This document shows positions 1 through 58,420 of a DNA stretch of 58,420 bases, one piece after another. Within the stretch, counting starts at the first letter, position 1; each line of letters begins with the position of its first letter. Made by a program: the position numbers and the translations under genes. Source of the stretch: Anaerofustis stercorihominis (GTDB lineage: Bacteria; Bacillota; Clostridia; Eubacteriales; Anaerofustaceae); the NCBI RefSeq assembly GCF_005844425.1, contig NZ_SPHL01000009.1, positions 1-58,420 of the forward strand, given 5' to 3'. The notes beneath the pieces were generated by a model. That model was not told the DNA's origin. It saw nothing but the letters and a program-made list of their open reading frames with translations, and searched no databases.

Positions 1-2
1 AT

Positions 3-356
3 AATGCTAAAACAACAACATACGATAAAAATGGCTATGATGGTGAATTAACAGTCACATATAAGAATGGACTAATAAATAGTATTTCTTATACAAAAAG
101 AAACAATAAAAATGAAGTTATCACATCAAACAATGAATTTTTAAGAACATTCAAAGATACAAATAATATTAATTATCAAAAATATATTCAAAATATTATT
201 GATATGTCAATAGAAAAAGAAAGTATTGTTCTATCTAAAAATAATTTAGATATAGATAAAGAGTACAACAGTCTTGCAAATAAAATAAACGAAAAATCAA
301 AAGACTTCGATTATACAAAATATAAAATATTTAATAATATTGGAGAAAGTATTTAA
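3..356 (+). CDS. C-terminal fragment of a hypothetical protein, possibly FMN-binding-like
   Basis: An open frame enters from the left edge and ends in TAA at 354-356, giving about 117 C-terminal residues. It is lysine- and asparagine-rich. It contains GYDGELTVTYKNGLINSI followed by a segment ending EVITSNNEF. This pattern (GxDGxLxVxxKxGxIxxI, then charged turns) resembles the repeat unit of FMN-binding-domain lipoproteins of Bacillota; that is a pattern judgement, not a search result. The stop lies one base before the thymidine kinase start, and the kinase ribosome-binding site is inside this gene, so the two are probably co-transcribed. The N-terminus is outside the window. Confidence 0.55.
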   Translation, partial: NAKTTTYDKNGYDGELTVTYKNGLINSISYTKRNNKNEVITSNNEFLRTFKDTNNINYQKYIQNIIDMSIEKESIVLSKNNLDIDKEYNSLANKINEKSKDFDYTKYKIFNNIGESI

Positions 357-357
357 T

Positions 358-927
358 ATGGCACAATTATATTTTAGATATTCTACAATGAATGCAGGAA
401 AATCAATTGAAGTATTAAAAATAGCTCACAACTACGAAGAACAAGGAAAGAATGTATTATTATTTACTTCTGAATTGGATAATAGATACGGCAAAGGTTT
501 TGTTGCATCAAGAATAGGCATAAAAAAAGAAGCTATTGTTTTCAATGATAAAACAGACTTTAAACAAATTGTTCAAATGCAGGAAAAAGAAATTCATTGT
601 ATTTTAATTGATGAAGGGCAATTTTTAACAGGACAACATGTTTTAGACTTAACACAAATAGTAGATTATATGAACATCCCTGTTATTGTATATGGGTTAA
701 AAAATGACTCTCAAAATAATTTATTTGAGGGAAGTTTAAACCTACTTATTTATGCCGATAAAATAGAAGAAGTTAAAACAGTTTGCTGGTTTTGTAATAA
801 AAAAGCAACAATGAATTTAAGAATAATAGATGGGAAACCTAATTATTCAGGAAAACAAATCCAAATCGGAGATAATCAAAATTATCTTCCGGTTTGCAGA
901 AAGTGTTATGGAAACCCTAAACTATAA
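358..927 (+). CDS. tdk: Thymidine kinase, type II
   Basis: Salvage enzyme phosphorylating thymidine to dTMP in the cytoplasm. The start is ATG 358 (MAQLYFRYS), 12 nt after GGAG at 342-345; the upstream TTG at 340 would add six unrelated residues. The 189 aa match the usual type II size of about 190. Visible motifs are the P-loop YSTMNAGKS near residue 10, DEGQF (normally DEAQF, holding the catalytic Glu) in the middle, and two C-terminal zinc-ribbon cysteine pairs (CWFC and CRKC). The upstream partial gene ends one base before it, so translation is likely coupled. A terminator follows at once. Confidence 0.95.
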   Translation: MAQLYFRYSTMNAGKSIEVLKIAHNYEEQGKNVLLFTSELDNRYGKGFVASRIGIKKEAIVFNDKTDFKQIVQMQEKEIHCILIDEGQFLTGQHVLDLTQIVDYMNIPVIVYGLKNDSQNNLFEGSLNLLIYADKIEEVKTVCWFCNKKATMNLRIIDGKPNYSGKQIQIGDNQNYLPVCRKCYGNPKL

Positions 928-934
928 GCAATTT

Positions 935-962
935 AAAAAGCTCCTCTTTTGAGGAGCTTTTT
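935..962 (+). terminator. Intrinsic terminator after tdk
   Basis: An A-tract runs into CTCCTC, a TTTT loop and GAGGAG, then CTTTTT, eight bases after the tdk stop. The strong GC stem with flanking A and T tracts could work in both directions. Confidence 0.9.
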
Positions 963-977
963 ATGATAAAATGAGGG

Positions 978-1007
978 AATGATATGAAAATTTATTTACA
1001 TATCATT
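978..1007. repeat. Perfect 9-bp inverted repeat between tdk and rho
   Basis: AATGATATG at 978-986 is mirrored by CATATCATT at 999-1007 with a 12-nt A/T spacer. It lies in the 260-bp gap between the convergent tdk and rho genes. No T-tract follows, so this is not a typical terminator. The rest of the gap is featureless A/T-rich DNA. Confidence 0.5.
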
Positions 1008-1021
1008 TAGGGGAAATTATG

Positions 1022-1041
1022 AAAAAGTTTTTCAACTTTTT
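1022..1041 (-). terminator. Weak A/U hairpin, possible rho terminator
   Basis: On the minus strand AAAAAGTT, a GAAA tetraloop and AACTTTTT form an 8-bp stem about 150 nt past the rho stop. The stem is almost all A-U, so termination is uncertain, but no better candidate is seen downstream of rho. Confidence 0.35.
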
Positions 1042-1187
1042 ACTCTGTTAGTATACTATTATAAATTGATACCATATTGTTTTTAATGTGAAAATTTTAA
1101 GAACATTTTATGTCTTTTATTCTACATTTTATTTAGAAAACATATCATATATTTTTTTATATATCGCTATTTTATGTTATTACTCAA

Positions 1188-2759
1188 TTAAATATTTTTA
1201 GTACAAACATTTATAAATTCTTTGTTATTTCTTGTCTTTTTCATTAGGTTAATTACTCTTTCAGAAAGCTCCAAGCTGTCCATAGAGTTTCTTCTTAAAA
1301 GATTAGCACAATTAAGTTCATCTTCTCTTAAAAGTAAATCTTCCCTTCTCGCTCCTGATTTTACAATATCAATTGCGGGAAATACTCTTCTTCTTGCGAG
1401 CGATTTATCAAGCACAAGTTCCATATTTCCGGTACCCTTAAATTCTTCAAAAATCAAATCATCCATTCTGCTACCCGTTTCAACCAATGCAGTAGCTAAA
1501 ATCGTAAGACTTCCGCCATTTTCTATATTTCTTGCCGCACCAAAAAATTTCTTAGGATAATAAAGACTTTCCGGATCAAGTCCTCCAGATAAAGTTCTTC
1601 CTGAAGATGGAACAACAAGGTTATTTGCTCTTGTAAATCTTGTAATACTATCCATTAAAATTACAACATCTTCACCTATTTCAACAAGTCTTTTAGCCCT
1701 GTCTAAGACCATTTCAGCCGCTTTTATATGATTTGCAGGGTTTTGATCAAAGGTAGAATAAACCACGTCAGAATCAATGCTACGTTGTATATCAGTTACC
1801 TCTTCAGGACGTTCATCTATAAGTAAAACTATTAAATGTATATCAGGATTATTTACTCTTATTGCCTTTGCTATTTGTTTAAGAAGAATAGTTTTTCCTA
1901 CCTTTGGCGCTGCTACTATAAGTCCTCTTTGCCCTTTTCCGATAGGAGAAAAAATATCTATCAATCTGGTTGAAATAATATTTTTTTCTGTTTCAAGATT
2001 TATTCGCTCGTCAGGGAAAATAGGTACAAGCTTTTCAAAATCTTTTCTTCCTACAATACTTTCAGGTGCTTTTCCGTTTACCTGCTCTACATATAATAAC
2101 GCATCAAACTTTTCACCTTCTCCCGAAAGCCTTATTCTTCCTCTTACCAAATCCCCTGCTTTAAGTTTATACTTTCTTATATGTTGAGGCGCCACATATA
2201 TATCATTTTCACCTTGAAGATAATTATTTGTTCTTAAAAATCCATAACCGTCTGATAAAATATCCAAAACCCCTTCATGAGCTTCTGAATATAAAGTCAT
2301 ATCTTTTTCATCATTTTTTTGAAGTTTTTGTTTTTCTTCTTTTAGAATATCACTTGTCTTTCTTCCGTTTACACCTTCTAGAAAAAGCATTGCATAATAC
2401 TTTTCACCTTCTTTTGGAGGTCTTACCTTTCCTGATAAAATATCTCCTGTCTTAATTTTAAACCTTTGAACCTGACTTGCAGCAACATAAACAGCATCTT
2501 CAGGCTTTTTCATATCCTTAGGACGTAAAAAAGCAAAGCCTTCAGGTAAGACTTGAACTTCACCTTCCATATTAAAACTATTTGAAATTGGATCTTTAAG
2601 TTTTGAATATCGTTTATTTTCTTCTTCTTCGTTTACTTTTTCTAATATTAAATCAATAATTTCCTGTTTTTTTAACCCACTTATTTTTGTAATACCATAT
2701 TCACAGGCTTTTTCTTTAAGCTCTGCCACTTTTAATTTTGATAAATCACTACTATTCAT
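1188..2759 (-). CDS. rho: Transcription termination factor Rho with two tandem RNA-binding domains
   Basis: Hexameric RNA helicase/ATPase that terminates transcription. Start ATG 2759 (MNSSDLSKLK) is set by GGAGG at 2765-2769; an upstream extension would add a hydrophobic stretch that is non-coding. The 523 aa contain a Rho N-terminal helical domain (1-45) and then two complete cold-shock-like RNA-binding domains. Domain one spans about 64-132 (GFAFLRP, YVAASQVQRF, SGKVRPPKEGEKYY). Domain two spans about 161-230 (GYGFLRT, IYVAPQHIRKY, GRIRLSGEGEKF). The ATPase follows: Walker A AAPKVGKT near 283-290, Walker B ILMDSITRF, and SSGRTLSGGLDP. E. coli Rho, at 419 aa, has one such domain. The duplication accounts for most of the extra length. 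Confidence 0.96.
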   Translation of the reverse strand: MNSSDLSKLKVAELKEKACEYGITKISGLKKQEIIDLILEKVNEEEENKRYSKLKDPISNSFNMEGEVQVLPEGFAFLRPKDMKKPEDAVYVAASQVQRFKIKTGDILSGKVRPPKEGEKYYAMLFLEGVNGRKTSDILKEEKQKLQKNDEKDMTLYSEAHEGVLDILSDGYGFLRTNNYLQGENDIYVAPQHIRKYKLKAGDLVRGRIRLSGEGEKFDALLYVEQVNGKAPESIVGRKDFEKLVPIFPDERINLETEKNIISTRLIDIFSPIGKGQRGLIVAAPKVGKTILLKQIAKAIRVNNPDIHLIVLLIDERPEEVTDIQRSIDSDVVYSTFDQNPANHIKAAEMVLDRAKRLVEIGEDVVILMDSITRFTRANNLVVPSSGRTLSGGLDPESLYYPKKFFGAARNIENGGSLTILATALVETGSRMDDLIFEEFKGTGNMELVLDKSLARRRVFPAIDIVKSGARREDLLLREDELNCANLLRRNSMDSLELSERVINLMKKTRNNKEFINVCTKNI

Positions 2760-3232
2760 AAATACCTCCGGGAAAATGAAAAGAATAAAAAATAAATATA
2801 TAAATCTTTCGAAAATTATTATTAAGATATCTACTATTTTACTATGATAAAAAAAATAAATCAATGAAATTGTTCTTATTTAAGTTTTTGTTAATATAAT
2901 TTACAAAGGAGAATGAAATGTGGATAGGAATCAATATTAACAAAATTATTTTTTATATACTTTTTTTAATAATACTTTATTATTTTACAAAAAAAATATT
3001 ATTAAAAAGATAAATTACGGATTATTTAATATTCTAATCTTTTTTTAATAAAAAAAGTGTATTTTTTTCCTTTTTTTTTCACAATTAAAACAACAAAGTA
3101 TCATAGCATACGATTATACTAAACACTGTAAAACAAATAAGTTTTACAAATATAATTTCCCCTTTAATTTTAAAAATGTTATGATTTTCTTTAATTTAGG
3201 AAAGTATCCTTTAACAGGAAGAAATAAATAAC
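2760..3232. other. A/T-rich gap between rho and jag
   Basis: About 470 bp separate the start of rho from the terminator after jag. The part nearest rho (2760-2865) is its leader, with long A/T runs and no clear promoter. A short RBS-preceded reading frame sits at 2918-3013 on the plus strand. The remainder (3014-3232) is over 75% A/T and I see no gene, DnaA-box cluster or structured RNA in it. Confidence 0.5.
2918..3013 (+). CDS. Possible 31-aa single-pass membrane peptide
   Basis: ATG 2918 follows a strong AAAGGAG at 2905-2911 with 6-nt spacing. The frame encodes 31 residues: a short polar start (MWIGININK), a hydrophobic core of about 15 residues (IIFYILFLIILYYF) and a basic tail ending KKILLKR. 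This is the classic layout of a small single-pass inner-membrane peptide, such as a type I toxin or a small membrane regulator. A TATAAT occurs at 2895-2900 but would start the RNA inside the ribosome-binding site, so the promoter is unclear. A/T-rich DNA yields such frames by chance; the good RBS is the main support. No function can be assigned. Confidence 0.4.
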   Translation: MWIGININKIIFYILFLIILYYFTKKILLKR

Positions 3233-3259
3233 AAAAAAAAGACCGTAAGGTCTTTTTTT
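3233..3259 (-). terminator. Terminator after jag
   Basis: Eight A, GACC, GTAA loop, GGTC and seven T. The T-tract overlaps the jag stop codon, so the hairpin ends the rpmE-to-jag unit on the minus strand. It is symmetric and could act in both directions. Confidence 0.85.
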
Positions 3260-3890
3260 ATTTAGTATATTCTATTATTAAATGTCTGTTTGTACCTTCA
3301 TCAACAGAATAAGTCGTTATATGTTCCCTACCTTGAAGATATGAATGAATAATTCTTCTTTCATAAGGATTCATTGGTTCAAGCTCAATATTTTTTCTTC
3401 TTTTTAAAGCTTTAGTTGCAAGCTTATCTGCCAAATGTTCCAAGGTTTCTTTTCTTTTTTCTCTATAATTGTTTATATCAAGAATTACTCTAATATAATT
3501 TTCAGAACTCTTATTTACAACAAGACTTGTTAAATATTGTAAAGAATCTAATGTTTGACCATGTTTTCCAATTAATACACCTGTATTTTCTATATCAAGA
3601 GAAATAAACATATTTTCATCTTTTTCATCATAATCAATGCTTATAGAATGTTCAATACCCATTTTATTTAAAACACTGTCTAAGAATTCTTTTGCAATTT
3701 CATCAAATTTTTCAATTAAAAATACTTCTACTTTGGCACTTTTTGCACCTATTCCCATAAAACCTGAAGTAGGCATTTCTAAAACTTTTGTATCAACTTC
3801 TTCGCTTGTTGCATTAAGTTTTTCAAGAGCATCTTTTATTGCATCTTCAATTGTCTTACCTTTTCCTATTGCGCTTTTTCTTCTTTCCAT
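3258..3890 (-). CDS. jag: RNA-binding protein Jag/KhpB
   Basis: The 210 aa show the three usual parts: Jag N-terminal domain (about 1-50), a KH domain with a GKHG loop (GVLIGKHGQTLDSLQYL), and a C-terminal R3H domain (ERRIIHSYLQGR). Family members partner KhpA and bind small and messenger RNAs, affecting cell division and elongation; in Bacillus jag follows spoIIIJ/yidC. The start at 3890 has GGAGG at 3897-3901. It lies inside yidC, overlapping it by 35 bp, so translation is probably coupled. It is the last gene of the rpmH-rnpA-yidD-yidC-jag unit. Confidence 0.93.
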   Translation of the reverse strand: MERRKSAIGKGKTIEDAIKDALEKLNATSEEVDTKVLEMPTSGFMGIGAKSAKVEVFLIEKFDEIAKEFLDSVLNKMGIEHSISIDYDEKDENMFISLDIENTGVLIGKHGQTLDSLQYLTSLVVNKSSENYIRVILDINNYREKRKETLEHLADKLATKALKRRKNIELEPMNPYERRIIHSYLQGREHITTYSVDEGTNRHLIIEYTK

Positions 3891-4629
3891 TAGATACCTC
3901 CGTATAATTACTTATAGGTTTTACATGTAAAGATTCAGCTGTTACAGGCATAAATTTATACATAATTTCTGTTTGTAAAATACCAAGTAATGTCGTTGCT
4001 GCCCAGTATATAGCAAGAGCTCCCGGGAAAGTTAAAGACATCCAGCCTATCATTAATGTCATAACAAAATTCATCATTTGCATACTGCCGCCCATTTGAT
4101 TAGGTTGGTTAGCCATTGATTGTTTCATTTGAATAAAAGTAGCTAAAGTAGTAATCATAGGAATAATCAAAGCATATAAAGTATCAAGAGAAAATCCGCT
4201 TGTTCTAACAATATCCATTGCAGATATACTAATATCTTTTAACCAGAAAAATGACATTGAAACATTTGTCATTCCCCCTGTAAAAACATATAATTCAGGC
4301 TGTCTTATAACACCAAACAAACCTAAAATTATAGGAATTTGTATTAATAAAGGAAGACAACCGCTCATTGGATTATAATTATATTTTTCATAAACTTTCC
4401 ACATTTCTTCGCCTTGTTTGGCTTTATCGTTTTTGTATTTTTCCTGAATTTTCATAACTTCAGGATTGATAACTTTCATAATTTGTGTTGATTTGATTTG
4501 TTTGTATGTAAGTGGAAGCAAAATAATTTTTGCAAACAATGCAAAAAGAATGATTGCAAGTCCGTAGTTACCTATAAAATTATAGATAAACAGCAAAACC
4601 TTTCCAAATAACATATATAAATACGACAT
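3856..4629 (-). CDS. yidC: Membrane protein insertase YidC/OxaI
   Basis: Inserts and folds inner-membrane proteins with or without SecYEG. The 257 aa are typical of the short Gram-positive form, which lacks the large E. coli periplasmic domain. Several membrane segments are visible. The first (IILFALFAKIILLPLTYKQ) carries a positive residue expected in the hydrophilic groove, followed by the long charged hairpin (KIQEKYKNDKAK) and PMSGCLPLLIQIPI. The C-terminus is basic (GKKKKRNRKR). No lipobox cysteine is seen, unlike SpoIIIJ. It follows yidD and overlaps jag. Confidence 0.95.
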   Translation of the reverse strand: MSYLYMLFGKVLLFIYNFIGNYGLAIILFALFAKIILLPLTYKQIKSTQIMKVINPEVMKIQEKYKNDKAKQGEEMWKVYEKYNYNPMSGCLPLLIQIPIILGLFGVIRQPELYVFTGGMTNVSMSFFWLKDISISAMDIVRTSGFSLDTLYALIIPMITTLATFIQMKQSMANQPNQMGGSMQMMNFVMTLMIGWMSLTFPGALAIYWAATTLLGILQTEIMYKFMPVTAESLHVKPISNYTEVSNGKKKKRNRKR

Positions 4630-4647
4630 GTTTTTTCTTTTTTCCTC

Positions 4648-4869
4648 CTATAGAAATTTTTCCGGAACCGGGTCGTATCCCCCTTTTGAAAAAGGGTTAC
4701 ATCTTAAAACTCTGTATACACTTAATATAGTGCCTTTAAAAAAGCCATGTTTTTTATATGCTTCAATAGCATAATTTGAGCACGTTGGAATATACTTACA
4801 ACATGGTCTTTTTAAACCAGATAAATATTTTTGATAAAAGATTACCAGTTTAGTCATCAATTTAGCCAT
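4648..4869 (-). CDS. yidD: Membrane protein insertion efficiency factor YidD
   Basis: A 73-aa basic protein with the conserved core [20 protein letters not shown] and the C-terminal motif [14 protein letters not shown], diagnostic of the YidD/DUF37 family that assists YidC. I chose ATG 4869 because AGGTGA at 4877-4882 gives 7-nt spacing; the ATG two codons upstream abuts that site. It overlaps the end of rnpA by 8 bp and precedes yidC, the normal order. Confidence 0.93.
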
Positions 4870-5200
4870 TTTCATTCACCTTTAATAATCCAAGTTTTTT
4901 AATCAAATGAAGAAATGAATTATTCAATGTTTGATAATCAATATCTTTTGCTTTTACTCTGACAATGCATATTATATCATAGCCTTCTTTTATTTGGTAT
5001 GCATTTAACCTAGAAATTTCCCTAAGTCTTCTTTTTATTTTATTCCTTGTTACTGCATTACCAACTTTTTTGCTTACCGAAAAACCTATCCTGCTTTCAT
5101 TATCGGTTTTTAAAATATATAAAACCAAATGTCTGTTTGCAAAAGATTTTTGGTTGTTGTAAACTCTTTTAAAATCTATACTGTTTTTTAATCTTTGCAT
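4862..5200 (-). CDS. rnpA: Ribonuclease P protein component
   Basis: Protein subunit of RNase P, which with the rnpB RNA trims tRNA 5' ends. The 112 aa contain the family motif [20 protein letters not shown] (the RNR region) at about residues 40-60 and a basic N-terminus. It lies between rpmH and yidD as in most bacteria. The upstream hairpin at 5221-5246 may reduce its transcription relative to rpmH. rnpB itself is not in the window. Confidence 0.96.
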
Positions 5201-5220
5201 GATTTACCCTTATCATATAT

Positions 5221-5246
5221 AAAAAAAGGCTACATTTACAGTAGCC
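5221..5246 (-). terminator. Attenuator-like hairpin between rpmH and rnpA
   Basis: Minus strand GGCTAC, TGTAAAT loop and GTAGCC followed by seven T lie in the 60-nt gap between rpmH and rnpA. This is a good intrinsic terminator inside an otherwise co-directional unit, so it probably sets a high L34 to low RnpA ratio. Confidence 0.8.
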
Positions 5247-5260
5247 CTAGCAGTTAATAT

Positions 5261-5395
5261 CTAAGCAGATAATTGTTTTCTACCTTTTCTTCTTCTATTT
5301 CTGATTACATTTTTTCCGCCTGGAGTAGACATTCTGCTTCTGAAACCATGATTTTTCTTTCTTTTATGATTGTTTGGTTGAAAAGTCCTTTTCAT
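5261..5395 (-). CDS. rpmH: 50S ribosomal protein L34
   Basis: A 44-aa gene read directly from the minus strand. It begins [19 protein letters not shown], continues through [10 protein letters not shown] and ends KGRKQLSA, a full-length L34. ATG 5395 has AGGAGG at 5405-5410, 9 nt upstream. It is followed by an attenuator-like hairpin and rnpA. rpmE is directly upstream rather than dnaA. Confidence 0.97.
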
Positions 5396-5422
5396 AAGAA
5401 TATGCCTCCTTCTATATTATAC

Positions 5423-5623
5423 TTAGTCCAAATTATATCTTTTCTTAAATCTATCAACTCTACCGCCTGTATCTACAAGTTTTTGTTTTCCTGTATAGAA
5501 TGGATGACATTTTGAACAAATTTCCACACGGATTTCGTCTTTTACAGAACCTGTTTCAAAAGTATTTCCACAAGCGCAAGTAACTGTGCATTTACCATAG
5601 TTTGGATGGATTCCTTCTTTCAT
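5423..5623 (-). CDS. rpmE: 50S ribosomal protein L31, zinc form
   Basis: Start ATG 5623 ([11 protein letters not shown]) follows the GGGGTG-type site at 5630-5637; the longer frame from 5644 is not supported. The 66 aa carry the zinc-binding cysteines of the C+ form (CACGNTF and [11 protein letters not shown]). Zinc-type L31 is replaced by a Cys-less paralogue under zinc limitation in Bacillus; no paralogue is in this window. It lies 27 bp upstream of rpmH and may form one unit with it. Confidence 0.95.
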
Positions 5624-5764
5624 TTCTTTCACCCCTTTTGACAAATTATTATATAAAAATAATTTTATATTCTTTTACTATATTCGTAGCCTAATAAGTA
5701 TACTATTTTTTTTACAATAATGCAAATGTTTTTTTTATTTTTTATAATATTTTTTTTATCATGC

Positions 5765-5793
5765 TTTTACTTATGTTTATTTTATGGTAAAAT
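5765..5793 (+). promoter_or_regulatory. Predicted lepA promoter
   Basis: TTTTAC at 5765-5770, 17 nt, then an extended -10 TGGTAAAAT (5785-5793). The predicted start near 5800 leaves a short leader to the lepA RBS AAGGTG. Another TATAAT at 5807-5812 has no matching -35. Confidence 0.5.
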
Positions 5794-5827
5794 TTATTAG
5801 CATTATTATAATAATATAAGGTGAAAG

Positions 5828-7633
5828 ATGAAAAGTAAACAAGAAAGAACAAGAAATTTTTGCATTATTGCACATATTGACCATGGTAAATCAACCTTGG
5901 CAGACAGATTAATAGAAAAAACAGGCTTAATAGCCAAAAGAGATATGACAAGTCAAGTTCTTGATAAAATGGACCTTGAACAAGAAAGAGGAATAACTAT
6001 TAAACTTCAAGCTGTAAGACTTGTTTATGAAGCAAAAGACGGTGAAGAATACTATCTAAATCTTATAGATACACCGGGACATGTTGACTTTACTTATGAA
6101 GTATCACGTTCTCTTGCTGCATGCGAAGGTGCAATATTAATAGTAGACGCAACTCAAGGAATTCAAGCACAAACAATGGCAAATGTATACCTTGCTCTTG
6201 AAAACGACCTTGAAATTATTCCTGTAATAAATAAGATAGACCTTCCAAGCGCAGACCCTGAAATAGCAAGAAGGGAAATTGAAGATTATATCGGTCTACC
6301 TGCAGATGAAGCACCTCTTATTTCAGCGAAAGAAGGAATAAATATAGAAGATGTTTTAGAAGCAATCGTAAAAGATATTCCATCTCCAAAAGAAAACAAC
6401 AAACAACCACTAAGAGGACTTATTTTCGACTCATATTATGATCAATATAAAGGGGTTGTTATAAGTACAAGAATAGTTGACGGTGAAATAAAAAAAGGCA
6501 CAAAAATTAGATTTTACGCAACAGGAAAAGAATTTGAAGTTGAAGAAGTTGGAATCTTTACAAGCACTTTAACTCCTGTAACAAAACTTGAAAGTGGAGA
6601 TGTAGGATATGTTTGTGCCAGCATAAAAAATGTTGAAGACACAAGAGTTGGGGACACAATAATGGATGCTCATAACATGGCAAGTGAACCTCTACCTGGA
6701 TATAAAAGCATTACTCCAATGGTTTACTGCGGTATCTACCCTGCTGACGGAAGCAAATATGAGGACTTAAAGGAAGCTTTGGGAAAACTTAAATTAAACG
6801 ATGCTTCTTTATTATATGAACCTGAAACTTCCGTTGCTCTAGGATTTGGTTTTAGATGCGGATTTTTGGGACTTTTACACTTAGAAGTAACACAGCAAAG
6901 AATAGACAGAGAATATAATATAGATATTGTAACAACAACTCCAAGCGTTATATATCATGTAACAAAAACAGACGGCAGTGAACTTAAAGTAGACAACCCT
7001 ACAAATCTTCCTCCAATTCAAGAAATAAGTTACATGGAAGAACCTTTTGTTGATGCCAATATAATGCTTCCAAGTGAATATGTTGGAGCTGTTATGGAAA
7101 TTTGTCAAAATAAAAGAGGCATTTACAAAACAATGGACTACATTGATGAAAACAGAGTTAACTTAAAATATGAAATGCCTTTAAATGAAATTATTTACGA
7201 TTTCTTTGATACATTAAAATCAAGAACAAAAGGATATGCTTCTCTTGATTATGAACTACTTGATTATAGAAAGTCAGACCTTGTAAAACTTGATATACTT
7301 CTAAACGGAGAAATGGTAGATGCACTTTCATTTATCGTTCACCGTGACAAAGCTCAAGCAAGAGGAAGACTTATTGTAAAAAAACTTAAAGAAGAAATTC
7401 CAAGACAAATGTTTGAAATCCCTATTCAAGCAGCAATAGGCGGAAAAATCATTGCAAGAGAAACCGTAAGAGCTTTAAGAAAAGACGTTTTAGCTAAATG
7501 TTACGGTGGAGATATTTCAAGAAAAAGAAAGCTTCTTGAAAAACAAAAAGAAGGGAAAAAGAAAATGCGTCAAGTTGGTAAAGTTGAAGTTCCTCAAGAT
7601 GCATTTACGGCAGTGCTTAAATTAGATGAATAA
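5828..7633 (+). CDS. lepA: Elongation factor 4 (LepA)
   Basis: Ribosome-associated GTPase that back-translocates stalled ribosomes or aids initiation and 30S assembly. The 601 aa match the family. G1 is AHIDHGKST (15-23), G3 DTPGHVDF, G4 NKIDLP. The EF-G-like domains and the LepA-specific C-terminus (REIVRALRKD-like stretch, then [19 protein letters not shown]) follow. AAGGTGAAAG directly precedes ATG 5828. It overlaps hemW by 8 bp; lepA-hemW is a common Bacillota pair, though hrcA-grpE-dnaK, which often follow, are absent. Confidence 0.98.
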
Positions 7634-8756
7634 TATTTCAATATATATACACACACCATTTTGTAAACATAAATGTTATTACTGTGATTTTGCTTCTTAT
7701 GCAAATAGTGAAAACTACATTAGAGATTATTATGAAGCATTAGGTAAAGAAATTCTTTTAAAAAAGGAACAGCTAAAGAGTAGAAGTATTTCTACTCTTT
7801 ATTTTGGCGGAGGAACTCCAAGTTATGTAGACAGCCAATATATAGGTCAAATCATAAATATCATTAAATCAAATTTTAATTTTGAAGATAATGCTGAAAT
7901 AACAATAGAGCTTAACCCCGAAAGTGTAACAAAAGAAAAACTTCAAGATTACAAAAATTTTGGTTTTAACCGACTAAGTATGGGATTACAATCTGCAAAT
8001 AATGAAACTTTAAAAAAGATAGGAAGAATACACACTGTAGAGAAATTTAAAGAAGCTTTTCTCCTTTCAAGAGAAGAAGGCTTTAACAATATAAATGTAG
8101 ATTTAATGTTTTCTCTACCGAATGAAAAATTAATAAATTTTATTGATTCTTTAGAATTTGTATTATCCCTTAATCCAGAACATATTTCTACCTATTCTCT
8201 TATATTGGAAAAAGGTACAAAGCTTTACGATTATTACCAAAACAACAATATAGAGCAAAACGATAATTTAGACAGACAAATGTATCATTATTTAATACAA
8301 AAATTAAATGAATATGGATATAATCAATATGAAATTTCGAACTTTGCAAAAGATGGATATGAAAGCAGACATAATTTAAGATGTTGGGACTTTTATGATT
8401 ATGTAGGATTTGGGAGCAATGCTTCAAGCTTTAATGATAATAAACGGAGTACAAATAAAGAAAATATAAAAGATTATATTGAAGACATAAAAAAAGATAC
8501 TATTCCAATAAAAGAAGAACATATACTTACAAATGAAGAATTAATTGGAGATTATATTATGCTAGCATTAAGAAAAACAAAAGGCTTAGACATAGATGAT
8601 TTTAATAAAAAGTTTAATTTAGATTTTGAGGATATATATAAAGACAAAATAAATAAATTTAAAGAAATGGGACTTGTACAAATAAAAAACAATCATTTTT
8701 CTTTAACATATAAAGGACTGGATTTTGCAAATGTTGTAATGATGGAATTCATATAA
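7626..8756 (+). CDS. hemW: Heme chaperone / HemN-like radical SAM protein HemW
   Basis: The 376 aa start [21 protein letters not shown]13, C17 and C20 form the radical-SAM CxxxCxxC cluster motif, followed by GGGTPSYV and a HemN C-terminal domain. The size and the lack of the longer HemN N-terminus fit HemW, which inserts heme into respiratory proteins, rather than true coproporphyrinogen dehydrogenase. No independent RBS is seen; ATG 7626 is inside the end of lepA, so translation is probably coupled. A bidirectional terminator follows. Confidence 0.92.
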
Positions 8757-8787
8757 AAAAAAGCACTGAAATCAGTGCTTTTTTTAT
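8756..8787. terminator. Bidirectional terminator, hemW / ornithine-racemase gene
   Basis: An A-tract, GCACTG, a short AAAT turn, CAGTGC and a T-tract lie between two convergent genes. The T-tract reaches the minus-strand stop codon. Confidence 0.9.
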
Positions 8788-9860
8788 TTTGATTTAAAAT
8801 GAACATATTCTCTTTCAACATAATTACTTGTCATTGCCGCAAGAGCTGCACCATAATCAAGTTTAAAAGATATTACATCACCAAGCTTATACATCTTATC
8901 GGCATTTGTTAAATCAAGTATAGTATGGTCGCTGCTCGCTCCCAAAATTTCTATATCACTATCAACAGGCTGCATTCCCTCTGTTTTTACATCTTGTCTT
9001 CCTAAAGCAACAATTGCTCTTCTCATTGTTCCTTTATTCGTAAATTCAGGAGTATTCCCAAATGCATCCATACCAATTTCTCCAATTGGAACAGAAGGTT
9101 TTTCTTTTAATTCCACTATTTGAGCTTCTAAAATAAAGTTATCATGATAAAGCCCCTCTACAGGTTTACCATAAGTTGTTTCATTACCTAATAATATAAC
9201 TTCACCAAGTCTTAGATTGTTTATTCCGCTTATCATCTCTCCACTTTCAACTAAAGTATAAGAACTTGAATTACCTCCTGAAACAACTTTTAACTCAATA
9301 TCAAAATCTTCTTCAATTCTTTCTTTAATTTTAACAAGTTTTGAAAGATTATCAGGTCTTGGAATAACACCACCAAAACAAGTAAGATTTGTTCCTATTC
9401 CATAAAGCTCAATATTTTTAAGCTGTAATATTTTATCTATATCACTATATAAATCATCAGTACTAAAATAACCTTCTCTTAAATCCCCAAGATCTACCAT
9501 TAAAATAACTTTATGTACTTTATTTTGTTTATATGCTTCTTTATTTAATAGTCTTATTGTTTTTAATTCGCTGTTTAAAGATACATCACTATATCTGATA
9601 ACATCTTCTATTTCACATTCCATAGGAATTCTTATAAGCCATTTTTGCATATTGAAACAACTTAACTTTTTAAGATTTTCAATTCTGGAATCACCAAATG
9701 CATTTGCTCCACCTGTAACAAAACATTCTGCAATATTCTCGTCCGCCAAAAACATCTTTGTTACAGCTGTTACATTAATAACGTACTTTGCACATTTTTC
9801 ACATACTTTTGAAGTATTCTCCCTTATTCCTGCTAAGTTTATTTTAATTTTGGGAAACAT
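8784..9860 (-). CDS. orr: PLP-dependent alanine/ornithine racemase family protein (ornithine-racemase-like)
   Basis: Start ATG 9860 (MFPKIKINL) with AAGGAGT about 7 nt upstream; an upstream frame extension is not supported. The 358 aa have an alanine-racemase N-terminal TIM barrel: the likely PLP lysine is K35 in TAVTKMF, with GGANAFGDSRIEN, MVDLGDLREGY, VSGGNSSSYTL and NLRLGEVILLG further on. Clostridial ornithine racemase belongs to this group and makes D-ornithine for Stickland fermentation. Divergence from arcA-arcB, whose product is L-ornithine, supports that substrate; amino-acid racemase of other specificity remains possible. Confidence 0.8.
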   Translation of the reverse strand: MFPKIKINLAGIRENTSKVCEKCAKYVINVTAVTKMFLADENIAECFVTGGANAFGDSRIENLKKLSCFNMQKWLIRIPMECEIEDVIRYSDVSLNSELKTIRLLNKEAYKQNKVHKVILMVDLGDLREGYFSTDDLYSDIDKILQLKNIELYGIGTNLTCFGGVIPRPDNLSKLVKIKERIEEDFDIELKVVSGGNSSSYTLVESGEMISGINNLRLGEVILLGNETTYGKPVEGLYHDNFILEAQIVELKEKPSVPIGEIGMDAFGNTPEFTNKGTMRRAIVALGRQDVKTEGMQPVDSDIEILGASSDHTILDLTNADKMYKLGDVISFKLDYGAALAAMTSNYVEREYVHFKSK

Positions 9861-9884
9861 AATATTACTCCTTTTATATAAAGT

Positions 9885-9913
9885 TTTATAAATTTTTTTC
9901 AATCTTGTTTCAA
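9885..9913 (-). promoter_or_regulatory. Predicted promoter of the ornithine-racemase gene
   Basis: On the minus strand TTGAAA (9913-9908), exactly 17 nt, then TATAAA (9890-9885). The predicted start near 9878 leaves room for the RBS at 9868-9872. It sits back to back with the arcA promoter. Confidence 0.65.
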
Positions 9914-9918
9914 TACCA

Positions 9919-9927
9919 TGTTATAAT
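9919..9927 (+). promoter_or_regulatory. Predicted arcA extended -10 promoter
   Basis: TGTTATAAT at 9919-9927 is a perfect extended -10, but the -35 region (TCAATC) is poor, so an activator may be needed. The following 60 nt are A/T-rich with a loose TGT...ACA symmetry near 9929-9943. Confidence 0.5.
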
Positions 9928-9989
9928 ATGTTAATATATTACAGTATAGATATTATTATATCAAAAAAAAATAAAAAAAGTAGGTTATT

Positions 9990-11207
9990 ATGGATAAATT
10001 ATTAATTAACAATGAAATTGGTAAGTTAAAAAAAATATTACTTCATAGACCGGGCTTTGAACTTGATAGAATTACACCTGACGATCTAAAAGAAGTTTTA
10101 TTTGATGACATCCCATGGATGAGCAGAATGAGAAAAGAACATGACGGTTTCGCAAATATCCTAAGACAAACAGGAACGGAAGTATTATATGTAACAGACT
10201 GTTTACTTCACGTTATAAGTAATAATAAGCAGGCAAAAGAAGAGCTTGTTGATATTGTATTAAGAGAAGTACAATATGACGATATAACTGTTATGGGACT
10301 TAGGGAATTTTTATTAAGCCTTGATAATAAAGAACTTATAAGATGTGTTATTGCAGGACTTAGCGAAAGCGAAATAAAATCAAATAGAGTTACATTATCT
10401 GATTATATGCAAGATAAATATCCTTATTATTTTAAACCAATACCAAATCTTTACTTCATGAGAGATGTAGGGGTTGTAATAAAAAACGGTGTTGCTTTTT
10501 CTAAAATGAGAACTCATATCAGAAGAAGAGAAAGTTTAATAATAAGACTTATTTATAAATATCATCCTGATTTTTCAGGTTCCCCTGTATATTTTGACAA
10601 CGAAAGAGAGAGAATGACACTTGAAGGCGGGGACGTTCTTATTTTAAGTAAAGAATGTGTTCTTGTAGGTTTTTCAGAAAGAACATCTCTTGAAGGAATA
10701 GACAGGCTTGCACAAAATCTTTTAACTTCAGGTAGTGGAGTTAAGAAAGTATTAGCCGTAAAAATTCCACATGAAAGAGCATTTATGCATCTTGATACGG
10801 TATTTACAATGGTAGACTATGATAAATTCATAATCTTCCCTAATATATTAAAAGACATTGAAGTGGTAAGTATAACAGCAGGAGAAAAAAATACATTAAA
10901 ATACGAACAAGAAGAAAGCTTAAAAACAGCGCTTGCAAAAGCTTTAAATCTTCCAAGCGTAAAACTTATAAAAAGCGGTGGCAGCAGCAGTGTTATTTCA
11001 GCCAGAGAACAATGGAATGACAGCACAAACACACTTGCCATTTCCCCTGGAGTTGTTATAACATATAACAGAAATGAAATTTCAAACGAAATACTTGACA
11101 GAAACGGTATTAAAGTTCTTTCAATAGAAGGAAGCGAACTTGTAAGAGGAAGAGGCGGCCCAAGATGTATGAGTATGCCTTTAGTTAGAGAAGACATAGA
11201 TTTTTAG
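9990..11207 (+). CDS. arcA: Arginine deiminase
   Basis: Hydrolyses L-arginine to L-citrulline and ammonia, the first step of the arginine deiminase pathway. The 405 aa contain the catalytic set of the family: the RD pair after PNLYF, EGGDVLIL, HLDTVFTMVD, and the terminal nucleophile C393 in RGRGGPRCMSMPL. The usual FTRDP reads FMRDV here, keeping Arg-Asp. A modest AGTAGG site precedes ATG 9990. arcB follows after 9 bp. Carbamate kinase (arcC) is not adjacent, so ATP recovery must be encoded elsewhere. Confidence 0.96.
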   Translation: MDKLLINNEIGKLKKILLHRPGFELDRITPDDLKEVLFDDIPWMSRMRKEHDGFANILRQTGTEVLYVTDCLLHVISNNKQAKEELVDIVLREVQYDDITVMGLREFLLSLDNKELIRCVIAGLSESEIKSNRVTLSDYMQDKYPYYFKPIPNLYFMRDVGVVIKNGVAFSKMRTHIRRRESLIIRLIYKYHPDFSGSPVYFDNERERMTLEGGDVLILSKECVLVGFSERTSLEGIDRLAQNLLTSGSGVKKVLAVKIPHERAFMHLDTVFTMVDYDKFIIFPNILKDIEVVSITAGEKNTLKYEQEESLKTALAKALNLPSVKLIKSGGSSSVISAREQWNDSTNTLAISPGVVITYNRNEISNEILDRNGIKVLSIEGSELVRGRGGPRCMSMPLVREDIDF

Positions 11208-11216
11208 GAGGAACAA

Positions 11217-12224
11217 ATGAGCGTTAATTTAAAAGGAAGAAGTTTTTTAACACTTAGAGACTATACAACAGAAGAAATCAAATTTTTACTTGATTTGGCA
11301 AAAGAACTTAAAGCAAAGAAAAAAAGAGGCGAAATCGGTGATTTACTAAGAGGTAAAAACATCGTTTTACTTTTTGAAAAAACATCAACAAGAACAAGAT
11401 GTGCATTTGAAACTGCAGCATATGACGAAGGTGCTCATGCAACATTCTTAACAAATTCACAAATGGGTAAAAAAGAATCTTTAGAAGATACAGCAAAAGT
11501 TCTTGGCAGAATGTTTGATGGTATTGAATTCAGAGGTTTTAAACAAGAAACAGTTGAAGACCTTGCTAAATATTCAGGGATTCCTGTTTGGAATGGTCTA
11601 ACAGATTTATATCATCCAACACAACTTCTTGCAGATGTTCTTACAATGTATGAAAACATTGATAAAGACAACAACAACGATATGAAACTTACTTATGTTG
11701 GAGATGCAAGAAACAATGTATCAAATTCTTTACTAATAGGATGCGCAAAACTTGGAATAAATTTTGCTGCGGCAGCTCCAAAATCTTTATGGCCTGATGA
11801 AAATCTAGTAAAAGAAATGGAAGAAATCGCAAAAGAAAACGGAAGTACAATTCTTATAACAGATAATGTTGATGAAGCCGTTAAAGATTCTGATGCAATA
11901 TATACAGATATTTGGGTGTCAATGGGTGAAGAAGATAAATTTGAAGAAAGAATCAATCTTTTAAAAGATTATCAAGTTAACATGGATATGCTTAAAAAGA
12001 CAGGAAATGAAAATGTAATATTCTTACACTGCCTACCTTCTTTCCATGATTTAAATACTGAAATAGGAAAAGATGTTTATGAAAAATACGGATTAAAAGA
12101 AATGGAAGTAACTGATGAAGTATTCAGAAGTAAACATTCTAAAGTATTCGACGAAGCAGAAAACAGAATGCATACAATTAAAGCGGTAATGTGTGCTACG
12201 CTTTCAGATAAATTATATGAATAA
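11217..12224 (+). CDS. arcB: Ornithine carbamoyltransferase (probably catabolic)
   Basis: The 335 aa have the carbamoyl-phosphate motif STRTR (57-61), the DLYHPTQ motif, WVSMGEE and the ornithine-site HCLP ([10 protein letters not shown]). The enzyme interconverts citrulline plus phosphate with ornithine plus carbamoyl phosphate. The start has GGAGG 9 nt after arcA, so the two form an operon, which argues for the catabolic role. Ornithine formed here could feed the divergent racemase-like enzyme. By sequence alone the anabolic ArgF role cannot be excluded. Confidence 0.94.
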
Positions 12225-12227
12225 TAT

Positions 12228-12257
12228 AAAAAAGAACAGCTAAGCTGTTCTTTTTTT
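12228..12257. terminator. Bidirectional terminator, arcB / recA
   Basis: Six A, GAACAGC, TAA loop, GCTGTTC and seven T between convergent genes. The T-tract overlaps the recA stop codon. Confidence 0.92.
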
Positions 12258-13275
12258 ATTCTTCAATATTTTCTTCTTCTTCATGAGTTCTTCCAAGAAC
12301 TTCATCTAATACTAAGTTTTCTATAATCTTAGCAGTTTCCGGATTATCTTTAAGGAATTGTTTTGCCTTATCTCTTCCCTGTCCTATTTTTTCATCTTGA
12401 TAAGAATACCAAGCTCCTGCCTTTTTGATAATACCGTATTTTGCCGCCATATCAACTATATCGCCTTCTCTTGATATTCCTTTTCCATACATAATATCAA
12501 ATTCAGCAATTTTAAATGGTGGTGCAACTTTATTTTTTACGACTTTAACTTTTGTTCTGTTGCCTATAATGTCTTGACCGCTTTTTATTGAATCAACTCT
12601 TCTCACTTCAAGTCTTACTGAAGAATAGAATTTTAAAGCTCTACCTCCCGGAGTAACTTCAGGATTACCAAACATTACCCCTACTTTTTCTCTTAATTGA
12701 TTTATAAATATAGCTGTTGTATTTGATTTATTTATTGCTCCCGCAAGTTTTCTCAAAGCTTGAGACATAAGTCTTGCTTGTAAACCTACATGACTATCTC
12801 CCATATCTCCTTCGATTTCAGCTTTTGGAACCAATGCCGCAACAGAGTCCACAACTACAACATCAATTGCAGAACTTCTTACAAGTGCTTCTGTTATTTC
12901 AAGAGCTTGTTCTCCTGTATCAGGCTGAGAAACAATTAATTCATCTATATTAACACCAAGAGCTTCTGCATATACAGGGTCAAGAGCATGTTCAGCATCT
13001 ATAAAAGCGGCAACTCCGCCGGCTTTTTGTGCTTCTGCAACAACGTGTAATGCCACTGTTGTTTTACCTGAAGACTCAGGTCCGTATATTTCGATAATTC
13101 TTCCTCTTGGAAGTCCTCCTACCCCAAGGGCAGCATCAAGAGAAATTGAAGATGTAGAAATGGTATCAATGGTAACAGCCGGTTTGTCACCAAGCTTCAT
13201 TATCGCACCTTTCCCAAAACTACTTTCTATATTTTTCATTGCAAGCTCTAAGGCTTTTTCTTTATCTGGATTCAT
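12256..13275 (-). CDS. recA: Recombinase RecA
   Basis: ATP-dependent strand-exchange protein and co-protease for LexA. The 339 aa contain Walker A GPESSGKT (65-72), the VVVDSVAAL Walker B strand, the L2 loop [12 protein letters not shown], and an acidic tail (EEEENIEE). AAAGGA precedes ATG 13275. It lies downstream of cinA, as in many Bacillota, but has its own strong promoter with an SOS-like box, and the -35 hexamer falls at the end of cinA. Confidence 0.98.
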
Positions 13276-13290
13276 ATCTTAACGTCCTTT

Positions 13291-13303
13291 CAAACATTTG
13301 TTC
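13291..13303 (-). promoter_or_regulatory. LexA/SOS-like operator of recA
   Basis: Minus strand GAACAAATGTTTG fits the Gram-positive LexA box GAAC-N4-GTTC with one change. It starts about where the transcript should begin. The identical 13-mer lies at the dinB promoter (45021-45033). Confidence 0.75.
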
Positions 13304-13309
13304 TTTTAT

Positions 13310-13338
13310 ATTATACAATTACTTTAAAAATTAGTCAA
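13310..13338 (-). promoter_or_regulatory. recA promoter
   Basis: TTGACT (13338-13333), 17 nt, TATAAT (13315-13310) on the minus strand, near-perfect sigma-A spacing. The -35 touches the cinA stop codon, so recA can be transcribed separately from cinA. Confidence 0.85.
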
Positions 13339-14578
13339 TATTTTCATCAATTATTTTTAATATATTATTAATTGCATAATATGCGCTTCTTGTTTGAACT
13401 CTTTTTCTTTCACCTGTTATGTTGTAAAGTTTTGAAGTTACTTTTCCATTATAATAAAATCCCATATACACTGTTCCTACAGGTTTTTCTTCACTTCCTC
13501 CTCCCGGGCCTGCAATACCGCTTATGGAAATTGCAACATCAGTGTTAAAACATTTGGCACATCCTACAACCATTTCTTCTACGCAGTTTGCACTTACCGC
13601 ACCATACTTCTTTAGAGTTTCTTCTTTTACACCAAGAAGGGAGTGTTTTACTTCGTTTGTATATGTAACTGCACTACCCATAAAAACTTCACTTGCTCCT
13701 GCAATTTCTGTAATATAACTTGCAAGAAGACCTCCCGTACAAGATTCTGCACAAGAAAAAGTAAGTCCTTTTTCTTTTAATGTTGCAATTAATTTTTGAG
13801 GAAGAGTTTCTCCTTTAACAGAATAAATATATTCTTTAAAGTTACTTGTTATTATTTTATCTACCTTGTCTAAGTTTTCAACAGCATGCTTTAAGTTATC
13901 AGCTTTTGAAACAGCTTTAACTTTTACACCGCTGTCATTAAAGTATGTATTTACATTTACTCCTTCAATATCAGGAAGCAAATCTCTAAGTTTATATTCT
14001 ATTTCAGATTCACCAATACCTGAAGTCATATAATCTTTTACGGCAAAGAATTTATTTAATTTATTAACCAAGTATTCTTTAATATGTTTATAATACATAT
14101 TTGTATTTTCTCTTGGTGGTCCAGGAAGCATAATAATCATTTTATCTTCAATTTCAAGAAGCGCTCCGGGAGCAGTTCCTCTGTCGTTATCTAAAATTTT
14201 TGCTCCTTTTGGGAATAATGCTTGTCTATAATTATTAGGTGTTAAAACGTAATCTTTTCCTTTTCTGATAAAATAACTTTCAACGTGTTTTCTTGCTTCT
14301 TCATTCTCTTCCAAAGGTCTGTTTGTAACCTTTGCAATGGCTTCTTTTGTCATATCGTCCAAAGTTGGTCCAAGACCTCCTGTTGTAATGATAACATCAC
14401 TTAATTTAACCGCATCCATAAATGCGCCTTCTACCATATCTTCGTCATCACTTACAACCACATGTTTAACAACTTCAATTCCTATTTCAGTAAGTTCTTT
14501 TGCAAAAAAAGTACCATTTGAGTTTAATACATCTCCACATAAAACTTCATCGCCTATGCACATTATTGTCGCTTTCAT
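13331..14578 (-). CDS. cinA: CinA: competence-induced protein / nicotinamide-nucleotide amidase
   Basis: The 415 aa combine an N-terminal molybdopterin-binding-like domain (CIGDEVLCGDVLNSN, ITTGGLGPTLDD, MLPGPPREN) with a C-terminal PncC amidase domain starting near SCAESCTGGLLASYI, ending in the ISGIAGPGGGSEEKPVGTV segment. The amidase recycles NMN to NaMN and the N-terminal domain is an ADP-ribose pyrophosphatase in studied homologues. GGAG precedes ATG 14578. recA follows. The usual upstream neighbour pgsA is instead at 49.8 kb, so the ftsK-rimO-pgsA-cinA-recA series is split. Confidence 0.95.
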   Translation of the reverse strand: MKATIMCIGDEVLCGDVLNSNGTFFAKELTEIGIEVVKHVVVSDDEDMVEGAFMDAVKLSDVIITTGGLGPTLDDMTKEAIAKVTNRPLEENEEARKHVESYFIRKGKDYVLTPNNYRQALFPKGAKILDNDRGTAPGALLEIEDKMIIMLPGPPRENTNMYYKHIKEYLVNKLNKFFAVKDYMTSGIGESEIEYKLRDLLPDIEGVNVNTYFNDSGVKVKAVSKADNLKHAVENLDKVDKIITSNFKEYIYSVKGETLPQKLIATLKEKGLTFSCAESCTGGLLASYITEIAGASEVFMGSAVTYTNEVKHSLLGVKEETLKKYGAVSANCVEEMVVGCAKCFNTDVAISISGIAGPGGGSEEKPVGTVYMGFYYNGKVTSKLYNITGERKRVQTRSAYYAINNILKIIDENID

Positions 14579-14680
14579 ATTTTCTCCTTTAACACATAAA
14601 TTTACATTGCTATTTTAAATTATACTATTTAAAAATTCAAAATTACAGTATATATAATTAAATTATTCATTATTTTTATA

Positions 14681-14708
14681 AAAAAAAGACTCTATTAAGA
14701 GTCTTTTT
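14681..14708 (-). terminator. Terminator after uvrA
   Basis: An A-tract, GACTCT, ATTA loop, AGAGTC and TTTTT; the T-tract overlaps the uvrA stop codon on the minus strand. Confidence 0.88.
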
Positions 14709-17520
14709 ATTTTAATATTTTCTTTAGATATTGTCCCGTATAACTATTTTTAACTTTAGCAACCTCTTCTGGTGTTCCCGTTGCAATAACTTCGCCGCCG
14801 TTATCTCCTCCGTCAGGACCTAAATCAATTATATAATCTGCACATTTTATAACATCAAGATTATGCTCTATTATAAGAATAGTATTTCCACCTTCTCTTA
14901 ACCTATAAAGAACTTCAAGGAGTTTTTTTACATCTTCCATATGAAGACCTGTTGTAGGTTCATCAAGAATATATAATGTTTTGCCTGTTTGACGTTTTGA
15001 TAAATATGTTGCAAGTTTTATTCTTTGAGCCTCTCCTCCCGATAGAGTTGTAGAAGGTTGTCCAAGTTTTATATAACCAAGCCCTACATCATAAAGAGTC
15101 TGTACTTTTGATTTAATTGAAGGGATATTTTCAAAGAAATCAAGAGCTTCTTCAACACTCATATCTAATACATCGGCAATGGTTTTTCCTTTATATTTTA
15201 TCTGTAAAGTTTCATCGTTATATCTTTTTCCGCCGCAGACTTCACAAGGAACATAAACATCAGGTAAGAAGTGCATTTCAATTTTTATTATTCCATCTCC
15301 CTTACAATGCTCACATCTTCCACCTTTAACATTAAAACTGAAGCGTCCTTTTTGATAACCTCTCATTTTTGCTTCATTAGTTGATGCAAAAACATCTCTT
15401 ATCATATCAAACATTCCCGTATAAGTTGCAGGATTTGACCTTGGCGTTCTTCCTATCGGAGATTGGTCTATGTCTATTATCTTATCAAGATACTCTGCCC
15501 CTTTTACTTCCTTATGTTTTCCCGGTCTTTCAAGGGAACCAAGAATCTGTTTCCTTAAAGATTTAAACAGTATTTCATTTACAAGAGTACTTTTTCCTGA
15601 ACCTGAAACACCTGTAACACAAGTCATTTTACCAAGTTCTATCTTAACATCAATATTTTTAAGGTTATTTTCCTTTGCCCCTATTATTTCAAGATACTGA
15701 CCGTTTCCTTCTTGTCTTTGTTTTGGAACCTCTATTTTCTTTCTTCCAGAAAGATAATCTGCTGTTATAGAGTTCTTATTATCAATGATTTCTTCAAGAG
15801 GACCGCTTGCAACAACTTCTCCACCATGAATTCCTGCTCCCGGACCTATATCGACTATATAATCCGACTCACGCATTGTATCTTCATCATGTTCCACTAC
15901 TATTACCGTATTTCCAATATCTGTTAAATCACGAAGTGTCTTTAATAATTTATCATTATCTTTTTGATGAAGCCCTATACTTGGTTCATCTAAAACATAA
16001 AGTACTCCCGTAAGTTTTGAACCAATTTGTGTAGCAAGTCTTATCCTTTGACTCTCACCACCTGATAAAGTTGATGCTGCTCTGTCTAAAGTAAGATAAT
16101 CAAGTCCAACATCTATTAAAAACCCCAGCCTTGATTTTATTTCTTTTAAAATAAGTTCTGCAATTTTAGCTTCGTTTTCTGTTAAAGTTAAATTATCAAT
16201 AAATTTCTTACAGTCTTTTATCGACATTTCCGTAAGCTCAATTATGTTTACTCCGTTTATCTTCACTGCAAGAGAGTTTGGATTAAGCCTTTTTCCGTGA
16301 CATGAACTACAAGTTATATTTGATAAGAATTTAGCAAATTTCGCTTTTATATATTCACTGTTGCTTTCAAAATATCTTCTTTGAATATTGTTTATTATTC
16401 CTTCAAACTCTACTTCTCTTTCTTTGTATCCTCCAAAATGAGAATTAAATCCTATTTTAATTTTGCCTTTATCTCCATATAAAAGAGCATTCATAAATTC
16501 ATCGCTTGCTTCTTTTAAAGGTTTATCCATAGAAAAATTATACTTATCAACTAACGTTTTTATTATTACAGAATAATAAGTACTGTCATCTGAACTTATA
16601 AAGTTAGAAAGAGCACCTTCTTTTATAGAAATATCTTTATTTGGAATAACAAGGTCTGGATCTATGGTTTGATGATATCCTATACCATTACAATCCATAC
16701 ACATTCCAAAAGGAGCATTAAAAGAGAAGTTTCTTGGTTCAGGCTTTTCCATTGCAATTCCACAATCCATACATGCAAACTTTTCCGAATAAAGTTTATC
16801 TTCATCATTAAATTTACAAACTACCAAACCATCAGTAAGTTTTAATGCCGTTTCAACAGAATCATTAAGTCTTGATTTTATTCCTTCTCTTATTTTAAGT
16901 CTGTCAATTACAACGTTTATGTTATGTTTTTTATTTTTTGAAAGTTTTATTGAATCATCAAGGTCGAACATTTCCCCGTCAATAAATGCTCTTAAATAGC
17001 CATCTTTTTTTAAATGTTCTATTAAATTTTTATGAGTTCCTTTTTCTCCTCTTACTACAGGAGCCAATATTTGAACCCTTGTACCCTCTTCATGAGATAA
17101 TATATCTTTAATAATAGTATCTATACTTTGACTTTCTATTTTTTTACCGCATTTTGGACAGTAAGGGATACCTATTCTTGCATATAAAAGTCTGAAGTAA
17201 TCATATATTTCTGTTACTGTTCCAACGGTAGAACGAGGGTTTCTGTTTGTTGTCTTTTGATCGATAGAAATAGAAGGACTTAAACCTTCTATGCTCTCTA
17301 CATCTGGTTTATTTGTCTGACCTAAAAATTGTCTTGCATATGCAGATAAACTTTCAACATATCTTCTTTGTCCTTCTGCATATATAGTATCAAAAGCAAG
17401 AGATGATTTACCGGAACCTGAAAGTCCTGTAAAAACAATAAGTTTATCTCTTGGAATTGTTAAATTTATATTTTTTAAATTGTTTTCTTTAGCGCCTCTT
17501 ATAACAATTTTATCTGACAT
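14707..17520 (-). CDS. uvrA: UvrABC excision nuclease subunit A
   Basis: Damage-recognition ATPase of nucleotide excision repair. The 937 aa match the family. There are two ABC modules with Walker [10 protein letters not shown] (near 32) and GVSGSGKST (near 635), signatures [12 protein letters not shown] and [12 protein letters not shown], and zinc-finger cysteine pairs CMDC...CMDC and CEHC...CEVC, plus CPKC near 123. GGAGG precedes ATG 17520. uvrB and uvrC are not nearby. Its promoter shows no SOS box, unlike recA and dinB. Confidence 0.98.
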
Positions 17521-17547
17521 TGTCCCCTCCTTTTTTACATTAAACTG

Positions 17548-17576
17548 ATATTATCATAAAAATTTTTTATTTACAA
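17548..17576 (-). promoter_or_regulatory. Predicted uvrA promoter
   Basis: Minus strand TTGTAA (17576-17571), 17 nt, TAATAT (17553-17548) preceded by TGA (extended -10). Confidence 0.55.
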
Positions 17577-17628
17577 TAATGAGAAAAATTTTCCTTATTT
17601 CTTTTTATTTTTCCCCTATAAAATATAA

Positions 17629-17660
17629 GAATGTACAAAGAAATAAATCAATGTACATTC
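17629..17660. repeat. 9-bp inverted repeat after the aminotransferase gene
   Basis: GAATGTACA (17629-17637) and TGTACATTC (17652-17660), 14 nt apart, lie just past the aminotransferase stop. On the minus strand it is followed by TTATATTTT, a poor T-tract, so it is a weak terminator or a protein-binding palindrome. Confidence 0.5.
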
Positions 17661-17666
17661 AAAATT

Positions 17667-18833
17667 TTATTTTAATATATCGCTGTTTTTTATGCTTTCA
17701 ATTGCTTTTTTCATCTCATCTTCATCTTGAACAAGTGCCATTCTCACATGCCCTTCTCCCGATGGTCCAAAAGCACTTCCGGGAGTAACCAAAACTCCGG
17801 TTTTATCAAGAAGTTCTATACAAAATTTCTCTGAAGAAGTATACTTGCTTGGAATCTTTGCCCATACAAACATTGTTGCAGGACATCTATTCATTTTCCA
17901 TCCTATTTCATTTAATCCGTCACAAAGAATATTTCTCCTGTTTTCGTATGCTTTTCTTACGGTTTCAACACAAGATTGATCTCCTGTTATAGCAGCAATT
18001 GCCGCCTTTTGAACAGGTAAAAACATACCATAATCCATATTTGACTTTAAATTTGATAAGTTTTTAACTACTTCTTTATTACCAATACAAAAACCTACCC
18101 TTGCCCCTGCAAGTCCATATGTTTTTGACAAAGAATTGAATTCTACCCCTACATCTTTTGCACCTTCATAACAAAGGAAACTTCCACAGGTATTCCCGTC
18201 AAAAACCAAATCGCTGTATGCATTGTCATGAAGAACAATAATGTCATATTTTTTTGCAAAAGCTATTAGCTTTTTATAGAAGCTGTCAGGCGCCATAGCT
18301 GTTGTTGGATTATTAGGGTATGAAACTACCATAAACTTAGCTTCTCTTCTTATATCCTCCGGTATCTCGTCTAAATCAATTATATAACCATTCTCTTCTC
18401 TTTGAGGCATATAGTATAGCTTTGCCCCTGCAAGTCTTGGACCGTCGGCAAAAACAGGATAGCATGGATCCGGAACTAAAACAGTATCTCCAGGATTGAC
18501 TATTGAAAGTGCTATATGAGCAAGACCTTCTTGTGAACCAAGTAAAGATGTAACTTCACTTTCAGGATCAATATCAACGCCGTATCTATTTTTATACCAT
18601 ACTTTCACAGCCTGTTTTAAATCTTCTTTATCATTTAAAGGATACAAATAACTTTCCAAATTCCCGGCTTGTTTTATTAAAGCATCTACAATATGCTTTG
18701 CAGGCGGAATATTTGGAGCGCCTACGCTTAAATCAATTACATGCATTCCCTCTTTTATTTTTTCTTCTTTTAAATGAGCAAGTTTGGAAAAAATCCCTTC
18801 TTGGAACATATCCATTCTATCTGCAAACTTCAT
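17667..18833 (-). CDS. PLP-dependent class I/II aminotransferase, DapL-like
   Basis: The 388 aa have the fold-type I layout: substrate loop SVGAPNIPP, YPNNPTTA with the conserved Asn, HDNAYSDL with the PLP-contacting Asp and Tyr, the PLP lysine in SLSKTYGLAGARVGF, and the C-terminal Arg in GHVRMAL. The stretch GAKDVGVEFNSLSKTY resembles LL-diaminopimelate aminotransferase and related alanine/aromatic transaminases. The neighbouring prephenate dehydratase makes a phenylalanine-pathway role possible, but specificity cannot be read from sequence. GGAGG lies upstream of ATG 18833. Confidence 0.82.
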   Translation of the reverse strand: MKFADRMDMFQEGIFSKLAHLKEEKIKEGMHVIDLSVGAPNIPPAKHIVDALIKQAGNLESYLYPLNDKEDLKQAVKVWYKNRYGVDIDPESEVTSLLGSQEGLAHIALSIVNPGDTVLVPDPCYPVFADGPRLAGAKLYYMPQREENGYIIDLDEIPEDIRREAKFMVVSYPNNPTTAMAPDSFYKKLIAFAKKYDIIVLHDNAYSDLVFDGNTCGSFLCYEGAKDVGVEFNSLSKTYGLAGARVGFCIGNKEVVKNLSNLKSNMDYGMFLPVQKAAIAAITGDQSCVETVRKAYENRRNILCDGLNEIGWKMNRCPATMFVWAKIPSKYTSSEKFCIELLDKTGVLVTPGSAFGPSGEGHVRMALVQDEDEMKKAIESIKNSDILK

Positions 18834-18957
18834 TATTACCCCTCCTATTCAGATACTTGCTTCAAAATAATATAGCAAAATATATGCCATATCTATGTAT
18901 TATATTCGTTTTTTTTAATAAAGTCCACTAATGCACAAATTTAATCAAATTTTTTTA

Positions 18958-18966
18958 TGATATAAT
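18958..18966 (+). promoter_or_regulatory. Extended -10 promoter of the HD-domain gene
   Basis: TGATATAAT at 18958-18966, 17 nt before the ATG, with no recognisable -35. AGAGG follows, so the leader is very short. Confidence 0.55.
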
Positions 18967-18983
18967 ATAAAAGAGGTAATAAA

Positions 18984-19415
18984 ATGCAAAATAAAAACAT
19001 AGAAAAAGCTCTGAAAATTGCATATAAAGCACATGAAAATCAATTTGATAAAGGTGGAAAGCCCTATATAAACCATCCTATTCATATTGCAAAAATGCTA
19101 AATTGCGAAGATGAAATAATTACTGCACTTTTACATGATGTAATGGAAGACAGTAATATTACAAAAAAAGATTTAATAGACTTTGGCTTTAATGAAAATG
19201 TAATAAATGCTTTATCTTGTTTAACAAGAAAAAGAAATGAAGATTATTTTTCTTACATAAATAAAGTTAAATCAAATACACTAGCTAAAAAAATTAAAAT
19301 TTTAGATCTTGAACATAATCTTGATGTAAAAAGATTATCTAAAATTACAAACAAAGATTTACAAAGGATAGAAAAATATAAGAAAGCACTTGCCATATTA
19401 AAAAAAGACCGCTAA
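18984..19415 (+). CDS. Small HD-domain (p)ppGpp hydrolase-like protein
   Basis: The 143 aa are a single HD domain like the N-terminal hydrolase part of RelA/SpoT: HENQFDKGGKPYINHP, then ALLHDVMEDSNIT with the HDxxED motif, and a later conserved Asp-His-Asn type motif (LEHNLDV). No synthetase domain is present. Stand-alone hydrolases of this kind (SAH/Mesh1-like) degrade (p)ppGpp or NADPH; the substrate here is inferred. AGAGG precedes ATG 18984. It converges on pheA across a shared terminator. Confidence 0.85.
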   Translation: MQNKNIEKALKIAYKAHENQFDKGGKPYINHPIHIAKMLNCEDEIITALLHDVMEDSNITKKDLIDFGFNENVINALSCLTRKRNEDYFSYINKVKSNTLAKKIKILDLEHNLDVKRLSKITNKDLQRIEKYKKALAILKKDR

Positions 19416-19427
19416 ATCGGTCTTTTA
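19401..19427. terminator. Bidirectional terminator, HD gene / pheA
   Basis: AAAAAAGACCG, CTAAAT loop, CGGTCTTTT. The loop contains the stop codon of the HD-domain gene and the 3' end overlaps the pheA stop. Confidence 0.88.
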
Positions 19428-20252
19428 TATTGAATAAAATCCTAATACTTTTAATCCGTATTCTTTTCTAATGTTTTCCAAAGATCTTTGTACAATTTCC
19501 ATCTGATTGGAATCTCCATTAATCTCCAAATAAAAATTATATTTCCCCATATCTGTCTTTGTTGGTCTAGACATTATTGCAACCAGGTTTATTTTATTTA
19601 TAGAAAACTCATGTAATATATCAAAAAGGATTCCGGGTCTATCTATATTTGGCATAATATACATTGGAACTTTAAAATTCTTATTTTCTTGAGCCGCATA
19701 TTCATTTTCACCTTTTTCCACAACAACAAATCTTGTAAAATTATTAGATGCATCCGTTACATTTTCTATTTTACATTTAGCATTTGCATATTTTAGCATA
19801 TGCATAGGTATTATACCGCCTTCTGCCAATATCCCCTTACTTACGTTATTATAAGATTCCATATTACTGTCGGTTGTAATAATATTTACATCATCTAACG
19901 AATCTAAAAACTTTCTGCATTGACCATTTGTTTTAAATTGTACATATATTTTTTTTATTTGCTCGATATTTTCACTGTTACCTATAAAAGAAAACTGAAC
20001 AGGAACACTTATTTCTCTTACAATATGAACATCCATTTCAAGAAGTAAATCAAGCGTTCTTTGAACGAATCCATCAAGTGTATTTTCTATTGGAATTATT
20101 CCCATATCGCATTCTTTACCAATGCTGTGAAAAGTTTCATCAATGGTATTATAATATACTACATCAAAATCTCCGTTTTCTTCATTTAAAAATAAACTGC
20201 AAGCATTATCGCTGAATGTTCCCTTTGGTCCAAGTACTGCTAATTTTCTCAA
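19425..20252 (-). CDS. pheA: Prephenate dehydratase with ACT domain
   Basis: Converts prephenate to phenylpyruvate for phenylalanine synthesis. The 275 aa begin LAVLGPKGTFSDNA, then show IPIENTLDGFVQRTLDLL, the catalytic-site TRF in NNFTRFVVV, and a C-terminal ACT domain (PGILFDILHEFSINKINL, then MSRPTKTDMGKYNFYLEI) for Phe feedback. The segment usually reading HPQALxQC is QFKTNGQC here, a mild departure. It stands alone rather than with chorismate mutase or other aro genes. Confidence 0.93.
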   Translation of the reverse strand: MRKLAVLGPKGTFSDNACSLFLNEENGDFDVVYYNTIDETFHSIGKECDMGIIPIENTLDGFVQRTLDLLLEMDVHIVREISVPVQFSFIGNSENIEQIKKIYVQFKTNGQCRKFLDSLDDVNIITTDSNMESYNNVSKGILAEGGIIPMHMLKYANAKCKIENVTDASNNFTRFVVVEKGENEYAAQENKNFKVPMYIMPNIDRPGILFDILHEFSINKINLVAIMSRPTKTDMGKYNFYLEINGDSNQMEIVQRSLENIRKEYGLKVLGFYSI

Positions 20253-20323
20253 ATTCTTTCTCCATATTTTTTAATTACCATAAAAAAGGATATCAAAAAT
20301 ATACATTTTATTCAATAGCAAGT

Positions 20324-20359
20324 AAAATAAAAAACATCCATAAGGATGTTTTTTATTTT
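20324..20359 (-). terminator. Long-stem terminator after the Ig-like protein gene
   Basis: AAAATAAAAAACATCC (20324-20339), ATAA, and its exact 16-base complement to 20359. The arm overlaps the stop codon of the minus-strand gene. Confidence 0.9.
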
Positions 20360-21987
20360 ACTTTTACTTTATATACTTTTGAGAAAGAACCTTTTGTACT
20401 TCCGTTTACGGCTCTTACTTTGTAGTAATAAGTTTTCTTTGATGTAAGTTTTTTATTCACATATTTTGTTGATTTCACAGTTGCAACTTTTTTAAATCCT
20501 GTTGATTTATTTGTTGATCTGTAAATTTCATAATATTTTGCATTTGAAGCTTTTGAAATTGTGATTGTTGCACTTTTCTTTCCGCTTTTTATTTTTAATG
20601 AATTTACTTTTCCAACTGTAATTTTCTTTTTTGGTAGATTAACTTTAACATTGCAATATGCTATTTTCCCATCTTTTGTTTCAGCTTTAATAACAGCGCT
20701 TCCGTCTGCAACAGGTGTAATTTTACCATTTTCAACTTTTGCAACTTTTGTATTGCTACTGCTCCACTGTATTGTCTTATCATCTGCATTTGAAGGATAA
20801 ACTTCTCCTGTTAAATATACAACATCAGTCAATTTATTTAATTGTACATTTGTTTTATTTAATGTAACACTTTCTGTTTTAACTTTATTTACATTAATAC
20901 TGCAAACCGCAATAATATTTCCATTTTCTTTAGAAATTGCTTTAACTTTTGTATTTCCTGAATTTTGAGCTGTTACAACTCCATTTTCATCTACATTAGC
21001 AATATTAATATTTTCACTTTCCCATTTTACATCTTGATTTTTAGCATCTATTGGATAAATTGATGCATTTAATTTTACAGTATCGTCTACATCTAATGTT
21101 ACATTTTCTTTATCAAGAGAAATACCTGTTACCTTTTTTGGTGAAACATTTACTTCAACTGTTTTTACAATATTATTTACTGTACTTGCAATAATTATTG
21201 TTTTCCCTTCTTTAATTGCTTTTATTTTACCATTATTATCAACTGTTGCAATTGAAGGATTAATGCTTTCCCATTTTACTGTTTTATCAGTTGTATTCTT
21301 AGGCAAAACTTCATATGTTACAACTTTTTCTTCATCTTTAAATAAATTTAAAGTACTGTAATCAAGTCTTAAAGAACTTGCCATAACAGGTTTTACACTA
21401 ACTTCAAAAGATGTACTTACACCATTTCCCATGTTAACTGTTATTGTTGTAGTACCTACTTTTTTTGCTGTTAGTTTAAAGCTGTTTGAACTGTAGAATG
21501 ATTTTGGATATGATACAATATCTTCATTTGATGATGTTAAAGTAACGTATCTGTCTGTAGTATTTGAAGGTAAATATTTAATAAAGTAATAATCTCCACC
21601 ACCCATGTAAATACTTTCAGGACCTATTACATTAACTCCATTAATTTTAACTTCATTTACAGTTACTTTACATTCTGCTTTTTTACCGTTTGCTGTCATT
21701 GCAAAAATAGTACCTGTCCCAACCCCTGAAGAAACAACAACACCATCTGCATCTACACTTGCAACATTTTTATCAGTACTGTTCCAGTAAATTAAGTCTT
21801 TATCATATGACGCAGGCTCAATCGCTGCCTCTAATTTAAATGATTCTCCTATACCGTTTAATACTAATTCATCTTTGTTAAATGTAATATTTGTAGCATT
21901 AACGTTTTCTTCGTTAGATGCATAAATAGGGGGTATAATACTAAATACTAGCATCACTGTAAGAAATATACTTAATATTCTTTTCAT
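20353..21987 (-). CDS. Secreted protein with five bacterial Ig-like (Big2) domains and a C-terminal Fn3-like domain
   Basis: Start ATG 21987 with GGAGGG just upstream. The 544 aa begin with a signal peptide (MKRILSIFLTVMLVFSI, cleavage probably after IYAS). Five repeats of about 80 residues follow, each with the Big2 pattern of a Leu/Asn-rich strand, a WxSxNxxIAxVDxxGxVxA core and a closing VKV strand. The last 95 residues are lysine-rich and Fn3-like (YYEIYRSTNKSTGFKKVATV, TYYYKVRAV). There is no LPXTG motif, S-layer repeat or membrane anchor, so it is released or held non-covalently. Function unknown; an adhesion or surface role is inferred. Confidence 0.88.
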   Translation of the reverse strand: MKRILSIFLTVMLVFSIIPPIYASNEENVNATNITFNKDELVLNGIGESFKLEAAIEPASYDKDLIYWNSTDKNVASVDADGVVVSSGVGTGTIFAMTANGKKAECKVTVNEVKINGVNVIGPESIYMGGGDYYFIKYLPSNTTDRYVTLTSSNEDIVSYPKSFYSSNSFKLTAKKVGTTTITVNMGNGVSTSFEVSVKPVMASSLRLDYSTLNLFKDEEKVVTYEVLPKNTTDKTVKWESINPSIATVDNNGKIKAIKEGKTIIIASTVNNIVKTVEVNVSPKKVTGISLDKENVTLDVDDTVKLNASIYPIDAKNQDVKWESENINIANVDENGVVTAQNSGNTKVKAISKENGNIIAVCSINVNKVKTESVTLNKTNVQLNKLTDVVYLTGEVYPSNADDKTIQWSSSNTKVAKVENGKITPVADGSAVIKAETKDGKIAYCNVKVNLPKKKITVGKVNSLKIKSGKKSATITISKASNAKYYEIYRSTNKSTGFKKVATVKSTKYVNKKLTSKKTYYYKVRAVNGSTKGSFSKVYKVKVK

Positions 21988-22108
21988 GATTCCCTCCACT
22001 TTTTTTCAATATGTTTTTCAAAATTTTTCATATCCTACCATATCTGTAGGAAAAAGCAAACCCACTTTTTCAATTTAAAAATATTCAGACTATTTATATT
22101 TTCGTAAT

Positions 22109-22134
22109 AAAAAAAGAACAGCCATAGGCTGTTC
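22109..22134 (-). terminator. Terminator after rpsI
   Basis: Minus strand GAACAGCC, TAT, GGCTGTTC and seven T, 17 bp past the rpsI stop. Confidence 0.92.
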
Positions 22135-22150
22135 CCATATATATAATATA

Positions 22151-22543
22151 TTATCTTTTTGAAAATTGTGGAGCTTTTCTAGCTTTCTTAAGACCATATT
22201 TTCTTCTTTCTTTCATTCTTGAGTCTCTAGTTAAGAAACCTGCTTTTTTAACTTCTTTTCTTAAATCAGGGTTTTCTGCAACTAAAGCTCTTGAAATACC
22301 ATGTCTGATTGCTCCTGCTTGACCAGAAATTCCGCCGCCGTATACATTTACGCTTACATCATATTTGTCAGCGTTGTCTGTTAAAACTAATGATTGTCTA
22401 ACAATTACTTTAAGTGTATCATTACCGCCGAAATATTCTTCTATATCTCTACCATTAATAGTTATCTTTCCACTACCTTGTTTTAAAACTACTCTTGCAA
22501 CAGAATTTTTTCTTCTGCCTGTAGCCATAACTTGTTCTGCCAT
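22151..22543 (-). CDS. rpsI: 30S ribosomal protein S9
   Basis: The 130 aa contain [12 protein letters not shown] near the N-terminus, [16 protein letters not shown] in the middle and the invariant C-terminal tail QFSKR that reaches the P-site tRNA. GGAGG precedes ATG 22543. It is 9 bp after rplM and shares its promoter. Confidence 0.98.
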
Positions 22544-22552
22544 CTATTCCTC

Positions 22553-22993
22553 CTACTTAATATCAAGTACTTCAGGTTTTTGTGCTGCATGTTCATGTTC
22601 GCTACCTGCGTATACTTTTAATTTCTTAAATTGAGCTCTTCCAAGTTTATTTTTTGGAAGCATACCTTTAACTGCTTTTTCGATTACAAATTCTGGTTTA
22701 TTAGCAATTAAATCTTTGTACATTACTTCTTTTCTTCCACCAGGATATCCTGTGTGTCTGTAATATTTTTTGTCTAATAATTTATTTCCAGTAAGATGAA
22801 TTTTTTCTGCATTAATTACAATTACATAATCCCCAGTATCAATATTAGGTGTGTAACAAGGTTTGTTTTTACCTGTTAATACTTTTGCAACTTCACTACA
22901 TAATCTACCAAGTGTTTTGCCTTCAGCATCAACTACATACCATTTTTTATCAATTTGTTGGGGTTTAGCAATACTAGTTGACTTTGTTAACAT
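22553..22993 (-). CDS. rplM: 50S ribosomal protein L13
   Basis: Early-assembly 23S rRNA-binding protein. Start ATG 22993 ([12 protein letters not shown]) with GGAGG at 23003-23007; an upstream frame extension is unsupported. The 146 aa show [35 protein letters not shown] and [13 protein letters not shown], all typical L13. It heads rplM-rpsI behind its own promoter and a structured leader. Confidence 0.98.
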
Positions 22994-23040
22994 TTCGTTA
23001 AACCTCCACAATACGTATAATATTTTTATTTTAGATTATC

Positions 23041-23092
23041 TGCTCTACACTTTCCATGCACGGGGCTAACGATACACGAAAAATATCTAGCC
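23041..23092 (-). promoter_or_regulatory. Putative L13 (rplM) leader RNA
   Basis: The transcript begins with GGCTA (23092-23088), which pairs with TAGCC (23068-23064) around an inner GATA/TATC pairing, then continues CCGTGCATGGAAAGTG. This is the most GC-rich non-coding DNA nearby, begins at the predicted start site, and precedes rplM, where Bacillota are known to carry an L13-responsive leader. The match to that family is from position and stem only. Confidence 0.6.
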
Positions 23093-23097
23093 TATAT

Positions 23098-23126
23098 ATT
23101 TTAGATTATTTTACCTTTTATGTCAA
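23098..23126 (-). promoter_or_regulatory. rplM-rpsI promoter
   Basis: Consensus TTGACA (23126-23121), 17 nt, TAAAAT (23103-23098) on the minus strand, just after the truA stop. It separates rplM-rpsI expression from the ecf-truA unit. Confidence 0.85.
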
Positions 23127-23152
23127 TATATTTTTTTATAATATGTAAGTTT

Positions 23153-23887
23153 TTAGTAAAAAACTTCCTTTAAATAAAGCCCTTCCGCAGGTGCTGTAAC
23201 ATTTGCCATGCTTCTGTTTTTACTTTCTAAGATTTCATCTATTCTATTTTCGTCAAATCTTCCTCTTCCTATATCAATTAGACTTGCAACAATGATTCTT
23301 ACCATATTATATAAAAAGCCATTACCTTTTATTTTAAAAATAATTAAATCATCTTTTTTAGTTATTTTAACATCATATATTTCTCTTATGGTACTTTTAA
23401 CATTACTGCCACTTCCCATAAATCCAGCAAAATCATGCTCACCAATAAGTTTTTTTGAGGCTCTAGTCATCTTATCCAAATCAAGTTTATAAAAAACATG
23501 AGTTGCCCTTCCTATAAAAAGAGGATTCATTATACTGTTATTATAAATTAAATACATATATTCTTTCCCTGTGGTATCATATCTGGCATGAAAATTCTCA
23601 TCTTTTTCTTCTGCCTTTATTACCCTTATATCTTTTGGTAAAAATGCATTAATACCATAAGGAAATTTATCTATGGATATATTAGAATTTGTATAAAAAT
23701 TTGCTCTTTGCCCTAATGCATGTACTCCGCTGTCTGTTCTTCCACTTCCGTAAAGTTTAACCTCTTCTTTTACAAGACTTTCAACAGCTGTCTTTACTTT
23801 CTCTTCAACACTCATTCCGTTATTTTGCATCTGCCAGCCAACATAATTTTTACCGTCATATTGTATTGTAAGGACTATATTTTTCAT
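23153..23887 (-). CDS. truA: tRNA pseudouridine(38-40) synthase TruA
   Basis: Isomerises uridines 38-40 in the tRNA anticodon arm. The 244 aa contain the catalytic Asp52 in GSGRTDSGVHALGQ, YDGKNYVGWQ near the N-terminus and FLYNMVRIIV in the C-terminal half. Its start shares a base with the ecfT stop (TAATG), so translation is coupled. ecf genes, truA, rplM and rpsI follow rplQ in many Bacillota, as here. Confidence 0.97.
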   Translation of the reverse strand: MKNIVLTIQYDGKNYVGWQMQNNGMSVEEKVKTAVESLVKEEVKLYGSGRTDSGVHALGQRANFYTNSNISIDKFPYGINAFLPKDIRVIKAEEKDENFHARYDTTGKEYMYLIYNNSIMNPLFIGRATHVFYKLDLDKMTRASKKLIGEHDFAGFMGSGSNVKSTIREIYDVKITKKDDLIIFKIKGNGFLYNMVRIIVASLIDIGRGRFDENRIDEILESKNRSMANVTAPAEGLYLKEVFY

Positions 23888-24702
23888 TAAATAATCCCCT
23901 TAGTATAAAGAATATTTGTTACTACTGTAAAAATTATCATGAATACAATATATAAATAAGTATAAAAATCATTTTTTGTATACTTTAATTCTTTCATTCT
24001 TGTTCTGTTTTCTCCGCCGGTATAACACCTTGCTTCCATTGCAAGAGCTAAATCCTCTGCTCTTTGAAAAGCAGATAAGAATAAAGGAATTAAAACCGGA
24101 ATAAAAGCTTTTGCTCTGTTTATAAGATTTCCGCTTTCGAAATCTGCACCCCTTGATTTTTGGGCATTAATAATCCTTGTTGTTTCTTCCATAAGTGTTG
24201 GAATAAATCTAAGTGCAATACTCATCATCATAGATAGTTCATGTGCATATTTTTTTAATAAAGGTACTTTTTTCATTAGTCTTTCTAAGCCATCAGTAAG
24301 AGATATAGGCGATGTTACAAGTGTTAATAAAGAAGTACCCGTAACAAGCAAAACAAGCCTTACAGCCATTAATATGGCGTTATGAAGTCCTTTATCGGTA
24401 ATCTTTAAAAAACCTAATTGATATATTACATTACCGGGTGTCATAAACATATTAAGACAAACGGTAAATAAAATAATAATAATCAGTGCTTTTAAACCTC
24501 TAAGAAGATATCCTACCGGAACTTTTGAAATAATTAAAGGAATTAACAATAAAATAAACATTCCCAAAAATCCAATAAAAGATTTAACAAAAAAAAGTAA
24601 AATCATATACAAAAAAGTAGCCATTATTTTACTTCTCGGATCTAATTTATGAATCATCGATCCGGTTGGATAATATTGTCCTATTGTAATATCATTTAAC
24701 AT
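23887..24702 (-). CDS. ecfT: ECF transporter transmembrane protein EcfT
   Basis: Membrane scaffold of the energy-coupling-factor vitamin importer. The 271 aa start near GQYYPTGSMIHKLDPRSK, have about five hydrophobic segments, and carry the two coupling-helix Ala-Arg-Gly type motifs (AQKSRGADFESG and EARCYTGGENRTRM) that contact the ATPases. It is 10 bp after ecfA2. No substrate-binding S protein is nearby, which fits a group II module shared by several S components. Confidence 0.95.
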   Translation of the reverse strand: MLNDITIGQYYPTGSMIHKLDPRSKIMATFLYMILLFFVKSFIGFLGMFILLLIPLIISKVPVGYLLRGLKALIIIILFTVCLNMFMTPGNVIYQLGFLKITDKGLHNAILMAVRLVLLVTGTSLLTLVTSPISLTDGLERLMKKVPLLKKYAHELSMMMSIALRFIPTLMEETTRIINAQKSRGADFESGNLINRAKAFIPVLIPLFLSAFQRAEDLALAMEARCYTGGENRTRMKELKYTKNDFYTYLYIVFMIIFTVVTNILYTKGII

Positions 24703-24712
24703 ATTTATCCCC

Positions 24713-25552
24713 TTAAATAACTTTTTCTATTTCTTTTATTACTTCATTAAATGTAAATAAGTTTGTATCTACATTAATTCCTTTTTCTTTAAGTTTTAAC
24801 ATAAGTTCTTTTCCTTCCGGAACATTTAAACCTATGCTTCTTAAAAGTTCAACATTTTTAAAAACTTCTCTTGGTGTATCATAAAGTTTTAATTCTCCCG
24901 AAGAAAACACCATTATTTTACTTGCATATTCACATACGTCTGTCATTGAATGAGATACTAAAAAAGTTGTCAAATTATTTTCTTTATGAAGTTTATATAT
25001 ATTATCAAGTATCTCTTTTCTTCCCACTGGATCAAGTCCGCTTGCAGGTTCGTCCAATATAAGTACATCCGGGTCCATAGCAATAACACCGGCTATTGCA
25101 ACTCTTCTTTTTTGACCTCCCGATAAATCAAAAGGAGATTTATCTTTATAAGTTTCAAAATCCAACCCAACCATATCCATTGCTTTTCTTACTGCTCCGT
25201 CAATATCTTCCATGCCTATATTTTTAGGACCAAAAGCAATATCTTTATATATTGTTTCTTCAAATAATTGATATTCAGGATATTGAAATACAAGACCTAC
25301 TTTTGAGCATATATCTTTCATTAATACGCCTTTTTCATTTATATTAAGCTCATCTAAATATATATCCCCGCTTGTGGGTGTTAATAACCTGTTTATATGT
25401 TGAATCAAAGTGGATTTTCCGCTTCCCGTATGACCTATAATTCCAACCAATTCACCATTATTAACTTCAAAATTTATATTTTTTAAAGCCTTAAACTCAA
25501 ATATACTGTCTTTTCCGTATGTATGACATAAATCTACAACTTTTACTGACAT
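24713..25552 (-). CDS. ecfA2: ECF transporter ATPase EcfA2
   Basis: One of two ATPases of the ECF module. The 279 aa have Walker [10 protein letters not shown] (near 40), Q-loop [14 protein letters not shown], signature [13 protein letters not shown], Walker [14 protein letters not shown] and the switch His in FLVSHS. The start overlaps ecfA1 by 10 bp. It pairs with EcfA1 under EcfT. Confidence 0.95.
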
Positions 25553-26376
25553 ATTTCCTCCACTAATTCATCTAACGTAAGGATTTTATCATTTTTTATT
25601 TTTCCTTGTTTTTTTAACTCATATGCAACTTTAGTAGCATATGGAGGTTCAAGCATTAGTTCTTTTAAAATATCATCCTTTGCAAAAACTTCCCTTGGTT
25701 CATCTTCAAGGACCTTTACTCCTCTATCAAGAATTATTACCTTGTCTGCATTTACTACTTCTTCCATATAATGCGTTATTAAAACAATGGTTGTACCTTT
25801 TTCATTTAATTTTTTGATTGTATTAATTACTTCATTTCTTCCTTTTGGGTCTAACATGGCTGTAGGCTCGTCCAAAATAATACATTCAGGGTTCATAGCA
25901 AGAATTCCTGCGATTGCAATCCTTTGTTTTTGTCCTCCGGAAAGTTCGTGAGGCTTTTTATCTTTAAATTCGCTCATGCTTACGCTTAAAAGAGCTTCAT
26001 CGACTCTTTTTCTTATTTCACTTGGCTCAACCCCCAAATTTTCAGGTCCAAAGGCAACATCTTCTTCTACTATTGTTGCAACCATTTGATTATCAGGATT
26101 TTGAAATATCATACCGGCTTTTTGTCTAATATCCCATATCTTTTTTTCATCTTTGGTATTCATTCCGTCAATTAAAATATCGCCGCTTTCAGGAAGTAAA
26201 ATACCATTTAACAATTTTGCAAGGGTTGATTTTCCGGAACCGTTTCTTCCGATTATACCAACAAAACTTCCCTTTTCAACACAAAAAGAAACATCTTTCA
26301 ATGCTTCTACAATCGTTTTTCCTTCATTATCCTTATAAGAATAATTAACGTTTTTTATTTCTATCATTTCGCTCAT
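25543..26376 (-). CDS. ecfA1: ECF transporter ATPase EcfA1
   Basis: The 277 aa have Walker [11 protein letters not shown]-loop [26 protein letters not shown] typical of EcfA1 (first part), [26 protein letters not shown] and VLITHYMEE. It is the first gene of the ecfA1-ecfA2-ecfT-truA unit and lies 124 bp after rplQ, behind a hairpin. An A/T-rich stretch upstream may contain its promoter but I cannot define one. Confidence 0.95.
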
Positions 26377-26454
26377 ATTTTTTCTCTCTTATATATATTA
26401 TAAACTTACACAATTTCAAATTATACAAATTTATAATATATATTATATAGAGCT

Positions 26455-26482
26455 AAAGGAACAGTGCTTATACTGTCCCTTT
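26455..26482 (-). terminator. Hairpin after rplQ without a T-tract
   Basis: AAAGGGACAGT, ATAAGC loop and ACTGTTCCTTT on the minus strand (one G-U pair), 20 bp past the rplQ stop. The following sequence is mixed A/T rather than a T run, so this may stabilise or process the RNA, or terminate only partly. Confidence 0.6.
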
Positions 26483-26500
26483 GTACTATATTTTATTAGA

Positions 26501-26848
26501 TTATTCACTTACTAACTCTAAAATCGCTGTTTCAGCGCCGTCACCACGTCTTGCACCAAGTTTATAGATTCTTGTGTATCCACCGTTTCTGTTTTCATAC
26601 TTTGGAGCAATTTCATTGAATAATTTATCAACTACACGTTTGTCATAAATGTAAGCAAGAGCTTGTCTTCTAGCATGTAAATCGCCACGTTTACCTAAAG
26701 TAATCATTTTATCAACGATTTTTCTTGCTTCTTTTGCACGAAATAGAGTAGTGTTTATTCTTTCATATCTAAGTGTATCTGTTACTAAACCTCTTAGCAT
26801 AGCTTTTCTTTTATCACTAGCTTTACCAAGTTTTCTATATCCTGACAT
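26501..26848 (-). CDS. rplQ: 50S ribosomal protein L17
   Basis: Last gene of the ribosomal cluster. The 115 aa start [20 protein letters not shown], then show [17 protein letters not shown] and end [12 protein letters not shown], a normal short bacterial L17. GGAGG is upstream and rpoA ends 25 bp before. Confidence 0.97.
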
Positions 26849-26873
26849 TATAAACCTCCTTTATTAGTGTTTA

Positions 26874-27821
26874 CTATTCATCACCTTGTCTAAATGATAA
26901 ACCAATTTCGGCAAGTTTCTTTTTAATTTCATTTAAAGATTTCTTACCTAAGTTTCTTACTTTAGACATATCTTCTTCACTTCTTGAAATTAATTCTTCA
27001 ACCGTATTTATACTAGTTCTCTTTAAGCAGTTGCTTGAACGAACAGAAAGTTCTAATTCGTCAATTGACATTTCTAAAACTTTTTCTTTTTCGTTTTCTT
27101 CTCTTTCAACCATTAAACTAGCATTTGGTAAATTTGCATTCATATCTATAAATAATTGAAGATGGTCATTGATTACTTTTGCTGCAAGTGAAACAGCTTC
27201 TTCCGGAGAAATAGTTCCGTCTGTCCAAACTTCAATATTTAATTTATCATAATCAGTAACATTACCAACTCTTGTATTTTCAACAGTAAAGTTTGCTTTC
27301 TTTACAGGTGTAAAAATACTATCCACCGGAAGTGTACCTATTGGCATATCTTCCTTTTTATTCTTTTCGCTTGGAACATATCCTGTACCGCTATCAATAG
27401 TAATAGTCATATCAAGTACAGCATCATTCATAAGTGAAGCTATATGCAAATCAGGATTTACAATTTCAACATCGCTATCGCAAATTATATCTCCCGCAGT
27501 TACTTCTCCTTCTCCTTCAGCGTGAATATGAACATCCACAGGTCCATCAGAATGTAACTTTACAGATAGTTCTTTTAAATTTAGAATAATTTGCAATACA
27601 TCTTCTGCTACACCATCAACTGTAGCAAATTCATGTAATACATTTTCAATTTTAATGTTTGTTACAGCAGCACCAGGTAATGATGATAACATAATTCTTC
27701 TAAGAGAATTACCGATTGTCATACCATATCCTCTTTCAAGTGGTTCTACAACAAACTTACCATAAGTTCTATCTGCACTAATTTCCGCAATCTCAATATT
27801 AGGTTTTTGAAATTCTAACAT
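26874..27821 (-). CDS. rpoA: RNA polymerase alpha subunit
   Basis: The 315 aa comprise the N-terminal dimerisation domain ([11 protein letters not shown]-type motif, here [22 protein letters not shown]) and the C-terminal alpha-CTD ([33 protein letters not shown]) that binds UP elements and activators. Length and the two-domain form are standard. Gene order rpsD-rpoA-rplQ is canonical for the alpha operon. Confidence 0.98.
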
Positions 27822-27875
27822 ATATAAAACCTCTCAATTCCTTAAATATAACCAACAATATATCAAAACTATATC

Positions 27876-28466
27876 TTATCTAGAATATAATTCGACAATT
27901 AAAATTTCATTTACAGGAACATCTATTGCTTCACGTTTAGGAAGTTCTTTGATAGTTCCGCTTAATTTTTCAATGTCTACATCTAGCCATTCAGGAACTA
28001 CACGTGAACCAGTCACTTCAACAATTTCTTTATATCTTGGAGATTTTTTATGTTTTTCTTTAATTTCGATAACATCTCCTGCTTTTGTTAAGTATGATGG
28101 AATGTTAACTTGTTTACCGTTAACAAGTACATGTTTATGATCAACGATTTGTCTTGCTTCACGTCTTGTTCTAGCAAATCCCATACGGAAAACGATGTTA
28201 TCAAGTCTTGATTCTAATAAAGTCATTAGATTTTCACCTGTAGCACCACTCATTTTTTCAGCTTTTTTGTAGTAATTTCTGAATGGTTTTTCTAATACTC
28301 CGTAAATGAATTTCGCTTTTTGTTTTTCACGTAATTGAAGACCGTATTCGCTTAAATTACCAGATCTTTTTGCTTGTCTGTTTGACTTTTTATCAATTCC
28401 TAAATATACAGGATCTAAATCTAAAGATCTGCATCTTTTAAGAACAGGAACTCTATCTACAGCCAT
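27876..28466 (-). CDS. rpsD: 30S ribosomal protein S4
   Basis: Primary 16S rRNA binder that nucleates 30S assembly. The 196 aa contain the S4 RNA-binding domain ([23 protein letters not shown], then [18 protein letters not shown]). The N-terminus lacks the zinc cysteines seen in some S4. Its placement within the alpha operon matches clostridia; Bacillus has rpsD elsewhere. Confidence 0.97.
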
Positions 28467-28526
28467 ATTAATTTTTTCCTCCTACAAATTTTCAATTCTT
28501 TATAATACAAATTTAACTAACCCAAA

Positions 28527-28922
28527 TTAGACTCTTCTACGTTTAGGTGGTCTACAACCATTGTGAGGGATAGGAGTAACGTCTTTAATTGAAATAACGT
28601 TTAGTCCAGCAGCTTGAAGTGCTCTGATTGCAGCTTCTCTACCTGAACCAGGTCCCTTTACAAATACATCAACAGTTTTTAAACCATGTTCCATAGCTCT
28701 TTTAGCAGCTTCTGTTGCAGCTGATTGAGCAGCATATGGAGTACTTTTTCTTGAACCTTTGAAGCCTAATTCTCCGGCACTTGACCATGCCAAAGCATTA
28801 CCTGCAACGTCAGTTAAAGTAACAATTGTATTGTTAAAAGTAGAGCGAATATGCGCTTGTCCTTTTTCAATGTTTTTCTTAACTCTCTTTTTTCCTCTTC
28901 TAACTACTTTCTTTGCAGCCAA
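28527..28922 (-). CDS. rpsK: 30S ribosomal protein S11
   Basis: The 131 aa contain [49 protein letters not shown] and the C-terminal [13 protein letters not shown]. The start codon is TTG (28922-28920), as AAGGAGGA lies about 7 nt upstream and no ATG fits. Confidence 0.97.
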
Positions 28923-28968
28923 TTTTAAATCCTCCTTAATTTGTGAGAATAATAATCTATCTATTTAT

Positions 28969-29334
28969 TTATTTTTTTCTACTTACAGTTTTCTTAGGAC
29001 CTTTTCTTGTTCTAGCGTTTGTTTTACTTTTTTGACCTCTAACAGGTAATCCTCTACGATGTCTAAGTCCTCTGTAACTACCAATTTCCATTAGTCTTTT
29101 TATGTTAAGTGAAACTTCTCTTCTTAAGTCACCTTCAACAGTTACTTCTTCATCAATAAGAGCACGAAGTTTGTTAACTTCATCTTCTGTTAAATCTTTA
29201 ACTCTTGTATCAGGATTGATTCCTGCTTTTGCCAAAAGATTATTAGAAGTAGCTTGACCAATTCCGTAGATATAAGTTAAACCTATTTCTACTCTTTTAT
29301 CTTTAGGTAAATCCACGCCGGCTATTCTCGCCAT
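28969..29334 (-). CDS. rpsM: 30S ribosomal protein S13
   Basis: The 121 aa start [20 protein letters not shown] and end with the basic tail [13 protein letters not shown], including [17 protein letters not shown] 29334 has GGAGG at 29343-29347 with 8-nt spacing; the GTG three codons upstream overlaps that site. A hairpin-bearing gap separates it from rpmJ. Confidence 0.97.
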
Positions 29335-29407
29335 CAATCGCACCTCCGTATGATTTTTTAAGTTTAATGTTTAACTATTATTTTCTAAAAATTTATATAT
29401 ATAAAAG

Positions 29408-29440
29408 ATTTTGTCAGATAAATTCCAGCCGCGACAAAAT
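29408..29440 (-). repeat. Hairpin in the rpmJ-rpsM gap
   Basis: ATTTTGTC (29440-29433 on the minus strand) pairs with GACAAAAT (29415-29408) around a 17-nt loop that includes GCGGCTGG, unusual GC for the region. It sits in a 123-bp gap, the longest inside the ribosomal cluster. It may be an RNA processing or protein-binding site. Confidence 0.5.
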
Positions 29441-29457
29441 ACTTTATACCAAATTAA

Positions 29458-29583
<126 letters not shown>

Positions 29584-29599
29584 CTACTATATAGTAATT

Positions 29600-29824
29600 T
29601 TATTTACCTTTTTCTCTCCAAATGATTCTACCTTTTGTTAAATCATATGGGGAAATTTCTAAAATTACTTTATCTCCCGGTAATATTTTAATGTAGTTCA
29701 TTCTTAATTTTCCAGATATATGTGCTGTAATTTCGTGTCCGTTATCCAACTTTACTTTAAAAGTAGTATTAGGCATTGCTTCAACAACAATTCCTTCTGC
29801 TTCCACATAATCACTTTTACTCAC
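29600..29824 (-). CDS. infA: Translation initiation factor IF-1
   Basis: The 74 aa are an S1-type OB fold: [41 protein letters not shown] and [11 protein letters not shown]. The start codon is GTG at 29824, with AGGAGG 11 nt upstream. IF-1 occupies the ribosomal A site during initiation. Confidence 0.97.
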
Positions 29825-29839
29825 TTAAAACACATCCTC

Positions 29840-30109
29840 CTACAATTCTTCTTTAATTCTCTCAATTTCTTTTCTAATAAGTGCATTGGGAATTTTTTCA
29901 TTACATTTTATTTTATCACAAATTAATGTACTTTTTACATTTATTTTGGAAATATGTTTAATTTTTTTTAGTTTCGGCTTTTCTATTTTTCTTGATTTTC
30001 CATCAGCAAGAAAAACCATTTTATCATCCAAAACACCAACCACAATTAGAAAACTTGCTTTATCTCTTCCGGCTTTTGATAACACCAAATCGCCTATTTC
30101 ATATTTCAT
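29840..30109 (-). CDS. KOW-domain RNA-binding protein
   Basis: The 89 aa open with a KOW-like segment (EIGDLVLSKAGRDKASFLIV, then LADGKSRKIEKPK), followed by a lysine-rich region and a short C-terminal helix. Such proteins, annotated KOW-domain or L14e/L27e-like, commonly lie between map and infA in Bacillota; their role on the ribosome is not settled. AAGGTG before ATG 30109 overlaps the end of map. Confidence 0.85.
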   Translation of the reverse strand: MKYEIGDLVLSKAGRDKASFLIVVGVLDDKMVFLADGKSRKIEKPKLKKIKHISKINVKSTLICDKIKCNEKIPNALIRKEIERIKEEL

Positions 30110-30117
30110 ATTTCACC

Positions 30118-30867
30118 TTATAATAAAGTTAAAATTATGGGTTCACCATCCGTAACAGCTACGGAATGTTCATAATGGGCAGAAAGTTTACCATCATCGG
30201 TAACAACTGTCCAACCATTATCCAAAACATGAACATCGTATGTTCCTTGATTAACCATTGGTTCAATGGCTATAGTCATACCTTTTTGAAGTCTTGGACC
30301 TTTTCTCATTCCAACATAATTTGGAACTGAAGGATCTTCATGCATGTTTTGTCCAACTCCATGACCTGTATAATCTCTGACCAAACTAAAACCATAACTT
30401 TCAGCGTAATCTTGAATAGCTCTTGATACATCACTTATTCTGTATCCTTCTTTTACGAATTTCAAACCTTCATAAAAGCTTTGTCTTGTTACTTCTACAA
30501 GTTTTTTTGCCTCTTCAGACACATTGCCTACCATAAAAGTTTTCGCTTGATCTCCAACATAACCTTCATAAGTCGCTCCGATATCAACACTAACTATATC
30601 TCCATCTTTAATGATAACATCTTTGCTTGGAATTCCATGTACAACTTCATTATTAACTGATGCACATATATTTCTTGGATAATCCATATATCCTTTAAAT
30701 GTTGGTATAGCATTATTAGATAAGATAACATCTTCAACTATCTTATCTAATTCAAGAGTGCTCATACCAGGTTTAATATATTTTTTTACAGCTTCATGAG
30801 CCTTTGCTGTTATCTTTCCGGCTTTTTTCATAAGCTCTATTTCATGATTTGATTTTAATATAATCAT
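30118..30867 (-). CDS. map: Methionine aminopeptidase, type I
   Basis: Removes the initiator Met. The 249 aa keep all five metal ligands: Asp in VDIGA, Asp in GYVGDQAKTF, His in GHGVGQNMHEDP, Glu in AIEPM and Glu in SAHYEHSVAVT, plus the substrate His in EVVHGIP. The start shares a base with the adk stop, so the two are translationally coupled. Confidence 0.97.
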   Translation of the reverse strand: MIILKSNHEIELMKKAGKITAKAHEAVKKYIKPGMSTLELDKIVEDVILSNNAIPTFKGYMDYPRNICASVNNEVVHGIPSKDVIIKDGDIVSVDIGATYEGYVGDQAKTFMVGNVSEEAKKLVEVTRQSFYEGLKFVKEGYRISDVSRAIQDYAESYGFSLVRDYTGHGVGQNMHEDPSVPNYVGMRKGPRLQKGMTIAIEPMVNQGTYDVHVLDNGWTVVTDDGKLSAHYEHSVAVTDGEPIILTLL

Positions 30868-31514
30868 TATTTACACTCATCAAGAATTTTTGAAATATCT
30901 TCAAATACTTCTTCAACTGTTCTTGACCCATTTACTGTTTTTAGTATATTTTGTTTTTTATAATAATCTACTAGAGGTTGTGTCTTTTCTTCATATTCTT
31001 TCAATCTTTTTACTACAGTATCTTCTTTATCGTCGTCTCTTTGGTATAATTCTCCACCGCATTTATCGCAAATACCTGCAGTTTTTGGTGGTTGAAATTC
31101 TACATGATAAGTTGCACCGCATTTGCACATTCTTCTGCCAGTAATTCTCTTTGTAAGTAGTGAATAATCTGCTTCGATACAAAGGGCCAAATCTAATTTT
31201 TCACCATTTTTTTCAAGAATTTTATCCAAAGATTCTGCTTGAGAAATTGTTCTTGGGAAACCATCAAGCATATAGCTTCCTTCTATATCATCCCAAGATA
31301 ATCTATCTTCAACCATTTCAACCGTTACATCATCAGGAACAAGCAAACCTTTATCCATATATTCTTTTGCTTTTTGACCAAGAGGAGTATTTTCACTTAA
31401 ATTTTTTCTAAAAATATCTCCTGTAGAAATATGAACTAAATTATATTTATCAACAATCTTGCTTGCTTGTGTGCCCTTTCCAGCTCCTGGAGGGCCTAAA
31501 AGTATTAATTTCAT
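30867..31514 (-). CDS. adk: Adenylate kinase
   Basis: Interconverts ATP plus AMP with two ADP. Start ATG 31514 (MKLILLGPPG); the in-frame GTG at 31523 abuts the AGGTG site. The 215 aa contain P-loop GPPGAGKGT (7-15), the AMP-site DGFPRT, and a long LID with cysteines (GRRMCKCGATYH and GICDKCGGEL), as in zinc-binding Gram-positive forms. The first pair reads C-x-C instead of the usual C-x2-C. It lies between secY and map as usual. Confidence 0.97.
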   Translation of the reverse strand: MKLILLGPPGAGKGTQASKIVDKYNLVHISTGDIFRKNLSENTPLGQKAKEYMDKGLLVPDDVTVEMVEDRLSWDDIEGSYMLDGFPRTISQAESLDKILEKNGEKLDLALCIEADYSLLTKRITGRRMCKCGATYHVEFQPPKTAGICDKCGGELYQRDDDKEDTVVKRLKEYEEKTQPLVDYYKKQNILKTVNGSRTVEEVFEDISKILDECK

Positions 31515-31526
31515 TTTAATCACCTA

Positions 31527-32783
31527 CTATTTTAAGAAACCTTTGTAGTTTCTCATAATCATTTGTTGTTCTAATTGATTTACAGTTTCAAGAGCAACAC
31601 CTACAACGATAAGCAAACTTGTACCACCGAATTGTAAACTTAAATCCATTACATTACCTACGATAATAGGAAGTACAGCTATAACAACTAGGAATAAACT
31701 TCCGGCAACCATAAGTCTGTTTAATGTTCTTTTTAAATAAACAATCGTAGAATGACCGGGTCTGATACCTGGAATAAATCCACCGTATTGTTTTAAGTTT
31801 TTAGCAACATCATCAGGATTAAATGTAACAATAGTGTAAAAATATGTGAAGAATATTATTAACACTATATAAAGTATAGTAGAAGCTGTTCCTCCCCATG
31901 CTAAGGCTTTGCTTAGCCATGCTGAAAATCCCCAGTTAGGGAAGAAAGATGCAAGTGTTGATGGGAACATTGTAATTACACTGGCGAAGATAATAGGCAT
32001 AACCCCTGATTGATTTATCTTTAGAGGAATATGTGTATTTTGTCCACCATACATTTTTCTACCAACAACTCTTTTTGCATATTGAACAGGAATTTTTCTA
32101 ACTCCTTGATTTATTTCTACAACTCCCGCTACAACTAAAATAGCGAATACTAAGAATAGTATAAGCATTACTGAACTAATCGCACCAGAAGTTACTTGTT
32201 CATACAAGTAACCTAAAGCTGATGGAATATTAGCTATAATACCGGCAAAGATAAGAATTGATATACCATTACCGATACCATGTTCAGTTATATTTTCTCC
32301 AAGCCACATTAAGAATGTTGTACCAGCTGTTATTGCAAGTGCAACCATAACCATTGCAAGTGCTGAATCACTAGTTAAAATTTCTTTAAAACTAAATGAA
32401 ATTCCAAGTGCTTGAATTAATGCCAAAACAACAGTCAAATATCTTGTATAAGAAGAGATTTTCTTTCTTCCTTCTTCTCCTTGGTGAGAAAGTCTCTCTA
32501 ACGCCGGAATAGCTATTGTCAATAATTGCAAAATAATTGATGCATTGATGTAAGGTGTAATTGACATAGCAAAAATAGAAAATGTTCTAAAGTTATTACC
32601 AGAGATAATATTTAAAAGTCCGAACATTGAATTGTTATTTACCATTGAGTCTACTGCAGCTGTATCGATAAACGGAACGGTTATAAAACCGCCAAGTCTA
32701 AAGATACAAAGCATAGCAAGTGTAAATAAAATTCTTTTTCTTAATTCTGGGATATTCCAGGCATTTTTGATAGTTGTAAGCAT
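31527..32783 (-). CDS. secY: Protein translocase channel subunit SecY
   Basis: Channel of the Sec translocon. The 418 aa have ten predicted membrane helices, starting near RKRILFTLAMLCIFRLGGFI. The plug region, SIFAMSITPYINASIILQLL and the cytosolic RKISQYGG-type loop (EEGRKKISSYTRYLTV) are all present. Its RBS lies in the end of rplO. secE and secG are elsewhere. Confidence 0.97.
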   Translation of the reverse strand: MLTTIKNAWNIPELRKRILFTLAMLCIFRLGGFITVPFIDTAAVDSMVNNNSMFGLLNIISGNNFRTFSIFAMSITPYINASIILQLLTIAIPALERLSHQGEEGRKKISSYTRYLTVVLALIQALGISFSFKEILTSDSALAMVMVALAITAGTTFLMWLGENITEHGIGNGISILIFAGIIANIPSALGYLYEQVTSGAISSVMLILFLVFAILVVAGVVEINQGVRKIPVQYAKRVVGRKMYGGQNTHIPLKINQSGVMPIIFASVITMFPSTLASFFPNWGFSAWLSKALAWGGTASTILYIVLIIFFTYFYTIVTFNPDDVAKNLKQYGGFIPGIRPGHSTIVYLKRTLNRLMVAGSLFLVVIAVLPIIVGNVMDLSLQFGGTSLLIVVGVALETVNQLEQQMIMRNYKGFLK

Positions 32784-32787
32784 TCTA

Positions 32788-33228
32788 TTATACCTCTACT
32801 TTCCCGCCTGCTGCTTCTATTTTTTCTTTAGCTGATTTACTTACTTTATCAACTTTAACAGTTAAAGGAACAGTAATTTCTCCGTTTCCTAAAACTTTAA
32901 CATATTCATATTTATTTTTAACCATACCTAGTTCTTTTAAAAGATCATTAGTTACAACGCTGTCTTTTTCAATTTCATTTAATCTGTCAAGATTAACAAC
33001 AGCAAATTCTTTTTTGAAAGGATAGTTAGAGAAACCTCTTTTAGGAACTCTTCTTGTTAGTGGCATTTGACCACCTTCAAATCCAGGTCTTACTCCGCCG
33101 CCTGAACGTGATTTTTGTCCGTCTTGACCTCTACCTGCAGTTTTACCTCTGCCTGTAGCTGTACCTCTACCTTTTCTAATAGTCTTTCTTGTTGAACCTT
33201 CAGCAGGTTTTAGCTCGTGTAATCTCAT
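32788..33228 (-). CDS. rplO: 50S ribosomal protein L15
   Basis: Start ATG 33228 ([12 protein letters not shown]) after an AGGGGG site; an upstream extension is unsupported. The 146 aa have the glycine/arginine-rich N-terminal extension ([39 protein letters not shown]) and a globular C-terminus ending AAGGKVEV. Confidence 0.97.
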
Positions 33229-33244
33229 TATTGCTAACCCCCTA

Positions 33245-33433
33245 TTATATTTCTTCAACGTCTAACATGAAGTCCATTTTTTGACAAATACCTCTCATTT
33301 GAGGATTATCTTGTTTTACAACGCTTTGACCGATTTTTCTTAGTCCTAAAGCTTCAATACTTCTTCTTTGTTTTTCATTTCTACCTATTAAGCTTTTCTT
33401 AAGCGTAATCTTTAATTGTTTTTCTCCAGCCAA
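33245..33433 (-). CDS. rpmD: 50S ribosomal protein L30
   Basis: The 62-aa product from TTG 33433 reads (M)[17 protein letters not shown] and ends FMLDVEEI, with [20 protein letters not shown] in the middle. AAGGAG at 33444-33449 is 10 nt from the TTG but only one base from an in-frame GTG (33442), so TTG is preferred. Either way this is a full L30. Confidence 0.9.
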
Positions 33434-33447
33434 TTCTCTCACGCTCC

Positions 33448-33951
33448 TTATCCTAAGATTTCTTCTACAGTCTTACCTCTTTTTTTAGCAACTTCTTCAA
33501 CTGTTACTAAACCAGATAAACCTGCTAATGTGGCTTTTACCATGTTGCTTGCATTGTTTGAACCTAAAGATTTAATTCTGATATCTTTGATTCCAGCAAG
33601 TTCGATTACTGCACGGGCAGGACCACCAGCGATAACTCCTGTACCTTTAGCAGCCGGTTTCATTAACACTTTTCCGGCACCAAATCTTCCGATTGTTTCG
33701 TGAGGAATTGTTGTGCCTGATAAAGAAACTTCAATCATGTTCTTTTTAGCATCAGCAATACCTTTTCTGATTGCTTCAGGAATTTCAATGGCTTTACCAA
33801 GGCCTACACCTACGTGGCCGTTTTCATCGCCTACTACTACAAGAGTACTAAAACGGAAATTTCTACCACCTTTAACAACTTTTGTTACTCTGTTTATGGC
33901 AACAACTTTATCTTTTAAATCTAATTCTTCAGGATTAAAATTTTTATTCAT
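33448..33951 (-). CDS. rpsE: 30S ribosomal protein S5
   Basis: The 167 aa contain the N-terminal dsRNA-binding fold ([38 protein letters not shown]) and the C-terminal part [16 protein letters not shown]. It acts in decoding fidelity. GGAGG is about 15 nt upstream with a nearer AAAGGGA. Confidence 0.97.
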
Positions 33952-33968
33952 TCTTCCCTTTAGCCTCC

Positions 33969-34337
33969 TTAAAATTCAAGTCCAGCTTCTCTTGCACCTT
34001 CAGCTAGAGCTTTTACTCTACCTTCATATACATATCCGCCTCTATCGAAAACGCATTCGCTAATGTTATTTTCTTTAGCATTTTTAGCGATTTCTTTACC
34101 AACCAATGTTGCACTTTCAAGTTTTGGTAACTTAGCGCATTCTTCTTTGATTGTAGCATCTAAGCTTGAAGCAGCTGCAAGAGTTACTCCGTTTACATCG
34201 TCAATAAGCTGAGCATAAATTTGCTTATTGCTTCTAAAAACATTTAGTCTTGGTCTTTCAGGAGTGCCGCTAATCTTATTTCTTACTCTAAGATGTCTTT
34301 TCTTTCTGATTTCATTTTTATTAACTTTTGATATCAT
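33969..34337 (-). CDS. rplR: 50S ribosomal protein L18
   Basis: 5S rRNA-binding protein. The 122 aa contain [34 protein letters not shown] and the C-terminal [20 protein letters not shown]. Confidence 0.97.
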
Positions 34338-34349
34338 CTATTCGCCCTC

Positions 34350-34889
34350 CTATTTACCTGATTTTCCTTCTTTAATTCTTACTCTTTCGTCAGCATATCT
34401 AACACCTTTACCTTTGTATGGTTCAGGACTTCTTTTAGCTCTGATATTAGCAGCATGTGCGCCAACGAATTGTTTATCAATACCTTTAACGATAACTGTG
34501 TTTTGTCCTTCAACAACAGTTTCGATGCCTTCTGGATCTTCCATTTCTACTGGATGAGAATATCCAAGGCTAAGTACTAATGTTTTACCTTGTTTTTGTG
34601 CTCTGTAACCAACACCAACAATTTCAAGTTTCTTTTCAAAACCATTAGTAACACCAATTACCATGTTTTGAATTAAAGCTCTTGATAAACCATGAAGTGA
34701 ACGATGTCTTTTGTCGTCACTAGGTCTTTTTACTTCTAAAACATTATCATTAATTTCAATAATGATATCTTTATCTATAGCTTGTGTTAATTCACCTTTT
34801 GGGCCTTTTACTGTAACTACGTTATTTTCGTCAACTTTTACATCAACTCCAGCTGGTAAATTAACAGGTGCATTTCCTACTCTAGACAT
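34350..34889 (-). CDS. rplF: 50S ribosomal protein L6
   Basis: The 179 aa consist of two related domains. Recognisable are [17 protein letters not shown] at the start, [32 protein letters not shown], and the C-terminal [19 protein letters not shown]. It sits near the sarcin-ricin loop. Confidence 0.98.
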
Positions 34890-34914
34890 AATCTATTTCT
34901 TCCTCCTATTTTTT

Positions 34915-35313
34915 CTACCATACGTAGCATATTACTTCGCCGCCAACGTTATTTTTTCTAGCTAATTTATCTGTCATAACGCCTTTTGAAGTTGATATAA
35001 TTGCTACCCCTAAACCATTTAAAACTTTTGGTAAATCTTCATTTGAAGCATAAATTCTAAGACCTGGTTTAGAAATTCTCTTTAAGCCTGCAATTACTTT
35101 TTCACCGTTTTGACCGTATTTCAAAGTAATTTTAAGCATGCCTTGTTTATTATCTTCTATAAAATCTACTTTCTTTATATAACCTTCTTCTAATAAAATG
35201 TTTGCGATAGCTTTTTTAATATTAGAAGCTGGAACCATTACATCTTTGTGTCCTGCGTTATTTGCGTTTCTAATTCTAGTTAGCATATCCGCAATTGGAT
35301 CTGTCATAGACAT
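34915..35313 (-). CDS. rpsH: 30S ribosomal protein S8
   Basis: The 132 aa contain [39 protein letters not shown] and the C-terminal [23 protein letters not shown] 35313 is preferred over the ATG two codons later because GGAGG is 9 nt away. In E. coli S8 represses the spc operon. Confidence 0.97.
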
Positions 35314-35352
35314 ATTAGAAAACCTCCTTAATTACTTTCTTTAAAATTATTT

Positions 35353-35538
35353 CTACCAACTTGCTTTCTTTACGCCAGGGATTTCACCTTTGTAAGCAAG
35401 TTCTCTAAAACATATTCTACAAATACCATATTTTCTTAGGTAAGCATGAGGTCTTCCGCATATTTTACATCTTGTATATGCTCTTGTTGAATACTTTGGT
35501 GTTCTTTTTTGCTTTTCTACCATTGCTTTTTTAGCCAT
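35353..35538 (-). CDS. rpsN: 30S ribosomal protein S14, zinc type (S14Z)
   Basis: The 61-aa short form with the four zinc cysteines ([20 protein letters not shown]) and the C-terminal [11 protein letters not shown]. Short zinc S14 is typical of Bacillota. Confidence 0.98.
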
Positions 35539-35549
35539 ATCTTATCCTC

Positions 35550-36092
35550 CTATGCTTCTTTGAAAGGCATACCCATTAATTTAAGTAATTCATAGCCTTC
35601 TTCATCTGTATTTGCTGAAGAAACGAATGCGATATCCATTCCTCTTAATTTTTCAATTTTATCATAATCAATTTCAGGGAAGATAAGTTGTTCTTTAATA
35701 CCTAAAGAATAATTTCCTCTTCCGTCAAAACTCTTTGGATTTACACCTCTGAAGTCTCTGATTCTTGGAATAGCAACATTTAGAAGTCTATCAGCGAATT
35801 CATACATTCTTTCACCTCTAAGTGTTACTTTCGCACCGATTGTCATACCTTCTCTTAATTTGAAGTTTGATACTGATTTTTTTGCTTTGATCATAACTGG
35901 TTTTTGTCCAGAAATTAAAGCAAGTTCGTTTGCAGCTGCTTCCATTTGTTTAGAGTTGTCTTTACAATCCCCAAATCTCATGTTAATAACGATTTTTTCA
36001 AGTCTTGGTACTTGCATTACGTTTGTATAGCCGAACTTTTCAGTAAGTGCATTTATAACTTCAGCTTTGTATTTTTCTCTTAATCTACTCAT
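35550..36092 (-). CDS. rplE: 50S ribosomal protein L5
   Basis: 5S rRNA-binding protein contacting P-site tRNA. The 180 aa contain [35 protein letters not shown] and the C-terminal [23 protein letters not shown] is an AGGGGG site. Confidence 0.98.
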
Positions 36093-36108
36093 TAATTACT
36101 GCCCCCTA

Positions 36109-36417
36109 CTATTTAAAAGTTGCATTGCATTTTTTGCAGTATCTTTCTTTTTTGCCGTCGTTAACTTTTACACCTGTTCTAACACCTTTTTTGCAAGTGT
36201 CACAGTATAATAAAACGTTTGAAGCATCAATAGGACATGCTTCTTCGACAATACCTGCTTGTTGCATTTGATTTGTTGCTTTTAAATGTTTTTTTCTTAC
36301 ATTTACATTTTCAACTATTACTCTGTTTTCTTTTGGAAAGCTTTTTATAACTTTGCCAATAGTTCCTTTATCTTTACCAGAAATAACAATTACTTTATCA
36401 TCTTTCTTTACATGCAT
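36109..36417 (-). CDS. rplX: 50S ribosomal protein L24
   Basis: The 102 aa start MHVKKDDKVIVISGKDKGTI, a KOW motif, and end with a zinc-ribbon-like C-terminus: LLYCDTC and RYCKKC supply four cysteines. Confidence 0.97.
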   Translation of the reverse strand: MHVKKDDKVIVISGKDKGTIGKVIKSFPKENRVIVENVNVRKKHLKATNQMQQAGIVEEACPIDASNVLLYCDTCKKGVRTGVKVNDGKKERYCKKCNATFK

Positions 36418-36430
36418 TATAAAAGCCTCC

Positions 36431-36799
36431 TTATAGTACTTCCGGAGCTAGTGAAACGATTTTCATAAATTTCTTACTTCTTAGTTCTCTAGCAACAGGT
36501 CCGAAAATACGTGTTCCTCTTGGTTGATTATCTTCTTTTAATATAACAGCAGCGTTTTGATCAAATTTGATATAAGTACCGTCTGGTCTTCTAACACCGC
36601 TTACAGTTCTAACGATAACAGCTTTTACAACATCACCTTTTTTTACCATTCCGCCTGGAGCAGCACTTTTAACACTTGCTACGATAACATCACCGATGTT
36701 AGCAGTTTTCTTTTTGCTTCCTCCAAGAACTCTGATACATAATAGTTCTTTTGCACCACTGTTATCAGCTACTTTTAATCTACTTTCTTGTTGTATCAT
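36431..36799 (-). CDS. rplN: 50S ribosomal protein L14
   Basis: The 122 aa start [20 protein letters not shown] and include [20 protein letters not shown] and [13 protein letters not shown], the standard beta-barrel protein at the 30S interface. Confidence 0.98.
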
Positions 36800-36828
36800 T
36801 CTTTAAACCTCCTTAAAACGCCGAAAGG

Positions 36829-37083
36829 CTATTTAACCTTTTCTACGATTTCAACTAATCTATGACGTTTTGATTTGCTAAGTGGTCTTGTTTCCATAAT
36901 TTTAACAATATCTCCAACATCACACATGTTTTGTTCATCATGAGCCATAAACTTAGTTGTTTTCTTTACACGCTTTTTATATAATGGATGGTTTACCATT
37001 GTTTCAATAGCAACAACGATGCTTTTATCACCTTTGTTTGAAACAACCTTACCAATTCTTACTTTTCTATTTCCTCTTTCCAT
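36829..37083 (-). CDS. rpsQ: 30S ribosomal protein S17
   Basis: The 84-aa OB-fold protein contains [39 protein letters not shown] and [19 protein letters not shown]. Confidence 0.97.
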
Positions 37084-37103
37084 ATTATCCTACCTAAAAA
37101 TTA

Positions 37104-37304
37104 CTAAGCGTTAGCTTGTAATTCCCTTTCTCTAAGCACAGTTTTCACTCTAGCGTAGTCTTTCTTAACTTCCTTAATTTTTAAAGGATTATCAAGTTGT
37201 CCTGTTGCATGTTGAAAACGTAGATTGAATAATTCTTCTTTTAAAGAGATAAGTTGATTATTTAATTCTTGTTCACTCATATTTCTAATATCTTGCGCTT
37301 TCAT
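37104..37304 (-). CDS. rpmC: 50S ribosomal protein L29
   Basis: The 66-aa helical hairpin protein contains [20 protein letters not shown] and [20 protein letters not shown]. The start overlaps the rplP stop (TAATG), giving coupled translation. It binds near the exit tunnel. Confidence 0.96.
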
Positions 37305-37741
37305 TATGCTTCACCACCTACTAATTTTTCTTGTTCTGCTCTAGTGATAAATTTTGTCTTGATTGGTAGTTTATGTTGAGCAAGTCTCATAGCTTCTCTT
37401 GCTGTTTCTTCATTTACACCAGCAAGTTCAAACATAACTCTACCTGGTTTTACAACCGCTACCCAATATTCTGGAGCACCTTTACCTTTACCCATACGAG
37501 TTTCGGCTGGTTTCTTTGTTACAGACTTATCTGGGAAAATTTTAATCCAAACTTGTCCGCCTCTTTTGATATATCTTGTCATGGCGATACGGGCTGCTTC
37601 AATTTGATTTGAAGTAATCCAAGCTGGTTCTAATGCTTGAATAGCGTATTCACCGTAAGTTATTTTATTACCTCTCGTAGCTTTTCCTTTCATTCTGCCA
37701 CGATGTACTTTTCTATGTTTTACTCTTTTAGGCATTAACAT
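37304..37741 (-). CDS. rplP: 50S ribosomal protein L16
   Basis: The 145 aa (from ATG 37741, 13 nt after AGGAGG; the ATG two codons later is farther) contain [39 protein letters not shown] and [19 protein letters not shown]16 organises the A-site tRNA elbow contact. Confidence 0.97.
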
Positions 37742-37775
37742 AACTGTTATTTATCCTCCTTAATTGAAATACTGA

Positions 37776-38417
37776 TTATTCACCTTTAGTTGGAAGAACT
37801 TCGCCTTTGTTTATCCAAACTTTTACACCGAGTTTACCGTATGTTGTATCTGCTTCCGCAAAACCATAGTCGATGTCGGCTCTTAATGTTTGAAGTGGCA
37901 CGTTTCCATCACTATATTGTTCAGTTCTAGCCATTTCAGCACCGTTTAATCTTCCTGAAACGCTTGTTTTAATACCTTCAGCGCCACCTCTTAAGGCTCT
38001 GCCGATAGCTTGTTTCATAGCTCTTCTGAAAGAAATTCTTCTTTCAAGTTGTGCTGCTATGTTTTCAGCAACTAATTGAGCGTCACAGTCAACATTTTTT
38101 ACTTCGATAATGTTGATATAAACATTTTTGCCTGTCATTTTTTGAAGTTGTTTTCTTACAGCTTCAATACCTGAACCGGCTTTACCAATAATCTTTCCAG
38201 GTTTACCTGTATAGATAAAGATTTTAATTTTTTCACCGAATCTTTCGATTTCGATTCTTGAAATACCTGTATTGTATTGTGTTGTTTTAATATATTTTCT
38301 AATATTGTAATCTTCTACTAATAAGTCTCCAAAGTCTTTATCTTTAGCATACCATCTTGAAGACCAATCTTTGATTACGCCAACTCTTAAACCATGTGGA
38401 TTTACTTTTTGACCCAT
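37776..38417 (-). CDS. rpsC: 30S ribosomal protein S3
   Basis: The 213 aa start [20 protein letters not shown], contain the KH domain ([20 protein letters not shown]) and end with the S3 C-terminal domain ([20 protein letters not shown]). It lines the mRNA entry tunnel. Confidence 0.98.
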
Positions 38418-38433
38418 TTAGATTTTCTCCTCC

Positions 38434-38769
38434 TTATGCTCTTTCTTTAAGAACTACACTAATGTGTGAGCTTCTTTTTAATATCATAGACGCTCTACCT
38501 TGAGAACCAGCTCTAAATCTTTTTAGTGTAGGTCCTTGATTAGCACTAATTTCAGAGATATATAGCTTTGTAACGTCCATATCATGATTATTTTCAGCAT
38601 TTGCTGCTGCTGATTTTACTACTTTTTCGATTTCTCTTGCAGGTTTGTTACCTGTAAGTTTTAAAATATTAATAGCTTCGCCTAAATCTTTACCTCTTAC
38701 TAAAGAAGCAACTCTTTTTACCTTAATAGGTGAAACTCTTAAATATTTTGCAGTTGCTTTTGCTTCCAT
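38434..38769 (-). CDS. rplV: 50S ribosomal protein L22
   Basis: The 111 aa contain AKYLRVSPIKVKRVASLVRG and the exit-tunnel beta-hairpin ending RFRAGSQGRASMILKRSSH. This hairpin is where macrolide-resistance changes occur; none is evident by eye. Confidence 0.97.
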   Translation of the reverse strand: MEAKATAKYLRVSPIKVKRVASLVRGKDLGEAINILKLTGNKPAREIEKVVKSAAANAENNHDMDVTKLYISEISANQGPTLKRFRAGSQGRASMILKRSSHISVVLKERA

Positions 38770-38791
38770 TTACTTTTCCTCCTATTAAGCC

Positions 38792-39073
38792 TTATTTTTT
38801 AACTCCAGTTTTCTTTTCGCCTGCATGGCCTCTGAATGTTCTTGTTGGTGCAAATTCACCAAATTTATGTCCTACCATATCTTCAACAACAAAGATTGGA
38901 ACATGTTTTCTACCGTCATGAACTGCTACGGTATGTCCTACCATTTGAGGGAAGATTGTACAATCACGAGACCAAGTTTTTACTACTTGTTTATCGCCGC
39001 TTTCATTCATTGCTTCTATTCTTTTTAGAAGTCTTTCATCCACGTAAGGGCCTTTTTTAGTTGATCTACTCAT
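38792..39073 (-). CDS. rpsS: 30S ribosomal protein S19
   Basis: The 93 aa contain [40 protein letters not shown] and [16 protein letters not shown]. Confidence 0.98.
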
Positions 39074-39083
39074 CTCCTACCTC

Positions 39084-39917
39084 CTATTTACCGTTTCTTC
39101 TTCTTACAATGTATTTATCAGAATGTTTATTTTTCTTACGAGTTTTATAACCAAGTGTTGGTTTACCCCAAGGAGTAACAGGACCACTTCTACCGATTGG
39201 AGCTTTACCTTCCCCACCACCGTGTGGATGGTCGTTAGGGTTCATAACAGAACCTCTTACTGTTGGTCTAATACCCATATGTCTTTTTCTACCAGCTTTA
39301 CCGATAGTAATAATTTCATGTTCAAGATTTCCTACTTGACCGATTGTAGCTCTGCATTCTTTTCTTACAAGTCTCATTTCGCCAGAAGGAAGTCTTAATG
39401 TTGCATAGTTACCTTCTTTAGCCATTAATTGAACATAAGTTCCGGCACTTCTTGCCATTTGAGCACCTTTTCCTGCTTTAAGTTCAATATTGTGAAGAAT
39501 TGTACCAACAGGAATATCTTCAAGATTTAATGCATTACCTACTTTAATATCAGCATCTTTACCTGACATTACTGTATCGCCAACTTTTAAGTTGTTAGGA
39601 GCGATAATATATCTTTTTTCGCCGTCAGCGTAGAATAATAATGCAATGTTTGCACTTCTGTTTGGATCGTATTCGATAGCATTTACTTTTGCTGGAATAC
39701 CATCTTTATTTCTTTTAAAATCAATGATTCTATATTTTTGTTTAGCACCGCCACCATGATGTCTAACAGTGATTCTACCGTTGTTGTTTCTTCCGGCAGT
39801 TTTTGTTTTCTTAGAAACAAGTCTCTTTTCTGGAGAAGTCTTTGTGATTTCTTCAAAAGTAGAAACTGTCATACCTCTAAGACCTGGTGAGGTTGGTTTA
39901 TATTTTTTAATACCCAT
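39084..39917 (-). CDS. rplB: 50S ribosomal protein L2
   Basis: The 277 aa contain [39 protein letters not shown] and the peptidyl-transferase-region loop [19 protein letters not shown] with its conserved histidine. Confidence 0.98.
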
Positions 39918-39931
39918 CAGTAATAGCCTCC

Positions 39932-40219
39932 TTAGATATTTTCAAAGAACTTAATTTCTTTACTAGCTTCTGTTAAAGTAACAATAGCTTTTTTCCAATT
40001 AGCTCTTCTACCTTGTGTTCTACCCATTCTTTTAACTTTTCCGTTCATGTTCATAACATTAACTTGTTTAACATCAACATCGAAAATTGCTTCTACAGCA
40101 TCTTTAATTTGATACTTGTTTGCATTTTTCATAACTTTGAATGTGTATTTTTTGTTTGCTGCATCAATCATACTTTGTTCTGTAACGATTGGTTTAATAA
40201 TAATATCATGAGGATTCAT
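39932..40219 (-). CDS. rplW: 50S ribosomal protein L23
   Basis: The 95 aa contain [20 protein letters not shown], the [20 protein letters not shown] core and [13 protein letters not shown]. It forms the SRP/trigger factor docking site at the tunnel exit. The RBS GGAGG lies within the end of rplD and start and stop share a base. Confidence 0.97.
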
Positions 40220-40836
40220 TATTTATATACCTCCTCTATTTTGTTTAATGCATCTTTAGTTAAAACTAAATTGTTGTATTTTAACATTTCATATGCGTTT
40301 AATGTTCCAACTGTTGAACATTTAGCATCTTTAATGTTTCTTACTGAATTAACAACATTTACGTCATTTTCATCAATAACAACTAAAGTTTTGTCAATGT
40401 TTAAGTTTTTGAACATATCAACAACTACTTTAGTTTTTGGAGCTTCAAGCTTAAGTTCATCAATGATGAATAATTCTTTATCGCTTGCTTTAGCTGAGAA
40501 TACAGATTTCATAGCTAATCTTCTCATTTTTTTGTTAATGCTTTGAGAATAATCTCTTGGTTTTGGAGCAAATGCTACCCCACCACCAGTCCAAACTGGG
40601 TTTCTTGAAGAACCAACTCTAGCTCTACCTGTACCTTTTTGTCTCCATGGTTTTCTTCCGCCTCCACGCACTTCTGCTCTTGTTTTAGCGCTTTGAGTAC
40701 CTTGTCTTTGATTAGCAAGGTAAGCTTTAACATATTGATGAACAACTGGCATGTTAGGCTCTATTTCAAAAATTTCAGCGTTTAAGTCAACGCTTCCAAC
40801 TACTTCGCCTTTTATGTTTAATACATCTGCTTTCAT
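40219..40836 (-). CDS. rplD: 50S ribosomal protein L4
   Basis: The 205 aa contain the tunnel loop (SAKTRAEVRGGGRKPWRQKG, TGRARVGSSRNPVW) and a Rossmann-like globular part. In studied bacteria L4 is the feedback repressor of the S10 operon, acting on the leader at the rpsJ end; a candidate leader is present here. Confidence 0.98.
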   Translation of the reverse strand: MKADVLNIKGEVVGSVDLNAEIFEIEPNMPVVHQYVKAYLANQRQGTQSAKTRAEVRGGGRKPWRQKGTGRARVGSSRNPVWTGGGVAFAPKPRDYSQSINKKMRRLAMKSVFSAKASDKELFIIDELKLEAPKTKVVVDMFKNLNIDKTLVVIDENDVNVVNSVRNIKDAKCSTVGTLNAYEMLKYNNLVLTKDALNKIEEVYK

Positions 40837-40861
40837 TTCTATCCTCCTTACCTAGTACTCT

Positions 40862-41497
40862 CTATTTAGAAGCCTTGATACTATCAGTAATTGTTACGAT
40901 AGAACCATTAGACCCTGGAACAGCACCTTTAACAAGGAGCATGTTATTTTCACTATCAGCTTTAACAACAGTTAAGTTTTGAACTGTTACTTTTTCGCTA
41001 CCCATATGTCCGGCCATTTTCTTACCCTTCATAACTCTACCAGGGAAAGAAGCTCCACCCATAGCACCAACTACTCTATGAGATTTACTACCGTGCCCCA
41101 TAGGACCTCTTGATTGACCGTGTCTTTTGATAGCACCTTGGTATCCTTTACCTTTGCTGATACCTGTAATATCAATTTTATCTCCGGCTTCAAATACATC
41201 AGCTTTGATTTCATTTCCAACTTCATAACCTGAACAATCTTCAAATCTGAATTCTTGGATTTTTCTTACAGGTTTAACACCTGCTTTTTCAAAGTGACCT
41301 TTCAAAGGTTTGTTTACATTTTTTTCGTTAATTTCACCGTAACCAAGTTGTACAGCTTCATAACCGTCCTTTTCGATTGTTTTAACTTGTAATACACAGC
41401 AAGGACCAGCTTGTAATACAGTTACTGGAATAACTCTTCCGTCTTCTGCAAAAACTTGAGTCATTCCGACTTTTTTAGCCATAATAGCTTTTTTCAT
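40862..41497 (-). CDS. rplC: 50S ribosomal protein L3
   Basis: The 211 aa start [25 protein letters not shown] is 7 nt before the first ATG. The core includes [20 protein letters not shown] and the W-finger-region [17 protein letters not shown]. It binds 23S rRNA early in assembly. Confidence 0.98.
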
Positions 41498-41540
41498 GTT
41501 TTTACCTCCATTAGCGGACTACTTTTTGGTAGTCATAATT

Positions 41541-41849
41541 TTATAACTTGATTTCAATATCAACACCAGCTGGTAAGTCTAATTTCATTAAAGCTTCAAC
41601 AGTTTTTGGTGTTGGGTTAAGGATGTCTACAACTCTCTTATGAGTTCTCATTTCAAATTGTTCTCTAGAATCCTTATATTTATGAACCGCTCTGATGATT
41701 GTAACTACTTCCTTTTGTGTTGGAAGTGGAATAGGACCAGATACTTCCGCTCCTGTTCTTTTTGCTGTGTCAACAATTTTAGCTGCTGACTTGTCAATCA
41801 CTGCGTGATCATAGGCTTTTAGCTTAATTCTGATTTTTTGATTTGCCAT
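41541..41849 (-). CDS. rpsJ: 30S ribosomal protein S10
   Basis: First gene of the cluster. The 102 aa contain [35 protein letters not shown] and [26 protein letters not shown] at 41858-41863 is 8 nt from ATG 41849. S10 also works as NusE in antitermination. Unlike many Bacillota, rpsL-rpsG-fusA-tuf do not lie upstream. Confidence 0.98.
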
Positions 41850-42038
41850 ACTTTCTTCCTCCTAATTATGATTCGACAGTACGACCATGCTTGATACACT
41901 GTTCCGTGTGTTTCACTTGTGAGTTAGACGCACAAAAACACCAAGCATGCCGCCCCATTCTAGATGGTGACATACTCCACGGAAAAACCCGTTCACACGG
42001 CAACCTCCCGCTTCAACGCATTTTCTTCTGTCATAGCC
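41850..42038 (-). promoter_or_regulatory. Structured S10-operon leader RNA (probably L4-responsive)
   Basis: About 190 nt between the predicted start and rpsJ are far richer in G/C than any other gap. Several helices are visible: CATGCTTG with CAAGCATG (41886-41893 and 41942-41949), CCGTGTG with CACACGG (41904-41910 and 41994-42000), ACGG with CCGT around an A-rich loop (41979-41993), and CCAT with ATGG near 41955-41967. The minus strand includes GCGGGAGGTTGC. Bacillota carry an L4-controlled leader at this place; the match is by position and shape, not a model score. Confidence 0.7.
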
Positions 42039-42043
42039 TACTA

Positions 42044-42072
42044 ATAATACACTATAAAACCCTATAATGCAA
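42044..42072 (-). promoter_or_regulatory. S10-spc-alpha operon promoter
   Basis: Minus strand TTGCAT (42072-42067), 17 nt, TATTAT (42049-42044). Upstream lie more than 150 nt of nearly pure A/T runs that could act as an UP element. This is the only clear promoter seen for the 31-gene cluster. Confidence 0.8.
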
Positions 42073-42257
42073 GGCTTTTTTTACATTTTTTTTTATTTTT
42101 TTTATAAAAATTTTACGTAAAAAAATTGTAACATTTATCAATAATTTTTACCATATTTTTTATTAATAAACAAAAATTTTTTTAAAAATTTATTTTTTTT
42201 ATTTTTTTATGTATAATAAAATATGAAATAAAATAAAAATATTATGGAGAAATTACA
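42073..42257. other. Extremely A/T-rich divergent spacer
   Basis: Long T and A runs separate the S10 promoter from the Spx-like gene. It holds a perfect 12-bp palindrome TTTTACGTAAAA at 42111-42122 and a TATAAT at 42212-42217 that may serve the rightward gene. No coding potential. Confidence 0.6.
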
Positions 42258-42614
42258 ATGAAATATTTATTTTTAGAATACCCAAAATGTTCTACTTGCA
42301 AAAAAGCAAAAAAATGGCTTATTGAAAATGATATTGATTTTACATCAAGACATATAATCGAAAATAACCCTACAAAAGAAGAACTTACAGAGTGGATTAA
42401 AGAAAGTAATCTACCAATAAAAAGATTTTTTAATACAAGCGGTATGAAATACAGAGAACTTAACCTAAAGGATAAATTAAAGGAAATGAATGAAGATGAA
42501 ATGATTTCTCTCTTGTCCACTGACGGCATGCTTGTAAAAAGACCTATAATAATAGGTAAAGATAAAATACTTACAGGATTTAAAGAAAAAGAATGGGAAG
42601 AATATATAAAATAA
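42258..42614 (+). CDS. Spx/MgsR/ArsC-family thioredoxin-fold protein
   Basis: The 118 aa have the ArsC/Spx layout: N-terminal CSTCKKAKKWL (CxxC redox pair near residues 12-15), KRFFNTSGMKYRELNLKDK in the middle and VKRPIIIG with the conserved Arg-Pro. In Spx the CxxC senses thiol stress and the protein binds the RNA polymerase alpha-CTD; in ArsC relatives it reduces arsenate. Residues alone do not settle which; no ars genes are nearby. GGAG precedes ATG 42258. Confidence 0.85.
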   Translation: MKYLFLEYPKCSTCKKAKKWLIENDIDFTSRHIIENNPTKEELTEWIKESNLPIKRFFNTSGMKYRELNLKDKLKEMNEDEMISLLSTDGMLVKRPIIIGKDKILTGFKEKEWEEYIK

Positions 42615-42638
42615 AAAAAGAGTATGCTCCTTTTTTTT
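42613..42638. terminator. Bidirectional terminator, Spx-like / DUF6809-like
   Basis: A-tract, GAG, TATG loop, CTC, then a T-tract of eight, with one A-C mismatch in the lower stem, between convergent genes. Confidence 0.75.
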
Positions 42639-42900
42639 ATTTATAAACTTCTGCCATCATCTTTACCCCAAGTTTATATCCTTTTATATATGCATCTCTA
42701 AGCTCTAAAGGATATAAACTTATCCATCTTTCTATAATTTTATAAAATTCATTTTGCATATCTTCATCCAGCTTTTTTATAAAATTCTCTTCCGTTTTAG
42801 TCATCTCTCTAAGTTCTAAAGCATATTCATCCAAAGCAATTTTCATCTCTGCATAAGGATTTATATTGCCCTCATATAAATCTTTCAATATACTACTCAT
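42637..42900 (-). CDS. Small hypothetical protein, DUF6809-like
   Basis: The 87 aa start MSSILKDLYEGNINPYAEM and end AYIKGYKLGVKMMAEVYK, with a helical, charged middle. The N-terminal ILxxLYxGxIxP and C-terminal GxKLGxxMMxEV patterns resemble the DUF6809 family common in clostridia (recalled, not searched). No known function. It stands alone on the minus strand. Confidence 0.7.
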   Translation of the reverse strand: MSSILKDLYEGNINPYAEMKIALDEYALELREMTKTEENFIKKLDEDMQNEFYKIIERWISLYPLELRDAYIKGYKLGVKMMAEVYK

Positions 42901-43017
42901 ACCAATCCCTCATTTTTATCAATATTATTTTTTTATCATAAAATAATATGAATAAAATTTTATTCTGATTTTATTATATACACGAAAAACATTTAGACAA
43001 TAATATGAAGCAAACAG

Positions 43018-43043
43018 GTCACATTTTAGTCACAAAAGTTACA
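43018..43043. repeat. Three TGTGAC-type direct repeats upstream of the DUF5662 gene
   Basis: GTCACA at 43018-43023 and 43029-43034 and GTTACA at 43038-43043 lie in one orientation at 11- and 9-bp steps, about 60 bp before the extended -10 TGTTATAAT (43098-43106). Helical-turn spacing suggests a tandem regulator site. Confidence 0.4.
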
Positions 43044-43139
43044 TTTGTCTTAAAAAAGTAAAATTTAATATTTTGAATAACATTATAAGTTTATTTCTGT
43101 TATAATAAAAATGCAGATTTATAAAACAGGAGTGAAACA

Positions 43140-43718
43140 ATGAGCAAAATTTGGGGACATTTTTATACCATCACAAGACACAAAATTATAGTTTTAAAAA
43201 CCTGTTTTAAAGCAGGATTATATAAACAAGGTTTGCTTCATGACCTTTCAAAATACAGCTTTATAGAATTTGGACGAGGCGTAAAATACTACCAAGGAGG
43301 CAAAAGAAGCCCAATAAACAAAGAAAAAGAAGTTAATGGATATGCTCTTGGCTGGCTTCACCATAAAGGAAGAAATAGACATCATTTTGAATATTGGATA
43401 GATTATAAACCTAATCCTCACGAAGGATTAATGGGCGTAAAAATGCCTAAAAGATATGTTGCAGAAATGGTAATTGATAGAATAAGCGCTTCAAAAAATT
43501 ATTTAAACGGAAATTACAAAGAAGACGAACCTTTAAAATACTGGCTAAAAGGAAAAGACTTCTATATTATTGACGAAGACAGCAAGAAACTTACAGAATA
43601 TCTTCTTATTATGTTAAGAGATAAAGGTGAAAAAGAACTTCTACATTTTATAAAACATACATTAATGAAAGAAAAAAATAAAGATTATAAGTTTGACGGA
43701 GATAAATTAGTATTATAA
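43140..43718 (+). CDS. DUF5662 family protein
   Basis: The 192 aa show the DUF5662 pattern: GLYKQGLLHDLSKYSFIEF, GWLHHKGRNRHHFEYW with clustered histidines, and VKMPKRYVAEMVIDRI. The HDLSK and HH...HH..EY motifs suggest a metal-dependent HD-like fold, but no activity is known to me. AGGAGTG precedes ATG 43140 and an extended -10 lies at 43098-43106. It converges on dinB. Confidence 0.85.
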   Translation: MSKIWGHFYTITRHKIIVLKTCFKAGLYKQGLLHDLSKYSFIEFGRGVKYYQGGKRSPINKEKEVNGYALGWLHHKGRNRHHFEYWIDYKPNPHEGLMGVKMPKRYVAEMVIDRISASKNYLNGNYKEDEPLKYWLKGKDFYIIDEDSKKLTEYLLIMLRDKGEKELLHFIKHTLMKEKNKDYKFDGDKLVL

Positions 43719-43747
43719 AAAAAGAGAATATTAATATTCTCTTTTTT
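43717..43747. terminator. Bidirectional terminator, DUF5662 / dinB
   Basis: AAAAAAAGAGAATATT mirrored by AATATTCTCTTTTTT with almost no loop; the T-tract meets the dinB stop. Confidence 0.9.
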
Positions 43748-44966
43748 ATTCCCATTTATCTTTTATTGATTTACTAACCTTTCCCTCAGGCATACCTCTT
43801 TTTATTATATCCTTACCATAACTCTCTCTAAGTTTATCCATAACTTTCTCCACTTTTCCCATTTTATCATTTTCAGCATTATTTTCAATTAATGACAGTT
43901 GAGATACTGTATTTTCACTTACTCCGGATATACTAACACCAAGCAGTCTTACACTGTTTCCGTTCCATAATTCATCAAACAATAATAAAGCCTGCTTATA
44001 AATTGTATCAGTGGAGCTGGTATAAAATGACAAGGTCTTTCTATGTGAAAATACTTTAAAATTACTATATTTTATTGTAACAACAATAACATTTCCTTTT
44101 ACATTTTTCTCTCTAAGCCTTGAACCTATGCTATCGCATAAAGCAAGAATAATTTTTCTTATTTTTAAAATATCAGAAGTATCTTCACTTAAGGTTGTAC
44201 TATTTCCAACAGATTTTATTTTTCTTTCAACTTCTACTTTAGAATCATCTATGCCATGAGAATAATTATAAAGCATTATCCCCTGTGAATTTTTAAAGTG
44301 AGTAATAAGATACTGCAGGGAACAATTACTAAGTTCACCAATTGTATTTATTCCAAGCTTATTAAGTTTTTCTTTTGTTTTTTTACCAACCATAAAAAGA
44401 TTATCTATACCAAGGGGATATAATTTTTCTTCCAGCTCATCTGGGAAAAGAGTTATTACTTTATCGGGCTTTTCTAAATCCCCTGCCATCTTTGCAAGAA
44501 GTTTATTACAGGAAACTCCCACGTTCACACTAAATCCAAGCTCTTTTTTTATTCTTTCTTTTATTTTATATGCAACTTCAACAGGCTGACCAAATAGCTT
44601 TATGCTCTCGCTCATATCCAAGAATCCTTCATCAATGGAAAACCTCTCTATTTTATCACTATACATTGAAAGAAGTTCAAACATTTTTTTTGAATACATC
44701 CTATAAATTTTAAAGTCAGGTTTAGCTATTACAAGATTAGGACAAAGCCTCTTTGCTTCAAATAAACTTATTCCCGTTTTTATACCATACCTTTTCGCCT
44801 CTTCTGATTTTGCAAGAACAACACCTTTTCTTGCTTCTTCATCGCCACCTATCACAGAAGCAACTTTCCTTAAATCCAAAAAGTCCGGATTGATTTTTTT
44901 ATTATACGCACAGTGCCATGATAAAAACGCAGAATTAACATCAATGTGAAATATAATTTTCTCCAT
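43746..44966 (-). CDS. dinB: DNA polymerase IV (Y family)
   Basis: Error-prone translesion polymerase. The 406 aa keep the catalytic acids D9 (FHIDVNSAF) and D112/E113 (SIDEGFLDMS), the fingers region, the helix-hairpin-helix (NKLGINTIGELSN) and the little-finger domain. AAAGGTGAG precedes ATG 44966. Its promoter carries the same 13-mer as recA, so DNA-damage induction is likely. Confidence 0.95.
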   Translation of the reverse strand: MEKIIFHIDVNSAFLSWHCAYNKKINPDFLDLRKVASVIGGDEEARKGVVLAKSEEAKRYGIKTGISLFEAKRLCPNLVIAKPDFKIYRMYSKKMFELLSMYSDKIERFSIDEGFLDMSESIKLFGQPVEVAYKIKERIKKELGFSVNVGVSCNKLLAKMAGDLEKPDKVITLFPDELEEKLYPLGIDNLFMVGKKTKEKLNKLGINTIGELSNCSLQYLITHFKNSQGIMLYNYSHGIDDSKVEVERKIKSVGNSTTLSEDTSDILKIRKIILALCDSIGSRLREKNVKGNVIVVTIKYSNFKVFSHRKTLSFYTSSTDTIYKQALLLFDELWNGNSVRLLGVSISGVSENTVSQLSLIENNAENDKMGKVEKVMDKLRESYGKDIIKRGMPEGKVSKSIKDKWE

Positions 44967-44994
44967 TTTTCTTACTCACCTTTCTTATAATAAA

Positions 44995-45023
44995 AATATA
45001 CCACACAAACGGGAATAAAACAA
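44995..45023 (-). promoter_or_regulatory. dinB promoter
   Basis: TTGTTT (45023-45018), 17 nt, TATATT (45000-44995) on the minus strand. The -35 overlaps the end of the SOS-like box, so a bound repressor would block polymerase. Confidence 0.7.
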
Positions 45024-45033
45024 ACATTTGTTC
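45021..45033 (-). promoter_or_regulatory. LexA/SOS-like operator of dinB
   Basis: GAACAAATGTTTG on the minus strand, identical over 13 bases to the recA box at 13291-13303. Confidence 0.75.
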
Positions 45034-45083
45034 ATAGATGAAAATATTTTGTTAGTTTTCACTAATAACAATGCTCTTTCCCA

Positions 45084-45113
45084 TTGACTTAAATATTATA
45101 TTGAATGTATAAT
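45084..45113 (+). promoter_or_regulatory. feoAB promoter with spacer palindrome
   Basis: TTGACT (45084-45089), 18 nt, TATAAT (45108-45113). The spacer holds TTAAATA-TTA-TATTGAA (45089-45105), a 7-3-7 palindrome with one mismatch, a possible Fur- or DtxR-type metal-repressor site that does not match either consensus closely. Confidence 0.7.
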
Positions 45114-45153
45114 CAAAAACGGAACAAACGACATAAAAAAGAAGGGATAAAAA

Positions 45154-45378
45154 ATGACTTTAGACAAACTTGAAATTGGTCAAAAAGCAGTAATAAAAAG
45201 TACAGGCGGAGAACCTGCCATAAGAAGAAGACTTTTAGATATAGGACTAATACCTAAAACAGTGGTATTTATCAGAAAAGTAGCCCCTCTTGGAGATCCG
45301 ATAGAAATAAATCTAAGAGGTTTTGAACTTACTTTAAGAAAAGAAGACGCAAAAAAAATTGAAGTAGAGGTGCTTTAA
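45154..45378 (+). CDS. feoA: Ferrous iron transport accessory protein FeoA
   Basis: A 74-aa SH3-like cytosolic protein: MTLDKLEIGQKAVIKSTGG, RRRLLDIGLIPKTVV and LRKEDAKKIEV. It helps FeoB take up Fe(II). GAAGGGA precedes ATG 45154 and feoB starts one base after its stop. Confidence 0.93.
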   Translation: MTLDKLEIGQKAVIKSTGGEPAIRRRLLDIGLIPKTVVFIRKVAPLGDPIEINLRGFELTLRKEDAKKIEVEVL

Positions 45379-45379
45379 T

Positions 45380-47389
45380 ATGAAAAGAACCTTTGCACTT
45401 GTAGGTAATCAAAACTGTGGTAAAACGACATTATTTAATGCCCTTACGGGAAGTAATGCTCATGTTGGGAATTTCCCAGGTGTTACAGTAGACAAAAAAG
45501 AAGGTCCAATAAAAGGACATGAAAACATAAACCTTGTAGACCTGCCGGGTATATATTCACTTTCACCTTATACAAGTGAAGAAATAGTTACAAGAGACTT
45601 TCTAATGGAAGAAAAACCTGATTTAATAATAAACATCATAGATGCTTCCAATATAGAAAGAAATTTATATCTTACACTTCAACTACTTGAATTAAATATT
45701 CCAATGGTTATTGCACTTAGCATGATGGATGAAGTGATAGCATGCGGAAATAGTATAGATATTGATACAATCTCAAAAAGATTAAATGTAGAATGTATTC
45801 CTATACAAGCCGCAAAGAATCAAGGAACAGAAGAACTTATTGCCGTTGCAACGGACTTACTTGAAGAAAATGCGTATAGAGGCAAAATTGATTTTTGTAG
45901 CGGATATATTCATAAAGCAATACATTCAATATCTCATATAATAGAAGCAAATGCAGAAGAAAAAAATCTTCCTGTAAGATTTTGTGTTTCAAAAATAGTT
46001 GAAGGTGATTCCTTAATGGAAGATAAACTTGAACTTAGCGATGCGGACAAAGATATAATAATGCACATTGTAGACGAAATGGAAAAAGATGTAGGTCTTG
46101 ACAGAGCCGCTGCAATTGCAGAAATGAGATATGATTTTATAGAAAACCTATGCAAAGACACTGTACATAAAGTCTCTCATACAAAAGAACATATTAAAAG
46201 CGTAAAAATAGATAATTTCCTTACAAACAAATACTTTGCAATACCTATTTTTATACTTATTATGGGAGCAATATTTTATCTAACCTTTGGAGTTATCGGC
46301 GCATTTTTAAGCGATGCATTTGAACTTTTACTTGAACACATAAAAGTTTTTTTAAACGGAGGACTTACAACACTTCAAATAAACCCAACACTTCGTTCAT
46401 TAATAATAGACGGAGCATATAACGGAATATCATCTGTATTATCGTTCTTACCTATCATTGTAACGTTATTCTTCTTCTTATCATTACTAGAAGACAGCGG
46501 ATATATGGCAAGAATAGCATTTATCATGGACAAACCTTTAAGAAAAATAGGTTTAAGCGGTAAAAGCTTTGTTCCTATGCTAATAGGTTTTGGATGTTCT
46601 GTTCCGGGAATTATGGCAACAAGAACTCTTACAAGTTCAAGAGACAGAAAAATGACGGTGCTTTTAACACCTTTTATGTCATGCAGTGCAAAACTTCCTA
46701 TATATACTGTATTTGCGGCAGCATTTTTTGGAGATAATCTTCCTCTTGTAATGATTTGTTTTTATCTGCTTGGAATATTAACAGCTGTATTTTCAGGATT
46801 TTTATTAAAAAATACAATTTACAAAGGAGAATCAATGCCTTTTGTAATGGAACTTCCTCCATACAGACTTCCATCAATCAAATCTCTTACAAGACTTAGT
46901 TATGAAAAAGCAAAAGATTTTGTAACAAGAGCATTTACTATAATATTTGTTGCCAGTGTACTTATATGGGTACTTGAAAACTTTGATTTTAGATTTAATA
47001 TGGTGGACAACCCATCTTCAAGCATACTTGCTTCAATAGGAAACTATCTTGCAATAATTTTTAAACCTTTAGGTTTTGGAGATTGGAAATTCGTAACTTC
47101 ACTTATTGCAGGATTTAGTGCAAAAGAGGTCGTTGTAAGTACACTTGCAGTACTTACGGGAAGTACACTAAATACATTACCTCAAATTTTAAGCACAATG
47201 CTCTCTCTTCCTGCTGCAATATCATTTTTAACATTTACGCTTCTTTATATGCCTTGCGCAGCAGCTTTTGCAGCAGCAAAAAGAGAAATAGGTTCATTTA
47301 AAGGTGCTGTTTTAACTGCTATGTACCAAACAGGAATAGCTTATGTAATTGCTTTAATAGTTTATAATATAGCAAAACTTACTTTATAA
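45380..47389 (+). CDS. feoB: Ferrous iron transporter FeoB
   Basis: The 669 aa join an N-terminal G domain to a transmembrane part. G1 is GNQNCGKT (9-16), G3 DLPG (54-57), and the G4 position reads SMMD (114-117) where NxxD is usual. The membrane part has paired gate motifs GFGCSVPGIMATRTL and MSCSAKLPIYTVFAAAFF with conserved cysteines, and about nine helices. It imports Fe(II). No FeoC follows. The feoAB unit ends at a terminator 1 bp downstream. Confidence 0.96.
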   Translation: MKRTFALVGNQNCGKTTLFNALTGSNAHVGNFPGVTVDKKEGPIKGHENINLVDLPGIYSLSPYTSEEIVTRDFLMEEKPDLIINIIDASNIERNLYLTLQLLELNIPMVIALSMMDEVIACGNSIDIDTISKRLNVECIPIQAAKNQGTEELIAVATDLLEENAYRGKIDFCSGYIHKAIHSISHIIEANAEEKNLPVRFCVSKIVEGDSLMEDKLELSDADKDIIMHIVDEMEKDVGLDRAAAIAEMRYDFIENLCKDTVHKVSHTKEHIKSVKIDNFLTNKYFAIPIFILIMGAIFYLTFGVIGAFLSDAFELLLEHIKVFLNGGLTTLQINPTLRSLIIDGAYNGISSVLSFLPIIVTLFFFLSLLEDSGYMARIAFIMDKPLRKIGLSGKSFVPMLIGFGCSVPGIMATRTLTSSRDRKMTVLLTPFMSCSAKLPIYTVFAAAFFGDNLPLVMICFYLLGILTAVFSGFLLKNTIYKGESMPFVMELPPYRLPSIKSLTRLSYEKAKDFVTRAFTIIFVASVLIWVLENFDFRFNMVDNPSSSILASIGNYLAIIFKPLGFGDWKFVTSLIAGFSAKEVVVSTLAVLTGSTLNTLPQILSTMLSLPAAISFLTFTLLYMPCAAAFAAAKREIGSFKGAVLTAMYQTGIAYVIALIVYNIAKLTL

Positions 47390-47415
47390 AAAAACAAGCA
47401 ATATGCTTGTTTTTT
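47389..47415 (+). terminator. Terminator after feoB
   Basis: A-tract, CAAGCA, ATA loop, TGCTTG and six T, directly at the feoB stop. Confidence 0.9.
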
Positions 47416-47453
47416 ATTTATAAAGAAACTAAAGAACAAGTATATTATGTTTA

Positions 47454-47482
47454 TTGTTAAAAAAAAAATATTATGATATAAT
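47454..47482 (+). promoter_or_regulatory. Promoter of the hydrolase-like lipoprotein gene
   Basis: TTGTTA (47454-47459), 17 nt, extended -10 TGATATAAT (47474-47482). Confidence 0.7.
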
Positions 47483-47523
47483 TTATTATCAGTAAATTTT
47501 TAATCCCCAAACAGAGGTTTAAC

Positions 47524-49146
47524 ATGAAACTTAAAATAAATTCAAAAAGAAAAATTGCATTAATAATATTAATATTTTTATTTATAGCTGGATGCTTTAC
47601 GCAATTATACTCAACAAATACATATTATAAAATGGATAAAGTAGAATTTTACAACTTAGATGAAGAAGAAATATCCGCAAGATATTATAAAGGTTCTACC
47701 AACATGGGTGTATTTATAGCAAATGATTTAAGCGCCAACGCAAAAGACACATGGTTTATGGTTGAAGAATTTGCAAAGCTTGGTTACAGCGTTTATGTTT
47801 TTGATTATCCAAGTCAAGGACATTCTGATGGACACATCGAATTTGGATATAAACAAAATGAATACTTGGCAGAACAATATTATTCGGCTATTGTAGCATT
47901 TTCGCAAATGGCAAAACTAAATGAAGAAAACATACATATTGTTGCCGTAGGTGAAAGTGCAAGAACAGCTCTTCAAACAGCAACTAAAAGATTTTTCAAC
48001 CCTAAAGATCTAACATTAATTTCAACTAAAACAAATATACTTGGAAAAATCGATTTAGATGTAATTAACTTTGTAAAAGAAGAAAATGTTACGTTCATGA
48101 AAGAACTTAATGCTTCAAACCCCGGAGAAAATATTCACTTAATAACATCAAACTTAAATGATCAATCAAGTGTTAAAGAAAACGAAGCTTTAAAAACAAG
48201 ACTAGAACAAGGAAAAACAGGAAGTCCAGAAGAAAATGAAGTAACTCTAACAGTTACACAAAATGTTTTACCAACAAATGAAATTACAAGCAGCAAAATA
48301 ATAAAAGAAACAGTAAGTTATATAGCTCAAAGAGATGGGTATGAATATACCCCAAGTAAATTCTTAACATTAAAAACAATGTTACCTGCTGTACTTTGCA
48401 TAATTGCTTTCTTTATAATATTCCTTTCCTATAAAATAGTTGAAAAAGATTATTATAAAGAAAAAGGAACAATACCTTTTAACAAGGAATTTGTAATATC
48501 AAAACTTTTGGCAGTAATACCATCCTTAATTATGGTATTCCTACTTCCGGTAGCACTATACTTTTTATTAAGTCCGATTATGTCAATTCCGTATTACACT
48601 TTAGTTAAATTATCATTGTTATCATGCTACGGAATGATAATATTCTATCTTTACTATAGAACAAATTTTGCCTGCGATATAGGAAGTCAGATATTTTATA
48701 AAGATCCTAAAAAGAATGTTAAAGGCGGTTTAATTGTTGCTATTGGTATAATTGCAATACTATACCTTCTTTCGGTAGCAGGATGCAATGTTGTTTTCAA
48801 CATTACATCAATAAAAGTATTTTGGCTAATACTTTCAACAATACTATGTTATTTTATATTCTACATAGAAGAAAGAGAAAAAGAAGTTATGATTGCAACA
48901 CAAATGCAAAGATTTATAATATCATGTTTTAACTTCCTTATTATTCCTATTGTTGCCATAGTAATGTTAATAATGGGTCAATTTTCGATTGCAATAAGTT
49001 TTATGGGACTTGTTTTCCTACTTGTGTTTGTACTTGCAGTTGGAAAACTATTAAAAGCCGTTGATTCACCAACGAGACTAAACGCATTTATACAAGCTTT
49101 AATATTAAATGCATTAATACTTGCACAAACAGTTTTATTCTTCTAA
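47524..49146 (+). CDS. Predicted lipoprotein with alpha/beta-hydrolase-like domain and eight membrane segments
   Basis: The 540 aa begin with a basic, hydrophobic signal and a lipobox-like IAGC (cysteine near residue 23). Residues about 35-280 resemble an alpha/beta hydrolase: VYVFDYPSQGHSDGH (the usual D-x-x-G-x-G-x-S stretch) and VAVGESARTALQTA at the nucleophile elbow, reading GESAR, not GxSxG. From about 280 come eight hydrophobic helices to the C-terminus. The hydrolase part would face outward. Family unknown to me; hydrolysis is inferred from fold motifs and an active site is not certain. It has its own promoter and terminator. Confidence 0.7.
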   Translation: MKLKINSKRKIALIILIFLFIAGCFTQLYSTNTYYKMDKVEFYNLDEEEISARYYKGSTNMGVFIANDLSANAKDTWFMVEEFAKLGYSVYVFDYPSQGHSDGHIEFGYKQNEYLAEQYYSAIVAFSQMAKLNEENIHIVAVGESARTALQTATKRFFNPKDLTLISTKTNILGKIDLDVINFVKEENVTFMKELNASNPGENIHLITSNLNDQSSVKENEALKTRLEQGKTGSPEENEVTLTVTQNVLPTNEITSSKIIKETVSYIAQRDGYEYTPSKFLTLKTMLPAVLCIIAFFIIFLSYKIVEKDYYKEKGTIPFNKEFVISKLLAVIPSLIMVFLLPVALYFLLSPIMSIPYYTLVKLSLLSCYGMIIFYLYYRTNFACDIGSQIFYKDPKKNVKGGLIVAIGIIAILYLLSVAGCNVVFNITSIKVFWLILSTILCYFIFYIEEREKEVMIATQMQRFIISCFNFLIIPIVAIVMLIMGQFSIAISFMGLVFLLVFVLAVGKLLKAVDSPTRLNAFIQALILNALILAQTVLFF

Positions 49147-49149
49147 AAC

Positions 49150-49176
49150 AAAAAGCCTCTTTATAGAGGCTTTTTT
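49150..49176. terminator. Bidirectional terminator, lipoprotein / SRPBCC gene
   Basis: AAAAA, GCCTCT, TTAT loop, AGAGGC and six T. Confidence 0.88.
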
Positions 49177-49189
49177 ATTTCATATTTTT

Positions 49190-49585
49190 TTATTCTAATA
49201 TTTTTTTTAAATCTTTAATAAATTGTTTCTGTTGTTTCTTTAAATATAATTTTACAAAAGGCTTCATAATTTTTTTCTTTACTGTTATATGTTCTGAAAA
49301 ATCAACCTGAGTCTTATCTTCTTTTGACGTAAAAACGCCAATCCAATGACCTTTTATATTGCTGTTTTCCATATCAAATTCCCATCTTTTATAAGGCTGT
49401 AATAAAGTAACTGTAAAAATTGTATAATAACCTTTTTTCGTATATTCAACAAATTGATTTTGACTAACAATTTTTGTTTTACTTAGGTCACTTCGCCATG
49501 TATTATATTTACTAACATTTAAAGTCATTTCCCAAACTTTATGTATATCACTATCTATAACATCTTTTATATTAACAGTTATCAT
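49190..49585 (-). CDS. SRPBCC (START/polyketide cyclase-like) superfamily protein
   Basis: Start ATG 49585 (MITVNIKDVID) with AGAGG about 10 nt upstream. The 131 aa fit the helix-grip fold: DSDIHKVWEMTLNVSKYNTW at the start, an antiparallel beta region with RWEFDME, HWIGVFTSKEDKTQVDFSEH, and a basic C-terminal helix. Such proteins bind small hydrophobic ligands; the ligand is unknown. The lone gene converges on the lipoprotein gene. Confidence 0.75.
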   Translation of the reverse strand: MITVNIKDVIDSDIHKVWEMTLNVSKYNTWRSDLSKTKIVSQNQFVEYTKKGYYTIFTVTLLQPYKRWEFDMENSNIKGHWIGVFTSKEDKTQVDFSEHITVKKKIMKPFVKLYLKKQQKQFIKDLKKILE

Positions 49586-49753
49586 TTTTATACATCCTCT
49601 CATAACTTAAACTTTCATATACTCATAAAATACTACATTATAATTGTATCAATTTACATATTTTTCTATATATTATTTAAAATATTTTATACTTATTATA
49701 GTGTTATATTTTTTATCTTCAAAACCATATTTATTAATATATTTTATTTTTAT

Positions 49754-49784
49754 AAAAAAAGAGTAATTTAAAATTACTCTTTTA
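49754..49784 (-). terminator. Terminator after pgsA
   Basis: A-tract, GAGTAATT, TAA loop, AATTACTC and four T, overlapping the pgsA stop. Confidence 0.85.
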
Positions 49785-50313
49785 CATTAAATAAACTTCT
49801 GTTTAAATATAAATAATTTACTCCTGAAACTACAGTTAAAATTAATGCTATATACATAAGGCCTAAAGAAATATTAAAAATAATATTACTTAAAGCTGAA
49901 AAATGCATTAATACCAATGCTATCATTTGAGTAGTCGTTTTTAACTTACCTATTTTATCAGCTGCTATAACAACTCCCGCAGATGCAGCAAGAACTCTAA
50001 GCCCAGTTACAATAAACTCTCTTGCAAGAATTACAATTACAACCCATGAAGGAATAAAGTTTATTTCAACGAAGCAAAGCATCGCTGCCATTACAAGAAG
50101 TTTATCTGCAAGAGGGTCAACAAATTTTCCAAAATCTGTAACCATATTACATCTTCTTGCAATCTGACCATCAACAAAATCTGATATTGAAGCAATGATA
50201 AATATCGCTCCAGCAATCATATAATTATTTTGTATACCTGTAAGCATCATAAAAACAACATATACAGGTATCATAAAAACTCTGAATAACGTAATTTTAT
50301 TTGCTAAATTCAT
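49774..50313 (-). CDS. pgsA: CDP-diacylglycerol-glycerol-3-phosphate 3-phosphatidyltransferase
   Basis: Committed step of phosphatidylglycerol synthesis. The 179 aa contain the CDP-alcohol phosphotransferase motif D-x2-DG-x2-AR-x8-G-x3-D-x3-D (SDFVDGQIARR, then DFGKFVDPLADK) and about five membrane helices. It is the last gene of ftsK-rimO-pgsA and shares a base with the rimO stop. Confidence 0.96.
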   Translation of the reverse strand: MNLANKITLFRVFMIPVYVVFMMLTGIQNNYMIAGAIFIIASISDFVDGQIARRCNMVTDFGKFVDPLADKLLVMAAMLCFVEINFIPSWVVIVILAREFIVTGLRVLAASAGVVIAADKIGKLKTTTQMIALVLMHFSALSNIIFNISLGLMYIALILTVVSGVNYLYLNRSLFNVKE

Positions 50314-51644
50314 TATATCGTCCTTCCTATTAAATCATATTCCATTGAATCTTCTATTAATATATCATAAAACCCACCTATTTCTAAAGGTTTATGGGCA
50401 TAAATATAAACTTCTCCGTCAATTTCAGGACAATCCATATAGCTTCTTCCTATATAAACATTATCTTCTCCCTCTACTTCTTCTTCAACAAGAACCTCTA
50501 ATGTCTTATCTAGATACATTTCCATAAGCTCTTCAGAAACTTCTTCCTGAGCTTGCATAAGTTCAATATATCTTTCTTCTTTAATTTCTTCATCAATTTG
50601 GTTATCCATATTGTAAGCAGGCGTTCCCTCTTCTCTGGAATATTTAAAGAACCCTACCCTGTCAAGTTGATATAATTTTATAAATTCTAAAAGTTCTTCA
50701 TGCTGCTCTTTTGTTTCTGATGGGAAACCTGTAATGAATGTAGAACGGATTTTTATTCCTTCAACATTCTTTCTTAATTTCCTTATAATAGAAAGTATAT
50801 CTTCTTTTGAAGTTCTTCTTCCCATTTTCTTTAATATATCGTTATTAATATGTTGAAGAGGCATATCTATATATTTTACAACTTTATCAAGTTTTGCAAG
50901 TTTATCGATAAGCTCATCTGAAATAGTTTCAGGATAAATATATAAAACTCTTATCCACTTTAAGCCCTCAATATTATTTAATTCCTCAAGCAAATCAGGA
51001 AGTCTTCTCTTACCATATAAATCAGTACCATATTCTCCAACGTCTTGAGCTATTAAGATTATTTCTTTAACTCCTCTTTGGGCAAGTCTTTTTGCCTCAG
51101 ATACTATATCTTCAAGCTTTCTGCTTCTTTGTTTTCCTCTGATACTTGGAATGACACAATATGTACAATGTTTATCACATCCTTCACTTACCTTTAAATA
51201 AGCCGTATATGAAGGTGTAGACAATATTCTGTCTGTTTCAACAATAGGACAATTTATATTTTCAACATTAACTAAAGTACTTTCACTATCTTTATCAAGT
51301 TTTTCAAGAACTTTTGCCATATCATAAAATTCACCTGTTCCAACAAAAGCATCAACTTCAGGTATTTCCTTTAATAACTCTTCATGATATCTTTGAGCAA
51401 GACATCCAGTAACTATTATTTTTACTTCATTTCTGTCTTTTTTTACCAAAGTAGCTTCAAGTATCGAATTAATGCTTTCTTCCATTGCATCATGAATAAA
51501 AGTACAAGTATTGATTATTATATAATCGCTTATTGTTGCATCATCAACAATCTCATACCCTTGCTCTTTTAATAAATACATTATATTTTCACTGTCTACG
51601 GTATTCTTTGGACATCCCAAAGTTAAAATAAATACTTTTTTCAT
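50313..51644 (-). CDS. rimO: Ribosomal protein S12 methylthiotransferase RimO
   Basis: Radical SAM enzyme that methylthiolates S12 Asp. Start ATG 51644 (MKKVFILTLGCPKN), 6 nt from GGAG. The 443 aa have the three N-terminal cluster cysteines (LGCPKN, NTCTF, VTGCLAQR), the radical-SAM CxxxCxxC in CDKHCTYCVIPSIRGKQRSR and a C-terminal TRAM domain. VGTGEFYD and LPDLLEELN fit RimO rather than MiaB. rpsL, the target gene, is not in the window. Confidence 0.96.
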   Translation of the reverse strand: MKKVFILTLGCPKNTVDSENIMYLLKEQGYEIVDDATISDYIIINTCTFIHDAMEESINSILEATLVKKDRNEVKIIVTGCLAQRYHEELLKEIPEVDAFVGTGEFYDMAKVLEKLDKDSESTLVNVENINCPIVETDRILSTPSYTAYLKVSEGCDKHCTYCVIPSIRGKQRSRKLEDIVSEAKRLAQRGVKEIILIAQDVGEYGTDLYGKRRLPDLLEELNNIEGLKWIRVLYIYPETISDELIDKLAKLDKVVKYIDMPLQHINNDILKKMGRRTSKEDILSIIRKLRKNVEGIKIRSTFITGFPSETKEQHEELLEFIKLYQLDRVGFFKYSREEGTPAYNMDNQIDEEIKEERYIELMQAQEEVSEELMEMYLDKTLEVLVEEEVEGEDNVYIGRSYMDCPEIDGEVYIYAHKPLEIGGFYDILIEDSMEYDLIGRTI

Positions 51645-51655
51645 ATCTATCTCCA

Positions 51656-54484
51656 TTACATTATTTCATCTTCTATATCCAGTGTTCCCTCAGGATAAAC
51701 TTCATCACTTTCTACAACACTATTGGAGAAGAAATCCTCTCTCTTTTTTAAAACTTTTCTTGGTTTACTTCCATCTTTAGGAGAAATGATTCCCCTTTGT
51801 TCCAATTCATCAATAATACTTCCAGCCCTTGCATAACCTATTCTAAGTCTTCTTTGAAGCATTGACGTTGAAACTTCCCCAAGTTCAAATGCTAAGTTAA
51901 GTGCATCATTAAACTTTTCGTCAATGAAATCTTCTTTGTGAAGATTTTCCTTACTTCCCGGCATATTTTCTTCAGCGGAAACTGTTTCAATACCTTTTAT
52001 TGCATCTTCATCATAATTTGGTCTTTGTGTTTCCTTAATGAATTTTACAACCGACTCAACTTCTTCATCACTAATAAAAGCGCACTGTGCACGCATAGGA
52101 GCATTACTTCCCACAGGAGAATATAACATATCCCCTCTTCCTAAAAGTTTTTCTGCTCCTGCCATATCGAGAATCGTTCTTGAATCAATTTGCGATGATA
52201 CGGCAAAGGATATACGAGAAGGTATATTTGCTTTAATAAGCCCCGTAATAACATCAACAGATGGACGCTGAGTTGCTAAAACCAAATGTATACCTGCAGC
52301 TCTTGCAAGCTGAGCAAGTCTACATATTGCCGATTCAACTTGAGAAGCACAAGTCATCATTAAATCCGCAAGCTCGTCTATAATGATAACCCACTGTGCC
52401 ATTTTTTCTCCACCGGTCTTTTCCATTTTCTTATTATATCCGTTTATGTCTCTTACTCTGTTTTGAGCAAATAAATCGTATCTTATTTTCATTTGCTTTT
52501 CAGCCCACTTAAGAGCTCCTGCCGCATGATTTGGGTCTGTCTCTACTGGTACAAGCAAATGAGGAATGCCTTCGTATATATTAAGCTCAACCATTTTAGG
52601 ATCTATTAAAATAAGCCTTACTTCGTTTGGATCTGCGTGGAATAAAATAGAATTTATTATTGCGTTAATGCAAACACTTTTTCCTGAACCTGTGGCACCG
52701 GCAATTAATAAATGCGGAAGTTTGGCTATATCCATTATAACCATATCTCCCGTAACATTTTTACCAAGGGCAACAGATAATTTAGATTTTGCATTTTTGA
52801 ATTTTTCATCTTCTACAATTTCTCTAAATCCTACAACAGATACTTCTTTATTAGGAACTTCTATACCTATTGCACTTTTCCCTGGAATAGGAGCTTCCAT
52901 TCTAATTCCATTTGCTGCAAGAGCCATTGCCAAGTTATCTTGAAGCCCTACAACCTTACTTACTTTTATACCCGGCTCAAGTTCCATTTCATATCTTGTA
53001 ACTGTAGGTCCTATACTAACTTCAGTTACTCTTGCCCCAACTTTAAAGTTTGCAAGAGTTTCTTCAAGTATTCTTGTGTTTTCTAAAACCCTGTCTCTCT
53101 CCCCTTTATTATTTCTATTTTTATTTGGTTTTAAAAGAGATGAATCAGGGAATACATAAGGTATCTGATCTTTTTCTGTAACTAAAGGTTCTTTATCTTC
53201 TATTTCCGTAATTTTTGCAATACTTCCGTTATCCATTGCAACTCTTAATTTATCAAGTTGCTCTCTTTGAGCTTTATTGGCTCTGTCTATATCACTTATA
53301 TCAATTCTTTCAATAGGTATTTCTTCCCCATCTTCAATAAAATCTTCTTTATTTATAGGTTTATGATTTACAAAGTCTTTTGTTCTTTCAATTTGTTTAT
53401 TTGTTTCATCTTGCTTTTCCTGAGTTTCTTTTATTATCTCATCAAAGCCTTGTTCTTCTCTTACTTTGTTTTTTATCTCTTCTTTACTTAGTTTTTCATT
53501 TTGAATAACTTCTTCTTTTGGCTTTTCTTCGTTAACTTCTTTTTTAAAGTCTCCATTTTCATTTCTATAATAAGTCCTTATTATAGGTTCTTCTTTCTTT
53601 ACTTCTTGTTTTACATTCTCACTATTATCTTTTTTCTTAAATGGATTTTTGCTTTTCTTATATTCATCTTCCCATTTATTTAAAACTTCTTCTTTATCCT
53701 TACTTGTTTTTATTGCATCTTTTTCATCATATGGATTTTTTATAAGTTTACTTTTAAAAGAAGGAAAGAAAGATGTTCGTACAGGTTGTCTATCTGCTTT
53801 TGTTCTTAACTGCTCTTCTCTGTCTTGTATTTTCTTTGTCAATCTTTGAGCTTTTATCTCTTTTTTTACTTCTCTTTCTTTTTGTCTTATTGCTTTTCTA
53901 TCTTCTTTATAACTTGCAATATTGTCTTTGAATATTAATATTAAACAAACTATAATGCAGGCAAAAATAAATATATATGCACCTGTTTCACCAAGGAAAG
54001 TCGTATATAAACCTCCGAGCCATATACCTATTATGCCGCCTTTTGTTACAACATTTAGCACAGCATTAAAAAGCTGATTTGTAAAAGCACCATATTTTAA
54101 AAGGTCTCCTCCAACATTAAAAAATGCCATTATGTTAAATATAATAAAAACAATACAAGCTAAAGTAAGTGTTTCACTAAAAGGTTTTAATTTAGATGTT
54201 ATATAAACACCAAGACCTAAAAATGATACTCCTATTAAAAAAGCTCCTACACTACCAAATAGAAACATAGAAATATTATGCAAATTATTTCCAAAAACAC
54301 CACTGTCTTTTGACCATATAGAATAAAGCATAAAAACACCAAAAAAGAAAATAATAACACCTATTATTTCATTTTGAATTATTTTCTTTTTAAACATTTC
54401 TTGTTCAAGCTGCTTTTTTGTAGTTCTTCTTGATGATGTTTGAGTTCTTTTCCTTGCCGTTGTTTTCTTTCTTGCCAAGTTCAT
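51656..54484 (-). CDS. ftsK: DNA translocase FtsK/SpoIIIE
   Basis: Pumps chromosomal DNA at the septum. The 942 aa have a basic N-terminus ([18 protein letters not shown]), four membrane helices, a long charged linker (about 200-440), the ATPase ([52 protein letters not shown]) and a C-terminal gamma domain ([20 protein letters not shown]) that reads KOPS/SRS sequences. rimO starts in its stop region. Confidence 0.97.
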
Positions 54485-54807
54485 ACCTCACATATGTAAA
54501 TTTAATATTATTCTTTATTTATGTATCAGTATATTTTATCATATTTTCATTTTAATTCATAGGATAATATATCTTATAATTTATAAATAAAATATAATAA
54601 ATTGTAATAAAATATAAAATTTATATTTTATGAATTAATTAAGTTGCATTTTAATATTAATACATTTTCATTTCCATATGTATTTTTAAATTAATAATAA
54701 TTTATCAAAATTTTTTTTAATCCAGTTAAAACAAATCCTTTTTTTATTTTGTCATATTAAGAAAATAACACAATATAAATATATTATAACATTTATTGGA
54801 GGAAGCA
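54485..54807. other. A/T-rich gap between ftsK and the cwlJ-like gene
   Basis: About 320 bp of very A/T-rich DNA between divergent genes. On the right a TTGTCA (54749-54754) precedes TATAAA (54774-54779) with 19-nt spacing, a poor promoter for cwlJ, then GGAGG at 54798. No gene or repeat seen. A sporulation sigma site could hide here; I could not define one. Confidence 0.4.
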
Positions 54808-55251
54808 ATGGCTTATTCGGACAGAGAACTTTTAGCAAGATTAATTGAGTGCGAAGCGGGAGGCGAAGGTAATGAAGGTATGGCCGCAGTAGCAAGTGTA
54901 GTCATGAACAGAGTTTATACTCCATATGGAGAATATTCAAGAGTTTCAAACGGAGGAAGTATCAGAAACATAATATATCAAAAAGGACAATTTACCTGTG
55001 CCATGGAAACTGTAAACGGAGAATATAACCCACAAAACATATACAATATGAATCCTACAAATATTCATTATCAAATAGCAGACTGGGCAATATCGGGAGG
55101 ACGGCTTTATAATCTTGGATACGCACTTTGGTTTTATAACCCTTTTCAAAATAACTGTAGAGATTTTTTTCCAAGCGAAGTTGGAAGTTTAATAACCAAA
55201 ATAGGAAAACATTGCTTTTATAATCCAACTGAAAAATATTTACAAACTTAA
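54808..55251 (+). CDS. cwlJ: Cell-wall hydrolase, CwlJ/SleB-like catalytic domain
   Basis: Start ATG 54808 (MAYSDRELL), 6 nt after GGAGGAA. The 147 aa are one SleB-family hydrolase domain: LLARLIECEAGGEGNEGMAA with the catalytic-type Glu16, VASVVMNRVYTPYG, IYQKGQFTCA and ALWFYNPFQNNC. There is no signal peptide, as in Bacillus CwlJ (142 aa) and unlike secreted SleB. CwlJ lyses spore cortex at germination after GerQ-dependent placement in the coat. The next gene resembles GerQ, supporting this call. Confidence 0.85.
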   Translation: MAYSDRELLARLIECEAGGEGNEGMAAVASVVMNRVYTPYGEYSRVSNGGSIRNIIYQKGQFTCAMETVNGEYNPQNIYNMNPTNIHYQIADWAISGGRLYNLGYALWFYNPFQNNCRDFFPSEVGSLITKIGKHCFYNPTEKYLQT

Positions 55252-55264
55252 AAGAGAGGTAGAT

Positions 55265-55654
55265 ATGGATAGAGAAGATAATTTAAATGGAATCTTCAGT
55301 GGTCAAAACTATAATAAGCACCTTGATAATCAAATGGATAATAATTTTGAACCGGAAAAAGACAGTGACGGTTCCAATGTCCCTTCTGTATTTACAGTAG
55401 GTACTACTCCTGATATACTAAACAGAATTAAAGGTGAATACTGCGTATGTGAATTTGTAATAGGAAGTGATACATTAATAACAAAATCCGGAATAATGTA
55501 TAATGTTGGACTTAGCTATTTTACTCTTTTTAATATTTCTAATAATGAATATATAGTTTGCGATATATATTCGGTTAAATTTATAACGGTTCCCAGAACA
55601 GATGTAATATCTCAAAGAAACATATCATCAAATCAAAGAAGAAATAGAAGATAA
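55265..55654 (+). CDS. gerQ: GerQ-like spore coat protein
   Basis: The 129 aa have a polar, low-complexity N-terminus (DNQMDNNFEPEKDSDGS) and a beta-rich core from PDILNRIKGEY to IYSVKFITV, then a basic tail (SSNQRRNRR). The core aligns by eye with the GerQ domain: NIL-x2-NKGK start, GVI-like turn, and a Y-L-x-Y-I-T-F-like end. GerQ adjoins cwlJ in Bacillus and is needed for CwlJ assembly. AGAGAGG precedes ATG 55265, 13 bp after the cwlJ-like stop. Divergence is high, so function is inferred mostly from the pairing. Confidence 0.65.
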   Translation: MDREDNLNGIFSGQNYNKHLDNQMDNNFEPEKDSDGSNVPSVFTVGTTPDILNRIKGEYCVCEFVIGSDTLITKSGIMYNVGLSYFTLFNISNNEYIVCDIYSVKFITVPRTDVISQRNISSNQRRNRR

Positions 55655-55684
55655 CTCTTTTGTATAAAGAATTTTAAATTTTTA

Positions 55685-55713
55685 TTACATAATTCCTATA
55701 AAAATGGTATAAT
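55685..55713 (+). promoter_or_regulatory. Promoter of the carD-like gene
   Basis: TTACAT (55685-55690), 17 nt, TATAAT (55708-55713) with TGG before it (extended -10). Predicted start near 55720. Confidence 0.65.
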
Positions 55714-55724
55714 ATGTTTATGGC

Positions 55725-55767
55725 AAACAGCTTAATCGTAGACATCATGACTGCTATTAGGCTGTTT
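55725..55767 (+). promoter_or_regulatory. Leader hairpin upstream of the carD-like gene
   Basis: AAACAGCTTAAT (55725-55736) pairs with ATTAGGCTGTTT (55756-55767), 12 pairs with one G-U, around a 19-nt loop. It begins about five bases after the predicted start. TTT then TATTATAAC follow, so it may attenuate or be a leader element. The same bases hold a 21-codon ATG frame (55720). Confidence 0.55.
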
Positions 55768-55801
55768 TATTATAACATTTTATAAAAAAGGGGTTGTTGT
55801 A

Positions 55802-56320
55802 ATGTTTAGTTTAAATGAAATAATTCAATATGATAACGAAGGACTATGCAAAATCAGTGAAATTGTAGAAAAAGACTTTGCAGGGGCTAAAGCAAAATTT
55901 TACGTTCTAACTCCTATTAATAAAGATAGCCTTACAATATTTGTTCCAATTAACAATAAAAAACAAACACAAAAAATGAGAAAGATTTTAACTCCAAAGG
56001 AAATCTATAATTTAATAAATGACATAAAAGATGATGATTTAATATGGATTAATGACGACAACGAAAGGAAACAAACATACAAACAAATTATACATTCAGG
56101 AGACAGAAAAAATATAATCAAGTTAATAAGAACATTATATTTACATAAAAAAGAACAAATAAAGAATGGAAAAAAACTGCATATGTGCGATGAAGAGATA
56201 TTAAAAAATGCAACAAGACTTCTACATGAAGAGTTTTCTCATGTATTAAATATAGAGCCGGAAGAAGTTGCTCCTTTTATATCAGAGCATATTAAAGTTA
56301 AAGAAAAAATAAACGTATAA
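55802..56320 (+). CDS. CarD/CdnL family transcription regulator
   Basis: The 172 aa start with a Tudor-like RNA-polymerase-interacting domain (FSLNEIIQYDNEGLCKISEI, FYVLTPINKDSLTIFVPINN) and end with a helical domain (IRTLYLHKKEQI, then CDEEILKNATRLLHEEFSHV), the CarD architecture. CarD/CdnL stabilise open complexes at many promoters in other phyla; clostridial members are less known. AAGGGG precedes ATG 55802. It has its own promoter and leader. Confidence 0.88.
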   Translation: MFSLNEIIQYDNEGLCKISEIVEKDFAGAKAKFYVLTPINKDSLTIFVPINNKKQTQKMRKILTPKEIYNLINDIKDDDLIWINDDNERKQTYKQIIHSGDRKNIIKLIRTLYLHKKEQIKNGKKLHMCDEEILKNATRLLHEEFSHVLNIEPEEVAPFISEHIKVKEKINV

Positions 56321-56325
56321 TTATT

Positions 56326-56337
56326 TTTCCCGGGAAA
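56326..56337. repeat. Perfect 12-bp palindrome TTTCCCGGGAAA
   Basis: A CCCGGG core in very A/T-rich DNA, between the carD-like stop and its terminator. Confidence 0.5.
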
Positions 56338-56338
56338 T

Positions 56339-56375
56339 AAAGAACCGATTTACTTGAAGTAAATCGGTTCTTTTT
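56339..56375. terminator. Bidirectional terminator, carD-like / UPF0182
   Basis: A 17-bp arm AAAGAACCGATTTACTT mirrored after a very short turn, then TTTTT. It ends the UPF0182 gene and the carD-like gene. Confidence 0.92.
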
Positions 56376-58420
56376 ACATTGAATTTAAAATATTATCAAG
56401 CTCATTCATATATTTATTATATGCTTTGCTATCTCCTTTTGCCTGTGCATCTTTCATTTTATTCATTAGATCTCTTGCTTTATCCTCAAGAGAGAATTCA
56501 GTATCTTCCTGCCTACCTTCTTTCAAATTAAATATAGCATTTATTCCTTCACTTAAAGAATCTTCCATTACGATTTGTTCTCCATAAGCAACTATAACTT
56601 TTTTTACTTCAGGCAGTGCCATCTGATCTGTTTTTGATTTAACATATATTGGCTCAACATAAAGTATACTGTCTTCTATAGGTATAGTAAGCATATTACC
56701 TCTTGAAACCTCGCTGCTTGCCTGTGAAAGCAAGTTTAATTTAGGAGCAATGTTCGTATCCTGATCAATTCTTTGCTCTATCTGCATCGGTCCATAAACA
56801 AGTTTTTGTTTCGGGAATGTATATACTTTCAATTTACCATAATCTTCACCATCACATATACCTGCCATCCATGCAACCATATTATTTTTGTTATTTGGCG
56901 TAAAAGGTGCCATAATCATAAACTCCTCTTTGTCACTGTCAGGAAGTTTCATCATCATATAAGCACTGTTTACATTTACAGCTTCTTTTGCTGTTCCATA
57001 AAATTGTTTTGCAGTCTGCCATTGATCTTCTTTGTTATAAAAAACCTGTGGATTTGTCATATGATAAGTTTCATACATACTGCTTTGAATGTTAAACAAA
57101 ACTTCTGAATATCTCAAATGCTCTTTTAATATCGGATCCATTTCTTCAAGTGGTTTAATAAATCCAGGATACATTTTAGAGTAAAGAGTTGCTATAGGAT
57201 CGTTTTTATCTACCTGATAAAATTCAACTGTTCCGTTATATGCATCAACAACAACTTTAACAGAGTTTCTTATATAATTGAAGTTTTGCCCATCTTGAAA
57301 TTTAGAAGGTGTTGAACAAGGATATTTGCTGCTTAAAGTAAAAGCATCTATTATCCAATATAATCTGCCATTTGCATTTACAATATAAGGATCTTCATCA
57401 TATTCCAAAAATGGAGCTATAATACTTACTCTTTCTTTTATTTCTCTTCTAATAAGAACCTTACTATCAGAGGTTATATCTGATGAGAATATAAATCTGC
57501 TATTCATATTATTTATTGAAAAAGCAATTCTATTTAAGAAATTTAATTGTATCCCTCCACTTCCGCCATATCTGTTTTCAACATTATTATCACCTTCAGG
57601 ATAATCAAATTCGTCACTTTTACAATTTACAATGGCATAATCAGTAGTCATTTCTCCATAATATATTCTAGGTTCGGTTATTTTTAAATCATCATATATA
57701 GTAGTTGCAGGTATATCCTTTTGAATCAAAACGGGCTGACCTGATGAATTTATTTGGTTAACAGGAGCAACTACACTTCCATAGCCATGAGTATATTTTT
57801 GATGTTTATTTACAAAACTTCTTACATTTTCTTTACTGCTTGGTTGCATTTCTCTTACAGAAATAAATACTTGTGTGGGATCTCCATCAAGATTATATCT
57901 GTCAACATCAACATCTTTAAAAGAATAATAAGACCTAAACCCTTGAAGAGAATTAAAAGTATCAAGGGCAGGAAGGAAATCATTTATAGGAATATTACTT
58001 ATTGTTACAGAGTTATTTTCAATGTCTTCTTTTGTTAAGTTGTTATCTGCTTTAAAATCTTTAACCTCTACGTCTGCAATATTGTATGCATCTCTTGTCA
58101 TATCAATATTATTATTAATGTATTTTTCCTCTTTAGCATATTCATTTGGAACTACTATATAATTTTGTATTACAAACTTTAAGCCGACTAAACCAAATAC
58201 AAATAAAGGAACTATTATAATGCATATAATAACAGGTTTAACTTTATTTTTAAAACAGCATATCCAAAGAATAACAGCAAATATAATCATAAATACACTT
58301 AATATTTTATATTTGTTAACATCAATTAACATATCTGCATAAGTAGATCCGTAGACAATCCCCGAAGAATCATAGCATACATTAAAAATATTAAGATAAA
58401 AATGAATACTTAAACATAAA
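56374..58420 (-). CDS. UPF0182 family membrane protein, N-terminus cut by the window edge
   Basis: The frame from the stop at 56374 stays open beyond the ATG at 58332 to the window end, adding VYGSTYADM just ahead of it, typical of UPF0182 (GASYTDV-like). So 58332 is not the start; the 5' part, with most N-terminal helices, is outside. Visible are two membrane helices (about 58.1-58.3 kb), then a large soluble part with RYGGSGGIQLNFLNRIAF, RLYWIIDAFTLSSKYP, NYIRNSVKVVVDAYNGTVEFY, and the acidic C-terminus. Function unknown. Confidence 0.88.
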   Translation of the reverse strand, partial: LCLSIHFYLNIFNVCYDSSGIVYGSTYADMLIDVNKYKILSVFMIIFAVILWICCFKNKVKPVIICIIIVPLFVFGLVGLKFVIQNYIVVPNEYAKEEKYINNNIDMTRDAYNIADVEVKDFKADNNLTKEDIENNSVTISNIPINDFLPALDTFNSLQGFRSYYSFKDVDVDRYNLDGDPTQVFISVREMQPSSKENVRSFVNKHQKYTHGYGSVVAPVNQINSSGQPVLIQKDIPATTIYDDLKITEPRIYYGEMTTDYAIVNCKSDEFDYPEGDNNVENRYGGSGGIQLNFLNRIAFSINNMNSRFIFSSDITSDSKVLIRREIKERVSIIAPFLEYDEDPYIVNANGRLYWIIDAFTLSSKYPCSTPSKFQDGQNFNYIRNSVKVVVDAYNGTVEFYQVDKNDPIATLYSKMYPGFIKPLEEMDPILKEHLRYSEVLFNIQSSMYETYHMTNPQVFYNKEDQWQTAKQFYGTAKEAVNVNSAYMMMKLPDSDKEEFMIMAPFTPNNKNNMVAWMAGICDGEDYGKLKVYTFPKQKLVYGPMQIEQRIDQDTNIAPKLNLLSQASSEVSRGNMLTIPIEDSILYVEPIYVKSKTDQMALPEVKKVIVAYGEQIVMEDSLSEGINAIFNLKEGRQEDTEFSLEDKARDLMNKMKDAQAKGDSKAYNKYMNELDNILNSM

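Follow-up and report, generated by a model that had tools for sequence, protein, structure and literature searches.

The analysed stretch of DNA, hereafter the window, comprises 58,420 nucleotides of a contig of Anaerofustis stercorihominis and carries two adjacent genes on the forward strand, designated cwlJ and gerQ-like, whose features are listed in Table 1. A preliminary description of the locus, in which a signal-less SleB-type hydrolase was followed 13 bp later by a small protein, was accurate in both coordinates and gap. No terminator-like site was found in the interval 54485-55810. The divergent gene upstream of cwlJ was identified by reading as FtsK/SpoIIIE-type, and a CarD-like gene (55802-56320, + strand) lies directly downstream of the pair; the same order is seen in two genomes of the same genus. 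Elsewhere in the window, an S10-Clostridia ribosomal protein leader is located at 41947-42024 (- strand), as expected before a ribosomal gene cluster.

Table 1. Features of the cwlJ and gerQ-like locus (positions refer to the window)
Feature	Position	Strand	Description
cwlJ	54808-55251	+	signal-less Hydrolase_2 protein, predicted cortex-lytic enzyme, 147 aa; PF07486; GGAGG site 5' of the ATG
Intergenic gap	55252-55264	+	13 bp with AGAGAGG-type ribosome-binding site of the second gene
gerQ-like gene	55265-55654	+	129 aa, clostridial-type CwlJ partner; no Pfam or NCBIfam match
N-terminal tail	55265-55399	+	variable, Asn/Asp-rich; poorly alignable outside the genus
66-aa core	55400-55597	+	predicted Sm-like barrel related to GerQ (AlphaFold2, Foldseek, VIA-align, hhalign)

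The start of cwlJ, within a reading frame called at 54796-55251, was placed at the ATG in position 54808, from which the length of the product is counted. Hydrolase_2 (PF07486) is the sole Pfam family matched by this protein (E 2.6e-21), while the match to the NCBIfam SleB model is partial and under the cut-off. Its N-terminus, beginning with MAYSDRELLARL, contains no signal peptide as judged by reading. CwlJ proteins are recognised as Hydrolase_2 proteins of about 140-150 aa that lack both a signal peptide and a peptidoglycan-binding domain, and the product of 54808-55251 has all of these properties; it is 58-87% identical to five orthologues within the order. A weak match to SleB (4F55), with an E value of 0.0027, pairs a CEA-GE stretch of the protein with YGESRGE, and the glutamate of the CEA-GE stretch is presumably the catalytic residue. 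The protein resembles CwlJ of Bacillus in being a short Hydrolase_2 protein without a signal or peptidoglycan-binding domain that is encoded by the first gene of a pair. However, it belongs to a separate clostridial subfamily: two CwlJ proteins of Bacilli reached 51-56 bits (E 1.9e-15 and 8.9e-14) with the clostridial CwlJ profile, as compared with 121-298 bits for members of the subfamily. Unlike the Bacillus enzyme, it also has a cysteine ahead of the presumed catalytic glutamate (CEAGGEG). No CwlJ was found on plasmids at E<=1e-15.

Orthologues of the protein encoded by the second gene were identified in 6 of 67 genomes of the order, each after a CwlJ gene, and the two other genomes of the genus that were examined keep both genes in the same order. 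A profile of the core (A3, 66 columns), built from the six orthologues of the order, matched 89 of 291 sampled genomes of the class at E<=0.01. The 95 loci that were read comprise all 91 places of the class search and four genomes of the order outside the 291-genome sample. In 78 of them a CwlJ gene is located directly upstream on the same strand, with a median gap of 30.5 bp and a largest gap of 267 bp; a few gaps are negative because the longest reading frame was taken. The clostridial CwlJ profile, in turn, matched 74 of the 291 genomes at E<=1e-20; in the assembly of one of these (G246) a stop interrupts cwlJ. Each of the 74 also belongs to the 89 genomes recognised by the core profile, and in 74 of 74 the partner is the next gene after cwlJ in the same orientation, although a partnerless CwlJ of the Bacillus type would go uncounted here, since the CwlJ profile originates from six partner-bearing loci and scores the proteins of Bacilli only weakly. 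These 74 genomes and four more of the order account for the 78 coupled loci.

A similar arrangement was found in the genome_contigs collection, where 77 of the best 80 of 570 related loci have the partner downstream, 72 by the strict rule and five with the longest frame of the partner overlapping cwlJ and its core located after the cwlJ stop. Of the remaining three, two are on contigs that end soon after cwlJ and one (L180) has no partner. Intestinimonas butyriciproducens and Oscillibacter valericigenes are among the species that carry the pair. A single-protein scan of the same collection with the partner retrieved no relative. Comparison of the three genomes of the genus gave dN/dS values of about 0.05-0.07 for cwlJ and about 0.05-0.27 for the gerQ-like gene, which are rough estimates, since five of the six comparisons have a dS above 1. 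The low values point to selection on both genes, and it can be argued that they reflect a present function rather than mere history. Thus, the two genes are not chance neighbours, being kept together in the genus, evolving at low dN/dS and coupled in 78 of 95 loci of the class.

The N-terminal tail of the partner is probably flexible, and the corresponding tails of 78 family members have a median length of 92.5 aa and a composition dominated by no fixed motif but rich in P, Q, T and M. The core contains three cysteines (aa 60, 62 and 99) instead of the two first reported; only Cys99 is widely shared, by 39 of 47 family sequences, while Cys60 and Cys62 are each present in 5 of 47.

GerQ, to which the core had been likened, has been studied in Bacillus. 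Profile searches with the two proteins of the locus, proposed in the preliminary description, yielded the Hydrolase_2 assignment of the first but no GerQ match for the second: the 129-aa protein does not match the GerQ profiles of Pfam (PF09671) and NCBIfam (TIGR02728) at E<=1. The Pfam profile exceeded its cut-off in none of the 291 genomes of the class, with a B. subtilis control being positive, and reached E<=0.01 in four. PDB searches with HMMs of the family did not find the GerQ structure 8ZRA. A weak Pfam GerQ match elsewhere in the A. stercorihominis genome (contig C33, E 0.05) was dismissed as chance, as it falls inside a 420-aa frame resembling by eye a dehydrogenase of the proline pathway.

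Nevertheless, structural and profile-profile comparisons point to kinship with GerQ. An AlphaFold2 model of the core, computed with 47 sequences, has a pLDDT of 90 or more at 61 of 92 residues and predicts an Sm-like barrel. In a Foldseek search with this model 8ZRA was the sole match below 1e-3 (8.1e-4), followed by a first Hfq at 1.1e-2, in a fold so common that 1119 matches were obtained at E<=10. VIA-align also placed 8ZRA at the top, with Z 11.1 over 72 residues versus 9.6 for Hfq. Alignment by hhalign to four GerQ or GerQ-like sequences of Bacilli gave P 3e-5 over 65 columns, and none of 300 column shuffles was as good; with 8ZRA alone the signal was weak (P 0.0016, one of 300 shuffles as good), and with one Hfq, that of E. 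coli, no sequence signal was seen (P 0.77). The structural and profile evidence for this kinship is independent of the 74 of 74 count. The genomic context is comparable as well, as in two records of Bacilli the annotated gerQ begins 52 and 26 bp after a cell wall hydrolase gene. Although no GerQ profile matches, structure, profile-profile comparison and context agree, and the name 'GerQ-like counterpart' was therefore chosen; judging from sequences and the predicted model, the partner would represent such a counterpart, outside the GerQ family as curated. The strong divergence noted earlier is real, but it is a property of the whole clostridial family and not of one genome.

Like GerQ (YwdL) of Bacilli, the partner is encoded directly after a CwlJ-type gene and combines a low-complexity tail with a core of about 65 aa. 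The clostridial protein differs in several respects: it is only 10% identical in the structural alignment with 8ZRA, the loop of Trp123 has no counterpart, and an arginine or lysine and an invariant aspartate are aligned with Phe128 and Leu154 of GerQ. The N-terminal lysine pair, cross-linked by Tgl in GerQ, is rare in the clostridial family, with at least two lysines among the first 10 residues in 6 of 78 members, and absent in the window protein, which has no lysine in its first 10 residues. PMC11405398 lists 13 residues at the ring interface of the GerQ nonamer. In an alignment that is uncertain here, eight of these 13 positions are hydrophobic in most clostridial sequences, three, including the invariant aspartate and the R/K position, are not, and two have no counterpart, which makes a ring assembly of the partner plausible.

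We propose that the two genes form a small sporulation unit, consisting of CwlJ and a clostridial counterpart of GerQ, the latter serving as a coat scaffold by which CwlJ is positioned at the cortex; we would give this reading a probability of about three in four. The product of the first gene, presumably a peptidoglycan hydrolase that acts on the cortex and lacks an export signal, would be synthesised in the mother cell and incorporated into the coat. By analogy with Bacillus, the partner would become part of the coat, possibly as a ring, and hold CwlJ at the cortex, perhaps by binding it directly. When the spore germinates, the core would release dipicolinic acid, which, as Ca-DPA, would activate CwlJ; the enzyme may then open the cortex alongside SleB and YpeB. 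The Bacillus basis for these steps is described in PMC11405398 and PMC5083711, the former calling the interaction of CwlJ with GerQ hypothetical. A scan for a sigma-E-like promoter revealed no signal upstream of the 78 cwlJ genes, six of which scored at p<=0.05; the consensus used was that of Bacillus. In view of this negative result, expression in the mother cell is suggested by analogy only.

The genome of A. stercorihominis encodes Spo0A (contig C10) with SpoIVB beside it, SpoIVA (contig C4), and, on contig C34, SleB with YpeB starting 8 bp after it (L223:4313-6435), all as full-length frames. The SleB-YpeB pair represents a second cortex-lysis unit, encoded away from the window. SleB shares the Hydrolase_2 domain with CwlJ but differs in its partner, YpeB, in its PG_binding_1 domain and in an N-terminal membrane or signal stretch recognised by reading. 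Since this second unit is also encoded, the CwlJ-dependent cortex lysis predicted in the preliminary description is reduced to the statement that CwlJ may contribute. Within the order, Spo0A was found in 17 and SpoIVA in 18 of 67 genomes; both are present in all six pair-bearing genomes, and a partner match at E<=0.001 occurs in none of the 49 genomes that lack SpoIVA. Across the class SpoIVA was detected in 68 of 74 CwlJ genomes versus 138 of 217 others (Fisher p 1.3e-6, ignoring relatedness); one of the six CwlJ genomes with no SpoIVA match is 99% complete.

Some components of the sporulation machinery were not recovered. A search for dpaA at E<=1e-5 found no match in the A. stercorihominis genome or in the other five pair-bearing genomes of the order. 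Some clostridia make dipicolinate without DpaAB. The SpoIID domain (PF08486) had no match in the A. stercorihominis genome at E<=0.001 and exceeded the cut-off in only 1 of 13 members of its family, 10 of which have both Spo0A and SpoIVA; this pattern suggests the loss or strong divergence of the engulfment protein in the family. SpoIID/LytB is also a domain of SleC, according to PMC5083711. The SleC-Csp system of Clostridioides difficile and Clostridium perfringens is an alternative route of cortex lysis in Clostridia, from which A. stercorihominis differs in that no SpoIID/LytB-domain protein, and hence no SleC by this measure, was found in its genome, the controls for this search including no genome known to have SleC. 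At the level of this domain, the contrast with SleC users drawn in the preliminary description holds for this genome. With neither dpaA nor a SpoIID domain found, sporulation of the organism is not assured, and its gene content, gaps included, is best described as consistent with spore formation. The interpretation in the preliminary description is mostly right: a CwlJ and GerQ-like pair in a genome with Spo0A, SpoIVA, SpoIVB and SleB-YpeB is supported, while neither the GerQ profiles nor dpaA gave a match.

The same gaps would fit the pair being a relic in a lineage that has lost sporulation, the genes being kept by inertia or for turnover of the vegetative wall. Such an origin would be compatible with a GerQ-like second protein, and it agrees with the description of a new species of the genus, Anaerofustis butyriciformans, as non-spore-forming in PMC12029686. 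However, Spo0A, SpoIVA, SpoIVB, SleB and YpeB all have full-length frames in the A. stercorihominis genome, both genes of the pair have low dN/dS within the genus, and in the order all six genomes with the pair have Spo0A and SpoIVA. A relic is considered unlikely, although of the alternatives to a functional sporulation unit it fares best.

Rather less probable still is that the partner is a dedicated inhibitor or chaperone silencing CwlJ in the mother cell, its barrel being a common fold shared with GerQ and put to another use. Strict coupling to the enzyme would suit a partner of any kind, the GerQ ring-interface residues are only partly kept, and small barrels are widespread, with many Hfq entries at a VIA-align Z near 9. 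On the other hand, GerQ ranks first in both Foldseek and VIA-align and is detectable by profile comparison, while Hfq is not, and the gene order is the same as in Bacilli. Moreover, a relative of the partner that occurs without CwlJ, near spoIVB and in some cases dpaAB (see below), fits a structural protein of the spore better than an inhibitor. An RNA-binding protein of the Hfq/Sm type, next to cwlJ by chance, was rejected as very improbable: the fold is Sm-like and Hfq structures rank next after 8ZRA, but VIA-align places GerQ higher, hhalign gives no signal to E. coli Hfq, and the gene adjoins cwlJ in all 74 sampled genomes with this CwlJ subfamily.

Fifteen of the 89 genomes matched by the core profile have no CwlJ at E<=1e-20. 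Nine of the fifteen belong to one family (f21), in which the matches are weak (E 4.7e-11 to 1.3e-4), while the tenth member of this family (G344) has a normal pair. The genes of the f21 relatives (L090-L098) are located near spoIVB in seven of nine loci, as identified by Pfam in L092 and L097 and by eye in the other five, and near dpaA/dpaB in three, by Pfam in L097 and by eye in the others. A profile of this branch, comprising the nine f21 loci and one sequence from another family (L089), shows a clear relationship to the branch linked with CwlJ (P 2e-17) and also to GerQ (P 1.1e-5), over 34 columns only. The model of this branch retrieved 8ZRA first in Foldseek (2.6e-3), with an Hfq close behind (4.2e-3). 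Of the other six, two are short orphans (L052 and L089), one is a distant match also touched by the Pfam GerQ profile (L008, E 0.004), and the remaining three core-profile matches (L099-L101) are probably due to chance. A tentative explanation, which we consider possible but less likely than its opposite, is that Clostridia possess their own GerQ superfamily of Sm-like spore proteins, older than its use with CwlJ, of which one branch is the constant partner of a clostridial CwlJ and another, located without CwlJ by spoIVB and the dipicolinate synthase genes, may couple DPA or cortex events differently; Sm-like rings would then be a general building block of the coat.

Second, short orphan copies of the GerQ-like core (L087 and L088) were observed in two pair-bearing genomes, at G172:C17:8027-8206 and G216:C7:420152-420334, in frames of 75-97 aa with no CwlJ beside them.

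A GerQ counterpart in Clostridia was not found described in our literature search, which covered passages of main texts. Papers on clostridial germination name CwlJ, but in the passages covered they report no clostridial GerQ: it is unmentioned in PMC5083711 and appears only in a reference title in PMC5684421 and PMC8953710, while the C. botulinum strain of PMC4490342 is stated there to lack both CwlJ and GerQ. The gene that follows cwlJ in every genome of the 291-genome sample with this CwlJ subfamily, and that is missed by the GerQ profiles, is a concrete candidate for the anchoring of CwlJ in such anaerobes. The interest of the locus lies in this widespread family rather than in one odd genome; its core profile can be used to annotate the family, and such highly diverged pairs allow the interaction between CwlJ and GerQ to be tested. 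A cwlJ and gerQ-like pair is also carried by an unverified record labelled 'Bacteriophage sp.' (MT835804.1, L232), which was taken to be mislabelled, as the neighbouring genes resemble by eye those of a bacterial chromosome.
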